Shown: piece by piece, positions 1 to 64,000 of the stretch | How the letters are laid out: every line of letters begins with the position of its first letter | How positions within the stretch are numbered: position 1 is the first letter of the stretch | The notes under the pieces: generated by a model | The model's database searches: none | What the model was told of the DNA's origin: nothing | Seen by the model: only the letters and a program-made list of their open reading frames with translations | Position numbers and translations under genes: made by a program | DNA from: a virus | DNA: 64,000 bases | Strand: one strand, 5' to 3' | IMG/VR virus record: IMGVR_UViG_3300033571_028151 | Coordinates: 1 to 64,000 of that record

Positions 1-1404
1 ACGCACTACCGGTTTGATCTTGTGCCGCGACCCGCCGGCACCAACACCGTCGTGACCGACGACGACGAGCAGCAGCGGCACGTCATCGAAGACGCCGACG
101 CGGAAATGCAAGGCTGGCTCCCGGCAAATCACCCGACTTTCCGTCGCGACCCCGACGACGCGAGCACGTCGTATGCGCCCGCCGGCGCAATTTTTGGTTA
201 CAACATCAAAAAGCACAACGCGTTAAATCGCGTGTGGCCGCCGATCCCAATTCAGTCGGTGTCCATGATTTGGGACAAAGGTCAAGAACTTGTCGGCGCG
301 ACTGAGATTCCGCTTGGTAAAGCCGGCCTTGCGATTTGTGACGTCAACGGCATCTGGTGGATGAGCGATTGCTACGGCGACGTCCCGTGGCCCGCTGATT
401 ACGACCCCGACACCAGTTTCCCGAACAACGAGGGTGACGAATGCCCACGCGGCGAAGTCATGCGTGTCGTCGTCATATACCTGCGCATGCTCCTCGGCAA
501 CGATCGCTCTGTAGTTACGAGCCTCATGCCCGATACCGACGAGGTTGGCGACGAATTGATTACCAGCCCTGTGGCGATTACAAACTGCGACGATCTGCCG
601 GCCAGCACGGGCGATCTCAAGTTGAATCTTGATTTACAGATTCGGCCGCAAGAAGCCGTGGGCGGACAGGTAATCAAAAACGTAGTTAACCGCCACCAAC
701 TGACCCGCGGCTGGATCGCCGAAGGTCTTGTAACAACAACGCCGGACTTTATCGTCATTACCGGCACACGCCCGCCAGCAAGCATGCGCAACTTGACAGC
801 AGGTGAAAAAACTGCGCTCGGCATCACTACGGCGGCTAACGTGCCTGTGCATCAGGGCGTTGTCCGCGTCGACTACACAGACAACCTCGTTGAGCGCGAA
901 ATTTCTCCGCAAATCATTCGGTTGAGCGATACGGTTGAGCGACTTTACATGGACATCCCGTATCTGGGCTTCCCAGCCGGACAGTCGTCATTGCTGCGCG
1001 TCAGGTTAAACGTACCTGAAGCCAACCTAGACCAAAGCCTGAAAATGAAGATTCGCGTGCGACTCTTCGGCCGCAGCGGAACACCATCATCCGCTGCATT
1101 ACTCCCTGAACTTTTTATGTCGTATCGCCGGCTACCGCGCCCGCGAGTATTAAACACTGTTACAGGCCAATATGTGCCGACTGCGTTAGCGCTGCCGACC
1201 GTAGATACCGACGTAGACTTTTCTGACTCTTCGCGCTCCCTGCTTATTGACACCGTTGTCGAGTGCAACAGCGACGAGTTCGACGTCGAGGCGGGCGACA
1301 CTGTGTTGGTCACTATCGAACGCCGGTCAGATATTTCTGACCAGTACGATAATGACGTAGGAGTACTCCGCATCGCCGGAATAGTGCGTAGCGCCCCAAC
1401 ATGA
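1..1404 (+). CDS. Hypothetical virion-locus protein, 5' partial
   Basis: The frame is open to the left edge of the window, with seven codons before the first possible start (GTG at 22) and no visible ribosome site. The gene therefore probably begins upstream and the fragment has about 467 residues. I recognise no family. The protein is rich in predicted beta strands, Pro and Asp, has no signal peptide or membrane segment, and lies 10 bp before a run of fibre-like genes read the same way. A virion-surface or tail role is inferred from context only. Confidence 0.75.
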   Translation, partial: THYRFDLVPRPAGTNTVVTDDDEQQRHVIEDADAEMQGWLPANHPTFRRDPDDASTSYAPAGAIFGYNIKKHNALNRVWPPIPIQSVSMIWDKGQELVGATEIPLGKAGLAICDVNGIWWMSDCYGDVPWPADYDPDTSFPNNEGDECPRGEVMRVVVIYLRMLLGNDRSVVTSLMPDTDEVGDELITSPVAITNCDDLPASTGDLKLNLDLQIRPQEAVGGQVIKNVVNRHQLTRGWIAEGLVTTTPDFIVITGTRPPASMRNLTAGEKTALGITTAANVPVHQGVVRVDYTDNLVEREISPQIIRLSDTVERLYMDIPYLGFPAGQSSLLRVRLNVPEANLDQSLKMKIRVRLFGRSGTPSSAALLPELFMSYRRLPRPRVLNTVTGQYVPTALALPTVDTDVDFSDSSRSLLIDTVVECNSDEFDVEAGDTVLVTIERRSDISDQYDNDVGVLRIAGIVRSAPT

Positions 1405-1414
1405 TAGGTGAGCC

Positions 1415-2359
1415 ATGCCGATTGGAAATTGGAATTTACAATGGCTCAACCACAACTCGCAGCGCTCTTATCCGCTGACCGATTGGGCTACCAAAACAGA
1501 CACACGCGGCGTCATTCGGCTGCCCGACGGCTTTATCGTTGCGATGTATCTGCCTATCAGCGCAACCAACGAAATTGACGCTGGTCGGTTCTTTTTAAAA
1601 AACCTGCTCATAAGCCCGACAGGTTTTAATATCATTGTTGGGTACGCCCCGCCGACGGGCGACGCGGTCGATGTAGCCGGCGCAAATATCGCGCGTGCGT
1701 CATTTGCGCCAAACAGGTCGTATGCGCTCGGCGGTATTGACGCATTTGACGACACTATCGGGCATGTTGTTATCGGCAATCTTGACGAGATCAACATTCT
1801 GCCGCCGGGCTTTTACACATTTACACGAGATGGCGGCGCGCTAGAGCCTGACGTCATTCGGCCGGCTATTCGCGGCGTATCTAGATTGCGCGTACAGAAC
1901 AACGCGCAAATCACAGACTTCATCTACGGCGACGTAACGCTTGTCGCCGGCAGCAATATTCGCCTCAGCGTAGCCTACACCGAAGAAGACACCAAGATCA
2001 TTTTCGACGCGATTGACGGAGCCAACTTAAACGCCGATTGCGTATGCCCAGTGCCCGAAGACGGCCTGTGCATTCGCTGCATCAACGGCGTGTGCAGCGA
2101 TAACGGTACGTTCACTATTATCACGAACACGTGTGTTGACGTCACCCCGGGCACCAACAGCCTTACGCTATCAGATACGTGCGCGCAACCATGCTGCGGC
2201 TGCTCAGAACTTGACGAGTTAAACCTGCAACTCGAATTGTTCACAAGCGGCGTTACGACATTACAAAACTTTGTCAGCCGTCTTGGCGCTGAAGTTTCAC
2301 AAATGTCTATGGTTGTACTTGGCAGTAAGTTAAACGATAGCGGCTGCGGGTTAGGCTGA
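1415..2359 (+). CDS. Fibre-like structural protein, paralogue 1 of 5
   Basis: A 314-residue protein of unknown exact function. It is the first of five adjacent genes whose products share an N-terminal motif (here QRSYPLTD, residues 16-23) followed by a beta-rich domain. Near residue 225 an INGVCSDNG stretch resembles the ING..PD..GN motif common in phage tail fibres. The C-terminal quarter is Cys-rich, with clustered cysteines around residues 205-265. The start follows a GGTGAGCC ribosome site, and 8 bp separate it from the next gene. It is probably a tail-fibre or virion-decoration subunit; the role is inferred from motifs and neighbours. Confidence 0.8.
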   Translation: MPIGNWNLQWLNHNSQRSYPLTDWATKTDTRGVIRLPDGFIVAMYLPISATNEIDAGRFFLKNLLISPTGFNIIVGYAPPTGDAVDVAGANIARASFAPNRSYALGGIDAFDDTIGHVVIGNLDEINILPPGFYTFTRDGGALEPDVIRPAIRGVSRLRVQNNAQITDFIYGDVTLVAGSNIRLSVAYTEEDTKIIFDAIDGANLNADCVCPVPEDGLCIRCINGVCSDNGTFTIITNTCVDVTPGTNSLTLSDTCAQPCCGCSELDELNLQLELFTSGVTTLQNFVSRLGAEVSQMSMVVLGSKLNDSGCGLG

Positions 2360-2367
2360 GGTGCGCC

Positions 2368-3975
2368 ATGAGCGGGCAATCTACTGATCCAGACGCCGGC
2401 GGACTCGGCATCGGCGTAGTCCAGCCGCAAAGCGGTTTAGATTACCCATTTGTATCGCCGGGTGCAGGCATACAAACACTCGCTATCGCCGACGTCGAAA
2501 ATCTATTTGCAGATTTCTACCTGTCATACGATGACGTCGGCTATTACCGTTCGCAGCCTGTGGCGCAAAACCCGTTGCGCATTCACTGGCTGTACGGCTT
2601 CGGCACCGGCGACGCGTGGTCTGACGGTGCTGCACCGACAGAAGCCGTCGCGATCCCGACACCGACGCACGCCGCCGACCTACTCGTTGTCGACAGCGAA
2701 GATCGCGTCATCTTCGACTCTACAACTGCCGACTACTTCACGGCAACACCGTGGGGCGCCTATTACACAATTTACGAGTGGCGCAAAACGACAAAGCCAA
2801 ACGAAGCAGTGTGCCGCGCCGTCAAGTACGACAAAGTACACAACAACATCGAACTGCCGCCGCGCCCAGTACAGTATTGCCCGCGGCACGCAACGCTCGA
2901 CGAGCGGACGATAGAGAAGATTCCAAAACGCATACTTGCTATGCGCGTACAAAACGGAGATTGCATAACGCCGTGGTTTAAAGAAAAAGTCAGTTTTGTA
3001 AACGGCCACAACACCGAAATCACTATGGCTGACACGGCCACAGTCAATTTAAGAAAAAACACTGACGTGTCTTTTGTCGTAAGTCCGGGCAGCGGCGCGG
3101 GGCAATACGGTTTGTGCGCTACCGGTATTTGCGAAGAAGACGATCCGACGAACGTATGTCCGCCCGGCGAAGATCAAGTAATTCCTATATGCCCAGAAAT
3201 TACGGGCGAAGAAATTAAAACGATTAACGGCATCAAACCGGACAACGCTGGCAACATCTTCCTCACAGCGAACGACTGTCTTTGGGTACGAAAGCCTGCG
3301 GCATACACAGGAAGTACGCCGCACAATTACGAAAACGTGAACGGCGCACCTGTGCGATCTGTCATGGCTGTCGGCGCCGATTGCGCCCCGTGCTGCGCGT
3401 GCGCCGACTATCTCGACACGGCAAAGTACATGTCGCAACTAGGTTTTTATTATCGCGACATCGGCGACCGCGTCACCGAGATTAAGACGCTTCACGAATC
3501 CAACATCGACCGCTGGGAACAAAGTCGCGACTGCCGCAATCGTCGCCCGTTTGAGTTGTTGCTTGTGCCGCAGCCGTGCCCCTGCATGGACGTCGTGTTG
3601 TTCTACTGCAACCACTGCGACGACTGCGCAGAAAATGTCGTACTTACTGTAAATTTTACTTCAACGCCTGCGGTCGGAGGCGTCCGGCTCGACACAAAAT
3701 ATACAAAGATGGTGGCCGACAACCGCAGCGGCGGCGCGGACGTCAGCGGCGGCTGGCCCGTTTTCTCGGTACGATTTCCTACTGTCGGCGCCGGCGCATC
3801 TGTGTATGCGCAATTTAGACTTTGCTTTTGTCCGCAATATCCGTACGCCATTCGCGGCGTATTAACGGGTGTAGACAGGTATGGCCCAATCAACGCTGGT
3901 TGCAAGGCCACCGACCCGCCAGCCGTTATTGAAGCCAGCCAAATACTCGACTGCGAAATACCGGTAACTATTTGA
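2368..3975 (+). CDS. Fibre-like structural protein, paralogue 2 of 5
   Basis: A 535-residue member of the same set. The N-terminal motif is LDYPFVS (residues 24-30), and around residue 290 there is a clear INGIKPDNAGNIFLT fibre motif. The C-terminal 200 residues carry several Cys pairs (for example CPCMD and CNHCDDC) and look beta-rich. No enzyme motif is visible. It lies 8 bp after paralogue 1 and 13 bp before paralogue 3, presumably in one transcript. It is likely a structural appendage protein whose cysteines may bind metal or form disulfides outside the cell. Confidence 0.8.
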   Translation: MSGQSTDPDAGGLGIGVVQPQSGLDYPFVSPGAGIQTLAIADVENLFADFYLSYDDVGYYRSQPVAQNPLRIHWLYGFGTGDAWSDGAAPTEAVAIPTPTHAADLLVVDSEDRVIFDSTTADYFTATPWGAYYTIYEWRKTTKPNEAVCRAVKYDKVHNNIELPPRPVQYCPRHATLDERTIEKIPKRILAMRVQNGDCITPWFKEKVSFVNGHNTEITMADTATVNLRKNTDVSFVVSPGSGAGQYGLCATGICEEDDPTNVCPPGEDQVIPICPEITGEEIKTINGIKPDNAGNIFLTANDCLWVRKPAAYTGSTPHNYENVNGAPVRSVMAVGADCAPCCACADYLDTAKYMSQLGFYYRDIGDRVTEIKTLHESNIDRWEQSRDCRNRRPFELLLVPQPCPCMDVVLFYCNHCDDCAENVVLTVNFTSTPAVGGVRLDTKYTKMVADNRSGGADVSGGWPVFSVRFPTVGAGASVYAQFRLCFCPQYPYAIRGVLTGVDRYGPINAGCKATDPPAVIEASQILDCEIPVTI

Positions 3976-3988
3976 CGAGGATTAAAGT

Positions 3989-5605
3989 ATGCCGGTTCGC
4001 AATCAAAATTGGTACAACCTGCAAGCGTCGCGGCGATATCCGCTTGACGATAAAAGCACCGGCGTTGACGACGCTGGCGCTTTTATTCGTGAAGATATCA
4101 TTGTGGATTGCCACATCCGGTTTCCAGAAACGCTTGGGCAGTATCTGTACGTGCAAGGTATTACAGTCTCGCCCAATTTGGTGACCGTTGTTTTCGGTGC
4201 CGCGGACTCGCTGACCGACACAAACAACAACACGACAATCGCGGCGGTGTCGATATCAAAGCCCGTCGCAACAAACGTCAACTACGCGATTGAAGCGCTG
4301 CACGAAGGTGTCAGCGGTTGGGTTGTTTTCGGCGCGGGTGTCAGCACTGACTTTTCCGGCCGCTACTCAACGCCGGAACAAACATACATTGGTTTGCGCA
4401 ACGCGAGACCATACCGGCCGCTACCTGTCCCGACGATTGGCAAAATTGATTTGCGAACCTCGTTATCTGGTTTAGTGCGCATGACAGCGGCCCCGCCCGT
4501 CACCGCCACGTATATCGACGAAACGCTGCTGCCGAGTGACCAGCGGCTGCCAAAGTATGACCCGCAAACGCAGACAACAAATTACGAGCCTATCCGGGCT
4601 ATTTTGTTCGCGACAGAGGCGCCAAGCATTGTCTTCAATCCTCTGACGTATTTTCTTGGACCATGCGGGCAGCGGCCCGAAAGCGGCACGTGCCCCAAAA
4701 CGCCGATTGAGCGCATCAACGGCGTGCAGCCCGACTGTGTAAACGGCAACATAAATATCACCGTTGGCTCCGGGTTATCAGTCAGGACGTTTGCTGAATG
4801 CGGCGGTGCGGATATCACAACTCCGCGCAGTCTAGAAGAGTCATGTGCTCGCCCGCCAAAGACAGACAGGCCGACCGATAAGTGCCCGTGCGACCCGAAT
4901 TACACAAAGACGGACTATTATTGCTGGCCGCCGTTCGACCCGCGCGACGTAGTTTGCGAAGAAAACAGCGAACCGTGCCCGGCGTTGCCGATTTGCGTGT
5001 CATTCAGCCCGTGTCATGAGCCGTTGTTTGAAGTTGTGTCTGGGTCTTTTAACGTGGCGTCTTATTCTGCGCCGCCCGTTTGTTGCCCACCCGCGACCGG
5101 CTTTACAGTGCACGACACTTATTTAGCGACGAGCCGCGGAACTTTGAATATCGCGCTTTATCGCGGTTGCGCGAGTGACTGGGCGTATAACCACACAATA
5201 TCAGTTGAGGTTCATCCCGCAGGCGGCGGATATCGGCAAAACGGCGGTGTCGTCGTGAACTATATGCGCGTTACTGAAAACGGGCGCTGCAAGACCAAAT
5301 ACATTGCGGCCATAATCGACGTAGCCAGCAATGCCTTGCAAATCTACAGGTATAACGGTACATCGTTAATTAAAGAAAGCCAATTAGATGTGACCGTCGA
5401 TCAAACGCACTGGTACAGGATATCTGTAACTGCCGCGGGACTCGGCACGACGACGGCAATAACTGCGTCGCTATACGACATCACAGACGAGCAGCAAGTG
5501 GCGACGTTAGTGACAAATGTGGCGGACTACGAAGCGGTCGACGGTCGCGCCGGACTATTTACGAGTAACAGCATAGCCTACTTTAACAAGTTTCAAGTGT
5601 CATGA
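3989..5605 (+). CDS. Fibre-like structural protein, paralogue 3 of 5
   Basis: A 538-residue protein. The shared N-terminal motif is SRRYPLDD (residues 14-21). Around residue 248 the sequence INGVQPDCVNGNINITV matches the fibre motif, and a Cys/Pro-rich linker follows. The C-terminal 180 residues look like a beta-sandwich (LamG/concanavalin-like in feel, not proven), which would suit glycan binding. The start follows a GAGGATTAA ribosome site. The gene overlaps the next by 4 bp (ATGA), indicating translational coupling within the fibre operon. Confidence 0.8.
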   Translation: MPVRNQNWYNLQASRRYPLDDKSTGVDDAGAFIREDIIVDCHIRFPETLGQYLYVQGITVSPNLVTVVFGAADSLTDTNNNTTIAAVSISKPVATNVNYAIEALHEGVSGWVVFGAGVSTDFSGRYSTPEQTYIGLRNARPYRPLPVPTIGKIDLRTSLSGLVRMTAAPPVTATYIDETLLPSDQRLPKYDPQTQTTNYEPIRAILFATEAPSIVFNPLTYFLGPCGQRPESGTCPKTPIERINGVQPDCVNGNINITVGSGLSVRTFAECGGADITTPRSLEESCARPPKTDRPTDKCPCDPNYTKTDYYCWPPFDPRDVVCEENSEPCPALPICVSFSPCHEPLFEVVSGSFNVASYSAPPVCCPPATGFTVHDTYLATSRGTLNIALYRGCASDWAYNHTISVEVHPAGGGYRQNGGVVVNYMRVTENGRCKTKYIAAIIDVASNALQIYRYNGTSLIKESQLDVTVDQTHWYRISVTAAGLGTTTAITASLYDITDEQQVATLVTNVADYEAVDGRAGLFTSNSIAYFNKFQVS

Positions 5606-6390
5606 GCGGCGCAAGAATACTATTTCCGGATTTTCGTGACGAGCAGAGCGATTCGCGCTACCCGTTTGCCGATAGCGCGACACTACTGGCAGACGACGGC
5701 ACGACAGCGATCGCCCGCGACACGTTTCTTGACGCGTCGCTATACGCCATCGGGGCTGGTCGCAGGGCTTACGTATCTAAAGTCACGATCGCCCCACAAA
5801 AAATAACATTACAGATAGGCGACGAGGGCGCTGTAAATCGCGCAACGACGTCGTTCGTGCCTAACCCCATTCAGGCGCCGGAAAACGGCGTGCTGACATT
5901 GACCGATAGTCGCGGCCGGCCTGCGGGGGCGCTTGTAGCAAACGCCGACAAACTTGTGCTCTTCGCCGGCTGGAGTCTGGGCGAATACACGTTTCAGCCA
6001 GCCGCGACAGAATTTGTTTCGTCGGTGTGTATTCCTGCACAAGAACCGGGCGTGAGAGGCGTTCTAACTGCGGAAGAAAATTTGACCACCGGCGATCTGT
6101 GGCTTATCGGCGACGCGGGCGTGGTCATCACGCACGTCGGCGAACAAAACGGTTATCAAATCATTCGCGTCGATATTGTCGGTGTGCCGCTCTTCAATCG
6201 TTTCGTGTGCATTCCGTTTGAAAGGTTTACACCGAAAAATTTTGTCAAAACAATTAATAACTGCCCGCCCGACGAGTACGGCAATTTTACGCTGACCGCG
6301 ACAGGCTTTGAAGTAGAAGACACTGTGTTGCGTGTATCAAACAAAGACGGCATAATTTTTATCGACGCGTTGGGCCGAAAGGTGGTATGA
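5602..6390 (+). CDS. Fibre-like structural protein, paralogue 4 of 5
   Basis: A 262-residue protein whose ATG overlaps the stop of paralogue 3. The N-terminal motif is DSRYPFAD (residues 17-24). The ING motif is present in the variant form INNCPPDEYGNFTLTATG near the C-terminus. It is shorter than its neighbours because it stops soon after this motif, and it lacks the long Cys-rich C-terminal domains. It is probably an adaptor or a shorter fibre subunit of the same appendage; this role is inferred. Confidence 0.8.
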   Translation: MSGARILFPDFRDEQSDSRYPFADSATLLADDGTTAIARDTFLDASLYAIGAGRRAYVSKVTIAPQKITLQIGDEGAVNRATTSFVPNPIQAPENGVLTLTDSRGRPAGALVANADKLVLFAGWSLGEYTFQPAATEFVSSVCIPAQEPGVRGVLTAEENLTTGDLWLIGDAGVVITHVGEQNGYQIIRVDIVGVPLFNRFVCIPFERFTPKNFVKTINNCPPDEYGNFTLTATGFEVEDTVLRVSNKDGIIFIDALGRKVV

Positions 6391-6391
6391 C

Positions 6392-7312
6392 ATGCCTCGT
6401 CCGGGTTTTTACAACGATAACGAGTATCGCGCATACCCATTTATTTTTAAAGTGGGGCAGGCCGATTTACTGCCTAATTCCGCTGTTGTTGATTGCGGGA
6501 TTATCATGGGCCTCGATAGCGAGTTCGACGCGTCGACCCACAGCGTGTGGCTCACAGAAGTCCGTCGCGTAGGTGACACGTTTGAGTTTGAACTGCAAAC
6601 AGACGCGCCGGGCGCGGCTGAATACCCGCTCGTTTTTACCCGAGACGTCGACGCGGAAGAGTGGCAATCTGAGCACGTCGAATCAGAGCCGTACGTTAAA
6701 GACGTTAACAGTTGCGCAATCGAGCCGGCATGGTCGGGGTTTCTCGTGACCGGCCCGCTTACAGACTTACTTGCTGCAATGCCAGCGCCGGCTACCGCAC
6801 CGCTTACGCAAAATTTTGTGCTAGAGCCGGGGCGCATCCAAAGTCTCGTAAAAAGTTATTTGCGCGCCATCACCGTCGGCAACATGGCGCGACCGGAAGC
6901 GCGGTCAGCGTGCGACCCTGCAAACACCGTCACCCGTCCCGTCATCATTAATTCGCGCTGCGTTACTGGCAACATTCGTTTCAAAGAAGGCTATAACGCG
7001 ATCATTCAACAACGCGACGCGCTAAACGAAATAAACATTAGTGCTGGGCAAAATTTTGGCGAGCGTCCCGACGGCAAATTGTGCGCCGCGGGGAGCGAGG
7101 TGCCGTTTTACGAAGACGAACAACCGCCAGAAGGCAGCCAGTTCTTTAGCGGCGGCCCTGCGTGCGACGAACTGGTGTCGTCTATAAACGGCGTACAAGG
7201 ACCTGACATTACTATCGCCGGCGGTACAGGTGTCGACATAACTATCGACCCCGATACCCCGAACACGTTAAAGATATCTTTATCCAACGTAAATATTGCT
7301 GGAAACTGCTAA
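6392..7312 (+). CDS. Fibre-like structural protein, paralogue 5 of 5
   Basis: A 306-residue protein starting 1 bp after paralogue 4. The N-terminal motif is YRAYPFIF (residues 12-19). The C-terminus carries INGVQGPDITIAGGTG followed by a short beta stretch, as in many fibre proteins. There is no signal peptide or catalytic motif. Shared ends and adjacency suggest that the five genes arose by tandem duplication and diverged strongly. Confidence 0.8.
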   Translation: MPRPGFYNDNEYRAYPFIFKVGQADLLPNSAVVDCGIIMGLDSEFDASTHSVWLTEVRRVGDTFEFELQTDAPGAAEYPLVFTRDVDAEEWQSEHVESEPYVKDVNSCAIEPAWSGFLVTGPLTDLLAAMPAPATAPLTQNFVLEPGRIQSLVKSYLRAITVGNMARPEARSACDPANTVTRPVIINSRCVTGNIRFKEGYNAIIQQRDALNEINISAGQNFGERPDGKLCAAGSEVPFYEDEQPPEGSQFFSGGPACDELVSSINGVQGPDITIAGGTGVDITIDPDTPNTLKISLSNVNIAGNC

Positions 7313-7324
7313 CGCGAGCCGCAC

Positions 7325-10300
7325 ATGACCGACTTCTTTTTTTCGAACAACAAGTGTGGCATTGGCGATCAAGTCGAGAAGGTCGACTTTGATTTTGTCG
7401 AGTCCTGTGAAATCCGGCCCACCCCGCCGCCGATATTCGATTGCCAATTACCTATCATTCCGCGTGAGCCAGAAGTTCCGTGCCCAGAATTTGTCACGTC
7501 GTCCAAAATAGCAGTTGCGTATAACAACGAAAGCAAAAGTTGCCCAATCAAACCGCCGTCTCGGGTTGACTTCAAAATTCTACGCACGGTAGACAAGTGC
7601 TCGACAGACAATACGTGCCGGTTCGACGCTGAAATAGATATCAACGTGCTTGTGCCGCCGCCGCCCTGCCCGGAGATGCGCGTTGGAGAACTGAAACTCA
7701 CAACAGGGTTTTCCGACCAACCCTGTATCGCTGACGGGCAAAATCGATTTCAAATTACGTCGTCAAAACGCGCCGGTATTGATTGTAACGACCCGGGGAC
7801 ATGCGAGTTCACATTCGATTTAGAACTCGTCGTGCCGATTCCGCGGCCGCCGTGCCCTAGGATCGAAATCAATACGTTCTCTGTCAATGCAAACTACAAC
7901 GACGAATGCCCTCCGCCACCGAGCCGCTTCGAGATTCGAAAAAACCACCGGCCGCCAAGCGAATGCGAAGATACGGGCGAGTGCAACTTTGACATCGACC
8001 TTGAAATTTATATTCCGATTCCTCGCCCGCCATGCCCTGAAATCAACATTGTTAAATTTGAAGTCAATAGTGCCTACGAAAATGCTTTTTTCGCTACATC
8101 CTGCAACAGACAAAATCGTTTTGTTGTCACGAGGAAATACACACAGCAGCCCTGTGATGACCCAAAGAAGCGCGATAAGTGCGACTTCGACATTGAGTTA
8201 GAAATCTTCATCCCGATCCCGCAGCCGCCTTGTCCGGAGTTAAATGTCAAGGTTTTTGACGTAAAAACTTACTACGAAGACAAAGAAGATAAGTGTGCAA
8301 ATACCGGCAATCGGTTTGAGATCACGAAGCGAAAAATACCGTCAACAGATTGCCGTACGCCCGATCGCTGCGAATTTGATTTTGAAATCGAAATCAACGT
8401 CCCAATACCGCGCCCGCCGTGCCCCAGCATCAACGTCGGCAAATTCGAAGTCAAAACACAATACGCTGACTGCGTCACGTCGAACAGCACGTTTGAAATC
8501 ATTCCGCGCGTGACCAAAGGCGAAGACTGCACGGAATCAGACCAGTGCGATTTTGATATCAATCTCGAAATTATTGTGCCGATCCCTCGGCCGCCATGTC
8601 CGGAAATCAACGTCACGAAGTTCGAGGTCAAAACGACGTATGACACAAAGAAGTGTCCGTCGAGCGGCGGCAGTACGTTTACGGTTACTCGCCGGCCGCC
8701 GCGGCCGAAAGACTGCAACTCTACAACTCCGGAAAATTGCACGTTTGATTTTGAGTTGACGATCGAGGTTCCTCTGCCGCCGCCTCCGCCTTGCCCGGAA
8801 CTCAACGTCAATTCGTTCAACGTCAACTACATTGAAAACATCACGCCAGAAAATGTTGACCAGTTATTTAATTGCAATAGGTTCACGATCACTACGCGCG
8901 AGACACCCGGCGATTGCGGCGAGACAAACGGCTGCGCGTTCGATATTGACTTGAACCTGTGCGTCCCAGTCCCGCCCTGTCCTAATTTCGAAATTACAAC
9001 GTTTGTCGTCAACTCTAAATATGCAGATTGCCTCGTCAGCACCGAAAACAAGTTCACGATCACAAAACGCAGCGAAGACGAGTGCAACTTTGACATTGAT
9101 TTAGAAATCAACGTCCCGATTCCGCGCCCTGCGTGCCCGGTATTCGGCACAAATCTTGATGTGCGGCCGTTCTTTTTTGGTGGTGGGTGCGTCCCGGGTT
9201 TTCCTTTGCCTGCGTGCGCAGCCGGCGGTGGCGGCGGTGGCGGCGCCGTCGGCGGCTTGTCGTCGTTCACAGTCGAGACGGTCACGATCGGCGGCTGCTG
9301 CGGGCAAGGTGACGCACAAGAAGTGTGCGGCTTCTTGTTCGACCTCAAAATCGCGATCCCAATTCCCAAGTTGGTTCAAGAGGTCAAGTTTGAGCCACAA
9401 AAAATAAAGTTCGATCTCCTCTGGTGCGACACGAAACTGGGTATTCAACCGGATACTTTGCGCCTCGATTTCAAGCCTCAACCTGACGCGTGGGCCAACT
9501 GCTGCGACCGCGGGGCGCAAGCGCTGTTCAAGCCAGAACTCGAAATTAAGTACAACATGAGCCGCTGGCCGTGCGAGTATGTCGACATCTGGCCACGCGA
9601 AATGAATTTCCCGCTGGAATGGGTTGATCGAAACGGCGTTGTTAGCCCCGCACCGCCGGACACATGGCTCAAACTCAAAATTGAGCCAAAGCCGCCGCTC
9701 GGGCCGTGTATGCCGTGCCGCTGGGAGATCATTCCCGAACTCCGCATTCCCAAACCGTGCGACTACAAATTTACGTACTCAACCGCGGACTCGGTCGTAA
9801 ATCCGTACATCTACACGTGCGCCCGTGAGTATGAGGCGGCTCCCGACGATTACTTCGAAATATACATCGAAGCGATCCCAGACAAGCCGTGCGAATTCAA
9901 AATATGGACATACAATAAGACAAAAGTTTACAAACCGTGCGATAAAATCCGCTTTGAAGTTGATTACTCGCGTTGCACGTTTGTCCCGTTTTACGCAAGA
10001 AGCATTGTACAAATACAAAACGAGTCTAAACTCGAATTCAATATCGAACAGGACCCGGACGATTGTTGCCTATTTAAAATTTGGTACTACTACAACTTCG
10101 GCGTGCTGCGGCCGATTTGCGGCGGCGATGTTTACGTCAACAACGGCGACCTCGGTACAGGTAAACTAAAATGTGAGGGTTCCGATAGCGAGGGGTATAC
10201 GTATCGCATCGATATCGATCTCAAGACCGCGACGTGCGACAGCGCCGGTAGCGGCGCAAGCGGTGGCAGCGGCGGTAGCGGCGGGAGCGGCGGTGGTGGC

Positions 10301-10780
10301 GGCGGCGGGTGCAACGGCGCGACCGGTGTAACTGGCCCAACCGGCGTTGACGGTCCGACCGGTACAACTGGGGTGACAGGGGCAACTGGACCCGAAGGGG
10401 CTACAGGCCCTACTGGCGTAACGGGCGCGACGGGCGCGACGGGACCAACCGGCATTACCGGCCCGACCGGTATTACAGGCCCGACGGGCGCCTCCGGGCC
10501 AACAGGACCAACAGGGCCAGCGGGACCAACGGGACCAGAAGGCCCGACCGGGCCGTCAGGCCCAACAGGCGCAACAGGCTTAGTCGGCCCCACTGGTGCA
10601 ACAGGCTTACAAGGCTTTTCTGGTCCCGTCGGCATGACCGGCGCTAGCGGCGCCACGGGAGTACAAGGCGCCACAGGACCAAAACCGACAACAGCGATTA
10701 TGACCGTCGTAACTGACGTGCAGTTAATAAACAATCAACTGTACGTCACCTACGACACTGTTAGGGTAATTGTGGATTAA
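7325..10780 (+). CDS. Giant Cys/Pro-repeat protein with collagen-like tail
   Basis: The product has 1151 residues. Residues about 95-680 are about ten imperfect repeats of 50-80 residues. Each begins C-x-F-(D/E)-(F/I) and runs into a [12 protein letters not shown]-type core. A Gly-rich loop interrupts the ninth unit. A Cys- and aromatic-rich region follows, then a Gly/Ser linker (residues about 975-995) and about 40 Gly-X-Y triplets ending near residue 1120. A short beta-rich end may be a trimerisation tip. Collagen-like triplets are known in phage fibres and form trimers. I know no named family for the Cys/Pro module. It follows the five fibre paralogues by 12 bp, so a long trimeric virion fibre is the natural reading. 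Confidence 0.85.
7616..9370 (+). repeat. Tandem protein-coding repeat array (Cys/Pro module)
   Basis: Repeat units begin at the TGC of a C-x-F codon set near 7616, 7802, 7982, 8179, 8368, 8546, 8738, 8933, 9082 and 9326. Spacing is mostly 178-197 bp. The sequences are diverged at DNA level but keep the C-x-F-D and PIPRPPCP codons, so the array is old and under protein selection rather than a recent slippage product. Confidence 0.75.
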
Positions 10781-10795
10781 ACGGCGTTTTGAGTG

Positions 10796-10804
10796 TGATA
10801 TAAT
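10796..10804 (+). promoter_or_regulatory. Extended -10 promoter-like site
   Basis: TGATATAAT fits the bacterial extended -10 consensus exactly (TG, one base, TATAAT at 10799-10804) and lies 22 bp before the start of the second collagen-like gene. No good -35 box is seen at 16-18 bp, as is usual for extended -10 promoters. It would allow separate, strong transcription of the collagen-like gene. Confidence 0.4.
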
Positions 10805-10826
10805 GCGGACAAAAGTGTGGTGAAAA

Positions 10827-11777
10827 ATGGCTGAAGAAAACAACCCACAAAACGACCCGTTGTCGCCGGACTATAAACCGCAGCCGGGCGAAGAAATAGT
10901 TATTTTAAACCAGCAAGTCCCGGCTGATGATGCCGCGCCGTTTGTGCGCGTAGAGCGTTCCGTCTTGATGCGCCTAGGCGGCGGCTGTGCCGGTAATACG
11001 CCAAGCGCCGGGCCTCCGGGTCCTCAAGGCGCGCAAGGCCAACGAGGTCAAACAGGGCCACGCGGCCCGGCTGGCCCAGCGGGGCAGCGAGGTCAAACGG
11101 GCCTTCGTGGCATGACTGGTGCCAGCGGGGCTACCGGGCCAAAAGGCCCAACAGGCATGACTGGACCCACAGGCATGACTGGACCCACAGGCGTGACAGG
11201 CCCAACAGGCATTACAGGCCCAACAGGTCCAAAAGGTCCGACAGGTCCTCGCGGCGCTACTGGCGCAACAGGTCCGACAGGTGCAACCGGCGCGACAGGG
11301 CCGACCGGAGCAACTGGCGCGACAGGGCCAACAGGCGCAACGGGGGCAACAGGGCCGACAGGCCCGAGCGGTCCAAAAGGCCCGACAGGCGCGACAGGTG
11401 TTACAGGTCCTCGTGGTCCCACTGGCCCGCGAGGTCCGACGGGAGTAACCGGCCCCACGGGCGCAACAGGACCCACTGGCCCGGCCGGCCCGGCTGGACC
11501 AACTGGCCCGACCGGGGCCACAGGCCCTACTGGCCCACGAGGCACGACAGGCCCCACTGGCGCAACAGGCATTTGCGGCCCGCCGGGCGAATTTGGCGCT
11601 ACGGGCGTTGCAGGCCCAGTTGGCGCGACAGGCTCTACCGGCCCGGCCGGCGCAACAGGCGTGCCGGGGCCGGCCGGACCGTCGGCTATGACGCCGGCGT
11701 TTACGAGTGCTTTAATTGCAGAAATCCAGACAAATGTTAATCTTAGAGCGGCAATACTCGACGTTCTAACAGGATAA
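10827..11777 (+). CDS. Collagen-like virion protein
   Basis: A 316-residue protein with an acidic N-terminal 60 residues. About 74 Gly-X-Y triplets (residues 62-285) are dominated by GPT, GAT and GPK/GPR units, and a 30-residue alpha-helical end may seed or cap the trimer. Thr-rich triplets replace hydroxyproline-type collagen, as known for phage and bacterial collagen-like proteins. The GC-rich repeats also open long antisense reading frames that are not genes. It lies directly after the giant repeat protein, which ends in the same triplets, so the two may belong to one fibre or to separate surface fibrils. Confidence 0.85.
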
Positions 11778-11781
11778 AAAA

Positions 11782-12168
11782 ATGGGTATTACAGGTCGAT
11801 TCTCTCTTTCTCATGACACTCTTGCGCGCGCGGTTTTCACGGACGAGTTTCTAGCCAAGAACCACGCGTTCGAATTTATGCGCGGCGATATTCAGCAATG
11901 CCGCGACGCATATCAAGAAGAGGTCAAAAAAAAGGGTTGCTCGTGCCGCGTAGACCACTCATGGGCCGCGCCGTGTTTGACGCTACTTTTGTCGACGCTG
12001 GAAACGGCAAACAAAACCAATCACGACATGGTACGAAACTTCATCCGGTTTATAAGCCGCAAACAAGATGACATCGACGTCGACGGATTAGGCGTAAACA
12101 TCATCTACGGCGACAAAACGTACACAATACTCATAGACAAAGAATCGACAGAAACGGTAGCGCAATGA
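11782..12168 (+). CDS. Hypothetical protein in virion locus
   Basis: The product has 128 residues and is mostly predicted alpha-helical, with a CSC...C cluster near residues 51-63. It starts 4 bp after the collagen-like gene behind an AGGAT ribosome site, and its last 4 bp (ATGA) overlap the next gene. I do not recognise the family. Position suggests a chaperone or small structural partner of the fibres. Confidence 0.7.
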   Translation: MGITGRFSLSHDTLARAVFTDEFLAKNHAFEFMRGDIQQCRDAYQEEVKKKGCSCRVDHSWAAPCLTLLLSTLETANKTNHDMVRNFIRFISRKQDDIDVDGLGVNIIYGDKTYTILIDKESTETVAQ

Positions 12169-12989
12169 GACAAATTAGCCCCACGCTTTCGCGCATATTT
12201 TACGGTAACCGGCCGCTTATTTTGGCTAACGGCCTCGATGGGGCTTCAGTCAAGGTTCGCGTCAAGGACACCGAAAACTTGCCGATGGAAGGCATGCAGG
12301 CAGAGATTGTCGCTGACCGCGAGGGCGTCGAGATTGTACAACCTAGCCTGACAAACAACGAAGGCTTGTCAGTCGGCTATATCAAATCGACAACGACTGG
12401 CCCGGTTACGTTGCGCGTGCGAATTCTCAACTCGCCACTCAACGTCAACATGACCACACCAGAAGCGCTCGCGGAACTTGCACAATCTTCCGCCGGCGCC
12501 GTATGGCTTGAAGACACGCTCACGCTCAATTTCTATGACCGCGACATTGACCCCAAGCCGACGATGGCTATCGTGTCCGAGCGCAACATTCACATTCAAT
12601 GGTCGACCAGTCGGTACTTCATAAACGACATTGACGGCATCCGGGTGCGCATCGAAGCCCCTGAAGCCACGCTGATGCCGACTAAGATTTTCGCGTATCA
12701 GATGCTGCCTGTCGCTCCGGGTGCAGACGAACAAGTCGCCACGTTTGACCACGTGTGCTCGTCCGTTGATCTCGAAGAGTACCCAGAAGACGAAGCCACG
12801 CCGAACAGCCGCCCCGCATGGCTCCGCACGAATTACGTTGACGTGTTTCTCCGTTCTCGCGAGGAAGTCCGCGCATTCGTGAACGCCGTGCTTGAAGACA
12901 TTCAAATCCTGAAAAACACACTTGATATCGCCGACGAATTGCAACCCGGCGGAGACGTCTGGATTGGCGCGCACGTAGAAACCGAATAG
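12165..12989 (+). CDS. Structural protein with Ig-like (Big_1-type) stretch
   Basis: A 274-residue protein. Residues about 25-90 have the pattern of a bacterial Ig-like fold of the Big_1 kind: VKVRVKD...PMEGMQAEI...NNEGLSVGYIKS...VTLRVRI. A second beta-rich region and a helical end with D/E-rich surface follow. Such domains are common in virion and adhesion proteins. Start is coupled by ATGA overlap to the gene before. The assignment of the Ig-like domain is by eye. Confidence 0.65.
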   Translation: MRQISPTLSRIFYGNRPLILANGLDGASVKVRVKDTENLPMEGMQAEIVADREGVEIVQPSLTNNEGLSVGYIKSTTTGPVTLRVRILNSPLNVNMTTPEALAELAQSSAGAVWLEDTLTLNFYDRDIDPKPTMAIVSERNIHIQWSTSRYFINDIDGIRVRIEAPEATLMPTKIFAYQMLPVAPGADEQVATFDHVCSSVDLEEYPEDEATPNSRPAWLRTNYVDVFLRSREEVRAFVNAVLEDIQILKNTLDIADELQPGGDVWIGAHVETE

Positions 12990-13004
12990 CGCAAGGAGGC
13001 GCTT

Positions 13005-13307
13005 ATGCCCAGCATTGTCGTAATCGAAGACAGCACAATTCTATCGATGCTGGCTAACAAAACGTTGGCCGACTCGATTCCGTGCTTCACCAATAAAAAA
13101 AATATCTTCACGGCTAAAAATGGCGGCTGCGGTTCGTGCGCTCGCAAACGCCAAGTAAAACAGCGAGAAGAACTCGCCAAGATCAAGATGTGCTTGGCCG
13201 CGCTTAGCCCCGAAAAAAAGGCTGAGTTAAAGAAGCACTTCGGCGCGGAGCAGTTGCGAATTGTCTACGTCAACAACGCCGGCCAGACCGTGCAAATGAC
13301 GTTCTAG
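13005..13307 (+). CDS. Small basic hypothetical protein
   Basis: A 100-residue protein with a CGSCARKRQVK patch (residues 43-53) followed by a Lys-rich helix, behind a strong AAGGAGG ribosome site. No known family. It is the last gene of the left virion-type block before the structured non-coding segment, and it may bind nucleic acid or metal through the Cys/Arg patch. Confidence 0.7.
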   Translation: MPSIVVIEDSTILSMLANKTLADSIPCFTNKKNIFTAKNGGCGSCARKRQVKQREELAKIKMCLAALSPEKKAELKKHFGAEQLRIVYVNNAGQTVQMTF

Positions 13308-13337
13308 CCGCACCTGCCACGCGTAGGTTGCGATCTT

Positions 13338-13404
13338 CTACCGCTCGCCCGAACGTTCGCTTCAGGCGGTGTCCGCTGCGTTTAGCGGCTAGGGCGGGCG
13401 GTAG
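13338..13404 (+). other. Structured RNA or terminator-like fold
   Basis: A 13-bp outer stem (13338-13350 with 13392-13404, one G-U pair) encloses a small palindrome CGAACGTTCG (13350-13359) and a hairpin CCGCT...AGCGG (13373-13388). That is a branched fold immediately after the virion block. No T-run follows, so a simple intrinsic terminator is not obvious. It may be a small RNA, an RNase site or a leader for the gene at 13500. Confidence 0.45.
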
Positions 13405-13442
13405 TTGCAGTTGCTAAATTCTCGGCAAAAACCGGGCATATT

Positions 13443-13477
13443 AGTTGCACCCCCTATTGTTATGGGAGTGCGCAACT
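13443..13477 (+). promoter_or_regulatory. Leader hairpin before the gene at 13500
   Basis: AGTTGC pairs with GCAACT, continuing through AC/GT and CCC/GGG with small bulges and a short loop. The hairpin ends 22 bp before the start codon and just ahead of the GTGGAG ribosome site, so it could stabilise the message or gate translation. Confidence 0.4.
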
Positions 13478-13499
13478 ACAACCCCGTGGAGTTTGCCGC

Positions 13500-13880
13500 A
13501 TGTCTGTCGCAGCGACGAAGCAAGCGATTCTGGGCCGGGTCTTCAAGCGTCCCGAATTCGTGATTGTCCCCGAGCACGCGATCAAGTTGTTTGATCGTGT
13601 CATCGAGCAGCGCGAGGCTGAAGCCGTGCGCCTGTTCCCCGATGACGAGTGGGGGCGTATTCAGTTCTGGAAGGAAGAGATCATGGAAGTGACTCTTCCC
13701 AAACTGCGCGGCGTCATTGCCGGCTACTACCACGAGTACATTGCCGCCTTGATGCGGAATGACGTGCTCGATATCGAAACCGACGATCCGTACGGTTTCA
13801 ACGGACGGCCGTACAACGAGTACGCCGAAGCGGTCGCCCAGCGCGACGCTTATATCGCCTGCACGGCTTCGCTCCGGTAA
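13500..13880 (+). CDS. Hypothetical protein, isolated transcription unit
   Basis: A 126-residue, largely helical acidic protein without a recognisable family. It sits alone between a structured leader (13338-13477) and a very strong hairpin (13897-13953). That layout is typical of a highly and separately expressed phage gene. The stop codon lies inside a small GCTCCGG/CCGGAGC hairpin (13871-13888). A GTGGAG ribosome site sets the start. Confidence 0.75.
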   Translation: MSVAATKQAILGRVFKRPEFVIVPEHAIKLFDRVIEQREAEAVRLFPDDEWGRIQFWKEEIMEVTLPKLRGVIAGYYHEYIAALMRNDVLDIETDDPYGFNGRPYNEYAEAVAQRDAYIACTASLR

Positions 13881-13896
13881 TCCGGAGCGACATCAT

Positions 13897-13953
13897 GGCG
13901 GCTACGTAGCCGAAACATCACCCACAAGGTATGTTTCGTGCTACGTAGCCGCC
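13897..13953 (+). terminator. Long near-perfect hairpin, probable terminator
   Basis: GGCGGCTACGTAGC (13897-13910) pairs perfectly with 13940-13953. Inside it CGAAACAT (13911-13918) pairs with ATGTTTCG (13931-13938), giving a 22-bp stem with one bulged T and a 12-base loop. GGGGTTTT follows. It sits right after the isolated gene ending at 13880 and is probably its terminator and 3' stabiliser. The GCTACGTAGC arms are themselves palindromes, so protein binding is an alternative. Confidence 0.6.
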
Positions 13954-13993
13954 GGGGTTTTCGCTATTCGCACTTTCCCTTAGATATCAGAAA

Positions 13994-14476
13994 ATGGCCA
14001 AGTCAAAACTCAGCAGAAAAATCGACAAGAAAGAGCCGACCAAAAAGCCGCCCTTCGAAATGGCGCAGCCAAATGACGACATTGCCGCGTTCGGCTGGTC
14101 GATGGACCGGCTGCGGTATCCAAGCAAAGATTCGACAAAGACGGATGTCTGGCCGGGGCGCTCTGTTTTCGAGGTTGCCGAAGCGCAAGCACTCGTCGAC
14201 CAATATGGTTTTAACGTCGAATTCGTAAACCCGAAGTTCGTGCAGGTCATGCTGGACAACAGCACGGCTGTGCGCAGCGCCGCGCAGAAGTGCGCCGACG
14301 CTAAATACTCGCAAGAGGCGCGAGACGCCCTCCGGGCCGTCGTCAACAAGGAGTTCAGGGACACGATAGTCCCGGAAATGCTCGCGCGGTTCAAGAAGAT
14401 ATCTTCAATGGTGGCAGATTTCTATGCCGCCAGAATCGCGCATCTGATGACGTTCGGCCCGGAAGGCGAAGATTAA
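13994..14476 (+). CDS. Hypothetical protein with Lys-rich N-terminus
   Basis: A 160-residue protein. Residues 1-20 are strongly basic (Lys-rich); the rest is helical, with an amphipathic C-terminal half. No family is recognised. Its TAA stop shares the palindrome TTAA (14473-14476) with the stop of the convergent minus-strand gene, so there is no room for a terminator between them. Confidence 0.75.
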   Translation: MAKSKLSRKIDKKEPTKKPPFEMAQPNDDIAAFGWSMDRLRYPSKDSTKTDVWPGRSVFEVAEAQALVDQYGFNVEFVNPKFVQVMLDNSTAVRSAAQKCADAKYSQEARDALRAVVNKEFRDTIVPEMLARFKKISSMVADFYAARIAHLMTFGPEGED

Positions 14477-14748
14477 AGAAGAGCCGCGAGCACGGTAAAG
14501 TCGCGACGGTAAGCCGCGATCGTGCGCTTGCCCATCAGCAAATCGTCGTCAGACTTACCTTCAGCGTCGACAGGGTACGGCCCGCCGGAGTTCGACACGC
14601 CCGGGCGGTTAAACCCAAGTTCAGCCGCCTTCTTTACAACAAGGTGCGCGGTAGACGCGTCCAGTAATTCTTCGATAGTATTACCCTCGACAACAAAGTC
14701 GGCGCGGCCTTGCGTAACCTTGGAAAGATCATCAAGAATGGAAACCAT
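14473..14748 (-). CDS. Hypothetical protein, minus strand
   Basis: A 91-residue protein. I start it at the ATG at 14748 because GGAGG lies 6 bases upstream on this strand; the longer upstream reading is low-complexity and Ser-rich. The product is helical at the N-terminus, with a Gly/Pro segment and a GKRTIAAYRRDF end. No family is known. It is divergent from the gene starting at about 14738, and both starts overlap within CCATGG. Confidence 0.7.
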   Translation of the reverse strand: MVSILDDLSKVTQGRADFVVEGNTIEELLDASTAHLVVKKAAELGFNRPGVSNSGGPYPVDAEGKSDDDLLMGKRTIAAYRRDFTVLAALL

Positions 14749-15328
14749 GGAAACCTCCAGCGGTGAAAAGAAACTGACGCTGGGCATGATAACACGGGTC
14801 CTAAAACTCAGCAAGTTGCAAATCCGCAATCTGTTCACCACGGTTTTACGGGCGCAACCGTTAGCCGACGACGCCGACGTGGAAAACCATGTACTGCTGT
14901 TCTTATTGACCGCAGACCTGTTTGAAAAATTGGCGTTTTTACGGCCCGAGCAAAAGACAGCCATCCTGACCGAATTATGGTCGGGGCTGTACTCCGAACC
15001 AGAACTGTTCAATCAGTTAAACCAGTTAATGTTTGCCGACAGCCAGTACTGCACGTGGACCGGCCGTACAGGGTTTTTAGACCTCGATACGGGTGACGAC
15101 GAGCAGCAACTACCGCATCCGCCCATGGAGTCGATCGGGTACAATCTAAGTGAACTGTACCGTCGCGGTCGGCTATTAATTGAGAACAGGAGCGGGTTAA
15201 ATGTCGAAAAGCATAATGCAGGAAGCGTGGACGAGCAGGGAAACATTTGCCTCGGTTCTGCTGACAATGTTTTTGGATCGGTTCGGGACGGAGGCGCTGA
15301 CGTGGGACCCGACCACGATCGCGCTTGA
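14738..15328 (+). CDS. Hypothetical helical protein, start uncertain
   Basis: About 196 residues from the ATG at 14738, which has GGAAAG 10 bases upstream; ATGs at 14747 and 14786 are alternatives. The region from residue 17 to about 150 looks like real coding: hydrophobic helices, then an acidic loop. The last 43 codons overlap the next gene by 128 bp and look less protein-like. I see no family. Confidence is lowered by the unusual overlap and the uncertain start. Confidence 0.55.
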   Translation: METMETSSGEKKLTLGMITRVLKLSKLQIRNLFTTVLRAQPLADDADVENHVLLFLLTADLFEKLAFLRPEQKTAILTELWSGLYSEPELFNQLNQLMFADSQYCTWTGRTGFLDLDTGDDEQQLPHPPMESIGYNLSELYRRGRLLIENRSGLNVEKHNAGSVDEQGNICLGSADNVFGSVRDGGADVGPDHDRA

Positions 15329-15872
15329 GGTCGAAGAAGAGTTCGACGTCGATCTGCCCCAACTGTCGCTCGACAAGTTGATGGTGGCGATCCAGATTCT
15401 GACCACCGACCGCTTCTACCGGTCCCTGCCCGATTTTATCGCGTTCTGCAACGTTCTGGGCGGCGACACCTACGACCCCGCCTCTTGGGACCCCGCAGAC
15501 GCCGAAGAGGCGGCGTGGGGCATCACAGAGGCCCTGCTGATCTACCCGCCTGAAGAAAGCCAAGCAGAGCCGTTTACCGACGAAATACGGGCCTATATCG
15601 GCACAGTGCTGGACAGCGAGGGTTTGATCAATCCTCCGGACATCCTGCGCATCGCCCTGCGATCGGCCCGGGTATCGCCGAGCATCGGGGATTTCTCTGA
15701 CGACCCCGCGATGTTCAACGCTGTATATGATTTTGAGGAAGGCAAGAAGCAGGACATCAACCAATCCATTCGGCTCAAGACAAAACTTCTCGCCGCGCAA
15801 CTGCGAGCGCTGTCGCTCACCAATGGCGCCGCTGATTCCGTCGTGAAGATGTTGGAGCAAGCCGCGGGCTGA
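15201..15872 (+). CDS. Hypothetical acidic helical protein
   Basis: A 223-residue, acidic, mostly helical protein with a CAGGAG ribosome site 8 bases before the ATG. It has no signal peptide or known motif. A TAA stop directly precedes the start in frame, which fixes the start. It is upstream of csrA by 11 bp and probably cotranscribed with it. Confidence 0.8.
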   Translation: MSKSIMQEAWTSRETFASVLLTMFLDRFGTEALTWDPTTIALEVEEEFDVDLPQLSLDKLMVAIQILTTDRFYRSLPDFIAFCNVLGGDTYDPASWDPADAEEAAWGITEALLIYPPEESQAEPFTDEIRAYIGTVLDSEGLINPPDILRIALRSARVSPSIGDFSDDPAMFNAVYDFEEGKKQDINQSIRLKTKLLAAQLRALSLTNGAADSVVKMLEQAAG

Positions 15873-15883
15873 AAGGCCATACC

Positions 15884-16087
15884 GTGTTAGTGCTATCTCG
15901 AAAGCATGATGAGGATATTGTTATCAAAACACCAGAGGGTCGGACGATAGTCGTCAAGGTCGTACAGATCGTGGGCGACAAGGTCAGACTCGGTTTCACC
16001 GCCGACCCCGATATCATTATTAGCCGCCACGAACTTTTAACCCAAGAGGAGGCTTTTCGTGGGCTGGAACGACCGGCTGCCGAATGA
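15884..16087 (+). CDS. csrA: CsrA-family RNA-binding regulator
   Basis: The product has 67 residues and starts with GTG. Its N-terminus MLVLSRKHDEDIVI corresponds to the first strands of CsrA (L4 and R6 conserved). VRLGFTADPDIIISRHEL matches the RNA-binding RIGV...VAVHREEI region, with the key arginine at R48. CsrA dimers bind GGA-containing hairpins at ribosome sites to block or stabilise mRNAs. A phage copy could reset host translation or tune phage messages. The next gene's ribosome site (AGGAGG, 16047-16052) lies inside csrA and contains GGA, so local control is possible. Length is normal for the family. Confidence 0.92.
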   Translation: MLVLSRKHDEDIVIKTPEGRTIVVKVVQIVGDKVRLGFTADPDIIISRHELLTQEEAFRGLERPAAE

Positions 16088-16373
16088 TCCTTATCTACCG
16101 CCAGACGAGTACTACCGTAATGGCGAGGAAGAATATCACGCATGGCTCGAATACGTCGAGATGCGCTTAGCAGAAGAAGACGCACGTTTAACGTCTCAAA
16201 ATCTTGATCCAGCCATGTTGGCGGATCGCAAACCTGCACAGGAGACGCCCTCGCGACGAAGTCTTTTGTCGCGGCTGCGGGCGATAATCTTTGGCCAAGA
16301 AAAGTCACCTAGAGAAAGCATACGAAAAACGGGAGAAAGAGTTTCAGAAGAAACAACGAATTTCCCTTTTTGA
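16059..16373 (+). CDS. Hypothetical protein overlapping csrA
   Basis: A 104-residue protein starting with GTG at 16059, 6 bases after a perfect AGGAGG inside the csrA 3' end; the overlap is 29 bp. The N-terminal half is acidic and Tyr-rich with a helix (EEEYHAWLEYVEMRLAEED). The C-terminal half is Arg/Ser-rich. No family is recognised. It is cotranscribed and probably translationally coupled with csrA. Confidence 0.65.
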   Translation: MGWNDRLPNDPYLPPDEYYRNGEEEYHAWLEYVEMRLAEEDARLTSQNLDPAMLADRKPAQETPSRRSLLSRLRAIIFGQEKSPRESIRKTGERVSEETTNFPF

Positions 16374-16518
16374 ACTTATACACTCCGCCCACGAAGAACT
16401 CGGCGAACTTATTTGCAAACCAGAAATGGATCGCGTGTCGTACAATATGTTAAACGCAACATTTTCGGCATTGCTGGCGGCGCGATCGGCGCTGCTTGAT
16501 TGTGTCCCGGGCAAATAA
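16291..16518 (+). CDS. Small helical hypothetical protein, TTG start
   Basis: A 75-residue, Lys/Glu-rich coiled helical protein using TTG at 16291, overlapping the preceding gene by 83 bp in another frame. The hydrophobic pattern in residues 24-70 supports real coding. The start is uncertain because no strong ribosome site is visible. The stop is followed by a hairpin that serves the opposite strand. Confidence 0.55.
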   Translation: MAKKSHLEKAYEKREKEFQKKQRISLFELIHSAHEELGELICKPEMDRVSYNMLNATFSALLAARSALLDCVPGK

Positions 16519-16542
16519 AAAAGCCCCGCCCGAAGGCGAGGC
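16517..16542 (-). terminator. Intrinsic terminator of the minus-strand tRNA operon
   Basis: Read on the minus strand, GCCTCGCC-TTCG-GGCGGGGC forms a stem with one mismatch and a UUCG tetraloop, followed at once by TTTTTT. It lies 31 bp downstream of the minus-strand tRNA and so ends that transcript. On the plus strand the same hairpin lacks a T-run. Confidence 0.8.
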
Positions 16543-16572
16543 TCAAAGGGTGACCCTGCCGGGACACCAATC

Positions 16573-16650
16573 TGGTGGTGGAGGCTGGATTTGAACCAGC
16601 GTTCTTTGGCTTATGAGGCCAACGAGATGACCGGGCTTCTCCACTCCACG
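16573..16650 (-). tRNA. Initiator-like tRNA-Met (CAT), CCA encoded
   Basis: A full cloverleaf. The acceptor stem has six pairs plus an unpaired C1 x C72. The D stem is GAGA/TCTC, the anticodon stem TTGGC/GCCAA with loop CTCATAA (anticodon CAT), the T arm GCTGG-TTCAAAT-CCAGC, and CCA is encoded. The unpaired 1:72 end and the A11-T24 pair are hallmarks of bacterial initiator tRNA. Side by side with E. coli tRNA-fMet most loop bases match. One deviation is the anticodon-stem pair 31:39, which is C-G, so the usual three G-C pairs become GGC/GCC. It is cotranscribed with the minus-strand genes 16655-18248. Confidence 0.9.
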
Positions 16651-16654
16651 TCAG

Positions 16655-17023
16655 TTATTTCTTCTGGTCTTTAGTATACGTGGTGGTCCGTTTGTCGTCT
16701 AGTTCGGCGACGTATTGTTGCACCTCCGTCCCGCGGCTGTAACCGTCGTGCCAGATAGCGCTGAACTCATCGCGCCGCTCAATCGCAGCGACTACGCCCT
16801 CAACAAACTTTTGCGTGTCGTTCGAGTCTCGTTCGCTCCGCACCCGCGACAACTCGTACATCATGTCGGCAATTTGATCGCCCGCGATGCGCTGCGCAGT
16901 CTTGGTGTAATCCAATTGCGTGCGCAAACCGGAGATCACCATGTACTGCGTGACGATCACCTGCGCCAAAATAACGACTACGCTGAAACAAATAGACACA
17001 AGCCACTTGTTGAGGCTCTGCAT
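16655..17023 (-). CDS. Single-pass membrane protein, minus strand
   Basis: A 122-residue protein started at 17023, where AAGGGG precedes the ATG. Residues about 7-30 form one strong transmembrane segment (LVSICFSVVVILAQVIV). The remainder is a long hydrophilic helix, probably a coiled coil facing one side of the membrane. It looks like small phage inner-membrane or spanin-type proteins, but no lysis gene is recognisable nearby. It lies 4 bp before the initiator-like tRNA on the same transcript. Confidence 0.7.
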   Translation of the reverse strand: MQSLNKWLVSICFSVVVILAQVIVTQYMVISGLRTQLDYTKTAQRIAGDQIADMMYELSRVRSERDSNDTQKFVEGVVAAIERRDEFSAIWHDGYSRGTEVQQYVAELDDKRTTTYTKDQKK

Positions 17024-17075
17024 AATATTCCCCTTGGTTGATGAACCCAGACCGCGCGGGAATATAGCCGAAACG

Positions 17076-18248
17076 TCACTCGGCTGCAAGTTCGAACAAT
17101 TTTTCGAGCGGCAGTAAGCACTCGGCGGCTTTTGTCTGCACGACAGCCGCGATCTTGTTCTCTTGCATCAGCCGGTCCAGCATCGACGCCATACCGCGAT
17201 CCAACGTCGGCACAATCGCGGCCAACTTGTCGCGGTCGAGGTAGACGCCGCCAGCAGTCACGGCGTCGGCGAAATCGTCGCCAAGCCACTCACGCACCTG
17301 CTCCAGCGCCAGTTTCTCCAGATCGTCCAGCGCATACACATTGCCCGTAGTCGTCTCGACGTTGGCGCGCATGAAATCGTTCGCAACCTTCTCGGTCACG
17401 GCGAACAACACTTCTTCAGGACGCGGCAACCCGCCGGCGTCATACAGCCGGTCGAGGTGATTGACGCGGTCGAACTCGTCGACGGCGGCGGCTAACTTCA
17501 AACGCATCTCTTGCTCGCGCGCGTTTTCAGGGTTGCTCTCGACGACAGCGGCCAACTTCAACATCTCAACTGCCGCGGGGCTGTTGCTGCGCTGTACAAG
17601 CGCCGCCCGCTTGCGCAGCATGTCGCCGGCAACACTCGCGGCGCAAGCGCCGAAGCCAGCCGATAACGACAGCACATGCTCGTGATCGCCAATGTCGGCG
17701 CCATACTCGGCAGCCTTGACGAGAATCTTTTCAGCCACCTTCTGGCGGTCTTCGAATACGAACTCATCGCGATACGTGTTAAAATGTTCAGCGGCGAACT
17801 TGACCTCAGTCGCGTTACGCAGCGGCCAGTGCCGTTCTTTCGCGCCTGCGTCAGCCGCCCACACGATAGCGAAATTGTCGTCAGAAAGATTGTTGAGGTC
17901 GTCAACGTTGACAGCCGCAACCTTCTCTTCGAGTTCATTTACCGCGCCAAGGATTCCGAAAAACTTAGCCGCCGCAACGATGCGGGAATGAATCTCGTCG
18001 GCGCGCTTTTCGTTAAACGACGCACGCTTGTCGGCAAAGTGAAGGGCGGACAGCCATGTTGCAGCCGCGGAATGACACGGATAAAGTTTATTGTATTGAT
18101 CGGCGTACATGTGGCGCGGCAGTGTGCTGTCGCCGTGTGTCCGCTCAGCCGAAGCAGACTTAACAAAATCAGGGCAAGCAAAAAGCGTAGTCAGCCGGTG
18201 CGTTTCGCGTCCGGCCACGTCCTGTGTTTGATCGAGCGGAGTTGTCAT
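17076..18248 (-). CDS. Hypothetical 390-aa helical protein
   Basis: I start it at the ATG at 18248 (CAGGAAAA ribosome site). The protein is almost entirely helical and Ala/Glu/Asp-rich, without membrane segments or known catalytic motif. An early region (residues 35-75) has conserved-looking Cys, His and aromatic residues. Composition resembles phage internal or scaffold-type proteins, but I do not recognise it. Its start overlaps that of the divergent plus-strand gene within CATG. It heads a minus-strand operon: this gene, the membrane protein, the tRNA, the terminator. Confidence 0.75.
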   Translation of the reverse strand: MTTPLDQTQDVAGRETHRLTTLFACPDFVKSASAERTHGDSTLPRHMYADQYNKLYPCHSAAATWLSALHFADKRASFNEKRADEIHSRIVAAAKFFGILGAVNELEEKVAAVNVDDLNNLSDDNFAIVWAADAGAKERHWPLRNATEVKFAAEHFNTYRDEFVFEDRQKVAEKILVKAAEYGADIGDHEHVLSLSAGFGACAASVAGDMLRKRAALVQRSNSPAAVEMLKLAAVVESNPENAREQEMRLKLAAAVDEFDRVNHLDRLYDAGGLPRPEEVLFAVTEKVANDFMRANVETTTGNVYALDDLEKLALEQVREWLGDDFADAVTAGGVYLDRDKLAAIVPTLDRGMASMLDRLMQENKIAAVVQTKAAECLLPLEKLFELAAE

Positions 18249-20895
18249 GGGTTTTCCTGCTTGTTTAATTCGCCGACACAACCATTTGCGCGCTTTAGCC
18301 GTTTTGGGGCTGTCGTTGGAAAAGCCGGTCTTCCCAGCAATTTTACAATGCCCGCATTGTCAGCAAAACACGCTTCACGTTTTCGATGATATTTTAACAG
18401 ACGGCCTGTGGTTGAACTGTACGGCCTGCTCAGCCCACGGGGATATCATAACGTTTGGGGCCAATATCTGGAATCTAAGTTTACCAAATACCCTCACAAA
18501 ATTCAGCGATTCCGGCATTATTACGGAAAACGACGCGAACAGGGTAATTGGCGATTATGACCGGGCTTTGGCTAAACAAAAAGCCGCTGAGAACTTCTGG
18601 TTCGACGCGGAATCTCAGGTCTGGAATCATGGCGATGACGTTATCGCCTGCCGGCTTAGAGAGTTTGGTGTCAGGAGTGAAATTGACGGATGTTACGGCC
18701 TTGTAGGGGTCGCGCACTATGACCAAATTGCAAAAGTTTGTGCGGAAATGGGAAGAGCGAAACCGCCTCGATTACGCGACGGTGGGGCCGCTCTTGTATT
18801 TCCTTTTTATGACCTGCCCGGAAGATTAACCGGGTTCTTGTTGTTGCAATACAACGACATCAACGAATCTAAGCAGGTGTTTATTGGGCTGTCCGGCTAC
18901 CGCCGGCAAAAACCCGAAGCCGGGTATTTTCTGCTCAAAGAAGTCATTGGCTCTGCGCCGGAAATGCTCAAAGGCACCCAGTTTGTGTCCGACGACCCGC
19001 TCTGGGTGCTGCAAACACAGTGCGATTATCTCGCGCGCCACATGCAGACCTTACCGCTGGCGGCCAGTTATAGCGGTCCAGAGGCCGAAAGTTACGGCGC
19101 AACATGGGCGGCATTACCAAACGGCGGCAGAATATTCCACGGCGCCGTAGCCACACCAGAACTCATCAGCCGCGCCTGCAACGCCAAGGGCTACGCCGCT
19201 GCGGTGCCGCCGTCCAACCGGGTCACAAAACCGTACGGTAAAGCCGTCGACCACGCAATCATGGGGCGGCTCAGCGCTATGCGCGTCAACGCCAAAACGT
19301 GGCAAAAAGCGTTAATTGACGCGACCATCGGTGTCAGCGAACTTAACGCGCAAGCGTTCATGCAGCGACTCACTGTGCCGCACGACAAACTTAGCCTGTT
19401 TCTTGAGCGGCACGCAGCACAGTTTTCAAAAGACTTTAAAGACCGCGTACTCGCCGCGGTCAAAATGTCGCTCGCTGCTCCGACCAGAACAGGTCGACGG
19501 CGAATCGTAATTGAGCGAGACACGGGGTGGTGGAATCAAATGGGGCAGCAAATATCAAATGCGCGGGTAACTATCGCCAAAGTGTTGCAAGCCGATACCG
19601 GCGACAAGATGTACTCCGGCAGCGTGTACATGGACAATCAAGAGTACACGTTTACAGACTCTGCCAAGCGAATTGAACGTATGGGTTTGTTGGCATATGC
19701 TGCGACAGTCATGGCGCCACACGGCAAGTTGGTCATTTTTGACCGCTCGTGGAACAGAAGCAGCCATATGATCGCGATGCAGTTGCGCCCGCCCAAACTC
19801 GTAAACGTGGCGACCAAGTCTGGGTGGGACGAAAATACGCACACGTTTCGCTTTGCCAAATACGAACTAACCCACGCCGGCGAAATACAGCCGGCACAAG
19901 GCTGGACGTCGCGCAAGACGGCCAAGGTGTTTCCAGAACCAGCGCCAATTGCACCGCTGCCGCTTCGCGACCTGTTGACGCCCGCCCATGAAAACTCGTT
20001 CGTGTGGGCGTTCACCGCCGCGGCGCTAGGCAACCTCGTCGCGCCGATTATGCGCAAAGACTATATCGCCACAGCAATTTCGTGCCAAAACTTCGACGTT
20101 GCCCAGCGCGTCGGCGAGGCCTTGGGTTGTGCCGGCGAACAAACGACAGTGCTCCAGCGCAAAAACTCGCATCACTTTTTAAATAGCATTACCGCAACCG
20201 CGACGTGGCCGGTTCTAGGCTACAGCGCGTTCAACGACGACGTGTTTAACCCGCACGTCCCGAAGTACTTTAATCGGCCGCTATTTTTACGGCTGCAACA
20301 ACCGCCGGCCACCAGCGGCCTCAGTTACGGCTGGCAGGCGATAAAAGCCGCGCCAACAAATCTGCAATACGACCTCGACCCGCTGCGGTACGTCTTGCCA
20401 GCGTACATTCAGCGCGCGTTAAAAAACCGGCTGAACATATTCAGCCGCGTAGACAACATCCACGCAACTGTGCTCAACGACTTACACGCGTGGATGAGCG
20501 AAACATACGGCGTAGCGTTCAATTTAGCGCACGCCCAAAGCCTCATGGCCTACGCCTCTTCTGCCCACACCGAACTCGCGCGCGAACTAAACAGAGCCAT
20601 TTCGGCCGAAAAACTAACGGTTTTACCGGTACCCAGAAATAGCCGGCAAACCAATGACTATATTTTACGCAAAAAAGACCATTGGTGGTTGAATCGACGG
20701 GCCATTGATCGTTATTTTTATACAGAGCGTAGCGTCGGCCCTAACTGGTTGGCGATAATAGATTTGCTGCAACAGGACGGCGTTTACGCGGGCGAAGAAG
20801 TCGTACACAATATGCAAGGCGTACTAGTTAACAAAGACTGGTGCGATCAATTTCTTATTCCGTCAGGAGAGTCGCTGGAAAAAGAGACTGGTTAA
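18247..20895 (+). CDS. Large protein with primase-type zinc finger
   Basis: An 882-residue protein. Residues 35-66 (C35-x2-C38 ... C58-x2-C61-x2-H64-G-D) closely match the CHC2-type zinc ribbon that primases use to read template DNA. The next 170 residues, including an LVFPFYD...RLTGFLL stretch, resemble the start of a DnaG/TOPRIM-type core. No Walker A motif is seen in the remaining 600 residues, where a primase-helicase would have one. It may be a diverged primase-helicase relative whose ATPase is lost. A GGAG ribosome site supports the ATG. A separate, complete TOPRIM primase lies at 59333. Confidence 0.65.
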   Translation: MGFPACLIRRHNHLRALAVLGLSLEKPVFPAILQCPHCQQNTLHVFDDILTDGLWLNCTACSAHGDIITFGANIWNLSLPNTLTKFSDSGIITENDANRVIGDYDRALAKQKAAENFWFDAESQVWNHGDDVIACRLREFGVRSEIDGCYGLVGVAHYDQIAKVCAEMGRAKPPRLRDGGAALVFPFYDLPGRLTGFLLLQYNDINESKQVFIGLSGYRRQKPEAGYFLLKEVIGSAPEMLKGTQFVSDDPLWVLQTQCDYLARHMQTLPLAASYSGPEAESYGATWAALPNGGRIFHGAVATPELISRACNAKGYAAAVPPSNRVTKPYGKAVDHAIMGRLSAMRVNAKTWQKALIDATIGVSELNAQAFMQRLTVPHDKLSLFLERHAAQFSKDFKDRVLAAVKMSLAAPTRTGRRRIVIERDTGWWNQMGQQISNARVTIAKVLQADTGDKMYSGSVYMDNQEYTFTDSAKRIERMGLLAYAATVMAPHGKLVIFDRSWNRSSHMIAMQLRPPKLVNVATKSGWDENTHTFRFAKYELTHAGEIQPAQGWTSRKTAKVFPEPAPIAPLPLRDLLTPAHENSFVWAFTAAALGNLVAPIMRKDYIATAISCQNFDVAQRVGEALGCAGEQTTVLQRKNSHHFLNSITATATWPVLGYSAFNDDVFNPHVPKYFNRPLFLRLQQPPATSGLSYGWQAIKAAPTNLQYDLDPLRYVLPAYIQRALKNRLNIFSRVDNIHATVLNDLHAWMSETYGVAFNLAHAQSLMAYASSAHTELARELNRAISAEKLTVLPVPRNSRQTNDYILRKKDHWWLNRRAIDRYFYTERSVGPNWLAIIDLLQQDGVYAGEEVVHNMQGVLVNKDWCDQFLIPSGESLEKETG

Positions 20896-20896
20896 T

Positions 20897-21241
20897 ATGA
20901 CTTACGTCGGATTGTTATTTTCTGGCTCGAACGTACGTAACCGTCGCGACGACAATTACGACGAAGATTTCATTGAAAAAGAGTGGGAATTCGTAAGCGA
21001 TGACAACGCCGACGAGGACGACGACGACGATGACGATTCAGATTTAAACATTCCAACGCCCAACTTTTATATCGACGACGACGAGGACGACGATGAAGAG
21101 TGGGAAGACGACGACGAAGAAGTAGAAGAGGACGAAGATTGGTCAGGCGACGACGACGATGACGAAGAAGATTGGGACGAAGAAGATGACGACCCTAGTT
21201 ATGAAGAAGATTTTGACGACAAAGACTACGACAAAAACTAA
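20897..21241 (+). CDS. Hyperacidic Asp/Glu-rich protein
   Basis: A 114-residue protein. After the first 30 residues it is almost only Asp and Glu, with scattered Trp and Tyr, so it must be disordered and very negatively charged. It starts 1 bp after the zinc-finger gene and probably shares its transcript. Such proteins can mimic DNA or bind basic proteins; that role is inferred. No family is recognised. Confidence 0.6.
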   Translation: MTYVGLLFSGSNVRNRRDDNYDEDFIEKEWEFVSDDNADEDDDDDDDSDLNIPTPNFYIDDDEDDDEEWEDDDEEVEEDEDWSGDDDDDEEDWDEEDDDPSYEEDFDDKDYDKN

Positions 21242-21243
21242 TA

Positions 21244-21711
21244 ATGCAAACATTTTTGCCTCTCCCGAGTTTTAGGAGATCGGCAAAATGCCTCGATAAC
21301 AAACGCCTTGGAAAACAACGCGTCGAGTGTAAGCAGATTTTGCTTTGCTGCGGCGTACCCATCGGCGAGCATAGGCCCGGCAAAAAAGGCTGGCAGCACC
21401 ACCCCGCTGTTTTGATGTGGGCTGGACACGAGATTGCGCTTCTGGTATACGCAATCGTAGTTTGCCGCGAATGGACGTCGCGGGGATTTAAGGATCGGCT
21501 AGAGAACGAGTTCGTAACGGCATACTCTCGGCTCCGGCCCACAATCGACGTCAACCGCTACCCCGCATGGTTCGGCTCGCCGGAACTGCACGCGTCTCAT
21601 CGCAGCAGTCTATTGCGCAAGGATTTGAGGCATTATTCCCAGTTCGGCTGGGATGACCCGATCTATCTCCCGTACTTTTGGCCCGTGCAAATAACACAAG
21701 AAGCCACATGA
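21244..21711 (+). CDS. Pyrimidine-dimer DNA glycosylase family protein
   Basis: A 155-residue protein matching the Pyr_excise (T4 endonuclease V-related, MSMEG_6728-like) family. The start MQTFLPLPSF, the block LDNKRLGKQRVECKQIL (residues 17-33), the HPAVLMW and CREW motifs, and the late SHRSSLLRKD block are all family landmarks. Members cut UV-induced dimers with glycosylase and lyase activity. E28 in the KRLGKQRVE block is the likely conserved acid. It begins 2 bp after the acidic gene and overlaps the next by 4 bp. Confidence 0.85.
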   Translation: MQTFLPLPSFRRSAKCLDNKRLGKQRVECKQILLCCGVPIGEHRPGKKGWQHHPAVLMWAGHEIALLVYAIVVCREWTSRGFKDRLENEFVTAYSRLRPTIDVNRYPAWFGSPELHASHRSSLLRKDLRHYSQFGWDDPIYLPYFWPVQITQEAT

Positions 21712-21947
21712 AAAAATATGAAAAACAGCAGCAAACGCATCTCGCGCTCGTCGACATATTTTGCGACGTGTGCGAAAAAAGTTGCAAAACAATACTCGAC
21801 GATTACGAATGCGCTACGCTCTGCGCTACATGGGGCTACACAAGTCGAAAAGACGGCGATACGTGCAGAATGGAGTTGTGCGAAGACTGTTTTGACGACG
21901 TAGTAAAATACATCAGCGCGTTGAAGCAACAAAAAATCAAACCGTAA
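21708..21947 (+). CDS. Small zinc-binding protein
   Basis: A 79-residue protein started at the ATG overlapping the previous stop (ATGA). Two CxxC-type pairs (CDVCEKSC and CEDCF) and a further CATLC suggest one or two zinc sites. The N-terminus is basic. No specific family. The tRNA-Thr gene starts 8 bp after its stop, so the two are likely cotranscribed. Confidence 0.75.
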   Translation: MKKYEKQQQTHLALVDIFCDVCEKSCKTILDDYECATLCATWGYTSRKDGDTCRMELCEDCFDDVVKYISALKQQKIKP

Positions 21948-21955
21948 ACACATTA

Positions 21956-22028
21956 GCCGGTGTAACTCAGTTGGTAGAGTAGCAGTTTTGTAAACTGCCT
22001 GTCGTCGGTTCGACTCCGACCACCGGCT
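21956..22028 (+). tRNA. tRNA-Thr (TGT)
   Basis: The cloverleaf has acceptor GCCGGTG/CACCGGC, anticodon stem GCAGT/ACTGC and loop TTTGTAA giving anticodon TGT, and a T arm with TTCGACT loop. CCA is not encoded, unlike the tRNA at 16573. It reads ACA codons, which are frequent in the surrounding phage genes. Confidence 0.93.
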
Positions 22029-22049
22029 TTGCCCTAATGGAACCGCAAC

Positions 22050-22271
22050 ATGAAACGATACCACGAAGAAAAACACATTATCGACCGGCGCCGCGAAGAA
22101 TCGCGGCAGATCAACGGATACGAATACGACAAGCCCGGTAGGTTTCGAAAAACACATAACGGATGCAACAAGGCGTCGTGCCAGTTGTGCCACCCAGAAA
22201 AATTTCCGAAACGTATTCCAACAGCAAAAGAACTTCAGGCAAAGAAAGACCTAAAAAACTATGACAAATAA
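22050..22271 (+). CDS. Small basic Cys/His protein
   Basis: A 73-residue basic protein with a compact GCNKASCQLCHPEKFPKR motif (residues 38-55) that looks like a single zinc knuckle, flanked by Lys/Arg-rich helices. It starts 21 bp after tRNA-Thr and overlaps the next gene by 11 bp. Likely nucleic-acid or ribosome binding by composition; not assigned. Confidence 0.7.
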   Translation: MKRYHEEKHIIDRRREESRQINGYEYDKPGRFRKTHNGCNKASCQLCHPEKFPKRIPTAKELQAKKDLKNYDK

Positions 22272-22578
22272 CTTTGTTGCCGCAATCAATGCCGCCGCTA
22301 GAAATCTTGCCGACGCTGTCGCGCACGAACAGGCGCTTGAAGACGCGCGGGCAAACGTCAAGTTGACGGCAATTGAGCGCATCATGAAAGCCGGTGACAA
22401 TTCGTTTACCGGCAAGCCGCACTCGTTTTCGTCTGCCGAGGCGGTCGTAAACACAGACAGCGAGTATCAGACGTATCTTGAGCGGCAGCGCGACGCCGTG
22501 CGGGCGCGCATTCTCGCCAAGGGCGCGTATGACGCGGCCATTGCCGCTGCGCGGTTAGAGGCGGCGAACGTTGTTTGA
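22261..22578 (+). CDS. Ala-rich helical hypothetical protein
   Basis: A 105-residue, Ala/Glu/Arg-rich protein that is helical throughout. There are no cysteines or membrane segments. It overlaps both neighbours by about 10 bp, as is typical of this chain of small coupled genes (21244-23324). Function unknown. Confidence 0.65.
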   Translation: MTNNFVAAINAAARNLADAVAHEQALEDARANVKLTAIERIMKAGDNSFTGKPHSFSSAEAVVNTDSEYQTYLERQRDAVRARILAKGAYDAAIAAARLEAANVV

Positions 22579-23014
22579 CGACAGCGACTACAGCGACACC
22601 GACGCGCGGTTTGAACTCAGCACTATTCCAGCAGTGCGCGACGCCGCGCTGATTATGTACGGGCGATTTATCTCTCGGCTAAACGAAACACCCGCAAACG
22701 ACGACGAAGCAAAGACAAAGCATCAGTATTTGTCGTTACAGGAGGCCGAGAATATTGTCCGAGAGCACAGTTTTGTGAGCGATGACGGTTACGCCGTTGG
22801 CGGTGACACGAAAGAAGAAGCCAAGAAAAAGATAAATGAACTGCTCGCCGCGCTCATGGATCGCATTATGTCGAACGTCTTGCAAGAAGGCGTAAAACAA
22901 AACCTGCTAGACTGCCAGTATGACGTAGACAATAACGATTTTACATTCTCCGTTACCGACGAGGGGAAGCAGAAAGTTGACGAAATCAGACACGCAAGAG
23001 AAAACAATAGTTGA
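22571..23014 (+). CDS. Hypothetical acidic protein, TTG start
   Basis: A 147-residue protein that uses TTG at 22571, overlapping the end of the preceding gene. It has an acidic helical N-terminus and a beta-rich end. I see no family. It is part of a four-gene overlapping chain between tRNA-Thr and the terminase gene. Confidence 0.65.
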   Translation: MFDDSDYSDTDARFELSTIPAVRDAALIMYGRFISRLNETPANDDEAKTKHQYLSLQEAENIVREHSFVSDDGYAVGGDTKEEAKKKINELLAALMDRIMSNVLQEGVKQNLLDCQYDVDNNDFTFSVTDEGKQKVDEIRHARENNS

Positions 23015-23324
23015 AGCCGTAGCCGAAGAAATCAAAAAGTTTGAAGCCGTCCAAAAAAAGTACAGGGAGTTCGGCGCCTACGACACTGAGCCAGACGGCG
23101 TTTTTCAGAAAATTGTAGACGACGCGGTAAAAGGTAGTGCACCGGCCATTCCGCGCGACGGAGAAAATTGGCAACTGTACGCGAGCAGCATGGACTGTTC
23201 GGAGGCTGCGAACGCGTTGCACGATCAGGCGTTGGCAGTCGTTCGAGCAATCGAGAGTTGCCCAATTCGCGACATCGCCCGTCTTCGTGCAAAATTAAAA
23301 GACTACTGCTGGCGGTTGTATTAA
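22977..23324 (+). CDS. Hypothetical helical protein convergent with TerL
   Basis: A 115-residue protein with a TTG start and an overlap of 38 bp with the previous gene. It is helical throughout, with Lys/Glu-rich N-terminus and Cys residues near 74 and 94. The TAA stop and the stop of the terminase gene on the other strand share TTAA at 23321-23324. Function unknown. Confidence 0.65.
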   Translation: MTKSDTQEKTIVEAVAEEIKKFEAVQKKYREFGAYDTEPDGVFQKIVDDAVKGSAPAIPRDGENWQLYASSMDCSEAANALHDQALAVVRAIESCPIRDIARLRAKLKDYCWRLY

Positions 23325-25246
23325 TAACCGCCAAAGTAACTGTTGCCGATAGAGTCGTCGGCCCAGTCAATGTCGCGTTCTTGTGCCACCTGTTTTGCGG
23401 TAATCCGCCCGACGCCGGCCAGTTGCGCAAAATTAGGCCACGCTTGGCACACGTGCCACAACGCGCACGCACCAAGATTGACAGCCTGCGCAAAGTCGTC
23501 AGTCAGCAGCGTGTTGCGCGTAATAGTATAGATGTCGCCGCCAAGTCGCGACTCTGTCTTGTTTTCGACCAACGCCAGAAAGTCAGCAACAATTCCGGGC
23601 GCATCTTGCGATGACCAGTCGTATTGAAAAAATCGCAGTTGTTTCATTTTGATCGCTTGGCATGTGTACAGCAGACTGCGCGTCTTGTCGAGGCTGTAAT
23701 GCTGCCGATGATTAATCGGTGTCGGCTCTTTGTAGACAATGATGTCTTGCGCTGCTGAGCGGACGAGACGCATTGCCATGACGCGGTCAAGATTGAAACC
23801 GGCCTGCACCATCACCGTCTCGCGCACGGTGCCGGCGCCGGTATAGTCGTGGGCTACAAGATCGCACTTAAACTTGTTGCACCACTTCATGCACTCGATG
23901 GCTTCCTGCAAATGATCACCGCCGATGAGCAGGCGTTTGCCCCACAACACATCGATTCTGCCGTCTGGTAAAAAACCCATCACGGCAATCGCGGTGAAAC
24001 TAACGCCTTCTTCGCCGCCACCGCCCCAGTCGATTGCCAAGACGCGGTGCCGGTACTTCATCAGGTTTTGATAGCATTGTGGGTCTGGTTCTTTCTTGTT
24101 CTCCCACTTCAACAAGCACGCGCCCTTTAAATCAGTCTCACTGACGAGTTTTTGACCAGTGTCAATACTCTCGCCCATGACTTCGTTGTAGAACTGGGCC
24201 TGCGTCATGTTGCCAAAGCCTTCGCGCTTCAACAGCAGCGTCGTCCACTTGTCGGGATCGGAGAAGTGCAGCGGCAAGATAATCTGCGGAACGTGGTAGC
24301 CGGCAAACTGCCAACGCCGCTCAGGATAGCGATGCACCCACCGACCGTGCCGCGGGCTGATGGGTTTTTGACACTTTGCGCACACGGTGCCGGGATACTT
24401 CTCGCTAATGTGCGGCGACCACGGGCCAATCATCGCGTCAAGATCGTGTTCGAGCGCCGGGATGTTCCAGTGCCGGCACGAGTGACACGGTATAAACCAT
24501 TCCGCTTGCGACGAACGTTTATACAAACCGTAAATTAAATTGTCGAAGGTCTTCGGCGTTCCTGTGAAATACATGGTCCCCCATTTGGAGTACGACATGG
24601 TTTCTTGAATGATAGGAACGTGATCGGGGTCCATGTCCTGCACTTCGTCGATGCACACACGGTCAGCAGACACACCACGGACGCGGTCAGCGTCAAGCAA
24701 CGCAAATGAGAACAACATCATTGAGTTGTTTTTGAACGAACGTTGCAGAACTGAGTTTTCGGTCGTCGTGCCTGACCATAACACCTTTACTGGTGATTGA
24801 TCGATGAAAGGTCGGACATAGTTATTTGAAAACCGACGAATCTGCTCGTACAACGGCGTGATGAACAACGTTTTGAAAAACGGAATGGAGTTCGCCACCA
24901 CAACGCCGTGCGCGGCCAGACTCGTAGACTTCGACACCTGACGGCCCGTGCACCACACCTGATTCTTCGGTGTCAGGCAACGAAAAAGTGGGGAAAACGG
25001 GTAGTGATTATCTAGAGTGTACGGCTTACCGTTTAGGTTCAACACCAACGGCAGTAGCGGCTCTAAAGACGAAAATACACGTTGCTGCGCAAGAGCACCT
25101 AACACGCGACAGCGTGCTTGCGCGGCTTTCTGATCCGTGGCGTTAATCGACGCCAGTTCTTCCAGCAGCGACCGAACGCCAAGATTCGCGACTTCGATCG
25201 CTGCTGTGTTATTTGCAGGCAAGTCCTGCGTACTATTAGGTGCCAT
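23321..25246 (-). CDS. terL: Terminase large subunit
   Basis: The 641-residue packaging motor ATPase and nuclease pumps phage DNA into the prohead and cuts it. Visible are a Walker A-like GRQVSKST (residues 101-108), Walker B VCIDEVQD (197-204), the coupling motif TGTPKT (228-233) and the RNase H-like nuclease acids D406 (AIDWGG), D467 (HDYTGAG) and D583/D584. An inserted zinc-type segment (C254/C257 and C289/C292) lies between the ATPase and nuclease, as in some large-phage terminases. It is the only virion-assembly enzyme on the minus strand here, far from the fibre locus. The start abuts the divergent gene at CATATG. Confidence 0.92.
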   Translation of the reverse strand: MAPNSTQDLPANNTAAIEVANLGVRSLLEELASINATDQKAAQARCRVLGALAQQRVFSSLEPLLPLVLNLNGKPYTLDNHYPFSPLFRCLTPKNQVWCTGRQVSKSTSLAAHGVVVANSIPFFKTLFITPLYEQIRRFSNNYVRPFIDQSPVKVLWSGTTTENSVLQRSFKNNSMMLFSFALLDADRVRGVSADRVCIDEVQDMDPDHVPIIQETMSYSKWGTMYFTGTPKTFDNLIYGLYKRSSQAEWFIPCHSCRHWNIPALEHDLDAMIGPWSPHISEKYPGTVCAKCQKPISPRHGRWVHRYPERRWQFAGYHVPQIILPLHFSDPDKWTTLLLKREGFGNMTQAQFYNEVMGESIDTGQKLVSETDLKGACLLKWENKKEPDPQCYQNLMKYRHRVLAIDWGGGGEEGVSFTAIAVMGFLPDGRIDVLWGKRLLIGGDHLQEAIECMKWCNKFKCDLVAHDYTGAGTVRETVMVQAGFNLDRVMAMRLVRSAAQDIIVYKEPTPINHRQHYSLDKTRSLLYTCQAIKMKQLRFFQYDWSSQDAPGIVADFLALVENKTESRLGGDIYTITRNTLLTDDFAQAVNLGACALWHVCQAWPNFAQLAGVGRITAKQVAQERDIDWADDSIGNSYFGGY

Positions 25247-25453
25247 ATGCGCGATTATGACGGTCGGATAATTGTGCCTTACGAACAGCCCGGTAACAGA
25301 AACTTACCAGATGACGAGCCTGAATTGCAGTGGTTGGAAGATGGCGTCAACTACTTGTGCGGGTTAGTCTTTGAAGTAGTTTCCAAAACTTTTGTTTTGC
25401 TCATACTTACCGGCGTTCGTTTATTTCAAGCGTACCGCGAATGGCGGGCGTAG
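25247..25453 (+). CDS. Small membrane protein divergent from TerL
   Basis: A 68-residue protein starting immediately beside the terminase start within the palindrome CATATG. The N-terminal 35 residues are polar and the C-terminal part is a strong transmembrane helix (VSKTFVLLILTGVRLF). No clear ribosome site is seen, so expression may be weak or leaderless. Unknown function. Confidence 0.6.
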   Translation: MRDYDGRIIVPYEQPGNRNLPDDEPELQWLEDGVNYLCGLVFEVVSKTFVLLILTGVRLFQAYREWRA

Positions 25454-25464
25454 TTCCGACGTGC

Positions 25465-25497
25465 AGCGGCGAGTATACTAAACAGTATCTTGCCGCT
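25465..25497 (+). promoter_or_regulatory. Strong leader hairpin before the gene at 25513
   Basis: AGCGGCGAG-ACT arms (25465-25479) pair with 25484-25497 to make a 14-bp stem with one bulged T, one G-U pair and an AAAC loop. It ends 6 bases before the GGAG ribosome site. It could be a processing site or a translation control element; no T-run follows, so it is unlikely to be a simple terminator. Confidence 0.45.
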
Positions 25498-25512
25498 GTA
25501 TTGGAGTACACT

Positions 25513-25743
25513 ATGCCACAATTCGGAAAAAGCGCAAAACTCTACATGGAGCGCCGACTGCCTGCGTACCAGAATACGTTGCGCGGCCCGGCTCCTCAAG
25601 CGTACCTGCCCGATAACCCTGTAAATCATCTAAAATTAGAGGCACCATTGCCCCTGCCCAAATTCCTGTACGCACGAAAGTACGTCGACGGAGGAAAGAC
25701 GCAACCATGGCCTAGCGGGGTTTGCACAGAATGTGATCAATGA
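25513..25743 (+). CDS. Hypothetical protein, Pro-rich
   Basis: A 76-residue protein with ATG at 25513, 6 bases after GGAG. The sequence is Pro/Tyr-rich with a CTEC pair at the C-terminus. It overlaps the next gene by 4 bp. No known family. Confidence 0.65.
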   Translation: MPQFGKSAKLYMERRLPAYQNTLRGPAPQAYLPDNPVNHLKLEAPLPLPKFLYARKYVDGGKTQPWPSGVCTECDQ

Positions 25744-25931
25744 GTGACAGCCCAGACGTCAACAAGACTTTTGTTCAGATCGCCGCGTTTGTTCTAGCCG
25801 GCGGTCTGATTAGTTCATACACTGTTGGCGGCTACAGCATGCTGGCGGCGCTTGTCGCTTGCTATTTTATGCTGGTCGCTACCAATGCTATTAAACGCGG
25901 AGAAAATTCCCGCAAGCGAAAGGGTTCATAA
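25740..25931 (+). CDS. Small two-helix membrane protein
   Basis: A 63-residue protein with two hydrophobic segments (residues about 9-27 and 33-50) and a Lys/Arg-rich tail, the topology of many phage holins. It sits directly before another membrane protein, but no endolysin is recognisable in the window. Holin is therefore only one possibility. Confidence 0.65.
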   Translation: MSDSPDVNKTFVQIAAFVLAGGLISSYTVGGYSMLAALVACYFMLVATNAIKRGENSRKRKGS

Positions 25932-26282
25932 ATGAACGCGCTCGACTTCGTTGCAGTCGTGTTTGCTTCCGGCGCAATCATCGAGGTCTGGCACAAGGGT
26001 TCCATATTTGAAACCGCCCGCGCGTACGTGCAGGCGTGGCAGGACGTCTCAGCGCCGGAGTCGGCAAAGGGTCGCCTGTGGGAACTCATTATGTGCCCGT
26101 TTTGCAAGAGTTATCATATCCCAATCTACTTGTTCCTGCTCCTCTTGGCAGGCGACACGTTCGGCGGTACGATAGCCGCACTCGTTCGCGTCGTGGTGTA
26201 CGGTTTGGCCGCAACACGAATCGGAAACTTAATCGACGGCCTTGTGCCGAGCCGAATGCGATACGATCCCCCCATCCTTTAA
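25932..26282 (+). CDS. Membrane protein with CPFC motif
   Basis: A 116-residue protein with an N-terminal hydrophobic helix and two further ones after the motif MCPFCKSYHIP (residues 54-64). The layout, LLxCPFC then a membrane pair, recalls the DUF1360-type small membrane proteins; this is by memory and not certain. It follows the preceding gene with no gap. Confidence 0.65.
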   Translation: MNALDFVAVVFASGAIIEVWHKGSIFETARAYVQAWQDVSAPESAKGRLWELIMCPFCKSYHIPIYLFLLLLAGDTFGGTIAALVRVVVYGLAATRIGNLIDGLVPSRMRYDPPIL

Positions 26283-26295
26283 TTTGGAGAAAAGC

Positions 26296-26694
26296 ATGGA
26301 AGCCCAACCGGCCCCAGCCACTGAAAACGCAGCCGTTCAAACTCGTTTACCGTTTGACGCCGAGTTTTTCAAACTCGTAGAAGCGTTCACAGTTGAAGCG
26401 CTGACCAAGGTGCCGGAACTGCACGGAATTGCACTCATCCCGCTCTGGGTCAACCAGCCCGAAAACGCTCCGTCTGGTTTGCTGCGGCTTCGCGATGCGA
26501 CGCCGCCGTACATGGCGAGCCTGCTGCGCCTGCTGACACGCCTCGCGGCGTTCAACGTAGAAGTCAACCGAGACCTGATTAATCAGATCAAGATGTTTGA
26601 CACGTACGCGGCGCAACTGGCCGAAACAATCAAAGAACGCACAGAGACCATCAACAATTTGCCAAAGCAAGACAATCCAACAACAAATGGATAA
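26296..26694 (+). CDS. Hypothetical helical protein
   Basis: A 132-residue protein from the ATG at 26296, with GGAGA 7 bases upstream. The second half is a long amphipathic, probably coiled-coil helix. There is no known family. It overlaps the next gene by 8 bp. Confidence 0.7.
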   Translation: MEAQPAPATENAAVQTRLPFDAEFFKLVEAFTVEALTKVPELHGIALIPLWVNQPENAPSGLLRLRDATPPYMASLLRLLTRLAAFNVEVNRDLINQIKMFDTYAAQLAETIKERTETINNLPKQDNPTTNG

Positions 26695-26998
26695 GACGAA
26701 GATTGCGCCAAATACAGATATTGAAATCGTCGCGTCCCAGCAGGGCGTAGCGCGCATTTTGGCGGCGCAATACGCGCACATGAGTTCAGACGAGGCAAAG
26801 GCCGCGCTGGCGCGGACAAATAACCCTGTCTGGTCTAACGACGAACTCATGGAAGTTTTCGAAGTTTCGCACTTCGATCCGCCGTATGTGCATGTAATTA
26901 AAAAGGCCGACGGCACCCGCGGCACCGTGGCCTTCATCGACACGCCGCGACTTTATTTTGCGTTTCAGGAAGAAACCAATGACGCAAGAACGCCGTGA
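26687..26998 (+). CDS. Hypothetical protein
   Basis: A 103-residue protein with a helical N-terminus and a beta-rich C-terminus. The start is at 26687, overlapping the gene before; the end overlaps the next by 20 bp. No motif is recognised. Confidence 0.65.
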   Translation: MDKTKIAPNTDIEIVASQQGVARILAAQYAHMSSDEAKAALARTNNPVWSNDELMEVFEVSHFDPPYVHVIKKADGTRGTVAFIDTPRLYFAFQEETNDARTP

Positions 26999-27455
26999 GT
27001 ATGACACAGGCGCAGTTCGCAGCGCCGACTGCGAGCAAACACGTTACGACCTGATCACGCCGATCGGGTTGCGACGGTTAGCAGAAACATACGCTGAGGG
27101 TGCTGCGAAGTTTGGCCAGTTTAACTGGGAAAACGGCATGCCCGTCACCGACCTGCTCAATCACGCAATTGCGCATGTCTACAAGTTTCTCGGCGGCGAT
27201 AGAAGCGAAGATCATCTCGCGCACGCCGCTTGGAATCTTCTCGGCGCCATCCACTCTATGGAACAGTGGCCCGAGTTAAATCAGCAGTGGCTCCGCGGAG
27301 CAAACTGCACTATTCCGCCGGGGGCTTCGGCGCCCACGACACCACCCGCAGCGATCGATATTGCGGGAGAGGAAGTCGCCCCCGGAATCTTCGCCGTCAG
27401 CACGGCTGACGAAATCGAGAAGTTGCGGAAAACGATTCTCGGCAAAAGCGGCTAA
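26979..27455 (+). CDS. dATP/dGTP diphosphohydrolase-like protein (DUF5664)
   Basis: A 158-residue protein. Residues 20-100 fit the DUF5664 / dATP-dGTP diphosphohydrolase N-terminal family closely: RYDLITPIGLRRLAETYAEGAAKFG, NWE.GMP, LLNHAIAHVYKFLGGDRSEDHLAHAAWNLLGAIH. The paired His and acidic residues resemble MazG-like metal sites. Relatives are phage enzymes that clear dNTPs, including MazZ-type proteins of phages with 2-aminoadenine DNA. A Pro-rich tail follows. No purZ or datZ partner is seen in this window, so a general dNTP-pool role is equally possible. Confidence 0.75.
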   Translation: MTQERREYDTGAVRSADCEQTRYDLITPIGLRRLAETYAEGAAKFGQFNWENGMPVTDLLNHAIAHVYKFLGGDRSEDHLAHAAWNLLGAIHSMEQWPELNQQWLRGANCTIPPGASAPTTPPAAIDIAGEEVAPGIFAVSTADEIEKLRKTILGKSG

Positions 27456-27497
27456 CGCTCGCTTTTCAGCCGGTTTTCATTGCGCCGCAGAAAAAAA

Positions 27498-27535
27498 TTG
27501 ACAGGGGGATTGATTTTTCTTTCCCCCCGTATATC
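27498..27535 (+). promoter_or_regulatory. Possible promoter and hairpin upstream of 27602 gene
   Basis: A perfect -35 hexamer TTGACA (27498-27503) and a second TTGATT (27510) precede TATATC (27530). Spacing (26 and 14 bases) fits the usual 17 poorly. GGGGGA (27504-27509) pairs with TCCCCC (27522-27527). The 146-bp gap before the highly acidic protein is a likely promoter region, but the exact site is uncertain. Confidence 0.3.
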
Positions 27536-27601
27536 GTGCATTCAAGACGCGTTTAAAGACCCGAAACGGTCGGCGTCGGCGCGTTACTGGAGAGAGGATT
27601 T

Positions 27602-28510
27602 ATGGCAAAGAAATTGTCGACTGGTGGACTCATCAGTCCGACCAACTTGTGGGGCAAGCCGCTTCCAACTACGAAGCAGCCAACTTCCAAGCCAGCCACG
27701 GAAAAGGTTACAGGGAAGATGACCAATTCAGACGATGTCATGGACGACGAAGAAATAGATGTCGATGCCGAGTTGGCCAGCGCAGACGTCGATGATGACG
27801 AACTCGCGGCTGTCGAAGCAGAAGACGCGTCCGAAGTAACCGGCGAACTCGAAGGCGACGATGACGACGGCGACGAAGAAGCCGAAGAAGACGAAGCCGA
27901 CGATGAAGAACCGGATTACGAGGATGGCGACGTCGATGACGAAAGTCAGAACGTTGTCGAAGACGATGCAGAGGTCGTCACCGCTGTGGCTGACGACGAA
28001 GAAGAAGCCGGAGACGAGGAAGTCTCCGATACCACTGAGGATGATGTTGTCATGGCAGAAAAGATGAGTTTGTCGGATCACGTTCGGGCTGAGATTGCTC
28101 GCCGGCACAAGGTCGGTGAGTCGCTTCGTGGCAAGGACATCGTCGATACGCTGGCTAAGAAAAAGATCACGGTCAGCCCGGCGCAGGTCAGCCAGTTGCT
28201 GAAGAAAGCCGGACTGGGCGGCAAGACTCGTGGCCGTCCTGCGGCGACCACGGCGACTGCGTCGACGCCCGAGAAGAGCCGGTCGGCCCTGAAGGCCAAG
28301 AAGCGTGATGTCACCACGGCGGCTGCGCCGACCGCAGCACCGCGCCGCGAGGCCAACAAAGCCCGGCCCACAACCGCGAACGGCTTCAAGGTGCCGATGT
28401 CGCAGTTGCAGGCTGCCGAGGCTTTTGTTGAAGCCTGCGGCGGTTCTTTTCAGGCTGCTGGCCGCATCCTGACCGCGGCTGAGCAGTTGTCTCAGACGTT
28501 CGGTAACTGA
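27602..28510 (+). CDS. Acidic / HTH / AT-hook DNA-binding protein
   Basis: A 302-residue protein. Residues 43-150 are almost all Asp/Glu. Residues 155-204 form a helix-turn-helix-like module (VRAEIARRH...GKDIVDTLAKKKITVSPAQVSQLLKKAG). TRGRPA (209-214) resembles an AT-hook, and a basic linker leads to a short C-terminal helix pair (AAEAFVEACGGSFQAAGRIL). The HTH and C-terminal segments resemble small planctomycete proteins I recall, which supports the host inference. It is preceded by its own promoter-like region and followed by a GC-rich hairpin, so it is probably strongly expressed and may organise phage DNA. Confidence 0.75.
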   Translation: MAKKLSTGGLISPTNLWGKPLPTTKQPTSKPATEKVTGKMTNSDDVMDDEEIDVDAELASADVDDDELAAVEAEDASEVTGELEGDDDDGDEEAEEDEADDEEPDYEDGDVDDESQNVVEDDAEVVTAVADDEEEAGDEEVSDTTEDDVVMAEKMSLSDHVRAEIARRHKVGESLRGKDIVDTLAKKKITVSPAQVSQLLKKAGLGGKTRGRPAATTATASTPEKSRSALKAKKRDVTTAAAPTAAPRREANKARPTTANGFKVPMSQLQAAEAFVEACGGSFQAAGRILTAAEQLSQTFGN

Positions 28511-28519
28511 TTTGTCTAG

Positions 28520-28572
28520 CCTCCCGCCCACGGGGTCGGTCGCTGCGCTGCGGCCGGCTCCGGGCGGGTAGG
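28520..28572 (+). terminator. GC-rich nested hairpin after 27602 gene
   Basis: CCTCCCGCCC (28520-28529) pairs with GGGCGGGTAGG (28562-28572, one bulged A). An inner CGGTCG/CGGCCG hairpin sits in the loop. It begins 9 bases after the stop. There is no T-run, so it may be a 3' stabiliser or a factor-dependent terminator. Confidence 0.45.
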
Positions 28573-28635
28573 CATCTAGGCGCGCTTGCGCCCGTGCGAG
28601 ACCACTCTGGTCGCGCCAAATCCGGAGGCCATAAC

Positions 28636-28932
28636 GTGCCTGCTACTATTTGCCGCTTTGTGCGGCGCGAAAAACTTACGCCCGGGCGCACGATCATTAT
28701 GCCCCGCGGCACGATAAAACGAATTCACGTAAATCAGCACATGATTCGCCGAAACAAAACCAAAGGCGAACGAAACAACGTTATCACAGTGCAGTGGCGC
28801 AACAAGTCATACCCTGTCGAAAAACTGGAAATCAAAGGACCGGCTAATGCTATTTATTCGCCGGAAAAGCCACTGAGTTGCGGCGCTCACGTGTGGGTCG
28901 AAACAAAAGCCGAAGTCATTGTCACCTGCTAA
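28636..28932 (+). CDS. Small basic beta-rich protein
   Basis: A 98-residue protein started at GTG 28636, 7 bases after GGAGG. The sequence is Lys/Arg-rich with alternating hydrophobic residues that suggest a small beta barrel. No family. It opens the DUF1257 - DUF2997 - AAA gene group. Confidence 0.65.
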   Translation: MPATICRFVRREKLTPGRTIIMPRGTIKRIHVNQHMIRRNKTKGERNNVITVQWRNKSYPVEKLEIKGPANAIYSPEKPLSCGAHVWVETKAEVIVTC

Positions 28933-28944
28933 CACACATAACAC

Positions 28945-29310
28945 ATGTCACACATCGTACAAATCAAAACTGAAGTTCGTGACGCGACGGCCGTAATGTC
29001 GGCCTGCAAGCGCCTTGGCCTTGAGCAGCCCGTCGCCGGTCATCATGTATTATTTGCTGGTCAATCCGCCGATGGTCTCGCGGTCAGGTTGCCCGGCTGG
29101 TCGTACCCCGCCGTGTTCAATACGGAAACCGGAGCCGCGGCTTACGACAATTACAACGGCAACTGGGGTAAGCAGGAAGAACTCGATAAGTTTCTTCAAG
29201 CGTACGCGGTCGAAAAGGCGATTTACGAGGCACAGAAGGGTGGTTACTCGGTTTACGAAGAGACGCTGCCCGACGGTTCGATCAAACTTAACATCACGGT
29301 AGAGGCTTGA
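28945..29310 (+). CDS. DUF1257 (Ycf35-like) protein
   Basis: A 121-residue protein matching DUF1257 from start to end: MSHIVQIKTEVRD, a GHHVLFAGQ.ADGLAVRLPGW.YP middle, a YDNYNGNWGKQEEL segment and a C-terminal SV.E..LPDGS.KL strand. The family includes chloroplast Ycf35 and occurs beside DUF2997 proteins and Ycf46-type AAA ATPases, as here. Biochemical function is unknown; conserved partnership suggests one complex. Confidence 0.85.
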   Translation: MSHIVQIKTEVRDATAVMSACKRLGLEQPVAGHHVLFAGQSADGLAVRLPGWSYPAVFNTETGAAAYDNYNGNWGKQEELDKFLQAYAVEKAIYEAQKGGYSVYEETLPDGSIKLNITVEA

Positions 29311-29313
29311 TAC

Positions 29314-29505
29314 ATGAGTAAGACCATTCAGGTTGTTGTGTCGCCCACGGGCGAGACCAAGATTGAGACGTTCGGCTTCACCGGCAGTTCGTGTCAGGAG
29401 GCGTCGCGGGCGCTGGAGCAGGCTCTGGGCGCCAAGACGGACGAGACCCTGACCGGCGATTACTACGCGGCGTCCAATGAGCAGCAGATTGAAACCCAAA
29501 ACTGA
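29314..29505 (+). CDS. DUF2997 protein
   Basis: A 63-residue protein starting 3 bp after DUF1257. The start KTIQVVVSPTGETKIETFGFTG and the following CQEASRALEQALG helix are typical of DUF2997. Its fold (beta hairpin, helix) is small and may act as an adaptor or substrate tag for the nearby AAA ATPase; that role is speculation. It is translationally linked to both neighbours. Confidence 0.8.
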   Translation: MSKTIQVVVSPTGETKIETFGFTGSSCQEASRALEQALGAKTDETLTGDYYAASNEQQIETQN

Positions 29506-29506
29506 G

Positions 29507-29947
29507 ATGAAACCGGATTTCTCGCCGTTCACTGGCGGGTACAGTCCGTTCATCCAAACTAAACGTTTTGATATCTTTCACCACTGCGTCGTGCGCAACC
29601 CTAATGCAGGGTATCCGCGCGAGTTATTTACGGTGTGGGGTCGCAACTACGACTCGCCGCCCCGCCCAGTATGCGAAGTGGTTTTATGGCCCAACCCGTA
29701 CAGCCTGTACGTCGAGTGGGTCCACGTTGACGAGCAGCATCGTCGACAAGGAATAGCCACCGAAGTTCTTCGTGCATTGCGCGAGAAACTTGGAAAACTT
29801 GATATGACCGGCGCGACAGACGAGGGCGAAGAGTTCGTCGCGGCGCGGGTTGATCGTATTAATGCGCCTGTCAAGAAACAGGCGCGTGTTGCACCCAAAA
29901 AGAACATAACAAAGAAGGCAAAGCGTGTCTCTCGAAAAAGAAATTAA
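29507..29947 (+). CDS. GNAT-type acetyltransferase
   Basis: A 146-residue protein, start taken at the ATG 1 base after the DUF2997 stop; ATG 29477 is an alternative. Residues about 60-100 show the acetyl-CoA-binding GNAT signature: a beta strand YVEWVHVDEQHRRQGIATEVLRAL with the Q/R-x-x-G-x-G/A loop as HRRQGIA. A Lys-rich tail follows. Substrate unknown. Placement inside the DUF1257/DUF2997/AAA group suggests protein modification in the same pathway. Confidence 0.7.
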   Translation: MKPDFSPFTGGYSPFIQTKRFDIFHHCVVRNPNAGYPRELFTVWGRNYDSPPRPVCEVVLWPNPYSLYVEWVHVDEQHRRQGIATEVLRALREKLGKLDMTGATDEGEEFVAARVDRINAPVKKQARVAPKKNITKKAKRVSRKRN

Positions 29948-31418
29948 AGAACTTGTGTGCGCCGGCTTTTCCGGCGTTTGGGTCGAGTCGCTGGAGTGCG
30001 ACGACGCTGTTAAGACTATTCGTGCGCTGGCCGAAGAGCGCAAGTGGGGCTTCGACGTCTGGGATATCGACCAGCAGTTGGAAAGCGGTATGGTCGCCGC
30101 ACCCGGCCCGCTTCAGGCGATCCGGTCGATGGACCTGCCCAAGACAAACGAGACGCAGATTCTCGTGCTCAAGAACTTCCACCGGTACCTGCCCAACCCC
30201 GAGGTTTTGCAGGCGCTGGCCAACCGCGTTGTCCGCGGCAAGGGTGAGGGCCGTTACGTTGTGATCGTTGCGCCGACGGTTGCGCTTCAGCCCGAGATCG
30301 AGAAGTTGTTTACGGTCGTTCATCACGAACTGCCGGACGAGACGCAGTTGAAGGACATCTGCAACGATCTGTTCGGCGAGGGTTCGGCGTTTGAGAAGCC
30401 GACCGACGAACAGGTGGGCAGCGTTGTTGACGCCTCCCGCGGCTTGACCCGGCAGGAGGCCGAGAACGCCTACGCGCTTTCGCTGGTGCGCAACAACAAG
30501 TTGGAGCCGGACACGATCTGGGGTATCAAGGCGCAGACGCTCGAAAAGAGCGGCACCATGACTCTGTATCGCGGCGACGCCAACTTCGAGAACCTTGGCG
30601 GCCTCGAAAACCTCAAGCAGTTTTGCATCCGCGCCATGAAGCGGCAGGGTGAAAAGAACGTCGATAAGCGACCCAAGGGCGTGCTGCTGCTGTCGCCTCC
30701 GGGCTGCGGCAAGTCCCAGTTCGCCAAAGCGCTGGGCAACGAGGTCGGCCGCCCGACCGTGATGCTCGACTTCGGCAGCCTGATGGGCAAGTTCGTGGGC
30801 GAGTCCGAGGGCAACATGCGGCGCGCCCTCAAGCAGGTCGACGCCATGGCGCCGTGCGTGCTGTTCGTCGACGAGATCGAGAAGGGTCTTGCTGGCGTCG
30901 GTTCGTCCGGCCAGACCGACAGCGGCGTCTCTGCCCGGCTGTTCGGTACGCTCCTGACGTGGCTCAACGACCACACGTCGGACGTGTTCTTCATCGGCAC
31001 CTGTAACGACGCCAGCCAGTTGCCGGCGCCGTTCGCCCGAGCCGAGCGTTTCGACGGCGTGTTCTTCGTCGACCTGCCCGGCGACGACCAGCGGCAGCGT
31101 ATCTGGGATATCTATCTAAATCACTTCGGCATCGACAAAGCGCAGCAGCGTCCGGACGATACCAACTGGACTGGTGCCGAGATCAAGTCGTGCTGCCGTC
31201 TGGCGGCGCTTCTGGACATCCCGCTCATCGAGGCGGCCCAGAACGTCGTGCCGGTGGCTGTGACCAGCGCCGAGCAGATCGAAAGCCTGCGCAAGTGGGC
31301 CGAGGGTCGGTGCCTGTCGGCGGATAACCCGGGGTTGTACTCGCGCGTGGGAAAAGCCCGTCCGGCGCCCGTCGCAAGCGGTCGCCGTAAGATTTCCGCT
31401 TCCCCGAGCGAAAACTGA
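29925..31418 (+). CDS. Ycf46-like AAA+ ATPase
   Basis: A 497-residue protein with a GTG start, overlapping the acetyltransferase by 23 bp. The N-terminal 210 residues form a RecA-like non-catalytic domain, as in chloroplast Ycf46. The AAA core has Walker A SPPGCGKS (257-264), Walker B VLFVDE (312-317), sensor 1 N361 and arginine-finger candidates R372/R375 (FARAERFD). A C-terminal helical lid and a basic tail follow. AAA+ enzymes of this type remodel or unfold proteins. The group with DUF1257 and DUF2997 is seen in cyanobacteria and other bacteria. The hairpin array begins right after it. Confidence 0.88.
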   Translation: MSLEKEIKELVCAGFSGVWVESLECDDAVKTIRALAEERKWGFDVWDIDQQLESGMVAAPGPLQAIRSMDLPKTNETQILVLKNFHRYLPNPEVLQALANRVVRGKGEGRYVVIVAPTVALQPEIEKLFTVVHHELPDETQLKDICNDLFGEGSAFEKPTDEQVGSVVDASRGLTRQEAENAYALSLVRNNKLEPDTIWGIKAQTLEKSGTMTLYRGDANFENLGGLENLKQFCIRAMKRQGEKNVDKRPKGVLLLSPPGCGKSQFAKALGNEVGRPTVMLDFGSLMGKFVGESEGNMRRALKQVDAMAPCVLFVDEIEKGLAGVGSSGQTDSGVSARLFGTLLTWLNDHTSDVFFIGTCNDASQLPAPFARAERFDGVFFVDLPGDDQRQRIWDIYLNHFGIDKAQQRPDDTNWTGAEIKSCCRLAALLDIPLIEAAQNVVPVAVTSAEQIESLRKWAEGRCLSADNPGLYSRVGKARPAPVASGRRKISASPSEN

Positions 31419-31440
31419 GTTTTTCGCTAATCCTTGCGAT

Positions 31441-31456
31441 TTCACTACGAAGTGAA
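31441..31456 (+). terminator. Hairpin at end of AAA operon
   Basis: TTCACT-ACGA-AGTGAA forms a 6-bp stem 22 bases after the AAA stop, followed by A-rich repeats rather than T. It could stop transcripts arriving from the right strand or simply cap the message. Confidence 0.35.
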
Positions 31457-31483
31457 AAGCGAGTGAAAAGCGACCGAAAAGCA
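31451..31483 (+). repeat. Three 11-bp tandem repeats
   Basis: AGTGAAAAGCG occurs twice head-to-tail (31451-31461, 31462-31472) and a third diverged copy ACCGAAAAGCA follows. They lie directly upstream of the hairpin array and may be protein-binding iterons. Confidence 0.6.
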
Positions 31484-31489
31484 AACTTT

Positions 31490-31753
31490 GACTGCCACGT
31501 GACGGCAGTCAATTTTGACTCCGGCAAAACCGGGAGTCAGACTCCCCCAAACCCGGCAGTCAATTTTGACTCCGGCAAAACCGGGAGTCAGACTCCCCCA
31601 AACCCGGGAGTCGATTTTTGACTGCCACGTGACGGCAGTCAATTTTGACTGCCACGTGACGGCAGTCAATCTGGTCGGCCCAATGTCGAGTTTTGTTGCA
31701 AAAAAACATGACACAGCGCCGGCGCCCGTACTGACTGCCGCGTAACGGCAGTC
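31490..31753. repeat. Array of eight GACT...AGTC hairpins
   Basis: Eight inverted repeats of 21-22 bases lie at 31490-31510, 31517-31538, 31540-31561, 31568-31589, 31591-31612, 31620-31640, 31647-31667 and 31733-31753. All begin GACT and end AGTC. Three have GACTGCC-ACGTGAC-GGCAGTC, and the last is a variant of it. Two have GACTCCGG...CCGGGAGTC. Two have GACTCCC...GGCAGTC or GGGAGTC. Spacers are AATTTT-type (6-7 bases) or a single A, except 65 bases before the last. Positions 31511-31561 and 31562-31612 are near-identical 51-bp direct repeats. The region (31419-31771) has no credible gene. It may be tandem terminators, an operator array or a replication origin. Confidence 0.9.
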
Positions 31754-31771
31754 AAAATTCCGGAGACGACT

Positions 31772-32083
31772 ATGTCTGACATTGACAAGATGCTTGAAGA
31801 CGGATACGCGGTTATCCTCTACCCAAACCGCTTAGGCACCGCCACGATGGCGTTCATTGACGGCGAAGACTGGACAGCCGTTCAAGCGGTGATCGACGAC
31901 CTGCCAGATGAGCAAGTCCTAGACATTCGCCGCCCTGTTGCGCCAGAAAGCGTCAACGAGGGCGTAGCGCGCATTGGCCGCAAGATGCGCCGCGAGGGCG
32001 AATATGAAAACTGGGACGAGAAGATGAAATCGTTTGGTTTACCAAACGCGTCTGAACGACCCTCACAACACGTGAAAGATTAA
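31772..32083 (+). CDS. Hypothetical protein after hairpin array
   Basis: A 103-residue mixed alpha/beta acidic protein with a CCGGAG ribosome site; its start is 18 bp after the last hairpin of the array. No family recognised. It is the first gene that a promoter inside the array would serve. Confidence 0.7.
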   Translation: MSDIDKMLEDGYAVILYPNRLGTATMAFIDGEDWTAVQAVIDDLPDEQVLDIRRPVAPESVNEGVARIGRKMRREGEYENWDEKMKSFGLPNASERPSQHVKD

Positions 32084-32109
32084 CACACTCATCCCGCAGT
32101 AACGCGAAC

Positions 32110-32325
32110 ATGGCACTTCCAAAAACAATCTGCACATCGTGCGGCGAGATTATTGACGAAAGCGACGACCAGTGCCGGCCTGATCCGGCATGGAAAATTG
32201 ACGGACAGCCAAAGTGCAAAGACTGTTATTTGGAGTTGGCGTGTGGGCGCATAGTGGCCCCGCAACCGTCGCACAAACCTCCGCACGAAAATTTAACGCC
32301 ACGACAAAGGACGAAACTCAACTAA
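32110..32325 (+). CDS. Small zinc-ribbon protein
   Basis: A 71-residue protein with CTSC (residues 8-11) and CKDC (36-39), a classic two-knuckle zinc ribbon, and a basic Pro-rich tail. It probably binds nucleic acid or protein. The stop is 2 bp before the next start. Confidence 0.75.
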   Translation: MALPKTICTSCGEIIDESDDQCRPDPAWKIDGQPKCKDCYLELACGRIVAPQPSHKPPHENLTPRQRTKLN

Positions 32326-32327
32326 AC

Positions 32328-33278
32328 ATGTCAACAGAAACAGAAAACACGATTGAAGTAGCGAACGAAGGTGTCGTCGAAACGGCGAATGAACTGCGCC
32401 AGACGATGGGCGCCGTCAAGTTGTCGTTCTCGTGGCTGGGCACGCAGCGCAAGTTGTCCGACACGCAGACCAAGCAGGCGGCCGATACTTTTCACGCGGC
32501 CACTGATCTGGTTACCGCGTCCAAGCGGCTGATCGACACCAAGAACAACACCTACCGCGTCCTGACCGCAATCAAGAGTCAGGCGTCGAGTTATTGGCGC
32601 AGCATGACCCTGCCCTATCCGCAGGAAGGTATTCGGTTGATCAAGCAAGACGAGATCGCAGCATTTGAAGCGAAGATGCGGGAGTTCAAGGAGCAACTTG
32701 CCGCAGCGGCTGCCAACCTCCAGTTGGAGTACGAGTCCATCAAGGAAGCGGCACGGGAAAAACTGGGTGACCTGTTTAATCCCAACGACTACCCGCCTAC
32801 CCTTGAAGGCGTCTTTGATATCAAATGGGAGTATCCGCCTGTCGAGCCGCCGAACTACCTGATGACGTTCAACCCCGAGTTGTACACGCAGGAGCAGTCA
32901 CGGGTTCAGCAGCGGTTCGAGACTGCGGTTATCATGGCCGAAAACGCGTTTGCTGAGCAGTTGCAGGAAATGATCGCGCATCTGGTCGAGCGGCTGACCG
33001 ACGAGCCTGATGGTACTAAAAAGACGTTCAAGGCGTCGGCGATTGAGAACTTCAAGGAGTTCTATGAAAACTTCCGCCGCATGAACGTGCGATCCAACGC
33101 GCAGTTGGAAGGGTTGATTCAGCAGGCAAATGACCTTGTCGCTGGCATCGACGCCAAGGACTTGCGCAAAAACAATGACCTGCGGCAGAACCTGACGCAG
33201 CAGATGACGACGGTCAAGACGGCGCTGGACAGTTTGATCACGAATGCCCCGAGGCGGCGCGTGCTGCCCATGAGTTGA
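32328..33278 (+). CDS. Coiled-coil hypothetical protein
   Basis: A 316-residue protein from the ATG at 32328. It is helical throughout, with long coiled-coil stretches (residues about 100-145 and 185-300) and a conserved-looking centre containing LPYPQEGIRLI and LGDLFNPNDYP. The outline recalls DUF3150-type phage proteins, though I cannot confirm the family. Many such proteins neighbour AAA ATPases, as this does across the array. Confidence 0.7.
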   Translation: MSTETENTIEVANEGVVETANELRQTMGAVKLSFSWLGTQRKLSDTQTKQAADTFHAATDLVTASKRLIDTKNNTYRVLTAIKSQASSYWRSMTLPYPQEGIRLIKQDEIAAFEAKMREFKEQLAAAAANLQLEYESIKEAAREKLGDLFNPNDYPPTLEGVFDIKWEYPPVEPPNYLMTFNPELYTQEQSRVQQRFETAVIMAENAFAEQLQEMIAHLVERLTDEPDGTKKTFKASAIENFKEFYENFRRMNVRSNAQLEGLIQQANDLVAGIDAKDLRKNNDLRQNLTQQMTTVKTALDSLITNAPRRRVLPMS

Positions 33279-33280
33279 AA

Positions 33281-34291
33281 ATGACAGAAATCGTAGAAGC
33301 ACCTCCTGTAATCACACCTCCAATTGAGCAGTTGGAGGAAATAAAGGTTATCAAGAAACGAAAACCAAGGCAGCCAAAACACGATTTCAAAGACGGTTCT
33401 GGCCGCGTGCCCGCGCACAAGCACGACAACGGCGGCGGCTGGGTTGCAGACACCGCGGCAGTCGACGACTGTGTTTATATCGGCCGGCGATGCGAGATAT
33501 TTAACCGCGCGACAGTCAAGGGGCCTGTGCGCCTCGAAGGCACGTCCCGTATTTCTGGCAGCGCCGTCGTATCGGGCGGCGTTACGCTGCGCAACAGCGG
33601 CCAGATATACGGCAAAGCAGTTGTACGCGACACGACAATCGTTGAGGGCAACGCGCGCATTTTTGGTCAAGCGCACGTGTCTGGTACAAGCCGGCTTTAT
33701 CACACGGCGTACGTAAACGAAAGCGCGCAAGTATTTTCAACGACGATGACGGGCGACGTCCGTATCGGCGGCAATGCGCTGGTTGTGCGCAGCACGCTAG
33801 ACGGCGGGTCCGTCGGCATGATCGAGATTAAAGGCGATTGCTCTGTCATCCACGGCATCATTCGCGGCCGCGCGCTGGTTGAAAATCAAGCCCAACTAAT
33901 CCGTAGCCAGATCAACAATCACCACCAGACCGCGGCCGTTAATTTGCGAGACTTTGCCGTAGTCGCCGATCAGTCGTCTATTTCGTACCCGATTGTGCTG
34001 CGAGATCACGTCGTGCTGATTCACTCTATCTTTTCTGTTGAGTACGGCGATTACCACACCATGGCTGACAATATTGTTACGCTAAACCAGCGCAGCGTGT
34101 TTCAGCATCAAGAATTTCGCACGCGGGCAAGTTTGCAAAACTATTTAAACCTGCTGGCACAATACGGCGGCCGACTTGGTGCTGCCCAGATTATGCCAAA
34201 TGGCCAAGTTGCCAACTTCCCAGCCCGACGAATTTCCGCAGAACCCGCCGGACCGCGGCGACTTATGCGCTTGCAAGAGGCCACGTCATGA
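33281..34291 (+). CDS. Left-handed beta-helix (hexapeptide repeat-like) protein
   Basis: A 336-residue protein. Residues about 55-260 contain repeated short units of the V/A-x-G-x-A/T kind (for example AVVSGGVTLRNSGQIYGKAVV), which predict a parallel beta helix like that of hexapeptide-repeat acyltransferases. The catalytic His of transferases is not evident, so a structural or binding role is possible. The N-terminus is Pro/Lys-rich. The ATG at 33281 follows the previous stop by 2 bp; TTG 33275 is an alternative. A 4-bp overlap couples it to the next gene. Confidence 0.7.
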   Translation: MTEIVEAPPVITPPIEQLEEIKVIKKRKPRQPKHDFKDGSGRVPAHKHDNGGGWVADTAAVDDCVYIGRRCEIFNRATVKGPVRLEGTSRISGSAVVSGGVTLRNSGQIYGKAVVRDTTIVEGNARIFGQAHVSGTSRLYHTAYVNESAQVFSTTMTGDVRIGGNALVVRSTLDGGSVGMIEIKGDCSVIHGIIRGRALVENQAQLIRSQINNHHQTAAVNLRDFAVVADQSSISYPIVLRDHVVLIHSIFSVEYGDYHTMADNIVTLNQRSVFQHQEFRTRASLQNYLNLLAQYGGRLGAAQIMPNGQVANFPARRISAEPAGPRRLMRLQEATS

Positions 34292-34551
34292 ACCTATACT
34301 TCCGCCCCGACGGTTCAGCGCAGTGCCTATACGGTGAAAGCATCGCGCTGGCAGAACTTGGAGCACTCGACATCAAGCGCGCCAGCCACGTCGAACCAGA
34401 CCAGCACAAACCCGGCACATGGTATATCGACCTTGCGCCAGTCGGCGGCCCGCGCGTAGACGGGTTTGCATCGCGCGCCGACGCCCTTGCGGCCGAGGAA
34501 GCGTGGCTCAACCAAAAGATGCGCAACGAACATGTGCAGGTGGTCGAATGA
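34288..34551 (+). CDS. Small hypothetical protein
   Basis: An 87-residue mixed alpha/beta protein with a beta-hairpin pattern (GTWYIDLAPVGG) and C-terminal helix. Coupled by ATGA overlaps to both neighbours. No family recognised. Confidence 0.65.
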   Translation: MNLYFRPDGSAQCLYGESIALAELGALDIKRASHVEPDQHKPGTWYIDLAPVGGPRVDGFASRADALAAEEAWLNQKMRNEHVQVVE

Positions 34552-34910
34552 CCAACTGGATTCCGTGGGATATCGACGACGATGACGGCGAAAACCCCCT
34601 AGGAAAACCGGGCACGTTTGAGTTCAATGTCGAATTCGACTACGATCCCGGTGACCCGGGTTGCCGTTATGACTACAACGGAGACGGTTATCCGAGCCAC
34701 GACGCGCACGCTATCGTGACCGGTGCCGAATGCAAAACTATAAAGTTGGAAGACTTGCCGCAGCGGCCTCCAACCGAAAACGAAATCAAACTGCTGGAGG
34801 ATTGGTTCTTGTCGATGCTCAGCAAAGACAACCGACTCCGCCGGCAGATTGAGTCGTGCGGTCTCGACCAAATGTGCGTCGAGCCGGACGAGGATGATTG
34901 GGACGATTGA
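34548..34910 (+). CDS. Acidic hypothetical protein
   Basis: A 120-residue acidic protein with an Asp-rich N-terminus and C-terminus and a DYDPGDPGCRYDYNGDGYP segment that could bind a divalent metal. The start overlaps the preceding stop by 4 bp. Unknown function. Confidence 0.65.
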   Translation: MTNWIPWDIDDDDGENPLGKPGTFEFNVEFDYDPGDPGCRYDYNGDGYPSHDAHAIVTGAECKTIKLEDLPQRPPTENEIKLLEDWFLSMLSKDNRLRRQIESCGLDQMCVEPDEDDWDD

Positions 34911-34949
34911 CCCGTAGGCTTTTGCCTACCTAACAAGGAAGAGGATTAA

Positions 34950-35291
34950 ATGCGTTACGCATTTATCGCGTTTGTTCTGTGTGCTTGCAGTGTTGTCCGC
35001 GGAGAGGATGCCGCCAACAACGCCCCTAGCGTTCTCAACCACGGCCAGCCCACTGCGGCGGCTACCTCGCAGGCAGACATCGTGTCCGCCCCGGCGACGG
35101 TAACAACGTGCGAGAACGGAACCTGCACCACGGAGCGGTCTTGCCGCTCGTCGTGCCGTCAGGGCCTGTTCGGCCGCACGATCGAGCGGACGCGTGAGGT
35201 GACTCGCGCTGTCGTCGAGGTGCCGGTGCAGGTGGTCAAGGCGCCGGTGCGGGTTGTCCGCGCTCGCCGCGGCTGCTGCAACTGCCGCTGA
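34950..35291 (+). CDS. Secreted Cys/Arg-rich small protein
   Basis: A 113-residue protein. Residues 1-19 form a signal peptide (hydrophobic FIAFVLCACSVV then RGED). A Cys-rich segment CENGTCTTERSCRSSC, a central Val/Pro stretch and a CCNC end follow. Such small secreted proteins resemble planctomycete periplasmic peptides, consistent with a gene taken from the host. A GGAAGAGG ribosome site supports the start, and a strong terminator follows at 35316. Confidence 0.75.
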   Translation: MRYAFIAFVLCACSVVRGEDAANNAPSVLNHGQPTAAATSQADIVSAPATVTTCENGTCTTERSCRSSCRQGLFGRTIERTREVTRAVVEVPVQVVKAPVRVVRARRGCCNCR

Positions 35292-35315
35292 TTTGTCGTA
35301 ATTAATCACCGCCAC

Positions 35316-35353
35316 GGAGGGCGTCGGGTATGTACTCGGCGCCCTCCTTTTTT
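35316..35353 (+). terminator. Intrinsic terminator
   Basis: GGAGGGCG pairs with CGCCCTCC across a 16-base loop and is followed by TTTTTT. It ends the transcript carrying the secreted protein; the next gene starts 15 bp later behind GAGGAA. Confidence 0.85.
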
Positions 35354-35367
35354 ATACAGAGGAAAAA

Positions 35368-35595
35368 ATGCCCTACTTCAATGTGCACATTACCGAAAGT
35401 GTCAACAAAGAATTTGTCATCTGCGCACCGGATCGCGACAGCGTTGAAGAAGTTCTTGCTGCCGCCATCGCCGCCGAGAAGTTTGACAACAAGAAAATTA
35501 TTCACCTGCGCACAAACAGCGATAGCGCCATGAGCGTTTACGACGGCGAAAAGGCTAATTGGACCGACGCACTTAAGCACTTAAAGGCCAAGTAA
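35368..35595 (+). CDS. Small hypothetical protein
   Basis: A 75-residue mixed alpha/beta protein with an AGAGGAAAAA ribosome site. It begins the long block of small accessory genes running to about 42.3 kb. No family. Confidence 0.7.
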   Translation: MPYFNVHITESVNKEFVICAPDRDSVEEVLAAAIAAEKFDNKKIIHLRTNSDSAMSVYDGEKANWTDALKHLKAK

Positions 35596-35596
35596 C

Positions 35597-36100
35597 ATGG
35601 GAATCGACATCTACCTCAAGTGGGATGGGATGACGGAAGAAGACCAGAAACGCCAGTACACCGGCTTCGATACGACGTCTGGCAGTGTCGGCTATCTCCG
35701 CGAGTCTTATCACGGCGGGCCGTACGCCACCAAAATCCTCGTCCGCGAAGCGTTCGAAGCCGACAACTGCGAGGCTGAAATTCCAGCCGCTATTTTGCGC
35801 GAACGCCTGACATCCGTTACAGAGCCGGCGACAGGCAAGGATGGCGGTCACAACGTCGCGGTTTTGTTATCTGAACTCATGAAGCAATCGGGCGTGGTTA
35901 TTGACGGGCCGGTCATGAGCGGGCTGACGACGCCTATGACCGTCGAGGAAGCCTGTTACGCGCGTTGTTCAAATTTGTACCCTGACGACGGCCCGGAGTA
36001 CGCCCAAAAAGTCGTACAGTCGTTTCGAGACTTTGTCGCGCTGGCGGAACAGAAGGAGCAGGAGACAGGAAAACCGTGCACCGTTTACGCATCTTACTAA
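35597..36100 (+). CDS. Hypothetical conserved-type phage protein
   Basis: A 167-residue protein. The start MGIDIYLKWDGMTEEDQ and the SVGYLRESYHGGPYATK block look like a widespread phage/bacterial unknown family, which I recall only as hypothetical. Predicted alpha/beta. Function not known. Confidence 0.7.
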   Translation: MGIDIYLKWDGMTEEDQKRQYTGFDTTSGSVGYLRESYHGGPYATKILVREAFEADNCEAEIPAAILRERLTSVTEPATGKDGGHNVAVLLSELMKQSGVVIDGPVMSGLTTPMTVEEACYARCSNLYPDDGPEYAQKVVQSFRDFVALAEQKEQETGKPCTVYASY

Positions 36101-36103
36101 TTA

Positions 36104-36607
36104 ATGGCAGAAGAACCAGCCCCGCGGCAAAGCGTCGACCAAATATTTGACTGGCTCCGCAACCCGAAAAAAACACGCAACGACATGGTTGAAAGCATCA
36201 AACAATTCTGCAAACTTCTTTCCGCGCATAATGTTATTCGCGTCGAAGCGTACTACGACGGCTGCGGCGATTCCGGCGATCTTGAGACAATCAGCGTCGT
36301 GTCGTACATGACGCCGGCGCAAATTGAAGCCAACGTACAACACTCAAATAATCCCGCCGTTACGTCGCAAGAAATCAGAAACGACTGGAATCGCTGGGTA
36401 GAGAAGGTCACCAAAGAACCAAACAGCCTCATTACCCGCGAGGCGTGCGACAACTTTGTTGACGACCTTTTTGCGCTGCTTCCCGGCGGCTGGGAAATCG
36501 ATTCGGGCAGTTACGGCGACATTGCCGTTACTATCGCCGACGAAAAGATCACAATCGAGCACAACGAACGATACACCGAAGTCAGAACCGAAAACTTTAC
36601 GTACTAA
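36104..36607 (+). CDS. DUF6878-like protein
   Basis: A 167-residue protein. The middle motif YYDGCGDSGDLETI and the C-terminal block LLPGGWEIDSGSYGDIAV...IEHNERY match a DUF6878-type family from memory. Acidic and His residues in the last block could bind metal. It starts 3 bp after the previous gene. Role unknown. Confidence 0.65.
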   Translation: MAEEPAPRQSVDQIFDWLRNPKKTRNDMVESIKQFCKLLSAHNVIRVEAYYDGCGDSGDLETISVVSYMTPAQIEANVQHSNNPAVTSQEIRNDWNRWVEKVTKEPNSLITREACDNFVDDLFALLPGGWEIDSGSYGDIAVTIADEKITIEHNERYTEVRTENFTY

Positions 36608-36609
36608 CG

Positions 36610-36861
36610 ATGAGCGTACGCGGACGATCAATGTGGGCGTGGGAATACGCCACGTACACAAACTTTGGCACAAACCGAAAACGCAAAATATCAAAGCATT
36701 TTTCTCTTGCCGCAGCCAAACGCGCATTTAAACGTTTGCGCAAAATTTACAGTCACGAAGGACGCGAACGCGGTCACGAAGAGTGGCGTTGCTGGCAAGA
36801 AGACCGTAGCGGGCAGATTATCAACGACACCAAAGAAATAGATAGGGCAGTCTATGTCTAG
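36610..36861 (+). CDS. Small basic protein
   Basis: An 83-residue, Arg/Lys-rich, Trp- and Tyr-rich protein with a basic helix (SLAAAKRAFKRLRKIY). Nucleic-acid binding is plausible from charge. It overlaps the next gene by 8 bp. Confidence 0.6.
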   Translation: MSVRGRSMWAWEYATYTNFGTNRKRKISKHFSLAAAKRAFKRLRKIYSHEGRERGHEEWRCWQEDRSGQIINDTKEIDRAVYV

Positions 36862-37087
36862 ACTTGGCCGTGTTTCATTCAAAGTCAACTACGTAGTTGA
36901 TCTCGACAATCAAGAAATGGTTGACGAGGCAAAACAGTGCGTCTTTGAAGACGTCATGAACGCCGTCAAGTACGACGAAGTACCCGCGCACATCACCGTC
37001 GAGTACGACCCCGCCGCAAAACGTGAAGACATTCCAGAATTCCTTCTCGAAGTAACAGACGAAAATGAAGAGAGTCCGGCTGAATGA
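36854..37087 (+). CDS. Small acidic beta-rich protein
   Basis: A 77-residue protein with an N-terminal strand pattern (VSFKVNYVVDL) and an acidic end. No motif recognised. Part of the overlapping chain of small genes. Confidence 0.6.
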   Translation: MSRLGRVSFKVNYVVDLDNQEMVDEAKQCVFEDVMNAVKYDEVPAHITVEYDPAAKREDIPEFLLEVTDENEESPAE

Positions 37088-37298
37088 AGAAACTGACGCC
37101 GAAATGTCTTCCGCAGCCGAGTCCACGTGGGTCGGTGTCGGTCGAGACTTTTCGGTCTATATCAAGAAAACTGACGAAGGCGTCGCGGTAGATATCTACG
37201 CCCGAGGTTTTGAAGACTGTAACGCTTTGTCTTCGTGCTACGCGACGCACGATGACGTAGAAGAATTCCGGGAGGAACAAGACCTTGAAGTGGACTGA
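37065..37298 (+). CDS. Small hypothetical protein, start uncertain
   Basis: A 77-residue protein. ATG 37065 overlaps the preceding gene by 23 bp; the ATG at 37104 would remove the overlap and keep the folded part (WVGVGRDFSVYIKK onward). No family. The end overlaps the next gene by 14 bp. Confidence 0.55.
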   Translation: MKRVRLNEETDAEMSSAAESTWVGVGRDFSVYIKKTDEGVAVDIYARGFEDCNALSSCYATHDDVEEFREEQDLEVD

Positions 37299-37635
37299 AA
37301 TTGATCCCAAGATCGTGCTCGCCGCCGCTGACATTTGCGACGGGCATACGATTTTCAAGCCAGAAGCGTTTATTGAAGTGGGCGTGCCGCAGGAATTAGT
37401 CGACCGCTGCACCAACATTTACGAAAGCGACTTCAGCGACCCGAAGCACACCATCAGCGGGCCGGACGGTACACCTGTCAACCAGATGCGAGGCATCTAC
37501 GGCCTCGACGCGCTGGAAAGCATGGTGCGAGATTTTGAACTGCCGCACGACGTCAAGTTTGGCCGCGGGTTTCAGGCCCGCATTTATCAGGAAGCGCTGC
37601 ATAAGCACCTCGTCGAAAAGGCTGGCACAGCATGA
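37285..37635 (+). CDS. Hypothetical protein, TTG start
   Basis: A 116-residue protein using TTG at 37285 with GGAGG 9 bases upstream, which decides the start. Helical, with a GPDGTPVNQMRGIYGLDALE centre. Unknown function. It overlaps the next gene by 4 bp. Confidence 0.65.
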   Translation: MKWTEIDPKIVLAAADICDGHTIFKPEAFIEVGVPQELVDRCTNIYESDFSDPKHTISGPDGTPVNQMRGIYGLDALESMVRDFELPHDVKFGRGFQARIYQEALHKHLVEKAGTA

Positions 37636-37850
37636 CAGTTGACGAGGCCATCAAAGAACTAAAAGCCGCCAAGAAAAGCGGCGTCAAAAATATCATTGCC
37701 GCGTGGTGGTTTGCCGATCAGTTTCAACGCGCCGACGACGATGTATGGGCGGAAGCCGCAGAACGGGTCGAGCGAAAAATGGACTGGTCCTATACGCATG
37801 ACGATATCCGCGAATTGCTCGAACTCTACACAGGGCCGACGGGTGAATAA
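37632..37850 (+). CDS. Small helical protein
   Basis: A 72-residue, four-helix-like, acidic protein with Trp-rich core (IIAAWWFADQF). Coupled by overlap to both neighbours. No family recognised. Confidence 0.65.
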   Translation: MTVDEAIKELKAAKKSGVKNIIAAWWFADQFQRADDDVWAEAAERVERKMDWSYTHDDIRELLELYTGPTGE

Positions 37851-38134
37851 TGGCAGACAACATTGAATGCGACAAACTGTTTACCGTTAAATTGTCGTTA
37901 ATGCACTACGACGAAATAATGGAAGAAACAGTACAAGAAAAACTGTTTTGGACTGCCGGTGAACAGGCCAATATCGGTTGGTGTGCAGGAGTGCATATTG
38001 CCGCGGCCATTGATCGGTTATTTCCCGGCGTGCACGAAGCCAGCGAACGACGAGATTGTTTTCGCGCCATCGAAGATCGCTTTGCCGGCGACACCTCCGC
38101 GGGCGACTACAAACACCTTGAAGACAAGGAATAA
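37850..38134 (+). CDS. Small hypothetical protein
   Basis: A 94-residue acidic, mostly helical protein with Cys at 8, 45 and 70. Stop and start share one base with the genes on each side. Function unknown. Confidence 0.65.
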   Translation: MADNIECDKLFTVKLSLMHYDEIMEETVQEKLFWTAGEQANIGWCAGVHIAAAIDRLFPGVHEASERRDCFRAIEDRFAGDTSAGDYKHLEDKE

Positions 38135-38508
38135 TGGCGCACCCTTATCACCACGCGCTCTCTTCTGTACAGAAATGGGGCGGCTGCGTCGAAGACTACC
38201 AGCCGATCCACGACTGGTTTGATGAATCCAAAGCCCATATGGCTGACTTCCGTCACCGCGCTCTGCGCCACCACAGCGAGGGCATTTTCATGGCGGAAAA
38301 GATATTTGGAACGACGATCACGAACTCTGACGGCCGCGTCGTTCCCGTGCGCTACATCGGCGAACAGCACGTAAAAGAAGACCTTGGGCTTATTCCCACG
38401 ATGGCCGACTGGTTTGAATGCATTAAGCCCGAGCATTCGTGGATGTTTGGCCGCGGCAAAAACCTAGAAAAAGAACTGGAGCAGCAAGACGCCGCAGTTG
38501 GCGTCTAG
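38134..38508 (+). CDS. DUF6915-like protein
   Basis: A 124-residue protein. The block AHPYHHALSSVQKWGGCVEDY, HDWFDESKAH, FRHRALRHHSEGIF and RYIGEQHVKEDLG matches a highly conserved family (DUF6915-type) found in phages and bacteria. Many His residues suggest metal binding. Activity unknown. Confidence 0.75.
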   Translation: MAHPYHHALSSVQKWGGCVEDYQPIHDWFDESKAHMADFRHRALRHHSEGIFMAEKIFGTTITNSDGRVVPVRYIGEQHVKEDLGLIPTMADWFECIKPEHSWMFGRGKNLEKELEQQDAAVGV

Positions 38509-38515
38509 CCTACGA

Positions 38516-38953
38516 ATGGCAACTAAGACAAAACAAAAGAAGAAACCGAACATTTGGGACGCTGCGCGAAAACTGTACGTATATCGCCGTCCGCCGGTTG
38601 TGCCGTTCTATACCGTTGAACGTATTGACCCGGGCGTGAACTATTTTGTGCTCATGCTAGAGCAACTTGGCGCAACTCCGCTTTTCAGTTGCGAAGGGCA
38701 CCCGCAAGGTTTCTACGTGATGTTCGAATGCCCGCAAAAAATTGCGGAGCGCATCCATGCCTGCGGCTTTTTCACGGTAGAACTGGAGGGGCACAACCGC
38801 TGGAGCATCCGAACGCGGGCGGTAGATGATGACGCCGATCGCAGAAAGATATTGCGGTGGGCCGCAGAAACGTGGCAAGTAAATCTGGGGCCGCTTGACC
38901 TGCGCAAGGCCAACGCGCAAAAAGTTCCAGCAAAAAAGGTTGCTCATGCCTAA
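38516..38953 (+). CDS. Hypothetical CEGH-motif protein
   Basis: A 145-residue protein from the ATG at 38516 with a basic N-terminus. The core PLFSCEGHPQGFYVMFECP (residues 60-78) with conserved Cys, Glu and His looks like a known phage family of unknown role. It overlaps the next gene by 8 bp. Confidence 0.65.
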   Translation: MATKTKQKKKPNIWDAARKLYVYRRPPVVPFYTVERIDPGVNYFVLMLEQLGATPLFSCEGHPQGFYVMFECPQKIAERIHACGFFTVELEGHNRWSIRTRAVDDDADRRKILRWAAETWQVNLGPLDLRKANAQKVPAKKVAHA

Positions 38954-39581
38954 CTGGTGCTCAAACTCTGTAACATTCTGGCACGACGACGAAAAAGAAC
39001 TTCAGCGGCTCGTCGCCGCCTATAACTCCGGCGGCACAATGAGCACGCTTTGGCCGTGCCCTGCTGACCTGCGCAATACAGTGTCTGGCTGCGTAGGGCA
39101 GCCCGGCTCGCCGGAGCAAATTGAACTTGAAAAGAAGCAAGCCGAGAACATAACAAAGCACGGCGCCAAAGACTGGTACGACTGGTGCTGCGACAACTGG
39201 GGCACCAAATGGGACTTTGGCCTAGAAGACGGCAGCAACCCCGCGCAAGTCGAGACTGACGACCGCGGCCGCAGATGTGTGCGCCTTGGCTTTGATACCG
39301 CGTGGGGTCCGCCCACCGGTTTTTACGCGTATCTCGAAAACACCGCCGGCTTCCGCGTGAAGGCGTACTACTTCGAACCCGGAATGGGCTTCTGCGGCAT
39401 TTACGCAAACCACAATGACCGCACGTTCAATATCACTAACTTCACGCAGGAATGGCTTGGCGACAATATTCCAAGCAGCCTCTGCGAAGCCTTCAACTTG
39501 TTTGAAGCAGCAGCGCAGCAAGAAGAGTGGTTTGCAGAACAAAACAAGAAAGCGACCGACTGCCAGTCGGATGACGCCTAG
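38946..39581 (+). CDS. Api92-like (DUF1281-type) protein
   Basis: A 211-residue protein. The start MPNWCSNSVTFWHDD and the later block KWGTKWDFG / FDTAWGPP are characteristic of the Api92/YubB-type ferredoxin-fold proteins common on phages and plasmids. The starting methionine is fixed by this motif. Biochemical role is unknown. The end carries a small hairpin in coding sequence. Confidence 0.8.
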   Translation: MPNWCSNSVTFWHDDEKELQRLVAAYNSGGTMSTLWPCPADLRNTVSGCVGQPGSPEQIELEKKQAENITKHGAKDWYDWCCDNWGTKWDFGLEDGSNPAQVETDDRGRRCVRLGFDTAWGPPTGFYAYLENTAGFRVKAYYFEPGMGFCGIYANHNDRTFNITNFTQEWLGDNIPSSLCEAFNLFEAAAQQEEWFAEQNKKATDCQSDDA

Positions 39582-39592
39582 TCGATCGCGAT

Positions 39593-39611
39593 GCCGATAG
39601 AGTGTATCGGC
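39593..39611 (+). terminator. Hairpin after the Api92-like gene
   Basis: GCCGATA-GAGTG-TATCGGC, a perfect 7-bp stem starting 12 bases after the stop. T-run lacking, so strength as a terminator is uncertain. Confidence 0.4.
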
Positions 39612-39639
39612 CGCTTATTAAACGTCCCGCAAGGGGCAT

Positions 39640-39858
39640 ATGAAAGTTAGTGTCATGTCCTATACCAATATTCCTGCTATTGATTTTGTCCTCAACTCCT
39701 GCGTCAACCTGCTGAACATTCTCGGCAGCGCGACCGGGTTGGGGTTCTGGCCGACTACGGTACTCGTTGTGGGTGTCGTTTGGCCGGCGACCAGTCTTGT
39801 ACTGTACAAGACAGCATTTAGTGAAAAGGCAAACAATGCACCCGGATGTGTCAATTGA
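39640..39858 (+). CDS. Small membrane protein
   Basis: A 72-residue protein with AAGGGG before the ATG and one or two hydrophobic segments (residues 12-32 and 36-58). No signal cleavage site is obvious. Overlaps the next gene by 23 bp. Holin-like topology, but no lysis partner nearby. Confidence 0.6.
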   Translation: MKVSVMSYTNIPAIDFVLNSCVNLLNILGSATGLGFWPTTVLVVGVVWPATSLVLYKTAFSEKANNAPGCVN

Positions 39859-40297
39859 CAAAATTGGCTACATGATGAACCGCCTTGGAGGCGACGACGA
39901 AATCACCGTCGACGATCTTGAGGCGTTCATCACTAAGGTTTTTGTTTGCAGTTTCGAGCAGGAGCACGGCTTTGAAGCCGCTCTTGTTCGAGAACTGCTC
40001 AACGCTCGCGACGACCTGCTCGCCTTCGAATCCGAAGACGACACGGCGCCAGACCACGTCGACCGCGACAAGGTTGAAGGGCTGTATTTGCAATATCAGA
40101 AAGACATGTACGCGCAAGCCGGATTTGATCCCGGTTATGCCGAGGAGTCCGTGTCGTGGCCGGAAGCCCTGCCGCTTGACGGCGCGTGGGATAAGAAAAT
40201 GCTGCGCACTCTCGCGCGCAAAGAAGTGGCGCACCACCTTGTCGTCATCGATCAACTTCGAGAGGAGATGACTAAACGTGTCAACGCCGATTCCTGA
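39836..40297 (+). CDS. Hypothetical acidic protein
   Basis: A 153-residue protein started at the ATG 39836 (AAAGGCAAAC upstream). Helical and acidic. There is no motif I can name. Overlaps the next by 20 bp. Confidence 0.65.
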   Translation: MHPDVSIDKIGYMMNRLGGDDEITVDDLEAFITKVFVCSFEQEHGFEAALVRELLNARDDLLAFESEDDTAPDHVDRDKVEGLYLQYQKDMYAQAGFDPGYAEESVSWPEALPLDGAWDKKMLRTLARKEVAHHLVVIDQLREEMTKRVNADS

Positions 40298-40796
40298 CAT
40301 GTATTACGTCAAGTGGTACGACCGGCAAAAGAACAAGTGGTGTTACGGCGTCGCCGACCGGTTTAGTCAAGCGTCAATTCAGTATTACAACGACGGGCAG
40401 CAGGTCATTGTCGACGACGCGGTTACCCCTGACCGCTACGTGTTAAACGTTGACGCGCTTACGGACATCCGCCCGACATTCAACCCATTAGACGAATATC
40501 ATGACTTCATCGAACGAGAAAGAAACGCGGCCCTCACATACTCACGCAGTCTTCCGGCCGGGATGCATGTCGGCAAGATGTTTACAACTCCTGTGGGCGA
40601 CGGATGCGCCTACTACGTCGTCACCAAAGTCAACAAAAAGACTGTCGACATCGAGTGGCGAGGATACTCCCCCGACCGCTGGATCGACTTCAGATTCGGC
40701 GGCGGAGGACGAGAAAAGCGAGAACTCATAGAACAAATGGTTAGACGAGAAGAAGGCATGGGCCGACTGTTTTCCGCGCAAAGGACTATGACATGA
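40278..40796 (+). CDS. Hypothetical protein
   Basis: A 172-residue protein with GTG start. An N-terminal small beta domain (YYVKWYDRQKNKWCYGVADRF) is followed by helices and a Gly-rich segment GGGGREKREL. Unknown. Overlaps the next gene by 4 bp. Confidence 0.65.
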   Translation: MSTPIPDMYYVKWYDRQKNKWCYGVADRFSQASIQYYNDGQQVIVDDAVTPDRYVLNVDALTDIRPTFNPLDEYHDFIERERNAALTYSRSLPAGMHVGKMFTTPVGDGCAYYVVTKVNKKTVDIEWRGYSPDRWIDFRFGGGGREKRELIEQMVRREEGMGRLFSAQRTMT

Positions 40797-41338
40797 GTGA
40801 CGTTCTTCGTCGCGTTGCCGCCGTGCACCGCGAACGATTTGCCAAAGCAGAAAAAAAGCGCCTAGACGCCAAAAAGAAATTGGTTCGCGTACAGGCTTAT
40901 TTCAAAGACACTGGCCTGCCGGAAATGTGGGACGAAGTCAAAAATATTAAAATCCCAAACCCCGTCCCCGAAATTCTCGACAGCCTGACAATCACGCTTG
41001 GCGATTTGGTCGATCCGACGGCGATTGAAAATATCCAAAACACCGGGCTGACGGTGTACGGCAAAAATAACACCCAGTGCGAGTGGGTTGTTGAAGATAA
41101 CAGCGCCACAGAAAACGACGCCGGCCCTAAACATATTTATTACCGCGTGGTAGCCGGCAAAGACAATTTCTGCGTCACGCAAGACCAAGCCGACGCCAAA
41201 AAAAGGTTTGTTGATTCGTTTATCAAGTGGTTGTCCAAGTACATCACTCCACAGATGCTGGTCGACATGGACATCGACCTTGAAACGCCCAGCGTCGTGA
41301 AACGTTCCCGCAAAATCCTTCAACTGGCAGAGACATGA
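40793..41338 (+). CDS. Hypothetical protein, paralogue A
   Basis: A 181-residue protein with a helical, basic N-terminus, a middle region of strands and a C-terminal FVDSFIKWLSKYITPQMLVDM block. The gene at 41335 has the same layout (DSFIEYIAKVCDPQAVADK), so the two look like tandem duplicates that diverged. Function unknown. Confidence 0.65.
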   Translation: MSDVLRRVAAVHRERFAKAEKKRLDAKKKLVRVQAYFKDTGLPEMWDEVKNIKIPNPVPEILDSLTITLGDLVDPTAIENIQNTGLTVYGKNNTQCEWVVEDNSATENDAGPKHIYYRVVAGKDNFCVTQDQADAKKRFVDSFIKWLSKYITPQMLVDMDIDLETPSVVKRSRKILQLAET

Positions 41339-41868
41339 GCGAAGCACTTGCCCGAGTTTTTGCGCTCCAGCAGCGCGTAATCAACGAAAACGAGCGCGCC
41401 CGACAGCAGGCCGCCGCCAAACGCGAACGCGAGATCACCGCGTTCATGACGTCTGGCCTCACAGATATCTTTATCGAATTTGCCGATTTGCCGCTGAGTT
41501 TGGACAGCCAGCAGCGCCTGTACAAAAAGCAGTTTGCCGAATGCACATATCAGCACTGCGACGCACGAAGCAAACGTGTGTCAGAGATGTCTTTTTCATC
41601 GTGGGGCGGTTCCTCCGGCAGCGGCCCGCGCTGGTGGTGCACCGAAGACAAAGACAGCAGCCGCATGCTTTACCTGTACAGCGCCAACGGCTCGTACTCG
41701 CTCTCCGAGGTCCGATCGGCCGAACCCGCCGGCCCGTGGCTCGACTCGTTCATCGAGTACATTGCCAAAGTGTGCGACCCCCAAGCGGTCGCTGATAAGT
41801 TATCTAACTCGCAGGCGAATCAGGCCCGCGAAACCCATTTCAACCGGCGCCAACTCCAGCCTATCTAA
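41335..41868 (+). CDS. Hypothetical protein, paralogue B
   Basis: A 177-residue protein sharing outline and the DSFI.Y...DPQ block with the preceding gene; the middle is rich in Trp, Ser and Gly. The start overlaps the preceding stop by 4 bp. Unknown function. Confidence 0.65.
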   Translation: MSEALARVFALQQRVINENERARQQAAAKREREITAFMTSGLTDIFIEFADLPLSLDSQQRLYKKQFAECTYQHCDARSKRVSEMSFSSWGGSSGSGPRWWCTEDKDSSRMLYLYSANGSYSLSEVRSAEPAGPWLDSFIEYIAKVCDPQAVADKLSNSQANQARETHFNRRQLQPI

Positions 41869-42158
41869 TGGTCGCATTCAACGAACTCAACATCAATCCA
41901 GATGACACGCCGTCGCCAGCCGTAATTGCGTGGTGCGAGAATCTTGTCCGCACGATCAAAGACGGCGGCGTATGGGGTATTCCTCGCTCAGGAACCACGT
42001 TTCGCATTGACCACACGAACAAGCGGCTGGTTTGCACCAGTCTTGGTTTCGTAGACAACGGCGACTTTTTGGCTACCAAGCAAAATTTTGCGCACATTGG
42101 CTGGGATGTCGTAATGGAAAGCGAAAACGACAATGCCCAAAAGAAAACTGGCAATTGA
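41868..42158 (+). CDS. Small hypothetical protein
   Basis: A 96-residue alpha/beta protein, with an IPRSGTTFRIDHTNKRLVCT beta hairpin. One-base overlap with the previous gene and 26-bp overlap with the next. No family. Confidence 0.65.
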   Translation: MVAFNELNINPDDTPSPAVIAWCENLVRTIKDGGVWGIPRSGTTFRIDHTNKRLVCTSLGFVDNGDFLATKQNFAHIGWDVVMESENDNAQKKTGN

Positions 42159-42342
42159 CCGCAATCCACTTGCCATACTGTTCAAGATTTTGGCAAACGC
42201 ATTACTGGAAGACGAACACGGCATCAACGAGACGGCGTTCAACGCGCTCTCCGTGCTCGCCGGACTAATCGATCCTGACCTGCCGGACTATCTCCACAAG
42301 CGCGTTGTCGGCCAAAACGGGCGCGTCAGGTTCGACGACTAA
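42133..42342 (+). CDS. Small helical hypothetical protein
   Basis: A 69-residue protein with hydrophobic helices and a basic start (MPKRKLAI). Last gene of the tight 35.4-42.3 kb chain. Unknown. Confidence 0.65.
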   Translation: MPKRKLAIDRNPLAILFKILANALLEDEHGINETAFNALSVLAGLIDPDLPDYLHKRVVGQNGRVRFDD

Positions 42343-42346
42343 CCCC

Positions 42347-42375
42347 TTGTGGTTTTTGGCGCGCGGCGTTATTCT
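42347..42375 (+). promoter_or_regulatory. Weak sigma70-like promoter
   Basis: TTGTGG (42347-42352) and TATTCT (42370-42375) are separated by 17 bases, 8 bases before the small gene at 42384. Both boxes deviate from consensus, so this is tentative. Confidence 0.3.
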
Positions 42376-42383
42376 TGCCCGCC

Positions 42384-42509
42384 ATGTCGCCATTTCTGGC
42401 AAGCGCCGTTAACGTAACAAACGGCCCAGTAAACACGCTGGGCGTAATGTTGCTGATAGCGGTGATTATTTTGTTCGGTCACCTCTTTGGCCGTTTTGAG
42501 GATTTATGA
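42384..42509 (+). CDS. 41-residue membrane microprotein
   Basis: An open frame of 42 codons from ATG 42384 whose TGA overlaps the next ATG (ATGA). The product starts MSPFLASAVNV and has one transmembrane helix near residues 19-35 (LGVMLLIAVIILFGHLF). Overlap coupling and hydrophobicity support a real gene, though the ribosome site is poor. It could be a small membrane regulator or lysis factor. Confidence 0.55.
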   Translation: MSPFLASAVNVTNGPVNTLGVMLLIAVIILFGHLFGRFEDL

Positions 42510-42871
42510 ACGTTCCGGGCACGGATTCGCCGAAAAAACGTACTAATAAAATTGTGCTACTAGATGTGTTACGGTGGTGGCACGGAGAGTTGCCGACAGA
42601 AGAAATAGCCAAAAAGTTAAAAGTAACACACGCCGCGCTGCAAGAATTCGCTCGGCGAAACAAATTACCGCGGCGCACGCACGTTCCAAGACGGTCGCCG
42701 AATACCAAGATCGTCGACCCCACGCCCGAAGAGATTGCAGAACGGGCAGCAGAAGTGCGCGCCCGACGCACTGAAGCAGAAAACGAAAGACTATCGTTTT
42801 ACAAATCGCACCGCGTAGAAATTAGGCAATACGCGTACAGTTCTCAAACCGGTATTTTCTCAGAAATGTAA
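42506..42871 (+). CDS. HTH DNA-binding protein
   Basis: A 121-residue basic protein. Residues 15-56 (VLLDVLRWWHGELPTEEIAKKLKVTHAALQEFARRNKLPRR) fit a helix-turn-helix of the small phage-regulator type. The remainder is a charged helix. It probably regulates neighbouring genes. Coupled to the microprotein. Confidence 0.7.
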   Translation: MNVPGTDSPKKRTNKIVLLDVLRWWHGELPTEEIAKKLKVTHAALQEFARRNKLPRRTHVPRRSPNTKIVDPTPEEIAERAAEVRARRTEAENERLSFYKSHRVEIRQYAYSSQTGIFSEM

Positions 42872-42881
42872 AGGAATAAGT

Positions 42882-43142
42882 ATGAGCCAAAACAACAGCG
42901 GAAACAGCGGTATTTGGTTTTTCGTGCTGATTATCGTCGGGATTACAGCAATTATAAACGCCATCACCGGCGGCCCTTCGACTAGCAGCACCACGACTTC
43001 GCCATCCGTTGATCGCGGATCGTTTGAGCACCGGTACGCAACTGAGCGCTTTAAGCAGGAAGGCTACAACTCTTCCGAAGCGCAACAAGCGGCCGATGCT
43101 GTTCTCAAGTTTCACGAAGCCCAGAAGGCCAGACAACGCTAA
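42882..43142 (+). CDS. Small single-pass membrane protein
   Basis: An 86-residue protein with an AAGGAATAAG ribosome site. Residues 10-28 form a transmembrane segment; a Ser/Thr linker and a helical domain follow. One-base overlap with the next gene. Unknown. Confidence 0.65.
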   Translation: MSQNNSGNSGIWFFVLIIVGITAIINAITGGPSTSSTTTSPSVDRGSFEHRYATERFKQEGYNSSEAQQAADAVLKFHEAQKARQR

Positions 43143-43471
43143 TGCCCCGCAAAGTTAAATACCTCGACAAGCACTACCTGAAACTCATCAATCATATTTC
43201 GCACAACGTCTTGAAATACAATCGGACGTTGCCTGAGTCTTTGATTGACGCGCTCCCTGACGACAAATATTTCCCCATCATGTTTACGATGATGCACGAG
43301 CACAAGGCTGGTGTTCCGTGTGACCCTCATGTCCGTTGCATTATCGCGGTACCTAGAAATACAGTGCCCGACATGACGCAGATTATTCTGGACATGGACT
43401 CTTCGATTTTCGACGTGTTGCCAGAAGTAGAATTACCTGATCACGAAGAAGAACCAGCAGGCGCAACGTGA
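43142..43471 (+). CDS. Hypothetical protein
   Basis: A 109-residue protein with a basic helical start and an acidic C-terminus. No family recognised. Overlaps the next gene by 4 bp. Confidence 0.65.
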   Translation: MPRKVKYLDKHYLKLINHISHNVLKYNRTLPESLIDALPDDKYFPIMFTMMHEHKAGVPCDPHVRCIIAVPRNTVPDMTQIILDMDSSIFDVLPEVELPDHEEEPAGAT

Positions 43472-43665
43472 CCGCTAGAAAGTCGGGAATGATATCAAAA
43501 TCAGACCTAGAGCAGGTTGAAAGCGTTTTGACCGGACTGAAGTACGGGTTACTAGGTTTGACGCTTCAGGTTGAAGAATCCCTGAATGCGATCAAACGAA
43601 TCACGAAGGCATCTGAATCGCCTTCTGCCTCTTCCCCAGACGGGAGTCTCTTTCCTACGAAGTAG
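43468..43665 (+). CDS. Small hypothetical protein, GTG start
   Basis: A 65-residue protein whose stop lies in a perfect 7-bp hairpin TTCCTAC-GAA-GTAGGAA (43652-43668). Amphipathic helix in the centre. No family. Confidence 0.55.
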   Translation: MTARKSGMISKSDLEQVESVLTGLKYGLLGLTLQVEESLNAIKRITKASESPSASSPDGSLFPTK

Positions 43666-43671
43666 GAAGTA

Positions 43672-43694
43672 GTTCGGTCAAAACGAACATTTTT
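43672..43694 (+). terminator. Intrinsic terminator-like hairpin
   Basis: GTTCG pairs with CGAAC across a 7-base loop, followed by ATTTTT. Together with the hairpin at 43652-43668 it probably ends the 42.4-43.7 kb transcript. The remaining gap to 43855 contains A/T-rich DNA and probably the next promoter. Confidence 0.5.
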
Positions 43695-43854
43695 GAAGAT
43701 TTTTTTGCCGTAACCCGCGATAAGACAAGGACTTGCGTCAAAAAAAAATCTGCGTCATTTTTCAGATTACCCCCGTTTTTCTCGGGAAATACCTGACTTG
43801 ACCTTTTTGGTCTACTCGGTAGGCTATGCTCTTCGCCAAAGCACGGAGGCTCAC

Positions 43855-44337
43855 ATGCTCAAGCGCGGGATTGGAACCCGTCGTAATGACCGCTGTATTT
43901 GCGGCAGCGGCACGAAGTACAAGTACTGCTGCTCACCTAACGCCGTACAGCAACCGGACGCGCCGGGCAAGAAAACGCACTACATTGACACCGGTGAAGT
44001 TCCGGTGCGCTATGTCATCACGGACGAGAAGGGCACCAGTTTCTTCTCGACTAAAGAAAACCAAATCATCGTATTCCAGAATCGCGCCGATGCGATTGCA
44101 ATCGCCACGTTAGACGAGTTTGCCGCGGCGAAAGTCGGGGAGATTAACGTAGCCGGCGTAGGCGAGACAAAATGGAAGCATCTGCAAGAGAAACTTCCGT
44201 TTGTTGAAGTTGAAAGCGCTGACGCTGCGGCGACTCTTATTCGCGATCGCATGGAGCACATCAAGGCGTCGCTGGCTGCCGAGGCCGAGGTCGCCCCGGT
44301 TGAAACGCCTCCTCCGGATGCGCCGGAGAATGCGTGA
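43855..44337 (+). CDS. SEC-C motif zinc protein
   Basis: A 160-residue protein from ATG 43855 with GGAGG 8 bases upstream. Residues 10-26, RNDRCICGSGTKYKYCC, are a clear SEC-C zinc motif like that at the end of SecA. The rest is alpha/beta with a Pro/Glu-rich tail. SEC-C domains bind zinc and protein partners. Role here unknown. The stop overlaps the next start. Confidence 0.8.
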   Translation: MLKRGIGTRRNDRCICGSGTKYKYCCSPNAVQQPDAPGKKTHYIDTGEVPVRYVITDEKGTSFFSTKENQIIVFQNRADAIAIATLDEFAAAKVGEINVAGVGETKWKHLQEKLPFVEVESADAAATLIRDRMEHIKASLAAEAEVAPVETPPPDAPENA

Positions 44338-45410
44338 TGTCCGTCGGACTCGATGTTTTCGACAGCGCCTATCAAAAGGCTGTGCGGTGGTCGTTGCCTA
44401 TTGTCGGCTATCGGTCCCGCAATCCGTGTCTTGCCGCCATCGCCGCCACGTACGATTTGCCTGACGGCGACCACAGCCTGCCAACGATGCGGGCGTGTGT
44501 TAACTTTCGCCGCGTGCAGTTTTTAACGCGTGCTTACGAACTGGCCAAGTACGATAAGTACTTTCTCGTTCGCGGCATTATTCCAAATCAACATTACTTT
44601 GACGCCCAGCGGGCTATTGGCGCGTTTGAACTGTGCGCCAGTTGTTGCCCAACGGTGATGATATATCCGCCGGCGTTGCAGAACGTCCGCAAGTTTAAAT
44701 CGTGCGGGCACTCGAACTTCTGCCCGTCGTGTTGGTGCGCAGTCGCCATGCGGCAGTACCAGCAGATGCGGCTGGTGATTAACGCGTTTCTTCGGCAAGG
44801 AGCCGCAGGACGCATTTACGTGACACCGTACATCACCGAGCAGTTTGTTCCGGCGCCGCGTATATCTTCGACAAACCACGCCAGTGCCGACGACGCGGCC
44901 GAAGCGCTGCTCATCATCCAGCGTGAAACGCAGAGATACAAACGGCTGATCCAACAACGTAGTCGGCAATTGCGTATACATCGCAACACAGTTGCTGCGT
45001 ACTGGCGGCTTGTGCCTATCCCGGTCGACGGCGGTTGGCGGCTCCAGTTTCGGCAACTGTTTGTTTCGCTGCCCGAGCAAAAGTCACCCGTTGAGCGCAT
45101 CAATTTCCGTGGCACAAAAATCTTGAAGCACAAACGGTTGTTGTTGTCTGGCGGTAAGAACTGGCAGGAGCGATGGCTGGACGAGACAGAAAATAAACTC
45201 GACACGTTAATGCTGTCGTTTTTGCGCTATCCGTCAGAACTGTTGACTGAAGACATTGACCTGACCGCGGCGGCATTGAACGCTACGGCCAAGCAGCGCA
45301 TGATTGGCGGCTACGGCAAGTTTAGAAGCGCGGGGAGCGGGTTGCTCAAGAAGATGCGGCAGCAAGATCAAGAGCGACAGGAAAACAATGGTCAACAAAA
45401 GCGGGCGTAA
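44337..45410 (+). CDS. Cys-rich zinc-finger protein, possible replication-type
   Basis: A 357-residue protein. A dense zinc region (C100, C103, C104, C123-G-H125, C129, C132, C134) resembles the zinc segment of some rolling-circle or plasmid Rep proteins. The remainder is Arg/Gln-rich. No catalytic Tyr motif could be confirmed. GTG 44334 is an alternative start. It overlaps the next gene by 23 bp. Confidence 0.6.
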   Translation: MSVGLDVFDSAYQKAVRWSLPIVGYRSRNPCLAAIAATYDLPDGDHSLPTMRACVNFRRVQFLTRAYELAKYDKYFLVRGIIPNQHYFDAQRAIGAFELCASCCPTVMIYPPALQNVRKFKSCGHSNFCPSCWCAVAMRQYQQMRLVINAFLRQGAAGRIYVTPYITEQFVPAPRISSTNHASADDAAEALLIIQRETQRYKRLIQQRSRQLRIHRNTVAAYWRLVPIPVDGGWRLQFRQLFVSLPEQKSPVERINFRGTKILKHKRLLLSGGKNWQERWLDETENKLDTLMLSFLRYPSELLTEDIDLTAAALNATAKQRMIGGYGKFRSAGSGLLKKMRQQDQERQENNGQQKRA

Positions 45411-46617
45411 AAACCGTGTGCGGCGCGATAAAGCCGCCATGGAAAAGTACGGGCAGAACAAGAGGCAGGTTTGGCACGAGTATCCTGCCGTCAAAGCCCG
45501 ACTTGCATATGCATGCAACGCGTTGTTCCACGGTGATTCACACGCGATGGCCGCAGCGGCTGGTGTCTGCTACCGCCACATGTACCGCGTGCTCTACGGC
45601 CATTCGCGGCTGTCGATCAACATGGCCGCGCAGATCGTGACCAAGATCGGTATCCGCGCGGAGTGGTTGCTGTGCGGCGTCGGCAACATTATGGAACTTC
45701 CTGCTGGCGAACCAGACCGGCTGTCATTGCCGCCGCAGATGCGCAGCAACCTCTGTTTGTTTGACGCTGTCACACACAATCCCGGCACTGAGTTTTTTCC
45801 GCCGGAGCGCGTATCGTTTACAGAACCCGCCATCCAAGATGTAAAACCCTACGAAGACGCTGCTAGGGTTGTGTATTTGGCGCATGCAAACAAAAAACCA
45901 GTTGGTTTTTTTTTAGGTAACGAATCAACCGGCGTCCCGCTGGCGCAAATACTGCTGCCGTTTTTTCAGGCGCAATACGTAGACTTTCTAATCGCTACGC
46001 TGACCGCGGCGTCGCACGACGTCTACGCTGCGCACCCGCAGCCGCCTATTGATATCAATTCCGTTGCTCGCTTTGCTGCCGAGCGCGGAATGGGCTACGG
46101 AGAGGCGATTGGCCTCGTTGGCTTTGCCGCTGACGCTGACAGGCAGAAGAGTCTGCTAGCCGGCGTACTTGATTTGGGGCTGCCAGCCCTTGTAGCCGCC
46201 GAGATTGGCGAGATCGGCCGGCACACCGCGCCTAACATTCGTGGCGCTGAGATTGGCGCCGCTGTTGGCGCCGCGGCATACGTAGACCTATTCGCCTACA
46301 CCGAACAACTTCGAAACTTTTTTGGCACTCCCGGCGGCGTGATGATCGTCGCCGGCGAGTGTCAGCGCGGAGTGCGACTGTTTTTGGAGCGCCTTGAAAC
46401 GCTTCGGATGGTCGAGCCGCACCAGACTGGATTCACATTCGTTCTGTTTTCAAAGCCGGACGACACCCTTCAAACAGAGATTCAAATCCGCGGCGGTCAC
46501 GTCATCTTTTTAGACCAACCAACAATAACGACGTTCAGTCAGTTATTTCAAACATGCAACGACGTGTACGCGGGCAAAATTACCAATGAGCGACAATCAC
46601 CTGACAGAACCGTTTAA
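45388..46617 (+). CDS. HTH protein with deoxyhypusine-synthase-like core
   Basis: A 409-residue protein with an AGGAAAAC ribosome site. Residues about 36-100 form a phage-repressor-like HTH (AAAAGVCYRHMYRVLYGHSRL...IGIRAEWLLCGVGNI). Residues about 160-330 loosely follow the deoxyhypusine synthase pattern: KKPVGFFLGNESTGVP, YVDFLIATLTAASHDVYAA with the HD pair H210-D211, then GGVMIVAGE. The catalytic lysine region of the enzyme is not visible. It may bind NAD or act as a regulator. Both parts are calls by eye. Confidence 0.55.
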   Translation: MVNKSGRKNRVRRDKAAMEKYGQNKRQVWHEYPAVKARLAYACNALFHGDSHAMAAAAGVCYRHMYRVLYGHSRLSINMAAQIVTKIGIRAEWLLCGVGNIMELPAGEPDRLSLPPQMRSNLCLFDAVTHNPGTEFFPPERVSFTEPAIQDVKPYEDAARVVYLAHANKKPVGFFLGNESTGVPLAQILLPFFQAQYVDFLIATLTAASHDVYAAHPQPPIDINSVARFAAERGMGYGEAIGLVGFAADADRQKSLLAGVLDLGLPALVAAEIGEIGRHTAPNIRGAEIGAAVGAAAYVDLFAYTEQLRNFFGTPGGVMIVAGECQRGVRLFLERLETLRMVEPHQTGFTFVLFSKPDDTLQTEIQIRGGHVIFLDQPTITTFSQLFQTCNDVYAGKITNERQSPDRTV

Positions 46618-47725
46618 CAGTTTTCTAGAGAACATCTCTGGCCATCCGCCGGCGGACAAGTTATTTCTGACGGCCGGCCTTGTAGAACTTCTTCGGCACT
46701 CGAAGTCCTGCAACACCGGGTTTGCAATCGCCGAGTTATTGGCGAGCCTGCCCGAGATCGAATGGAGTCGAATTCCCTTTTCTATTACCAAGGCTTTGTT
46801 ATCTGAAAAGTACAAAGCCATCGTGACCAAGAGCGGCGTGCCGGCTGAAATGGTCCCGGAAATCTTGCTGGCAAGTCTGTTGGCGTTTATCGGCCTGATG
46901 GGGCGCGAGAAGCCGCTGACCGAAGAAACGCTGCAAGAACTGGTACAGAGCCTTGCGGACGAACTAGCCGAGGATGCTGCCCCGGCTAAGAAACCGGCGG
47001 CGCCCCCGGAACTTTTTAACCACTGGCTCGTGAAGCGAGTATTTGAACCGGAAAATATTACCGACGACGTGCTTTCTAAGTTAGACGCAAAGTTGGTGTA
47101 CTTTTCGGCGACACTTGGCAACTCGCAGCGCGGGCCAGAAATTCGCGGGCTGGCTTTTGACAACGGCACGAACCGGTATTTCGTGCTGCTCGAAAGCGGC
47201 GAGTTTGTTTGTGTGCCCAAAGACTACGAACATCTGCGCATTGTAAAAACAGAAGTACTGTGCCCAGATATTCCGACGGCGTTGTTTCTTGCGTTGTGCG
47301 TAGTTGCACAGCAACTGGATATTTACGCTGTGATTTCAAAGCCGCAGTTTGAATACATTGCGGCTGGTAACTTAGGCAAACCGCTCAAGCCAATCGTGCA
47401 AGCGGTTGCTGATGTTGAAGACATCGCGGCACTTGAACACGTGTTTGACATGGGTCGAGAATCTGTTAGGATCGGCGTCACCGGCGCAACTGGTCCCGTA
47501 GGGGCGACAGTTCGGTTTCCGATTCCCGAGACTGATCTTCTTGTTGTGTTAGACGCCAACCAAGATACTCTCGGCCCATACAGCACTGCACGCCTTGTTC
47601 GGGAAACCGAGACGGGTGAAGACATCGTGCTCATGCGCCACGAAACTCCGCGCCTCTACTCTTTGCGCGGAGTGTATTTGTTCCCGTTGAAAGACCGATT
47701 GATTTCACTCACCGTTATTTTTTGA
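46586..47725 (+). CDS. Hypothetical protein with short GATGP stretch
   Basis: A 379-residue protein. The first half is helical, the second half beta-rich, with a short collagen-like [13 protein letters not shown] piece near residue 298. It overlaps the preceding gene by 32 bp. No family. Possibly a virion or membrane-facing factor; unsure. Confidence 0.6.
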   Translation: MSDNHLTEPFNSFLENISGHPPADKLFLTAGLVELLRHSKSCNTGFAIAELLASLPEIEWSRIPFSITKALLSEKYKAIVTKSGVPAEMVPEILLASLLAFIGLMGREKPLTEETLQELVQSLADELAEDAAPAKKPAAPPELFNHWLVKRVFEPENITDDVLSKLDAKLVYFSATLGNSQRGPEIRGLAFDNGTNRYFVLLESGEFVCVPKDYEHLRIVKTEVLCPDIPTALFLALCVVAQQLDIYAVISKPQFEYIAAGNLGKPLKPIVQAVADVEDIAALEHVFDMGRESVRIGVTGATGPVGATVRFPIPETDLLVVLDANQDTLGPYSTARLVRETETGEDIVLMRHETPRLYSLRGVYLFPLKDRLISLTVIF

Positions 47726-47731
47726 GTGGTT

Positions 47732-48007
47732 ATGACAAACGCAGATTTTGCTGATTTTGATGACTACGAACCGACAGCCGACGGTTTTGAGCCGTACGAG
47801 GCTTATCTGTCTGTACGTGGGCTTTTATGCATGAGGTTCGGCAAGGAGCATGGTGACGAGATATACGCGTTGCTGCTTCGTGCCGCCCACGCTGCCGCGG
47901 AAGACATCCCGGCGCAGACAACGCCCGGCATCATCTTCAACGAAGAAGGTGGTGAGTTTGTGGGGTTTGAGGGCAACCCCGAAGAAACCGAAGAGCACTT
48001 CAACTAA
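47732..48007 (+). CDS. Small acidic hypothetical protein
   Basis: A 91-residue protein from ATG 47732; the upstream GTG at 47726 is an alternative. Asp/Glu-rich at both ends with a helical middle. Stop and next start share one base. No family. Confidence 0.6.
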   Translation: MTNADFADFDDYEPTADGFEPYEAYLSVRGLLCMRFGKEHGDEIYALLLRAAHAAAEDIPAQTTPGIIFNEEGGEFVGFEGNPEETEEHFN

Positions 48008-48585
48008 TGTACCTGTTCGTCGACACGGAAACAGGCGGTCTGACGCCGCAGCACAGTTTGCTTACTGTGTCTGCGATTTGCGTCGATCCAGATTTTAATA
48101 TCATTCCCCGCGATAACGGCGAACACGGGCTTTATTTGAAGATCAAGCACGAAGAGTATGCGCTTACAGCAGGCGCGCTCTCCGTGAACAAAATCAACAT
48201 CGCTGAACACGACGCCACGGCGATCCCCGCGCAAGAGGCCAGCAATCAACTCTGCTCGTACATCGAGGCGATGATTCGCAAGTCTGGCAAGGCGCGGTTA
48301 ATTCCGGCCGGACACAACGTCGCGTTTGACGTCAGTTTCTTGCGGGCTTATTTACTCGACAACAGCACGTGGGACATGTACTTTACGTACCCGGCGTTTG
48401 ACACCGCGGCAATTGCGCGGTTTTTGAACGCGGCGGGAAAACACTCCGGCGGTTATTCGCTGACGCGGTTGCGTGATTTGTATGCGCCGCACATGGGCGG
48501 ACAGTTGCACAACGCGGAGGTAGACAATTTAACGACAATCGAGTTGGCTAAGAGATTCGTGACAGCCGTAGCGAGACAAAAATAG
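48007..48585 (+). CDS. DnaQ-type 3'-5' exonuclease
   Basis: A 192-residue DEDDh exonuclease. The four metal-binding acids and the catalytic His are visible: D6 and E8 in VDTETGG, D108 in GHNVAFDVSFL, and H168 with D173 in LHNAEVDNLTTIEL. This family trims DNA or RNA 3' ends and can proofread or process RNA. It precedes the tRNA-Gln region. The polymerase at 60.4 kb has its own exonuclease domain, so this enzyme likely has a separate task. Confidence 0.88.
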   Translation: MYLFVDTETGGLTPQHSLLTVSAICVDPDFNIIPRDNGEHGLYLKIKHEEYALTAGALSVNKINIAEHDATAIPAQEASNQLCSYIEAMIRKSGKARLIPAGHNVAFDVSFLRAYLLDNSTWDMYFTYPAFDTAAIARFLNAAGKHSGGYSLTRLRDLYAPHMGGQLHNAEVDNLTTIELAKRFVTAVARQK

Positions 48586-48765
48586 CAGGGCAGGTTGGTG
48601 CCCAGCGTCGCGACGTCGCAAGGCGTTGAAAGCCGCTCTAATCGACGGCGGTCCAACACCCTAGTCGGCCGTGGGTTTGTAACGCCGAAGCCGACAACGT
48701 TTAAACAAAGAGGACTCCTTTCGAGCGTGTGTCGGAAGTCGTCAACGCAGGGATGCAAGCGCAGT
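48586..48765 (+). other. Non-coding stretch upstream of tRNA-Gln
   Basis: About 180 bp without a credible gene. GTCGGC and GCCGAC arms can pair across about 20 bases near 48663-48695, and AAAGAGG/CCTTTC near 48710. I see no tRNA here. It may hold the tRNA leader or a small RNA. Confidence 0.4.
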
Positions 48766-48836
48766 TGCCCGATGGTGTAACGGTAGCACAAGGGATTTTG
48801 GTTCCCTTTGTCTAGGTTCGAATCCTAGTCGGGCAT
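48766..48836 (+). tRNA. tRNA-Gln (TTG)
   Basis: Acceptor TGCCCGA/TCGGGCA with the weak U1-A72 pair typical of tRNA-Gln, anticodon stem AGGGA/TCCCT, loop TTTTGGT with anticodon TTG, and T arm CTAGG-TTCGAAT-CCTAG. CCA is not encoded. Reads CAA codons. Confidence 0.92.
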
Positions 48837-48869
48837 TCGGAGGCTGACGTATGAGTTACGGAGTAATTT

Positions 48870-49034
48870 ATGGCCAACATGCACATGACGCTTGACGATT
48901 TGCGCAAGTCACTAAATAACTTTATGCCTGTATGGTTTGAGATTGAGCAGGAAGACGACGGCGAGATCGTAATTCGCACCGGGCTGGTCGAAAACGCCGA
49001 CGGGCAGTTGGTGTCAATGGAAGACGAGAAATGA
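48870..49034 (+). CDS. Small acidic protein (54 aa)
   Basis: An open frame of 55 codons from ATG 48870, with GGAG 7 bases upstream. The product begins MANMHMTLDDL and is acidic, with an alpha helix then a beta hairpin (EIVIRTGLVENADGQLVS). The stop overlaps the next ATG (ATGA). Well supported as a gene though short; no family known. Confidence 0.65.
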   Translation: MANMHMTLDDLRKSLNNFMPVWFEIEQEDDGEIVIRTGLVENADGQLVSMEDEK

Positions 49035-49252
49035 GCGCCGACATTGTGCACCGATTGACGCTGTGGGCTGCCGGCCGGCCGCGTGCTGACGGAGCGCAAT
49101 TAGCGTTAGAAGCCGCAGCGCACATTGAATCTCTTCGCCGCGAGGTACGAACTCAACGTGCAGAGATTGCGCAGCACATCAGCGTACGCAACGCGATATT
49201 AGATACGGACAATCCGCCAGAGCACGGAATTATTTCATTGGAGGATAAATGA
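49031..49252 (+). CDS. Small helical protein
   Basis: A 73-residue, Arg/Ala-rich protein, coiled-coil-like from residue 23 to 55. It is coupled to both neighbours by 4-bp overlaps. Unknown. Confidence 0.65.
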   Translation: MSADIVHRLTLWAAGRPRADGAQLALEAAAHIESLRREVRTQRAEIAQHISVRNAILDTDNPPEHGIISLEDK

Positions 49253-49554
49253 CGTTTCAAGAACTGGAAGAGAAAGTTTTGCAGTGGGCGCGAGACCGTC
49301 AAATTATTTCGAACAGCAATACGACCGCGCAACTCATGAAGACAATGTCCGAGTTGGGCGAACTGGCGGACGCCACGCTCAAACGCGACGACGACGGCAT
49401 TATTGACGGCATTGGTGATGTGCTTGTGACGCTGATCTTGTATTGCGAACTGTACGGGACCGATTTGACGGAATGTCTTACTTACGCGTACGACACGATT
49501 AAAGATCGTAAAGGCACGCTGACACCCGAGGGTATTTTTGTAAAAGAAACATGA
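49249..49554 (+). CDS. MazG-like nucleotide pyrophosphohydrolase
   Basis: A 101-residue protein. MKTMSELGELADATLKRDDD (E39/E42-type acids) and GIGDVLVTLILYCEL supply the two halves of the MazG metal site; the DRKGTLTPEGIFVKE end is typical of phage MazG-like proteins. They hydrolyse NTP or dNTP to NMP and pyrophosphate and can lower ppGpp or clear modified nucleotides. Overlaps both neighbours by 4 bp. Confidence 0.82.
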   Translation: MTFQELEEKVLQWARDRQIISNSNTTAQLMKTMSELGELADATLKRDDDGIIDGIGDVLVTLILYCELYGTDLTECLTYAYDTIKDRKGTLTPEGIFVKET

Positions 49555-49787
49555 ACACTATGCCGCACCTCAGTGAGATATTTATTGATCCCGACATTAT
49601 TGGCGAGTCGGAATACCGGATTCTTTACGAATTGCTGGATGACGTTTTGCACGACATGGCCAGCGACGAGGAGACGTATTCGCCAGACCAGCAGGCAGAC
49701 CAGTTGCTTGCTGTGCTGAACGAGGTTGTCAACAGCGCCGAGTCGATGAAGCGTCGGCTTAGAGTTTGGAAGCAGAAAAATAGATAA
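49551..49787 (+). CDS. Small acidic helical protein
   Basis: A 78-residue acidic helical protein with a basic end (MKRRLRVWKQKNR). Coupled to the MazG-like gene, so possibly related in role. Unknown family. Confidence 0.6.
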   Translation: MNTMPHLSEIFIDPDIIGESEYRILYELLDDVLHDMASDEETYSPDQQADQLLAVLNEVVNSAESMKRRLRVWKQKNR

Positions 49788-49814
49788 CCTGCTGGTTGCG
49801 GCACGGAGGCCGAC

Positions 49815-50012
49815 ATGTTTGACGGAAAGTACCGTGTCGGCGACAAAGTTCTGGTGCGTATCGGCGACCGGCCGTTAATTCATTTCACGATAGTGGAGTG
49901 TGTAAACAGAAAAAACCCACACTACAAATTCGACTGGGCGGAACACGGATTTAATGCTATCTTAAACACGGTAGCGATCCCCGAGGTTTCGATCGTCGGC
50001 CCAGCCCTGTAG
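49815..50012 (+). CDS. Small beta-rich protein
   Basis: A 65-residue protein with GGAGG 7 bases before the ATG. KYRVGDKVLVRIGD suggests an SH3-like or KOW-like small barrel. No firm family. Confidence 0.65.
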   Translation: MFDGKYRVGDKVLVRIGDRPLIHFTIVECVNRKNPHYKFDWAEHGFNAILNTVAIPEVSIVGPAL

Positions 50013-50025
50013 TGCGCGGTGCGGC

Positions 50026-50676
50026 ATGCAATTTTCGGCTATGACGCCGTCGGAGATGCAATTCATCCGGCTGTACGTCACCACACTTCGCCGCGAATAC
50101 TATTTGCTGCGGTCGGTGCTGGACTTGATGCACCCGAACGGTTTGGGTGTGAAAAGTTTTATTGACGCAACAAAAATGGCTTTGGCGCTGGAGGGGATGC
50201 ATCAGGATTTCGATAGCGCGCTCAGTCGGGTTCAGAAAAAAGACAAGATTCGAAAAATCAAAGTCGCGACTGGTCCTACGATGGACGAGTTAGCCGACAT
50301 GTTTTCGTTGTCGTTCTTCAAACTGGTGACAGTCGAGGAGGGGCCGGAAACCAGTAAAAAAATCAAGACTGACGACGGCTGGTTTAGCGGAAAACCGACA
50401 GAGTGGAAAAAGACGCTGGCGCTGTACAAGAACACGCCCAAAAACGATTTACATTCTCTGCCGGACTTGGTGTCAAACTTTTTCAACACGCTGCTGAAGT
50501 TTTTCCCGTTTGAGAAATACCACAAGAACTGGCACGAAGGTCCGTTCGGTCCGACCAAAAAACTCTGGCCGCCCGAAAATAATTATGATGAAGACGCCCA
50601 GTATTTTGACGACGATGACGATGATAATGGCATGTCGCAGTTCGACATGTTTTTTAAACCAGACAATGATGAATAG
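50026..50676 (+). CDS. Hypothetical protein before SbcD
   Basis: A 216-residue protein: helical N-terminal half, then a Lys/Phe-rich middle and a Glu/Asp-rich tail. It sits 11 bp before the nuclease pair and is likely cotranscribed. No family recognised. Confidence 0.65.
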   Translation: MQFSAMTPSEMQFIRLYVTTLRREYYLLRSVLDLMHPNGLGVKSFIDATKMALALEGMHQDFDSALSRVQKKDKIRKIKVATGPTMDELADMFSLSFFKLVTVEEGPETSKKIKTDDGWFSGKPTEWKKTLALYKNTPKNDLHSLPDLVSNFFNTLLKFFPFEKYHKNWHEGPFGPTKKLWPPENNYDEDAQYFDDDDDDNGMSQFDMFFKPDNDE

Positions 50677-50687
50677 GAGGTTTTTGC

Positions 50688-51866
50688 GTGGAGCCGCTTT
50701 TTGTGTTTAGCGCCGACCTCCATCTGGAGGACGGGGCTTGGTCAACCAAGCCGGGCATTTACGGCGATGCCTATTACAGTTTTGCGCAGATTATTGACTA
50801 CTGCATTGCGCACCGGTTGCCGCTGATTCTTGGCGGCGACGTACTAGAGAAGAAACAAAACCTTGCCCGCCCTATCGCCAAGTTGTGCGAGGGGCTATCG
50901 CGCATGCAGGCGGCGCAACTGAACGTGTACTACATTCAGGGCAATCACGAATACGATCGCAACGCGCCGTGGCTGAGCATCCACCCGTGGCCGATTCACT
51001 TGCACAACATTAGCGCCGATTTTGGCGCTACCAGCATTAGCGTGCGGGGACTCGACTGGCTTCCTCGCGGCGAGATTCAGGCGGCGTTTCAAGCCGTACC
51101 CGAGGATACAGATATCTTGGTGACCCATCAGGTCTGGAAAGACTTCATGGGCGAGATCGGCCGCACGGAATGCGAACTGACCGATGTGCATCATGTGCAG
51201 ACCGTGCTTGCGGGCGACTTTCACGTGACCAAAGTGGCTGAAGGTGTCAACGCGCAGGGCAAGTCAATCAAGATGCTTTCGCCCGGCTCGACGGCTATGC
51301 AAGATATGGGCGAGCAGCCGGCGAAGTTTTTCTTTGTTATCTCCGCGCACAACGGCGAGATTATTTTTGAAGACAAGCCGCTGAAAACTCGCGGCACGTT
51401 GAGTTACGTCGTAAAAGACGTTGAGTTGCTTGACGAATTGTGCGCGGGCAGACTGGCGCGAGAGATTGAAAAGTTGATCTCAGACAGTAAGTCCGCCGGG
51501 CACCACCATGATATCCACAAGCCGCTTGTTCGAGTTAAGTTTGACAAACGGCTCCCTGATGCTTTTTTGCGCATCACAACCGTGGTGTCTGATTCGGCGC
51601 ACTTGTTTTGCGAGGCGCTGACCGACAAGATGGCTCCGCGGCAATCCCAAAACCGCGATTCGGTTAAGAACGATCTATTGTCCGCGTTGTCCGATTTAAT
51701 CGGCGACGATAACGAGTCATACAAATTGGCTTCTGCTCTTTTGACGGCGGACGACCCGGCAAAGGAATTGGAAGCGCAGTTTTCTAAGTTCATGAACGAG
51801 GAACCCAATGCAACTTCTGAAACTGGAAGTGAGGAACTGGGTTCACCATCGACAGCGGACGTGTGA
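50688..51866 (+). CDS. sbcD: SbcD / Mre11-like nuclease subunit
   Basis: A 392-residue protein with a GTG start and AGGAGG upstream. It has the calcineurin-like metal site: D10-L-H12, D51 in LGGDVLE, N86-H87-E in GNHE, H147 and D177-x-H179 in AGDFH. With SbcC it forms the recombination nuclease that processes DNA ends and hairpins (phage T4 gp47 equivalent). The last 59 bp overlap sbcC, a common arrangement for this pair. Confidence 0.9.
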   Translation: MEPLFVFSADLHLEDGAWSTKPGIYGDAYYSFAQIIDYCIAHRLPLILGGDVLEKKQNLARPIAKLCEGLSRMQAAQLNVYYIQGNHEYDRNAPWLSIHPWPIHLHNISADFGATSISVRGLDWLPRGEIQAAFQAVPEDTDILVTHQVWKDFMGEIGRTECELTDVHHVQTVLAGDFHVTKVAEGVNAQGKSIKMLSPGSTAMQDMGEQPAKFFFVISAHNGEIIFEDKPLKTRGTLSYVVKDVELLDELCAGRLAREIEKLISDSKSAGHHHDIHKPLVRVKFDKRLPDAFLRITTVVSDSAHLFCEALTDKMAPRQSQNRDSVKNDLLSALSDLIGDDNESYKLASALLTADDPAKELEAQFSKFMNEEPNATSETGSEELGSPSTADV

Positions 51867-53964
51867 ATTTACACGCGGCCTCGTTGCCATTCTTGGTGAA
51901 AACGGTTCTGGCAAAAGCAGTCTTTTCGGTGCCATCCGCTGGCTCCTTACGGGCGAGAATCCCAACTTCGGCGTGAAGGCTGACAACATCAGCCAGTACG
52001 CCAAGGAAGGTGAGCCGTCCTACGCGACCCTTGAGTTCGAGCACAACGGCCACATTGCCGTCGTGACGCGATACCTGCTGCCGGAGAAAGAGCAGTCTAT
52101 TTTGACTGTTGACGGCAAGGAAGTTGCGCGCGGGGATAAGGCGGTAACGGCTGGGGTCGAAAAACTGCTGGGTGTGGACGCCAAGTTCATCAGCCGGTTT
52201 ATCATCGTCTCCCAGACCGAAATATTCTCATTTATTGACGACAACCAGACGGACACGGACAAGTTTTTTCAGCGGCTGTTCAATACGTCAAAAGCCGACA
52301 AGTGCCAAGACGTAATTGGCAAAGGGCTGCTGAAACTCAACGTGCCTGAAATCGTAAAGTCCAGTTCGCAAATACTTCTGGAACAAGCGGAGATCACCAA
52401 ACAAATCGACGACCTGACGGACCAGATCAAAAAACTGCCGTCACTCGATGCCTTTCTACAGGTACAGGAGCGTGATCAGAAACTTATCCAGCAATGGGAA
52501 GCCCGAGAAAAAGCAGGCGCAGAACTGCAACGGCTAACCCAGCAAGCAACTGAGTACGAGCGTGAAATTGAAGAGTCGGAAGAAACCTGTCGACAGTACG
52601 AAAAAGACCTAGACGCATTCTCGGCGGCTATCAACGGTAAAGAAGCCAATCATCGTGAAGCCAAGATTGCGCTAGGTCATTGGGAAAACTACAAGAACAT
52701 TGCAAAGGTTAAGACCAAGATTCAATCGCAGCGCGACGAGATTGCTGAAGAGCGCGCTAGGAATCCAGAACCGCCAACCCCAAGTGGCCAGTCGGCTGCC
52801 GATTGGCAGCGGAATGTGGAGGCAGTGCAACGTCAAATCAAAGACGCCGAACGGTTCGTTGCCATGTTTACTGAGGCCGGCGTGGTCGAGTGTCCCACTT
52901 GCCACACCCCCTCATCCCAATTAGCGTCGCAGGTTAGTGAGCAACAGGCGCAAATTCCTAAATTGCGTGAACAGTTATCTGAACTTCAAACTGCGGTGGC
53001 AAACGCCGCCGCGGCAGAAAAACTCCGCAGCCAGTGGGAAACGTTAAACGAGAAATTGACTGCCCGCGAACGCCATCTCGACGACTCCGAGCGCGACCTG
53101 ACAATTGTCAAGCCGCCGGAATCTACCGAAGAGGAACTTCAGCAGGCGGTCTCTGACTACGAGGATTTTGAAGCGGCCCAGAATGAGTTGGCGCCGCTGA
53201 TGCAAAAGACTCGCGAGCACATCGCCAAACTGAACGGCGCGGTAACCGCTGTTCGTGAGCGCATGGAAAAGTTGGCTGAAGATATCAAAGCCATCACGAC
53301 AACCGAAGCCGACGCCCACTTGGCGACGGCGCGGCTGACCGAACTGCGGACGCAGTGCTCAAACAGGCAGGTTCTCGAACGGCAAAAGATTGAATTGACC
53401 GCAGACCACCGGCGGCTACAGGAGCAATACGAAGCGGCAGTTAAGCAAGAAAGTGACGCTGTTAAACTGCGTAAGTGGTCGACTTTGGCTGAGCAAGCCC
53501 GGGAGGCCTTGAAAAATGCGCCCCGGATTGTTGCCCAGCGAAATTTGCAGCGGCTGGAAACGGCTATTAATGAATTGTTGCAGATATTCAGTGTAAACTT
53601 TCAGGTAAGAGTGGCCGGAGATGGTGCCCCAAACTTTATCGCCGAGTTTTACGATGGTCGACGACAACCCGCGCAACGATTGTCCATTGGACAAAAGACA
53701 GTCTTGGCACTTGCGTTTCGAGTCGCCGTCAACGCGATGTTTGCAGAAGAGATCGGTCTACTCGCTTTGGATGAGCCGACTGCGTCGTTGGATCAACCGC
53801 GCATCCAAGCGTTAGCGCCCGTGCTCGAAAAGTTAAGAGACCTCTCGACAGCAAAAGGGTTACAATGTCTACTTGTAACCCACGCTTCAAGCCTGTCGCA
53901 TTTGTTTGAATCAACTATCGAGTTGGAACCGCCGGAGTTGCGCAATGTTCGTACCGCAGGATGA
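51808..53964 (+). CDS. sbcC: SbcC / Rad50-like ATPase subunit
   Basis: A 718-residue SMC-like protein: Walker A GENGSGKSS (residues 30-38), long coiled-coil arms (about 170-350 and 375-600), the zinc-hook CPTC (C362-C365) at the apex, the signature LSIGQKT near residue 625 and Walker B LLALDEPTASLD near 650. It dimerises through the hook and drives SbcD (T4 gp46 equivalent). Useful for recombination-dependent replication. Shorter than bacterial SbcC, as in other phages. Confidence 0.92.
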   Translation: MQLLKLEVRNWVHHRQRTCEFTRGLVAILGENGSGKSSLFGAIRWLLTGENPNFGVKADNISQYAKEGEPSYATLEFEHNGHIAVVTRYLLPEKEQSILTVDGKEVARGDKAVTAGVEKLLGVDAKFISRFIIVSQTEIFSFIDDNQTDTDKFFQRLFNTSKADKCQDVIGKGLLKLNVPEIVKSSSQILLEQAEITKQIDDLTDQIKKLPSLDAFLQVQERDQKLIQQWEAREKAGAELQRLTQQATEYEREIEESEETCRQYEKDLDAFSAAINGKEANHREAKIALGHWENYKNIAKVKTKIQSQRDEIAEERARNPEPPTPSGQSAADWQRNVEAVQRQIKDAERFVAMFTEAGVVECPTCHTPSSQLASQVSEQQAQIPKLREQLSELQTAVANAAAAEKLRSQWETLNEKLTARERHLDDSERDLTIVKPPESTEEELQQAVSDYEDFEAAQNELAPLMQKTREHIAKLNGAVTAVRERMEKLAEDIKAITTTEADAHLATARLTELRTQCSNRQVLERQKIELTADHRRLQEQYEAAVKQESDAVKLRKWSTLAEQAREALKNAPRIVAQRNLQRLETAINELLQIFSVNFQVRVAGDGAPNFIAEFYDGRRQPAQRLSIGQKTVLALAFRVAVNAMFAEEIGLLALDEPTASLDQPRIQALAPVLEKLRDLSTAKGLQCLLVTHASSLSHLFESTIELEPPELRNVRTAG

Positions 53965-54886
53965 AAATATTATTAAACTTCACACTGCGGATGACGGCAA
54001 AGTCTGGTACGCCCGCGGTATTAGTTCTGTAAAAAACTCAGAACAGATAGCCGACAGTTTTTTGTTGTCGCCTATTGTTTCTGGAATTGGACTGACGTTC
54101 CGCGTGCTGGGCGTTAAACAAAATGCAGAACTAATTTGTGCGCTCTACCATCGCCGATACAGGGGCGAAGTCCGGTCGGTTGAAATTGCCGGACCGAACA
54201 TTCTGGACAGCCAGTATGAACTGAGCAGTCCGGAACTGGTCTTGCAACGCATGCGGACGGCTACTGTAGCCCCCGCGTGCGGCGGTTGGCATCAATTAAC
54301 AATGCACGACTACCCGGCGTACGCGATGCTTGCGCGGATGCTGCGCACGAATTACGACTACGACGAATCCGTCCAGCAGTATTTCCAGATGCATCCCGCG
54401 CACAAAGCGCTAGGTTTTATCCCTACGCTTGATCCGGCGTCCGCGGCCAAGATGCTCATCTACATTGTCGACCCGCGGTGGTATATCGATCGCCGCCGGC
54501 CGGAACGTATCAAGAAACTTGAACTGTTTCTCGGCCTTACGCCGGCAATCCAGCAAAAAGTTTCAAATAGCAAAAAACTGCTGACCAAGGCGCGCGAGTT
54601 TCGTTGCGCTTCTGTTTTGAATAGTTGGAAGACGCAGCCGGTAGGGCGCGTCGATTTAAAAAACCCGGCTAACTTTTTGTATCGCATTCATCAGGCGGCG
54701 GGAAGTGGCCCAAAGGGCGACTTACGGGCATCACAAGCGTTTATTCGTTACGTCAACGACAACTGGCTGTCAGGGCTGGAAAACCGCAAGGGTGCGCGCG
54801 ACGGGCTGTTTGCGCCAAACCTGTTTTTCAAGACGCCGGCGGAATGTGGGTCGTACGAATACCACATGAATCCGCCAAAGAAATAG
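53945..54886 (+). CDS. Hypothetical protein in recombination block
   Basis: A 313-residue protein from ATG 53945 (GGAG upstream), overlapping sbcC by 20 bp. Alpha/beta N-terminal half, basic helical C-terminal half. No motif recognised. Context suggests a DNA-metabolism factor. Confidence 0.7.
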   Translation: MFVPQDENIIKLHTADDGKVWYARGISSVKNSEQIADSFLLSPIVSGIGLTFRVLGVKQNAELICALYHRRYRGEVRSVEIAGPNILDSQYELSSPELVLQRMRTATVAPACGGWHQLTMHDYPAYAMLARMLRTNYDYDESVQQYFQMHPAHKALGFIPTLDPASAAKMLIYIVDPRWYIDRRRPERIKKLELFLGLTPAIQQKVSNSKKLLTKAREFRCASVLNSWKTQPVGRVDLKNPANFLYRIHQAAGSGPKGDLRASQAFIRYVNDNWLSGLENRKGARDGLFAPNLFFKTPAECGSYEYHMNPPKK

Positions 54887-54887
54887 C

Positions 54888-55385
54888 ATGCAAGAAATTA
54901 CGGTCACAATTCGCTTCAATCGCGTATGCCTTGGTGCGGCTAAAAAGCGGCGGCACGGACAGGTCATATTCTGCTTCGAGCGCGACCCGAGTGACCGCGT
55001 AATGTTCATGTCGTCAGCGTGGTTGGCCTGCATGCGTCACGCGGCGAAGATCGCTAATCGTCACCATTCGGAGGTCAAAAAGATTGATTGGTGTCCTGTG
55101 ATTGTCGGCGAGCCGCGCAATGACTGGCGTCGAACGATCCTGACACCGAATCAAAACAACGACGGTATGCGCAGTCACTACGCGCTGCATGAGGCGTTTC
55201 GCCCGGGGGACACGGTAGTCGTTTCCGCCGTGCTCCCCGATGAGATATCATTGGCGGACTTCAACCACTTGCTCACACTCATCGGCAAGTACAGAGGATT
55301 TTCGCCATTTAACAACGCACAAGATAAATATGGGACATTTGAAGTCATATCAATCGAACCAGTCGCAGGCCCGGGAAGCGACTAA
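54888..55385 (+). CDS. Hypothetical phage-conserved protein
   Basis: A 165-residue basic protein. The C-terminal LIGKYRGFSPFNNAQDKYG block looks like a conserved phage family of unknown function. One base separates both neighbours. A DNA-binding role is possible from charge and place. Confidence 0.65.
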   Translation: MQEITVTIRFNRVCLGAAKKRRHGQVIFCFERDPSDRVMFMSSAWLACMRHAAKIANRHHSEVKKIDWCPVIVGEPRNDWRRTILTPNQNNDGMRSHYALHEAFRPGDTVVVSAVLPDEISLADFNHLLTLIGKYRGFSPFNNAQDKYGTFEVISIEPVAGPGSD

Positions 55386-55386
55386 C

Positions 55387-56919
55387 ATGAATTTCGCTGG
55401 ATATCCGGTGGTTATTAACCGCACCGGAAACGTGCTCAAGATTACGGGCGCCGGCGGAACTGCCCTGAATCCAGAACTGACCACTCGGCTGACGAAAGAC
55501 CTCCGCTACGAGCACGTCGAACAACTTCATGGGCAGTCTCGCAAGAATCCGATTACTGGGCAGCGGATTTTCTTTCAAACGCGCGAGTACAAACTGTATC
55601 GCGTTGAAAACGGTCATGTTGTGCTGCTCAGCGGCTACATGGCGCGCATGGTTAACAGGCTCAAGAAACTGGGCTGCGCGCTGACCATTATCGATTCGTC
55701 TCCGCAACGCAAACGCCCCGATTGTTATGTGCCGCGGTGGGAGAACCTGTCCGGCAAGATCGAGTTCCGCGCTCGACAGGAAGAATGCCTGCGACTAATT
55801 TCGCGTGTTCCGTGCGGCATCATCAAAGCCGTGACGGGCTTCGGCAAGACGACCCTGATTGGCGCCGCCTCGCAATTGTTTCCAGACGCCCGCATCGACG
55901 TAGTCACCAAGTCCGTCGACGTGGCGGAGCGTATCGTGCGCAGCCTCCGGCGGTTTGTACCGAAGGTGGGCATGATCGGTGACGGGTGGAAACAGCGCGA
56001 GCGAGTCACCGTCATTACGGCTGGAAGCCTGCAACACGCTGACGGCGAAGCAGACTTCATGTTTGCCGATGAAGTTCACCAACTTGCCACAATTAACTTT
56101 TCGACGGCGTTGGCGGCGCGGTATAGAAACAGCCGCAACTTCGGCATGTCTGCCACGCCGTATGCGCGCATGGACAACGCTCACGCGATTTTGGAGCCGC
56201 TGTTCGGGCCGATGATCTTCGACCTCCCGTACCAGCAAGCGGTCGAACTGGGCCTCGTGGTGCCGGTCAAAGTGCGCTGGCTGCCAATCCGCTTGACACA
56301 CAACCCCGCGGAGAGGTACAAGCACCGCGTCGCGCGCAAGCGCTACGGCATCTGGACGAATCACGCCCGCAACAGCCTTATCGCCGACGCTGTGCGCGAA
56401 TACCCCGAAGACTACCAGATTCTCATTCTGGTTGAGACCATTGAACATGCGGTGCATCTTGGTTCGCTTCTGCCCGAATTCACACTCATGTATTCGCAGA
56501 TGGCGCCGTACGATTGCACAGCGTACAAGCGGCTTAAACTTTTGCCGCAAGACTATAAACCGCTTACAGACGTACAAAAGCACGATATGCGATCTGCGTT
56601 TGAAAGCGGCGCTTTGCGACGCGTCATCGCCACCGACGTGTGGTCGACCGGCGTTGACTTTGAGCAGTTAAACGTTCTTGTACGGGCCGACGACCGCGAC
56701 AGCGACATCGTGGACGTACAGGGGCCGGGGCGCGTAAGTCGAACTTACACATCACCTGACGGGGTCAAGAAAGAGTTCGGCGAAGTTATCGACTGTATGG
56801 ACACATTCGACCCGACGTTCTATCGCAAGAGCACCGGCCGCCGCGATAGTTACAAACTGTTGGGATGGGAGCAAGATTGGAATGATGCCGCAAGGAGTTG
56901 GCGAACAAAAGACCGATAA
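55387..56919 (+). CDS. SF2 DNA helicase (UvsW/RadD-like)
   Basis: A 510-residue protein from ATG 55387. SF2 motifs: Walker A AVTGFGKTT (148-156), DEVH box (228-231), SATP (255-258) and motif VI QGPGRVSR near residue 448. The N-terminal 125 residues may bind branched DNA. Such helicases remodel forks and recombination intermediates, as UvsW does in T4. Overlaps the next gene by 38 bp. Confidence 0.88.
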   Translation: MNFAGYPVVINRTGNVLKITGAGGTALNPELTTRLTKDLRYEHVEQLHGQSRKNPITGQRIFFQTREYKLYRVENGHVVLLSGYMARMVNRLKKLGCALTIIDSSPQRKRPDCYVPRWENLSGKIEFRARQEECLRLISRVPCGIIKAVTGFGKTTLIGAASQLFPDARIDVVTKSVDVAERIVRSLRRFVPKVGMIGDGWKQRERVTVITAGSLQHADGEADFMFADEVHQLATINFSTALAARYRNSRNFGMSATPYARMDNAHAILEPLFGPMIFDLPYQQAVELGLVVPVKVRWLPIRLTHNPAERYKHRVARKRYGIWTNHARNSLIADAVREYPEDYQILILVETIEHAVHLGSLLPEFTLMYSQMAPYDCTAYKRLKLLPQDYKPLTDVQKHDMRSAFESGALRRVIATDVWSTGVDFEQLNVLVRADDRDSDIVDVQGPGRVSRTYTSPDGVKKEFGEVIDCMDTFDPTFYRKSTGRRDSYKLLGWEQDWNDAARSWRTKDR

Positions 56920-57634
56920 CGGACCACCGCTTGATCCGGAGTGGTATCGGCAATTGAGCGACAAACAACTAGCGGCTTACGTGCGCTACTTGTTTATCTA
57001 TTTTTGCGAAGGCACGATCGACTGGGACGCAGACGCCCACACAATTGATCGGCCGCACTGGGACGGCGGGCGCGACAGGTACGGCACCAACCACAAATCG
57101 GTTTGGAGCAAAATCGTACCGCTGATCAAGCGTCACGACGCCAGCCCGGGTATTTGGGTTGCCGCGCACTTCTCGCCGTCACTGCACGCAGCGAGGATCG
57201 CAGCCGGCAAAAATGTTATTAACAACAAGCCGGAAATTCTTAGCAGTCCAATTTCGTTTGATGTTTACAACGATTATTTACGAACCTTTGACACGCAGGT
57301 TCAACAACAATATGCTTCGGCTGAGGCGTCTATTTCTACTCGTTACGCAATCACTGAGGCGTTTAATCTGCCTGAAGACGATCAGGTGCTGCTCGTACTG
57401 TGCGACAAGTCTCACGTAAATGCGCCGCCGTTTTTGCGGCACGCCTTTGCGGCTGAATTGCAGTGCCAGCGGGCTGTAAACAAGTTTATCTGGCCTGCTG
57501 CGATAGAGTACGAAACGAAACAAGCGCTATACGACAAGTTCATTGAGGCCAACCCGGAACTCGATTGGTTTGTCCCGCCCAGTCTAAAAAAGTTTGTCGC
57601 AGGTATTCGGAAGCATTGGAGGCGGTATGCCTAG
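56882..57634 (+). CDS. Hypothetical protein between helicases
   Basis: A 250-residue helical protein. ATGs at 56882 and 56885 are both possible. No known motif. It overlaps the replicative helicase by 8 bp and may be a helicase partner, such as a loader; this is inferred from place alone. Confidence 0.65.
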   Translation: MMPQGVGEQKTDNGPPLDPEWYRQLSDKQLAAYVRYLFIYFCEGTIDWDADAHTIDRPHWDGGRDRYGTNHKSVWSKIVPLIKRHDASPGIWVAAHFSPSLHAARIAAGKNVINNKPEILSSPISFDVYNDYLRTFDTQVQQQYASAEASISTRYAITEAFNLPEDDQVLLVLCDKSHVNAPPFLRHAFAAELQCQRAVNKFIWPAAIEYETKQALYDKFIEANPELDWFVPPSLKKFVAGIRKHWRRYA

Positions 57635-59324
57635 TTATGGAAGATTCAACGACACACCCACTGACGATATCGCCCTCACGTTCGCCGAAATCAAAGCACT
57701 TGTGCGGGGTTTGATCCGGTTTCCAAGCCTGCTTAAGTCGGCGTTACGGGTGAGTTTTGCGCCAGCGCTATTCAACGGGGCAGACGAGCAGGGTCTGCAC
57801 CTGTTCATGCTGATCTACGTCAGCCTGCACGACCGGCACGGAGTCGTGACGAAGGACATGTTCTTGTCCGAAATCGAATCGATGTCGCAATTGCATACGA
57901 TTGCGATGGGGCCGAACGAAGCGGACTTCCTCTTTGGTGAAAGCCCCGAAGCGGAAGGTTTTATTGATTTTGCCTTTGCGCCGCCGGCCCGCGAACTAGA
58001 ACCTGCGGAGCACAGAGCCGAACGAACGTACGTCACAAACATTATTCGTCGGTTTTTAAATGCTCGGTTTTTGAAGCAACGGCTCAGAACGTTGATCGGG
58101 CAGAGCAACGACAACACGTCGCCGCTGGAGTTCCAGCAGTTGTTGTCAGAGTTTAACACGCAAGCGCAGGCGATTAAATTTCTCGGCAACGAGGCGGTGA
58201 ATTCCGCCGTCATGCCCGATTTCGGCGACGAACTTGTTTTGCCGCCCAAGTTTGAACCCACCACGATTGCGTGGATTGATAACTTTATAAGCGGCTTTCG
58301 CGAGGGCGACGTGATCGGCATGCTTGGCCCGTATGCCGGCGGAAAGACCACCATGCTTACCACCGTCGCAATTCGGATGGCCCAGCAGTATGCGGCGAAC
58401 AACCAGAACAAACTGGCGGTTTACATCTGCTACGAGGACGGCGCGCAAAAGTTGAACTACACGTTCTACTCTGCCGCGGCGCACATCGAACGTGCGGCGT
58501 TTATCAACAAGTCGTCCGAAGAGGTGTGGGCTGGGCTGTCGACGCGCGAGACATTGAAACCGTACGAGCGGCACATTCCAGTTAACGCAAATTCTGAAAT
58601 CCTGTTGTGCGAGCGGGACCGTTGGTCTGCGGTGCAGCAGTGGTACAACTCAAACTTTGTGTTTCTCGATTTTTCAGCAAACCCGGACACCGGCGGTCGC
58701 GGCAACGGCGGCGTCCACGAAATCGTGGCCACGCTGGAAAACCTCGTCGCGCAGACTGGGATGCAGATTGGCGTGGTGTGCATCGACTATGCCAGCATCA
58801 TGCTCAATCGTGAAATGGCGCAGAACACAGCGACAAAGTACCAAGAACAGATTTGGCGACAGTTGCAAATGTTGCCCGACGAGTTGAAGACTGCGGTTGC
58901 TATCCCGTTCCAGTGCGCGATTTTCTTGGCGCATCAGTTGGCGGGTAGCGACATCAAGAACATCCCGCCTTATCGGCACGTGACGCATTTTGACGCGCAG
59001 GGTTCAAAAGCCTTTGCCGAGAATTTGCACGCCTGCATCTGCCTCAACCGGCCCGATCCGGAATCGCGCGTGTCGACGATCAACTGGTCGAAGATTCGTT
59101 TCGGGCGGCCAGCGTCACCGTACGGGCTGGTTCAGATAGATGAAAACGTTGTCGATGTACGATCGGTCGACGACGAATATTACGTCAATGAATTAGGCAA
59201 AAAGATCATGCGTCGCGATGACACGGCTCCGACGTCACACAACAACGTCGTTGTGGCGCCGGGCGATGTTCAGCGCCGCCGCGTGATGCCAAACATTGAT
59301 ACGTTCGGAAGCGACATGCTGTAG
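57627..59324 (+). CDS. dnaB: DnaB-family replicative helicase
   Basis: A 565-residue protein from ATG 57627 with GGAGG upstream. A RecA-like domain has Walker A GPYAGGKT (234-241), Walker B VVCIDYAS (D387), and the FFLAHQLAG and NWSKIRFG blocks of DnaB-type enzymes. The N-terminal 200 residues would form the collar. It unwinds DNA 5'-3' at the fork and should pair with the primase encoded next. Confidence 0.85.
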   Translation: MPSYGRFNDTPTDDIALTFAEIKALVRGLIRFPSLLKSALRVSFAPALFNGADEQGLHLFMLIYVSLHDRHGVVTKDMFLSEIESMSQLHTIAMGPNEADFLFGESPEAEGFIDFAFAPPARELEPAEHRAERTYVTNIIRRFLNARFLKQRLRTLIGQSNDNTSPLEFQQLLSEFNTQAQAIKFLGNEAVNSAVMPDFGDELVLPPKFEPTTIAWIDNFISGFREGDVIGMLGPYAGGKTTMLTTVAIRMAQQYAANNQNKLAVYICYEDGAQKLNYTFYSAAAHIERAAFINKSSEEVWAGLSTRETLKPYERHIPVNANSEILLCERDRWSAVQQWYNSNFVFLDFSANPDTGGRGNGGVHEIVATLENLVAQTGMQIGVVCIDYASIMLNREMAQNTATKYQEQIWRQLQMLPDELKTAVAIPFQCAIFLAHQLAGSDIKNIPPYRHVTHFDAQGSKAFAENLHACICLNRPDPESRVSTINWSKIRFGRPASPYGLVQIDENVVDVRSVDDEYYVNELGKKIMRRDDTAPTSHNNVVVAPGDVQRRRVMPNIDTFGSDML

Positions 59325-59332
59325 GAGTTTTT

Positions 59333-60412
59333 ATGGCAATGACACACTCGTCAATGCCTAGAGTAAATCCGTTAAACCCCAACTTGTATGCGCTGCTGGA
59401 ACACAAGTTTGGCGAAGTGAAGATCGCAAACGCCGGATCATCGGCGAATATCCAGCGGTTTCCAGACCCGCTCCGTCCCGGGCGCATTATCACCCAAGCG
59501 CACTGGTGGGGCGAATACTACTGCGTGAACTGCCCGTTCTGTAACGATGTCGGCAACAAGTTGTGGATTAATCATCTGTACGGCGCAGATTACGATCAGC
59601 GAACCGGCAGACGGACTGACACGTTTCTCGCGACATGCTACAAAAACGGCTGCATAGCGACCCCGGGCCGAGCGGAACAATTAGAAGACATGATTTTTGG
59701 CCCCGGCAAATGGGCGAACCGCAAAATGGCGATTCGCTCCGGCGATTTGTCGATAGCCCCGGAAACGATTGATGTTCCCGGTGAAATCATTCCGCTGAAA
59801 GATTTGCCGGCGCAACACCCCGCAGTCGAGTACTTAACCGACCGCGGATTTGATATCAATGAACTGTCAGATGTTTTTCAGGTCGGCGTCTGCACCGCCG
59901 CCACGACACGCTACCGAATCATGAACGGTCGAATCTATATTCCGTCGTTCTTTAACGGGAAGTTGCTGGCGTGGCAGGGCCGTTTAACTCGCAACCCAGC
60001 GAGCAAGCAGGAACCCAAGTACTACACGCAGGGGCGCAAAAGCCGCGCACTGTATAACTACGACAACGCTTGCCGCGAACGCACTGCCGTGATTGTCGAG
60101 GGCGCTCCAAGCGTCTGGCGGATTGGGCGGGCTGGGGTGTCTATCTTCGGTAAAACTTTGTCCTACTGGCAGGAAAACACGATTGCAACGACGTGGGCTG
60201 GAAAGCCGGTCTTCGTTGTGCTAGATTGCGACGCCCAAAAGGAGTTGGAGCACGTGGTCACGCAGTTGTGTCAACACAATTTGCATGTCGTGCCCGTAGT
60301 GCTGCCGGACGAACGCGATCCGGCCGACTACTCGCGGGGTGATTTGCGTGACATTCTTTCGGCTGCGGCTTCCGCAGTAAACGTCAAGGCTGATTTGTCT
60401 TTCTTAGAGTGA
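59333..60412 (+). CDS. TOPRIM DNA primase
   Basis: A 359-residue protein. The N-terminal zinc finger has C64, C67, C70 and C102, C107. The TOPRIM centre shows E256 (AVIVEGAPSVW) and D298/D300 (VVLDCDAQ), the metal site that joins ribonucleotides. It makes primers for the polymerase encoded 3 bp later. Compact, lacking a helicase domain, in line with the separate DnaB-like gene just upstream. Confidence 0.88.
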   Translation: MAMTHSSMPRVNPLNPNLYALLEHKFGEVKIANAGSSANIQRFPDPLRPGRIITQAHWWGEYYCVNCPFCNDVGNKLWINHLYGADYDQRTGRRTDTFLATCYKNGCIATPGRAEQLEDMIFGPGKWANRKMAIRSGDLSIAPETIDVPGEIIPLKDLPAQHPAVEYLTDRGFDINELSDVFQVGVCTAATTRYRIMNGRIYIPSFFNGKLLAWQGRLTRNPASKQEPKYYTQGRKSRALYNYDNACRERTAVIVEGAPSVWRIGRAGVSIFGKTLSYWQENTIATTWAGKPVFVVLDCDAQKELEHVVTQLCQHNLHVVPVVLPDERDPADYSRGDLRDILSAAASAVNVKADLSFLE

Positions 60413-60415
60413 ACA

Positions 60416-63400
60416 ATGGCCCACGCTGTGTCTTTAAATCACAGGCATGCCAGCGCACTTTACGACGACACAGGGGCGGAACTAACCGCCGACCTGTTTC
60501 CGATGGTTGCGCTTGATTCTGTCGGCATGCCTCCAGCAGGCGCCGACTTTATTGCTCACGCCGTGGCACTAGGTGACGACCCCACGGTTGTGAACGTCAA
60601 AAACAAAAAGAAACTACCGGTGGGCGAAAAACTCGTCCATCTTTACCGAGCCGCGCTGTATGACCCGGCGTTCTCGATGCCGATCACGCTCAAGGGCGGC
60701 GCTGAGATTGTGCAGTTCCTGCCCGGTCATTTGATGAAGTACGGCACCGGTGACGACCCCGTCTACGGCCCGAAGCCGGCGCGCGTAATGATCGTCGGCA
60801 AGATTCCGGGCATTAACGAGTTGAGCGACCGCAGCGCGATCACCGGCCCTGTGATGGAACCGCTGTTCAAAGCGCTGCGGCAGTGCGGGTTCAATACGCA
60901 AGACTACCGCGAGTGGTACATTACGCACGCGTGCAAGTTCGGCTCTCCGACGCCCGACACTACCGCAGTTCCTGCGGCGTGGATTAAAAACTGCGCGGTT
61001 TTACTAGCGCAGGAAATCAGGCTTGTCAAACCGGACTATATTCTGTGTCTTGGTAACGAGGCCACGAAGGCTGTTTTAAATACTAATGCCAGCGTGTCTG
61101 ATCTTGCCGGCCGAGCGACGCCGCTGAAGACATACGACGCCGACGGCCACGAGCGTGAAATTCGCGTCATGTCTGTGATGCATCCGGGCTACGTTCTCCG
61201 CAAGCCCGAGGTGTACGAAGACTTTTGCGGGCAGTTGGCGCGGTTCAAAGACTTGGTCGAAAACCGCGAGACAATCGTTGAAGAGGTCGATCACGCCGAC
61301 ATCTACACGGAAGACGCCCTGCGTGAAACCGTGGACGCAATGCTGGCCGATCCAGACCCGAGTGCCAACATTATCGCCGTCGACTGCGAGTGGCACGGCG
61401 ACTACCCGACAGAAGAAAGTGCGTATCTTCGTACTGTTCAGATATCAAATAAGGATAAGTGGGCGCGCACAATTGTTCTGCGCCATCAAGGAGGTGCAGA
61501 TGCTTTTAAACCTAATCTGGAGGCGGCACGGTTGCAACTCGCCCGGTTGCTCAAAAGTACGCCGGAAAGGCATGTCCGTGTCGGCGGTCACTTTTTCCGT
61601 GCTGACTTGCCATGGCTGTTTGCTTTTGGCGTGGATGTGCGCCCGGAGTATGCTCCCGCCACCGACCCGGACGACCGAACCCACGGCGGCTGGGACACCA
61701 GCCTCATGTACCACGCGGTTAATGAGTGCGCCAAATATGGCCTCGACGTCTGCTCCATGCGATTCACCAGTGCGCCTACATACTGGGACGAACTGAACGA
61801 GTGGCGTAAACGCTATCGCGCCGAGAACAAGTTAAAAGCCGGCGATATGGAGGGCTACGGAGATTGCCCTGCCCACGTGCTGCATCCTTACGGCGCATAC
61901 GACGCTGACGTCACGCGCCGAATCATGATGCATTTTTACGGCACTAACGGTAAAGACGGCGCTCTCGCCCGTGACCAACACGGCCACGATTGCTGGTTGC
62001 CGTACTGGACAGCGCACCGGGCGTCGTTGTCGTTTCTGGAAATGGAAATGACCGGGCTTGTGATCGACCGCACACGCGCCGACGAACTGACAACGTTATT
62101 CATGAATACTCAAGAACGACTGTTGGCAGAGATTCGCGCAGAATTAAACTGGCCGGATTTCAACCCAAAGAGCCAGCCGCAGTTGTCGGTCGCTTTATTT
62201 GGCGAAGCGTTTTCAAATAGATATACCAATCCGCCAAACGTCCCGGAAGGCGCGCAGTTGCTGAACCTGCGGCCAGTTAAGACAACCGGTAAGCGGCCGG
62301 TTCTGTGGAACGAAATGAGTTGGCGGGGTGTGAATCCTGATACGGCTACGCCCAGCACCGACAAGGAAAGCCTTGGCATTCTCGGGCACATAAATCCCAC
62401 CGCGGCTAAAATCCGGGACTACAAGTTTATCAGTCAGGTTTTGCAGTCGGTGTTGCGTAAGCCTTCTATCACGGATGACGGAGACTACGAAGTCGATGAA
62501 AACGGTAATTACTCGTATGAAAAAGGTCTTGTCGGCTGCGTTCACGCCGACGGTCGGGTCCGTACTCACTTTTTCCAAACTAAAGAAACTGGTCGTGCGT
62601 CTTCCTCGCGACCCCCACTGCAAAACCTCAGTTCCAGACGAGAAAACGACTACGAACGAATTCTTGGCGAACAATACCAACATCCGGTTCGCTCAATATT
62701 GCGCGTCCCGCCCGGCTACGTCGGGATTGAAACAGACCTCACTGGTGCGGAATTGGCGGTCCTCGCGTGGTTGAGTCAAGACGCAGACATGATCGAACAC
62801 GTGCGGCGTAACCTGCTGCCGGAAAGCCACCCCGACCATTACGACATCCACAGCCAACAGGCAATTAAAACGTTCGGCATTAGCGACGTTGAGCCGACAA
62901 AGAAGGGGCTGGAGAAAGCCGGCAAGAAAGGTTTACGTATCGCGGCCAAAAACGTGAACTTCGGTATTCCCTACGGTCGCGGCGCCGAAGCCCTTGCGCG
63001 ACAGTGTAAAGAAGAAGGCGTCGATGTTACGGCCGATCAGTGCCAAGCGATGATCGAGGCGTATTTTGCGTCCTATCCTCGCACGCGTCATTTCTTGGCT
63101 GAGTGCCGCGCCCGATCGCAAGACCCGGGTTGGCTCATGGGACCGTACGGGCGCATGCGGCGGTTTGTGCCGTCAAAAGATCGCGCCATCAGAGGCGAGC
63201 AGGAGCGGCAAGCGCAGAACTTCCCGATTCAAGGCGGCGTGGCCGATGCCGTGTCTATTGCCTTGTCTAATTTCCAGCGTTACCGCGACGAGCACCCAGA
63301 AATCGATTACCGAATTGGGTTGCAGATTCACGACGCCATTGTGTTAATTGTGCCGATTGAGCACGCTGAACAGGTGTACAAAGAGGTGGTGCCCAAATGC

Positions 63401-63565
63401 ATGATCGATGCTGTGCCGTTTTATCCGCGACGGTTGGATGGTGGTTTGATTGATGCTGGTCCGTATCGCTTCGGGTCTTCTCGCGAGGTGTTCGTCCACT
63501 GGGGCGAGACACTGAGCGATGACGAAGCCAAGGCGCTCGGATTGCACTGGTTGGCCGAGAAATAG
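60416..63565 (+). CDS. polA: Uracil-DNA glycosylase / family A DNA polymerase fusion
   Basis: A 1049-residue protein. Residues about 122-280 match a family 4-type uracil-DNA glycosylase (ARVMIVGKIPG, LCLGNEATK, VMHPGYVLR with H256). Residues about 320-500 hold a 3'-5' exonuclease (D323, E325 and later acids). Residues about 560-1049 form the polymerase. Motif A is D774-L-T-G-A-E; the O helix has K845, F849 and Y853. Motif C reads H-D973-A974 where most enzymes have H-D-E. UDG fused to a phage polymerase is known and may remove uracil ahead of copying. It is the main replicative enzyme here. Confidence 0.93.
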   Translation: MAHAVSLNHRHASALYDDTGAELTADLFPMVALDSVGMPPAGADFIAHAVALGDDPTVVNVKNKKKLPVGEKLVHLYRAALYDPAFSMPITLKGGAEIVQFLPGHLMKYGTGDDPVYGPKPARVMIVGKIPGINELSDRSAITGPVMEPLFKALRQCGFNTQDYREWYITHACKFGSPTPDTTAVPAAWIKNCAVLLAQEIRLVKPDYILCLGNEATKAVLNTNASVSDLAGRATPLKTYDADGHEREIRVMSVMHPGYVLRKPEVYEDFCGQLARFKDLVENRETIVEEVDHADIYTEDALRETVDAMLADPDPSANIIAVDCEWHGDYPTEESAYLRTVQISNKDKWARTIVLRHQGGADAFKPNLEAARLQLARLLKSTPERHVRVGGHFFRADLPWLFAFGVDVRPEYAPATDPDDRTHGGWDTSLMYHAVNECAKYGLDVCSMRFTSAPTYWDELNEWRKRYRAENKLKAGDMEGYGDCPAHVLHPYGAYDADVTRRIMMHFYGTNGKDGALARDQHGHDCWLPYWTAHRASLSFLEMEMTGLVIDRTRADELTTLFMNTQERLLAEIRAELNWPDFNPKSQPQLSVALFGEAFSNRYTNPPNVPEGAQLLNLRPVKTTGKRPVLWNEMSWRGVNPDTATPSTDKESLGILGHINPTAAKIRDYKFISQVLQSVLRKPSITDDGDYEVDENGNYSYEKGLVGCVHADGRVRTHFFQTKETGRASSSRPPLQNLSSRRENDYERILGEQYQHPVRSILRVPPGYVGIETDLTGAELAVLAWLSQDADMIEHVRRNLLPESHPDHYDIHSQQAIKTFGISDVEPTKKGLEKAGKKGLRIAAKNVNFGIPYGRGAEALARQCKEEGVDVTADQCQAMIEAYFASYPRTRHFLAECRARSQDPGWLMGPYGRMRRFVPSKDRAIRGEQERQAQNFPIQGGVADAVSIALSNFQRYRDEHPEIDYRIGLQIHDAIVLIVPIEHAEQVYKEVVPKCMIDAVPFYPRRLDGGLIDAGPYRFGSSREVFVHWGETLSDDEAKALGLHWLAEK

Positions 63566-63570
63566 GGGGC

Positions 63571-63598
63571 TTGATTCTTCCGCGCGGTCTGCTACACT
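63571..63598 (+). promoter_or_regulatory. Sigma70-like promoter before the last gene
   Basis: TTGATT (63571-63576) and TACACT (63593-63598) with a 16-base spacer. Hairpins CGGGA/TCCCG and GCTGGGTA-CGA-TACCTAGC (63649-63667) lie in the resulting leader, so message control is likely. Confidence 0.4.
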
Positions 63599-63648
63599 GC
63601 AAGCAACAACGCGGGAGCCTAATCAGCATCCCGTACTTTATTAACAAC

Positions 63649-63667
63649 GCTGGGTACGATACCTAGC
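63649..63667 (+). promoter_or_regulatory. Leader hairpin
   Basis: GCTGGGTA-CGA-TACCTAGC, an 8-bp stem with one G-U, ends 22 bases before the ATG at 63690 and ahead of its AAAGAGG ribosome site. Probably a 5' stabiliser or control hairpin. Confidence 0.4.
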
Positions 63668-63689
63668 ACAACAAAGAAAGAGGCTTAAA

Positions 63690-64000
63690 ATGCCCCGTTA
63701 TGATTCTGAAAATCTTGCTGCCATCGACCCCGAGTTCCGCCGGCAGCACAATCTTGACAACGGTCCCCGCAAGAACAGCCCGTACACGTACGGCAAAAAT
63801 GTTCTAATCGCTGCGGGTAACGAACTCATGGCCAACGGCTTGTGCCTGCGGCTGATGCCCATGTACGAAGAGGGCAACGGCCAGCGCCAGTTTGTCAACT
63901 TCCGAGAGGGCGCTGACGACGTTGCTATCGGTGACTGGTGCCGTTTGCGGACCGTTGCGCACTGGGTCGGTAATCCCGGCGTGTGCGTAATTCTGACGGA
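63690..64000 (+). CDS. Hypothetical protein, 3' partial
   Basis: An open frame from ATG 63690 (AAAGAGG upstream) to the window edge, 103 codons seen. It begins MPRYDSENLAAIDPEF and appears to carry a small beta-rich domain. Own promoter and leader suggest high expression. By position after the polymerase it could be a single-strand DNA-binding protein, but no motif proves this. Confidence 0.7.
   Translation, partial: MPRYDSENLAAIDPEFRRQHNLDNGPRKNSPYTYGKNVLIAAGNELMANGLCLRLMPMYEEGNGQRQFVNFREGADDVAIGDWCRLRTVAHWVGNPGVCVILT

Follow-up and report, generated by a model that had tools for sequence, protein, structure and literature searches.

Five consecutive genes (g1 to g5) at the start of the window, a 64,000-nucleotide stretch of viral DNA (positions 1 to 64,000 of IMG/VR record IMGVR_UViG_3300033571_028151), are real genes that profile comparisons identify as paralogues over a core of ~250 amino acids and not over the N-terminus alone. 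They probably encode tandem-duplicated, baseplate-attached appendage proteins of the fibre type in a contractile-tailed phage of ~200 kb. All five are on the plus strand: g1 (1415..2359, 314 aa), g2 (2368..3975, 535 aa), g3 (3989..5605, 538 aa), g4 (5602..6390, 262 aa), and g5 (6392..7312, 306 aa). The same strand carries g0 (1..1404), which is cut by the window start (full length 656 aa in L003:7020-8990), is located immediately upstream of g1 in nearly all relatives and has no detected relationship to g1–g5. Downstream, also on the plus strand, are a neighbour outside the family (7325..10780, 1151 aa), consisting of nine PIP-PPCP-type units at a spacing of ~50–66 aa followed by collagen-like repeats, and a collagen-like fibre protein (10827..11777, 316 aa). 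A search for a sixth paralogue, covering the window and seven pieces of G001, the sister contig, gave no clear candidate and two weak g4 matches (E 0.006 and 0.02).

A preliminary description of the array had proposed a duplicated N-terminal adapter with otherwise differing proteins. The duplication is supported by hhalign comparisons of family profiles (60–69 rows of relatives per gene), which match across the ~250-aa core: g1 matched g2, g3, g4, and g5 with E values of 6e-21, 2e-20, 1e-20, and 2e-17, and g3 matched g4 with 2e-16. Profiles of 25 rows still linked g1 to the other four (E 2e-15 to 3e-5), and the unrelated neighbours g0 and g7, used as a comparison, gave E values of at least 0.1. 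The shared part is not an N-terminal adapter followed by unrelated sequence: the whole core, including the ING region, is homologous in all five. Single-sequence comparisons linked the five window proteins only marginally (at best E 8.7e-5 with BLASTP and 0.0012 with hhalign, none for g5), and paralogy could therefore be decided only with the help of relatives.

When the N-termini were compared separately as profiles, those of g1, g3, g4, and g5 were related to each other (4e-7 to 1e-17) but that of g2 was not (0.026–0.37, within the reversed null, of which the best value among 20 was 0.021). A merged N-terminal profile of g1, g3, g4, and g5 aligned to g2 with the YP segment in register, at a value (0.017, reversed 0.35) that is not significant, and no part of g2 before residue ~128 matched the other paralogues significantly; homology of the g2 N-terminus is accordingly not claimed as proven. 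L150, the most distant locus, supplies sequences that bridge the paralogues: its g3 begins FLNDNEYRSYPVDDRAT, resembling g5 of other loci, and its fifth gene has the g1 profile as best match. This gene and a 940-aa g1 in L115 (an ORF with an early start that runs over g0) were retained in the tables as special cases.

The YP(L/F) segment noted earlier near the N-terminus is present in all five proteins: SYPL at residues 18–21 of g1 (1466-1477), DYPF at 25–28 of g2 (2440-2451), RYPL at 16–19 of g3 (4034-4045), RYPF at 19–22 of g4 (5656-5667), and AYPF at 14–17 of g5 (6431-6442). YP[LF] at residues 10–31 is confined to these five among the 179 non-overlapping ORFs (120 aa or longer) examined in the window and the seven G001 pieces, a few kb of which are shared with the window; shuffling of each protein puts the chance occurrence at 0.3–0.7% per protein. 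The proline is conserved in 313 out of 313 relative rows with a residue at that position (68+58+66+63+58; 13 of 326 rows are gapped there and were left out). The ING motif begins at 2081 in g1, 3223 in g2, 4715 in g3, and 7184 in g5; g4 has INN instead (from 6253, INNCPPDEYGN), and 34 of 61 g4 rows have the G. The full ING..PD..GN string attributed to all five occurs in g2 only (INGIKPDNAGN): g3 has one residue more (INGVQPDCVNGN), g1 lacks the PD (INGVCSDNGTF) and g5 lacks the GN (INGVQGPDITI). An xCCxC motif was noted in g1 (PCCGC, 2189-2203) and g2 (PCCAC, 3388-3402) only, and is kept in 68/68 g1 rows and 67/68 g2 rows.

All five genes are present in the same order, after a baseplate wedge gene of the gp6/J type, in 59 out of 67 non-redundant viral contigs, and seven of the other eight loci end before the missing genes. 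The wedge gene matches phrog_6 (baseplate wedge, 9e-13), is separated from g0 by two genes and supports a baseplate context for the array. Its homologue and that of a 622-aa gene in the myovirus Salmonella phage Arash (gp13 and gp14) were detected in virions by mass spectrometry. The cores themselves matched no named family in Pfam, PHROGs or the PDB sequences, and the assignment as baseplate appendages therefore draws on gene position and fibre-like motifs. Median pairwise identity is similar for g1 (65%) and the wedge gene (58%); within g3 it is 62% and then 52% along the core and 38% in the tip. No tblastn match to g1–g5 was found in 50,697 phage records, no match to Terminase_6N in 11 records, and no description of the array or the phage group in a limited search of open-licence papers. 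The contig set would suggest a freshwater habitat, which is a guess. One relative lies in a contig of a Synechococcaceae MAG.

The paralogues differ in how far their length varies. Ranges are wide for g2 (438–1929 aa), g3 (294–1228 aa), and g5 (293–1371 aa) and narrow for g4 (249–317 aa) and g1 (about 303–322 aa, ORF-start artefacts aside). Modules are added C-terminally in g3, N-terminally or internally in g2, and mostly internally in g5. In seven out of nine long g2 forms, 195–1355 additional residues precede the YP segment, which therefore is no terminal docking tag in these proteins. Extended forms include Pfam matches to Laminin_G_3, FGE-sulfatase, Lactonase propeller, and Golvesin_C; 11 of the 18 extended proteins have no Pfam match above the curated cut-off, mostly no match at all. 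The individually extended tips probably bind glycans. The FGE-sulfatase match in L107 had suggested a diversity-generating retroelement, a candidate that was rejected since no reverse transcriptase (RVT_1, PF00078) was found in any of 13 records, some of them fragments.

In the window the variable module is the C-terminal tip of g3 (residues 334–538, 4988..5602, plus strand), for which a ConA-like lectin fold is predicted. The predicted model is a jelly roll nearest to CBM66 (Z 19.4, rmsd 2.3 over 157 aligned residues; Foldseek E 3e-7, prob 1.00), mycobacteriophage Douge gp20 scored Z 16.3, and 5ly8 and 4qnl were also in the Foldseek list; residues 325–538 matched no Pfam family at E <= 10. 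The tip is absent from the 294-aa g3 of L028 and L029. A common docking N-terminus with divergent, receptor-binding C-terminal ends, as originally pictured, describes g3, whose predicted lectin end is probably receptor-binding, but not g1, g2, g4 or g5; a variable tip is missing altogether from g1 and g4. The g1 model had a mean pLDDT of 61.6, with much of it at low confidence, and gave no match in BFVD at E <= 0.001. The best rows for its residues 28–129 were C2-like at Z 5.3, below the level of ~7–8 that common arrangements reach as noise; a C2 identity of the core sandwich was therefore rejected, and the absence of gp9 and gp10 from the same search excludes nothing.

In the most probable explanation, one virion gene would have become five by tandem duplication, each paralogue keeping a core that runs from the YP(L/F) segment through a small beta-sandwich to the ING-type fibre segment. 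Most likely the cores would occupy five different fixed sites at the baseplate rim, with g1 and g4 as plain structural or connector parts and g2, g3, and g5 bearing host-facing modules; in this genome g3 may end in such a module, a lectin domain that would bind carbohydrate. It is very improbable that the five are otherwise unrelated fibres in which convergence or the spread of modules produced no more than a common ING motif and a brief YP peptide. The unmatched first ~128 residues of g2 would fit such a history, as would the frequent occurrence of ING-like motifs among fibres of phages, but g1 is collinear with g3, g4, and g5 over 227–240 columns (E 2e-17 or better), and the N-terminal sandwiches of g1 and g3 agree in predicted strand order.

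Alternatively, the five cores could be obligate partners in a single hetero-oligomer, shaped as a pseudo-symmetric ring, arm or spike, instead of making up five separate homo-oligomeric appendages; we consider this unlikely. None of the genes is replaced or shuffled in the 59 complete loci, pairwise identities of g1–g5 parts correlate at 0.80–0.97 among 25 near relatives, and the xCCxC motif of g1 and g2 could mark a paired contact or a shared metal or disulphide site; however, simple vertical descent also gives fixed order and co-variation, g0 and a 211-aa neighbour correlate nearly as well, and ING-type segments are typical of homotrimeric fibres. A doubtful extension of this idea is an undescribed platform, in which the duplicated cores would be position-specific subunits of one hetero-oligomer held partly by an xCCxC knot (g1, g2), each exposed subunit having its own insertion point for different glycan-binding modules, at the C-terminus in g3, at the N-terminus in g2 and in loops in g5. 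Similarly doubtful is a branched receptor-binding complex as in the Ackermannviridae, with one paralogue anchored to the baseplate and the others hanging from it. Several linked tail proteins with common domains and different tips recall CBA120 TSP1–4, which work in this way, but the solved TSP and gp10 chains gave no match by sequence, no paralogue combines an anchor with several distinct docking domains, and g1 and g4 lack a receptor-binding end. Nor are tips exchanged: among the 25 near relatives they co-vary with the backbone (r 0.83–0.97), indicating vertical inheritance and not swapping, unlike classic host-range tips.

Of the known systems, T4 gp9–gp12 provide a close working analogy to the fixed-site appendages favoured here. 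According to PMC3004832 these are adjoining genes after the gp6 wedge that encode peripheral baseplate parts, descend from one ancestor and gained subdomains; gp10, gp11, and gp12 share a common fold, a helix plus a three-stranded sheet with an XD1-type domain, and solved gp9–gp12 chains are in the PDB. The array likewise lies downstream of a gp6-like wedge gene, in an order kept in relatives. The kinship of gp10–12 was recognised from structure, whereas that of g1–g5 is visible in sequence profiles, and their shared YP segment is a further difference from gp9–gp12. Profiles of the five families (A1–A5) searched against all PDB sequences at E <= 1 gave 0–5 matches each, with no phage baseplate chain and no TSP4-N chain (XD2/XD3 or AD domains) among them, and g1–g5 had no PHROGs match under 0.03; judged by sequence, they belong to neither the T4 gp9–gp12 nor the Ackermannviridae TSP family. 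CBA120 TSP1–4 are described in PMC8825819 and PMC11414711 as linked tail proteins whose assembly domains are conserved and whose receptor-binding parts diverge. On these tailspikes the receptor ends lie at the C-terminus and are swapped from phage to phage, and XD domains occur on TSP2 and TSP4 only; here the core is on all five proteins, and the place where modules are added (C-terminal, N-terminal or internal) differs between paralogues, g1 and g4 being without any. The g3 tip resembles in predicted fold the lectin modules of other phage tail proteins (such as J-1 evolved Dit CBM2, Douge gp20, and G7C gp63.1), at only 12–15% identity in the rows quoted, and is fused here to an unrelated new core.

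The RNA polymerase beta subunit is 31–32% identical over 96–98% of the query to those of Arash and Vibrio phages D69, D148, and D181. Both genomes inspected (Arash and D69) share the synteny of sigma factor, wedge and 622-aa gene; g1 and g4 had no match anywhere in these two genomes, and g0–g5 none in the 32-kb pieces. Paralogous baseplate appendages are known, but their kinship is usually buried, as in T4 gp10–12, or confined to docking domains, as in tailspikes. In this array the common core is still readable, the order is fixed and the module attachment points differ, across dozens of contigs. These features, together with the lack of tblastn matches, make the array a clean system for the passage from a structural gene to a specialised host-contact set, and five proteins that would else be listed as "hypothetical" receive a likely role. 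With different, probably sugar-binding tips on some of its members, the five-paralogue set resembles an adaptable toolkit for holding on to host cells; in the doubtful platform reading it would be a modular host-grip system of a wholly uncultured clade of ~200-kb freshwater phages.

The five tandem ORFs of the preliminary description (g1–g5, window 1415-7312, plus strand) are present in the 86.7-kb IMG/VR virus record whose first 64 kb make up the window, and a relative with all five genes identical was found on a 198-kb contig (G001, array locus L003). The YP(L/F) motif near the N-terminus is common to all five products (5/5), and this N-terminal signature singles out exactly g1–g5 in a set of 179 non-overlapping ORFs drawn from the window plus seven G001 pieces (0.3–0.7% of cases by chance after shuffling of each protein). 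The fibre motif ascribed to all five is less uniform: ING is present in four, whereas g4 carries INN in the window (34 out of 61 g4 rows among the relatives have G at the third position), and the full ING..PD..GN string is exact in g2 only, the other four deviating from it. An xCCxC sequence follows the ING segment in 68/68 g1 rows and 67/68 g2 rows (window 1415-2359 and 2368-3975, respectively) and may mark a metal-binding site or a disulphide that ties g1 to g2.

Because the window proteins alone provide thin evidence for paralogy, relatives were collected (28 loci with g1, 19 with g3, and 43 with the g4 profile). A search with the g1 profile gave 110 candidates, and the matches listed included 79 distinct loci with identities down to 30% on contigs of up to 226 kb. 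With 25 sequences per family, hhalign linked g1 to g2 (E = 2e-15), g4 (3e-13), g3 (9e-7), and g5 (3e-5), and the unrelated neighbours g0 (directly before g1) and g7 gave E-values of 0.1 or worse. With 60–69 rows per family every pair was connected (g1-g2 6e-21, g1-g4 1e-20, g1-g3 2e-20, g1-g5 2e-17, g3-g4 2e-16, g4-g5 1.3e-9, g2-g5 1.4e-8, g3-g5 7e-7, g2-g3 and g2-g4 1e-5 each). These profile comparisons show that the proposed duplication is real, with support exceeding what could have been known from the sequence alone. N-terminal profiles, the test named in the preliminary description, match among g1, g3, g4, and g5 (g1-g3 1e-17, g3-g4 3e-16, g1-g4 8e-11, g3-g5 3e-10, g4-g5 6e-8, g1-g5 4e-7), but the g2 N-terminus against the other four (E = 0.026–0.37) lies within the reversed-profile null (best of 20, 0.021). 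Thus, four of the five N-termini withstand this attempt at refutation, and g2 joins the family through its second half.

A total of 82 loci were examined, and 67 remained after 15 duplicates, near-duplicates, and cut-off loci were left out. The five genes are complete and in order in 59 out of 67; seven of the others end ahead of the missing genes, and in the most distant locus (L150) the fifth gene matches the g1 profile best and is assigned to g1, while its g3 starts FLNDNEYRSYPVDDRAT, much as g5 does in other loci. Four loci (L117, L132, L147, and L126) contain several extra kb between g1 and g2, in L132 including a collagen-type ORF; this is the only site at which so wide a split of the array was observed. 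A close relative of the array (L151, RGNC01000002.1) lies on a contig that binning assigned to Synechococcaceae MAG WB8_1B_136, which hints weakly at a host among the cyanobacteria or a habitat shared with them, unless the contig was mis-binned.

Length is nearly constant in g1 (about 303–322 aa, ORFs with too early a start set aside) and g4 (249–317 aa) and spreads widely in g2 (438–1929 aa), g3 (294–1228 aa), and g5 (293–1371 aa), the position of the added sequence depending on the paralogue. Additions to g3 are C-terminal to the common core of about 250 aa (YP at 17–19 in 9/10 long forms, the tenth being an ORF with an early start inside g2). Those to g2 are N-terminal in 7/9 long forms (YP at residue 1381 of 1929 or 529 of 1021, for example) and internal in 2/9, and those to g5 are mainly internal, except in L136 with about 950 extra residues beyond the core. 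The proposed architecture of a shared N-terminal dock with divergent C-terminal receptor ends holds for g3, fails for g2, and is inapplicable to g1 and g4. A Pfam scan of 18 extended proteins gave matches in seven at E <= 0.01, two of them solely under the curated cut-off; above it were Laminin_G_3, FGE-sulfatase, a Lactonase propeller (with SGL), E1_FCCH (1/2), and Golvesin_C. The FGE-sulfatase fold, which is employed by retroelement-diversified tail tips, occurs in g3 of one relative (L107:11479-15165), whose 75-kb record yielded no reverse transcriptase.

The C-terminal domain (tip) of g3, residues 334–538, was modelled mostly with high confidence (AlphaFold2, 25 sequences) and matches Bacillus subtilis CBM66 (Z 19.4, rmsd 2.3, 157 residues; Foldseek E = 3e-7), many legume lectins, and phage tail proteins of the same fold (Douge gp20, Z 16.3; J-1 Dit CBM2; G7C gp63.1). 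As the tip sequence has no Pfam match, it is the lectin-type fold of the model that suggests a carbohydrate-binding role. The tip is wholly absent from 2/25 aligned g3 proteins (L028 and L029, 294 aa). In g1, a beta-sandwich modelled for the most part with confidence spans residues ~25–150, and its structural matches are no more than weak and C2-like (Z 5.3). The rest of the model, to which the ING segment and a C-terminal helix (264–294) belong, is of low confidence, as would be expected for a fibre modelled without partners.

Among near relatives the g3 tip has a median identity of 38–39% versus 52–62% for the g3 core (n = 25; n = 23 in one set). Tip divergence nevertheless tracks the backbone closely (r 0.83–0.96, 25 near relatives), as do other parts; tips are therefore vertically inherited at this scale, with replacement seen only across longer distances. 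This co-variation cuts against a host-range reading of the array, as does the conservation of g1, whose median pairwise identity (65%) compares with 58% for the gp6/J-like wedge gene, so that a structural part fits g1 better than a receptor reader.

The array is preceded, in this order, by a sigma-factor-like ORF (L003:1035-1841, phrog_351, 1.7e-9) that lies within the tail operon shortly before the baseplate wedge, two small ORFs, the wedge gene (phrog_6, 9e-13), two genes with products of 622 aa and 211 aa, and g0. A sheath-matching ORF lies far upstream (phrog_2839, 2e-8) and collagen-like fibre genes follow downstream. The 1151-aa protein at window 7325-10780 has a repeat architecture unusual in its own right, with nine units of about 50–66 residues (PIP-PPCP-type signatures at residues 110, 170, 230, 296, 359, 418, 482, 547, and 597) and then a collagen-like stretch. 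The window encodes three tRNAs, for Met (16573-16650), Thr (21955-22029), and Gln (48766-48836). G001 encodes RNA polymerase beta-like proteins of the multi-subunit type (L052:917-5347 and L051:18001-19941); the phage probably supplies transcription machinery of its own.

The sigma-wedge-622 gene order, including the position of the sigma-like ORF (gp10 in Arash), recurs in Arash, a phage of Salmonella, and in Vibrio phage D69. The RNA polymerase beta proteins of these two phages are 31–32% identical to that of the array phage (L052:917-5347, 32% to Arash over 98% of its length). Arash is a myovirus in whose virions mass spectrometry detected the homologues of these neighbours, gp10 included (PMC10585845). 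The whole genomes of Arash and D69 contain no match to g1 or g4, and tblastn of g1–g5 against 50,697 phage records gave none at E <= 1. Five-paralogue baseplate appendage cassette is the best name for g1–g5: in their sequences they are not members of the T4 gp9–gp12 family, to which they are probably comparable in function.

Follow-up and report, generated by a model that had tools for sequence, protein, structure and literature searches.

An initiator-type tRNA with a C31:G39 pair in an uncultured phage, and the variability of the 31:39 pair in viral initiators

The three G:C pairs of the anticodon stem are taught as near-universal marks of initiator tRNAs. A tRNA gene in an uncultured phage keeps the first two of these pairs and inverts the third, which raises two questions: whether such a gene encodes a genuine initiator, and why a phage should carry one that departs from the rule. 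The gene lies in a window of 64,000 nucleotides (the whole stretch of DNA that was analysed), which comes from a virus record of 86.7 kb. As will be seen, the main interest of the locus is the relaxation of the 31:39 rule among viral initiators, of which the window tRNA is one member.

A complete tRNA with the marks of an initiator

The gene is a complete tRNA-Met(CAU) of initiator type, 78 nt long with its encoded CCA, located at 16573..16650 on the minus strand (read from 16650 to 16573, the CCA at 16575-16573), as are the terminator, the promoter-like site and the two upstream genes described below. ARAGORN calls it Met CAT, and Rfam RF00005 matches 16576-16650, CCA excluded, with 61.1 bits (E 8.9e-11; gathering score 29), in agreement with the CAT-bearing tRNA proposed by the sequence-only reading, which had left the strand unstated. 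Arm by arm it reads CGTGGAG TG GAGA AGCCCGGTCA TCTC G TTGGC CTCATAA GCCAA AGAAC GCTGG TTCAAAT CCAGC CTCCACC A CCA, one D-loop base longer than the 77 nt of E. coli tRNA-fMet with which it was aligned.

The published marks of formylation are a mismatch at 1:72, G2:C71, C3:G70 and A11:U24, and those of the ribosomal P site are the three stem G:C pairs (PMC7949028). The window tRNA departs from them at two places only, C3:G70, which is U:A (G2:C71 is present, and C3:G70 occurs in five of seven distinct related sequences), and G31:C39, which is C:G. Both the unpaired C1 and C72 and the A11-T24 pair pointed out beforehand are present in the Rfam match and in the alignment: C1 (16650) faces C72 (16577), a mark of formylation and of exclusion from elongation that Infernal flags as unpaired ('v'), and A11 (16640) pairs with U24 (16625) in the D stem (16625..16640). 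The anticodon arm (16606..16622; TTGGC-CTCATAA-GCCAA, with CAT at 16615-16613 by ARAGORN and by alignment) contains G29:C41, G30:C40 and then, as the third of the three conserved pairs, C31 (16618):G39 (16610) in place of G31:C39, the C-G pair already remarked on from the letters. Two of the three stem pairs therefore stand in the G-to-C order; T5's accepted initiator also lacks the full set, and many bacterial initiators have A29:U41. The CUCAUAA anticodon loop and the UUCAAAU T loop, together with the C1xC72 mismatch, A11:U24 and G30:C40, are those of bacterial tRNA-fMet save for base 72, and C1xC72 itself is uncommon, being found in 3 of 88 well-parsed viral initiators.

The positions outside these diagnostic ones tell the same story. 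When 356 CAU tRNAs were compared over 52 non-diagnostic positions, the 20 nearest neighbours of the window tRNA comprised 18 initiators, two unassigned sequences and no elongator or Ile2 tRNA, in a test where the elongator set is small and leave-one-out is weak for that class. Taken with the 1:72 mismatch, A11:U24, G30:C40 and the loop, this leaves the predicted initiator identity, also claimed by the sequence-only reading, well supported. We file the gene as a putative initiator-type tRNA of a phage kind, and not as a canonical bacterial tRNA-fMet.

Related phages and the neighbourhood of the gene

The phages of this group are uncultured, have genomes of about 200 kb and encode a family-A polymerase with a uracil-DNA glycosylase (UDG) domain and a gpA-like terminase. 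Cultured phages are remote, the nearest being below 30% identity by both polymerase and terminase. In the window, positions 60416-63565 encode a single 1049-aa protein in which the UDG domain is N-terminal to the family-A DNA polymerase. A near-identical genome of 198 kb (G023; 100% over the 11 kb compared, polymerase 100%) carries the same tRNA. The tRNA cluster of the ~200 kb relatives also holds a tmRNA (L066:7249-7603 in G023, with the tag GASAPALAA; also in L077, L078, L080, L081, L083 and L084).

The initiator pattern occurs in nine of 28 related records, which reduce to seven distinct sequences. Across these seven, all 133 helix cells are paired and 9 of 19 pairs show two-sided changes, a level reached in none of 500 shuffles. 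C31:G39, G30:C40 and A11:U24 are invariant, and C1 faces C or U, never a base with which it could pair. From these compensatory changes the window tRNA is predicted to be a functional RNA, and it is not a product of chance, because six further distinct relatives, with C1xU72, keep the structure by covariation.

There is also synteny, since in one relative (G007) the tRNA stands at the same locus, among neighbours of 46-77% protein identity. In the remaining carriers the initiator tRNA is found 0.7-1.7 kb from a tRNA-Gln, so it has either moved or been gained twice. The gene is also dispensable, as three group records of 194-204 kb (G011, G020 and G027) contain no pattern match. A search of 11 relatives found no tyrosine integrase (PF00589), and no formyltransferase or peptide deformylase either, so charging and formylation would depend on the host. 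That the tRNA is phage-encoded, as had been proposed, agrees with its place on a virus contig and with the lack of a phage integrase in full-length relatives.

Downstream of the tRNA there is an intrinsic terminator with a 10-bp stem and a T run (16511..16544; five terminator-like sites found vs 1.0 expected in shuffles). Upstream, a sigma-70-like candidate promoter, TAGACG-17-TATACT (16673..16701), places its -10 box 22 bp from the tRNA 5′ end, a weak prediction with one site found vs 0.6 by chance. A small ORF of 122 aa (16655..17023), missing at the same place in G007, stops 4 bp before the tRNA and is probably co-transcribed with it. Farther upstream is a conserved gene of 401 aa with no family match (17076..18281), whose G007 homologue (70% identity) stops 15 bp before the initiator tRNA of that phage. 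A PHROGs search of the genes nearest the tRNA returned no function.

The 31:39 pair in viral and bacterial initiators

Initiator tRNAs had been called rare in phages, a claim that proved too strong: pattern scans of IMG/VR viral contigs gave at least 120 matches, and sequence matches occur in 57 INPHARED records (a few of them bacterial contaminants), including cultured phages of Aeromonas, Vibrio, Agrobacterium, Caulobacter and actinobacteria, besides the annotated initiator of T5. Several deposited phage genomes carry initiator tRNA genes that are unannotated, for instance Vibrio phage VH7D (L427:297-370), and in the open-access literature we found little on phage initiator tRNAs beyond the T5 tRNA papers.

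In the viral scan the pattern fixed the 3′ strand of the D stem, the loop and the T arm and left the anticodon stem free. Among the 114 matches listed, the 31:39 pair is G:C in 83, C:G in 11, U.G in 10, U:A in six, A:U in three and G.U in one, so that 73% keep G31:C39 and 31 of the 114 (27%) do not. Over the same matches listed, 29:41 is A:U in 60, G:C in 27 and U:A in 25, and 30:40 is G:C in 106 of 114 (93%). In a looser scan, viral anticodon loops vary at 32, 37 and 38, and all of these tRNAs keep G30:C40 (L436-L455).

The bacterial initiators, by contrast, show G30:C40 and G31:C39 in 256 of 256, with a purine at 29 throughout. This set was counted by hand from 149 Planctomycetota and 120 Pseudomonadota genomes with a pattern without the fixed T arm, and leaves out two fortuitous matches, a single degenerate copy in tandem and, where a genome had been chosen for its accessory copy, that copy. 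Non-G:C pairs at 31:39 are thus enriched in viruses, with 31 of the 114 matches listed vs 0 of 256 in bacteria (Fisher 6e-18, a value that overstates independence, the sequences being related, while host-like copies in the viral set dilute the difference). A link to planctomycetes, with whose tRNA-fMet the sequence-only reading had proposed an alignment, finds no support in the count: R29-G30-G31 occurs in 118 of 121 pattern matches from this phylum, and no match has C31:G39 apart from that in the genome selected on this ground.

C31:G39 was considered as a phage signature in itself and dropped, as only about 10% of viral initiators (among the matches listed) have it; the real pattern is one of relaxed outer pairs. 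Among 84,980 species genomes, C31:G39 is found in only 102 stretches. Most of the 48 bacterial genomes with C31:G39 that were examined also have a canonical initiator copy, and four of 10 sampled loci in bacterial genomes adjoin terminase, portal or head genes. Examples of C31:G39 initiators beside such genes, in prophages or phage contigs, are L250, L265, L241 and L206. Separately, Actinoplanes, Asanoa and relatives (L205, L221, L226, L230, L235, L243 and L274) have an accessory C31:G39 initiator-like tRNA, mostly with U1xU72, which stands beside canonical copies in the two Actinoplanes-group genomes checked.

Possible roles and comparison with known systems

What could a phage gain from such a tRNA? 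In the reading that we prefer, with a probability of roughly 60%, this is a genuine phage initiator, charged and formylated by the host and kept to sustain the initiator supply during infection. The tRNA would be expressed from a small unit of its own that ends at the terminator; host enzymes would charge it with Met and formylate the Met, and host ribosomes would use it to start phage (and host) proteins, so that it would supplement or replace the host initiator when tRNA-fMet becomes limiting or is attacked. The flip should be tolerated because the known contacts and needs fall on the other two pairs: A1339 and G1338 of 16S rRNA contact 30:40 and 29:41 (PMC11497404), and efficient synthesis needs 29:41 and 30:40 (PMC11231383). 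Changing the least constrained pair, 31:39, would leave the A1339 contact at G30:C40 intact. Tolerance may be greater when the host initiator is scarce, since a 3GC-mutant tRNA initiates once host initiator genes have been deleted (PMC7949028). Three features weigh against this reading: the group records of 194-204 kb that contain no pattern match, the rarity of C1xC72 among viral initiators, and U3:A70 in place of one formylation element.

The flip also alters base 39. Enteric VapC toxins cleave tRNA-fMet between A38 and C39 (PMC4105405), so the changed base adjoins the bond that is cut, although this is the cut site of enteric VapC and may not be that of the host of this phage. This proximity suggests nuclease escape as a possible reason for the change, which is no general requirement of viral initiators, as 73% of them (among the matches listed) keep G31:C39. 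Relaxed constraint accounts for the data equally well and is the main rival of nuclease escape. More speculative, and in our view rather improbable, is the idea that phage initiators form a distinct class selected to work with a host initiator pool that is cut or depleted, keeping A11:U24 and G30:C40 (for formylation and the A1339 contact) and rewriting 31:39 and, elsewhere, base 38, on either side of the bond that VapC cuts.

Among the alternatives to the preferred reading as a whole, plain dosage deserves the most attention: a spare initiator would boost fMet-tRNA in a translation burst, and the stem change would be neutral drift at the least-needed pair. We regard it as possible, though short of an even chance. 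It fits the variation of both 29:41 and 31:39 in viruses while 30:40 stays, the need for 29:41 and 30:40 in efficient synthesis, and the retention of C39 in most viral initiators among the matches listed. Drift alone, however, clashes with the complete absence of 31:39 changes from the 256 bacterial initiators, several of them from multi-copy genomes, and with the constancy of the flip in seven diverged sequences whose other stem pairs change, yet 30:40 is constant there too. A bias of start-site choice toward phage messages or GTG/TTG starts, put forward by the sequence-only reading, is improbable. Stem changes can matter in principle, as start codons are discriminated differently in vitro once 30:40 is changed (PMC11497404), but in the window tRNA 30:40 is unchanged, anticodon and loop are standard, and the starts used across the window look ordinary (about 58 ATG, 8 GTG and 8 TTG in a crude gene call).

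Still less credible is the confusion of an elongator Met or Ile2 tRNA with an initiator. All three classes share the CAU anticodon, but the elongator Met and Ile2 tRNAs of T5 have C11:G24 and a pairable 1:72, and the window tRNA has neither a paired 1:72 nor a pyrimidine 11 facing a purine 24; the absence of both classes from its nearest neighbours points the same way, within the limits of that small elongator set. Least probable of all is that the phage carries, by chance, a piece of a host tRNA or what is left of an attachment site. Although phages often integrate at tRNA genes, the 11 relatives lack a PF00589 integrase, the tRNA is complete, covaries and lies within a block of phage genes, next to conserved neighbours, and its stem differs from those of all 256 sampled host initiators.

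Phages appear to break the third pair and in many cases the first as well, but to keep the second. Nature has thus run a mutagenesis experiment that bears on which features the ribosome actually checks, and T5, Aeh1 and phiAS5 are cultured carriers that can be used at the bench. Phages have been reported to avoid tRNA-fMet generally where VapC targets it (PMC10264068); against this earlier view, a counter-defence role of phage initiators can be tested. Nuclease-proof phage initiators, if they exist, would make initiator depletion and escape a battleground between phage and host.

Compared with known systems, the window tRNA shares with E. coli and bacterial tRNA-fMet the fold, CUCAUAA, A11:U24, a 1:72 mismatch and the G:C pairs at 29:41 and 30:40, and differs from them in lacking C1xA72, C3:G70 and G31:C39. 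The annotated tRNA-fMet of T5 (AY543070; L415:8429-8506) also has CAU, A11:U24, G30:C40, a non-pairing 1:72 and an altered third pair, with its own departures from the bacterial rules (U1xU72, A29:U41 and U31.G39); unlike the window tRNA, it belongs to a cluster of at least 20 tRNA genes in a cultured coliphage and has a different D arm. Closer in the stem are the initiators of Aeromonas phages Aeh1 and phiAS5, Agrobacterium phage Atu_ph07 and Pseudomonas phage Milchi, with C31:G39, G30:C40 and A11:U24 as in the window, which differ in having A29:U41 and, in place of C1xC72, a weak U1:A72 or A1:U72 or a C1xA72. Finally, nuclease-insensitive phage tRNAs have been proposed by van den Berg et al. 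(eLife 2023; PMC10264068). The proposed role is alike, a change near the site of a host nuclease cut, but those changes lie in anticodon loops, whereas that of the window tRNA lies in the stem of an initiator.

Follow-up and report, generated by a model that had tools for sequence, protein, structure and literature searches.

In a ~200-kb phage, the 353-nt gap (31419–31771) that separates an AAA ATPase gene from a gene for 103 aa holds eight elements of 21–22 bp with GACT/AGTC ends (31490–31753), an array which has grown by tandem duplication and which we tentatively read, at slightly less than even confidence, as clustered palindromes that a trans-acting factor would recognise at a junction of gene exchange. 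The window analysed comprises 64,000 nucleotides, positions 1 to 64,000 of IMG/VR record IMGVR_UViG_3300033571_028151 (86,707 bp), and this record matches a section of a 198,312-bp contig (G001) at 100% identity; the contig ends carry a 123-bp terminal repeat, from which the genome is probably complete. The array consists of four copies of type A (GACTGCC-N7-GGCAGTC), two of type B, one of type C, and one chimera, C′ (Table 1). The original prediction of eight inverted repeats with constant GACT/AGTC ends is upheld in its count, however C′ is not a true palindrome, with only GACT/AGTC and two further pairs matching. The type-A pattern GACTGCCN{5,9}GGCAGTC was observed 4 times against 0.00 expected in shuffles, with the gap as a whole folding at −163 kcal/mol (z = −11.6), and the members are spaced 23 and 27–28 bp apart, without helical phasing.

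Table 1. Features in and around the palindrome array, in window coordinates.
Feature	Position	Strand	Evidence or remark
AAA ATPase gene, upstream of array; core gene kept across the phage family	29925..31418	+	Pfam AAA, E 1.5e-27; 64 IMG/VR relatives
Small hairpin TTTCACT-ACGA-AGTGAAA, just after AAA stop	31440..31457	+	Conserved in relatives
Three 11-bp repeats AGTGAAAAGCG	31451..31482	+	TRF; leader also precedes hairpins in L010, L054
A1 palindrome GACTGCC-ACGTGAC-GGCAGTC	31490..31510	.	
Two tandem 51-bp copies	31503..31604	.	100% identical; TRF
B1 palindrome GACTCCGGCAAAACCGGGAGTC	31517..31538	.	
C′ chimera, imperfect palindrome: 5′ half of C + 3′ half of A	31540..31561	.	
B2 palindrome, identical to B1	31568..31589	.	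From the 51-bp duplication
C palindrome GACTCCCCCAAACCCGGGAGTC	31591..31612	.	Followed by GATTTTT
A2 palindrome, identical to A1	31620..31640	.	
A3 palindrome, identical to A1	31647..31667	.	Followed by AATCT, as with the single L054 copy
A4 palindrome GACTGCC-GCGTAAC-GGCAGTC	31733..31753	.	18 bp before next start codon
Variable small gene downstream of array, 103 aa, without family	31772..32083	+	Present, absent or relocated in relatives
Variable small gene, 71 aa; resembles a four-cysteine zinc ribbon by eye	32110..32325	+	

The palindromes are restricted to one phage family and vary in number within it. A search of IMG/VR with the AAA protein yielded 64 loci, with GACT palindromes downstream of the gene only in the window virus (8), L010 (3) and L054 (1), the latter two being close relatives that carry their copies in the same kind of gap; most relatives have no palindromes at this locus. 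Away from it, G025, a distant relative with about 70–77% DNA identity to this phage over most shared genes, carries four GACTGC...GCAGTC elements (18517–18607, found by a looser search) at a non-orthologous locus, in a gap of 671 nt that is the longest called in that genome, and in G020 two TGACTGCC...GGCAGTCA copies, at a distance of 53 bp, lie within a coding gene. The first G020 copy aligns to homologues without an indel and the second is unclear; a third G020 match, at 38233, falls within a stretch of conserved protein that shows no insertion, and chance probably accounts for it. The expectation that relatives would conserve the GACT arms is thus borne out in L010, L054, G025, and G020. 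Across 37 related records, all 11 matches to TGACTGCN{8,12}GCAGTCA have exactly N9, a fixed class of 23 bp where 22–26 bp were allowed, with the reversed-pattern control giving 0 matches. Fixed spacing and conserved half-sites would be expected of an operator cluster for a dimeric DNA-binding protein, but N10 spacers, together with changes in the arms or flanks, are seen in the B and C members and in the copies of G025.

By pattern scans that need exact matches and may miss divergent arrays, complete tandem GACTGC pairs are found in three of the 2.9 million viral contigs of IMG/VR, all of this phage family, with the other 12 matches being single chance half-pairs; a pattern that was too loose gave chance matches in the viral contigs. 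The type-A core has 0 matches in 84,980 prokaryote genomes, the gap sequence has no match among phage or plasmid records, and a hairpin covariance model found no further copies in 1.22 Mb, where G020 was included only by its AAA locus. The first two of these results led us to reject a host-derived repeat, and an assembly artefact is ruled out by the related but different palindromes in other phages of the family. Five phages with palindromes are known, and the conservation of the arms therefore rests on few independent lineages.

The history of the array is legible in its 51-bp direct repeat, which is present as predicted (31503–31553 and 31554–31604, 100% identical). A1 and C have CGG[C/G]AGTC in common in their 3′ arms, where the junctions of this duplication sit, and removal of one repeat leaves a clean A-B-C-A-A series, made up only of true palindromes, together with the separate A4. 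The simplest reading of C′ is therefore as a scar left by slippage duplication, before which the array had six members. Growth of the same kind is seen in G025, where two cores are duplicated as a 46-bp unit. These two duplications, the first with its chimeric member, the copy numbers of 0, 1, 3, and 8 in close relatives, and the tandem growth that the neighbouring 11-bp repeat has undergone in L014 would suit a neutral or selfish palindrome that expands by slippage and template switching, spreads between phages by recombination, and has no function, with hairpin-templated correction keeping the arms perfect. We consider this explanation unlikely, as the elements occupy one locus per genome without dispersal, no REP-type transposase was found, the first G020 copy is not an insertion relative to homologues, and the arms stay intact whilst the leader and cores diverge. 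At 9491–9620 of L014, a run of tandem GTGAAGAGCG repeats stands where the window has its palindrome array, and the gap therefore expands differently in different phages.

The array lies at a gene-exchange junction: in relatives, the number of small genes that separate the AAA gene from the following core gene ranges from 0 to 2, and these genes are of several kinds. The gap was originally predicted to be the only long intergenic one, which is overstated: it stands out in its surroundings, but over the full genome a simple and rather crude script for calling genes and gaps returned longer gaps of 869, 807, and 789 nt. Homologues of the AAA ATPase with 49–79% identity lie nearly all in Planctomycetota MAGs (genome contigs L240–L274), and with its nearest cellular homologues placed there, the phage probably infects a planctomycete. 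The match to the AAA gene ends at residue 319 in L054, L044, L045, L047, L048, and L056, with the L054 gene split at this residue by an insertion (about 8952–9800) that encodes an HNH-like product by eye and is probably a homing intron; the window copy of the gene is intact. As the phage genome encodes an SbcC-like protein (window 51808–53964), a relative of a subunit of a palindrome-cleaving nuclease, a stable cluster of palindromes is somewhat unexpected.

Between the AAA stop codon and the array lies a second, quite different inverted repeat. This small hairpin is found 16–56 nt past the AAA stop in most relatives (homologous positions in L008–L054), with an invariant CT-RYGN-AG cap and a stem in which both partners have changed in five of seven pairs; pairing holds in 92.5% of cells and the covariation score was reached by none of 500 shuffles, and as the rows were picked by the cap motif, the fair test is that of the outer five pairs only, which do covary. 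The small hairpin is a candidate new structured RNA of the phage family. A second copy is present in L046, and in L052 and L054 the hairpin stands after the next gene. The palindromes of the window virus, L010, and L054 share a leader of the TTCACTACGNAGTGAA hairpin and GTGAARAGCG repeats.

The GACT elements show the reverse pattern, with five of seven arm pairs never varying and the cores differing, the constancy of the outermost bases being partly an effect of finding the elements via their arms. A single arm pair changes on both sides, from G–C to C–G in B and C. Since fixed arms around variable cores are the opposite of a covarying stem beneath a fixed cap, the comparison suggests that the arm sequence, and not pairing alone, is maintained, or that the elements have spread recently. 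The recurrence of the arms at non-orthologous loci in the window, G025, and G020 speaks for recognition of these palindromes by a factor. On the other side stand the spacings without helical phasing, the N10 members, and the many relatives that have no palindromes at this locus; hairpins, in RNA or as cruciforms, would also explain the symmetric G-to-C change in B and C and the U–G pairs in L010, and the sharing of palindromes across the family could reflect recent spread by recombination in place of selection on the arms.

The array is not a set of ordinary terminators. Eight of the phage's own noncoding terminators, from the genome strand that is + in the window, have long GC stems of 7–15 bp and T6–T8 tails, with at least 6 T in eight positions, and an ordinary terminator in the form of a GC stem followed by about six or more T is not found among the array members. 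Spacers resembling U tracts follow four of the eight members on the + strand, with at most 4–5 T, and none of note is present on the − strand, such that the predicted resemblance to terminators on either strand applies in part to the + strand and not to the − strand. Nor are the hairpins scattered at most gene ends, as ordinary terminators would be, with no other copy in the 198 kb of G001. A promoter reading of TTGACT...CAAAAT on the − strand was rejected, its counts being at chance level.

A looser role in the transcript is possible, if on balance somewhat unlikely: the array could be transcribed as stacked hairpins that, in a partial and additive way, stop transcripts coming out of the AAA operon, shield the operon's 3′ end, and keep the accessory gene beyond them insulated. 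The flanking genes all run in one direction, seven of the eight members fold stably (−9.7 to −13.3 kcal/mol), AATTTT or GATTTTT follows four members on the + strand only, three members are called terminator-like on that strand by prediction, and the members come after another RNA-like hairpin. Such a barrier is harder to reconcile with the different build of the phage's own terminators, the absence of the T tracts from L010 and L054, hairpins on the complementary strand that are equally or more stable, and the position of the G020 copies within a coding gene. Of the possibilities raised at the outset, a protein-binding array and a regulatory barrier are both kept as readings.

Clustered inverted repeats are typical of replication origins, and the array, as such a cluster, was also proposed to be one; an origin or a packaging signal is nonetheless very improbable, with no minimum of cumulative GC skew at 31.5 kb, the element missing at this locus from most relatives, and a different locus in G025. 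Equally doubtful, despite the short tandem stem-loops in a phage that it would explain, is an RNA that acts as a decoy for a CRISPR or guide-RNA system of the host, whether an RNA anti-CRISPR or TIGR-like, as the best Rfam CRISPR match scores 19.9 bits against a threshold of 37 (E 0.13) and lies outside the palindromes, no Nop-domain protein or non-palindromic spacers were found, and the type-A core is absent from the prokaryote genomes searched. TIGR stem-loop arrays do occur in viruses (PMC12045711) and, like the array, are tandem stem-loops, however the array has palindromic cores and neither box C/D, spacers, nor a Nop-domain Tas protein, and identity with TIGR was rejected. RNA anti-CRISPRs mimic CRISPR repeats (PMC10651486), and identity with either was likewise rejected, as no Rfam CRISPR family reaches its gathering score.

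Among the closest known parallels are the PeSL cassettes (promoter early stem-loops) of T4-type phages, which combine a terminator stem-loop with an early promoter, in many copies per genome (Arbiol 2010, Comeau 2014; cited in PMC4503421, PMC3950731). Both are stem-loops in intergenic phage gaps where small genes are shuffled, here with 0–2 variable small genes at the junction. The array differs in being confined to one locus, in its weak U tracts, and in lacking a recognised promoter, with neither AGATATC nor a strong sigma-70-like site on the + strand of the gap. A PeSL-like module (stem-loop and TTTTAGATATCA) is present elsewhere in this phage. In G001, TTAGATATCA has 11 copies against 0.09 expected, usually ahead of a gene and directly behind a GC hairpin or a T tract (window coordinates 13980, 78892, 109491–113325, 169996, and others; G001, L200–L209), and on these features looks like a terminator–promoter module of the PeSL type.

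REP and REPIN elements are short intergenic palindromes with conserved ends, associated with a RAYT transposase (PMC3116915), and resemble the array in these ends and in clustering in intergenic DNA, however the array is not dispersed over the genome. Identity with REP/RAYT was rejected, with no Y1 transposase in nine family records and no dispersed copies. The repetitive hairpin-forming elements of mitochondria are compositionally divergent and dispersed (PMC2800124); they are also intergenic hairpin repeats with a patchy distribution in related genomes, in contrast to which the array has shared arms and one locus per genome. By the tests made, the array falls outside PeSL, REP, TIGR, and CRISPR-type elements. 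Operator clusters of phage repressors consist of repeated, dyad-symmetric sites of 20–25 bp near a gene start. The array has this form as well, but its core is partly variable, and one pair of candidate sites lies in a coding region.

Under the favoured reading as a recognition cluster, the recognition unit would be TGACTGCC-N7-GGCAGTCA, with GACTCC variants, specific to one ~200-kb phage family. A sequence-specific factor, probably a dimer that the phage encodes, would dock on the tandem palindromes, either as inverted repeats in DNA or as extruded or transcribed stem-loops, and once bound would control expression across the junction, between two core genes, at which small accessory genes are exchanged. 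We infer the binding of a protein, its phage origin, and its regulatory effect; the repeats, their restriction to the family, the conserved arms around variable cores, the fixed 23-bp length of the TGACTGC class, the growth by tandem duplication, and the position at a gene-exchange junction are observed. A profile search for a cognate protein, shared by G001 and G025 and absent from five array-less genomes, gave one weak, membrane-protein-like candidate, with G020, which has two copies, wrongly placed among the five, so that this comparison carries little weight. A conserved phage protein without a Pfam match (window 45304–46617; 3319–4518 of L311 in G020) has an N-terminus (..EWLLxGxGPM..) that by eye looks like a DNA-binding domain of the CI/Xre type, and the two GACTGCC palindromes of G020 sit inside its gene there. 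A more specific proposal, in which a dedicated factor reads the clustered TGACTGCC-N7-GGCAGTCA palindromes or stem-loops and slippage-varied copy number forms a tunable switch at junctions of planctomycete jumbo phages, seems to us fairly unlikely.

Palindromes of another kind are found in G025 (L210–L220), where AWAGATATCTWT is present at 42 sites, compared with ~1.5 expected for its core AGATATCT, spread in and between genes and with one copy a few bases from the GACT array. Taken together, the GACT elements appear to form a family of arrays, of binding sites or of hairpins, that has not been described before and differs from ordinary gene-end signals. In the literature we searched, there is little on jumbo phages of Planctomycetota and nothing on how they are regulated. 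A family-specific palindrome at several loci, in one to eight copies and with a clear duplication history, offers a defined target for a cognate factor, and the same one-to-eight series provides a natural series for relating copy number to the tuning of expression. More broadly, the array suggests that the hairpin arrays which phages carry between their genes can be recognition clusters of one lineage and need not be terminators.
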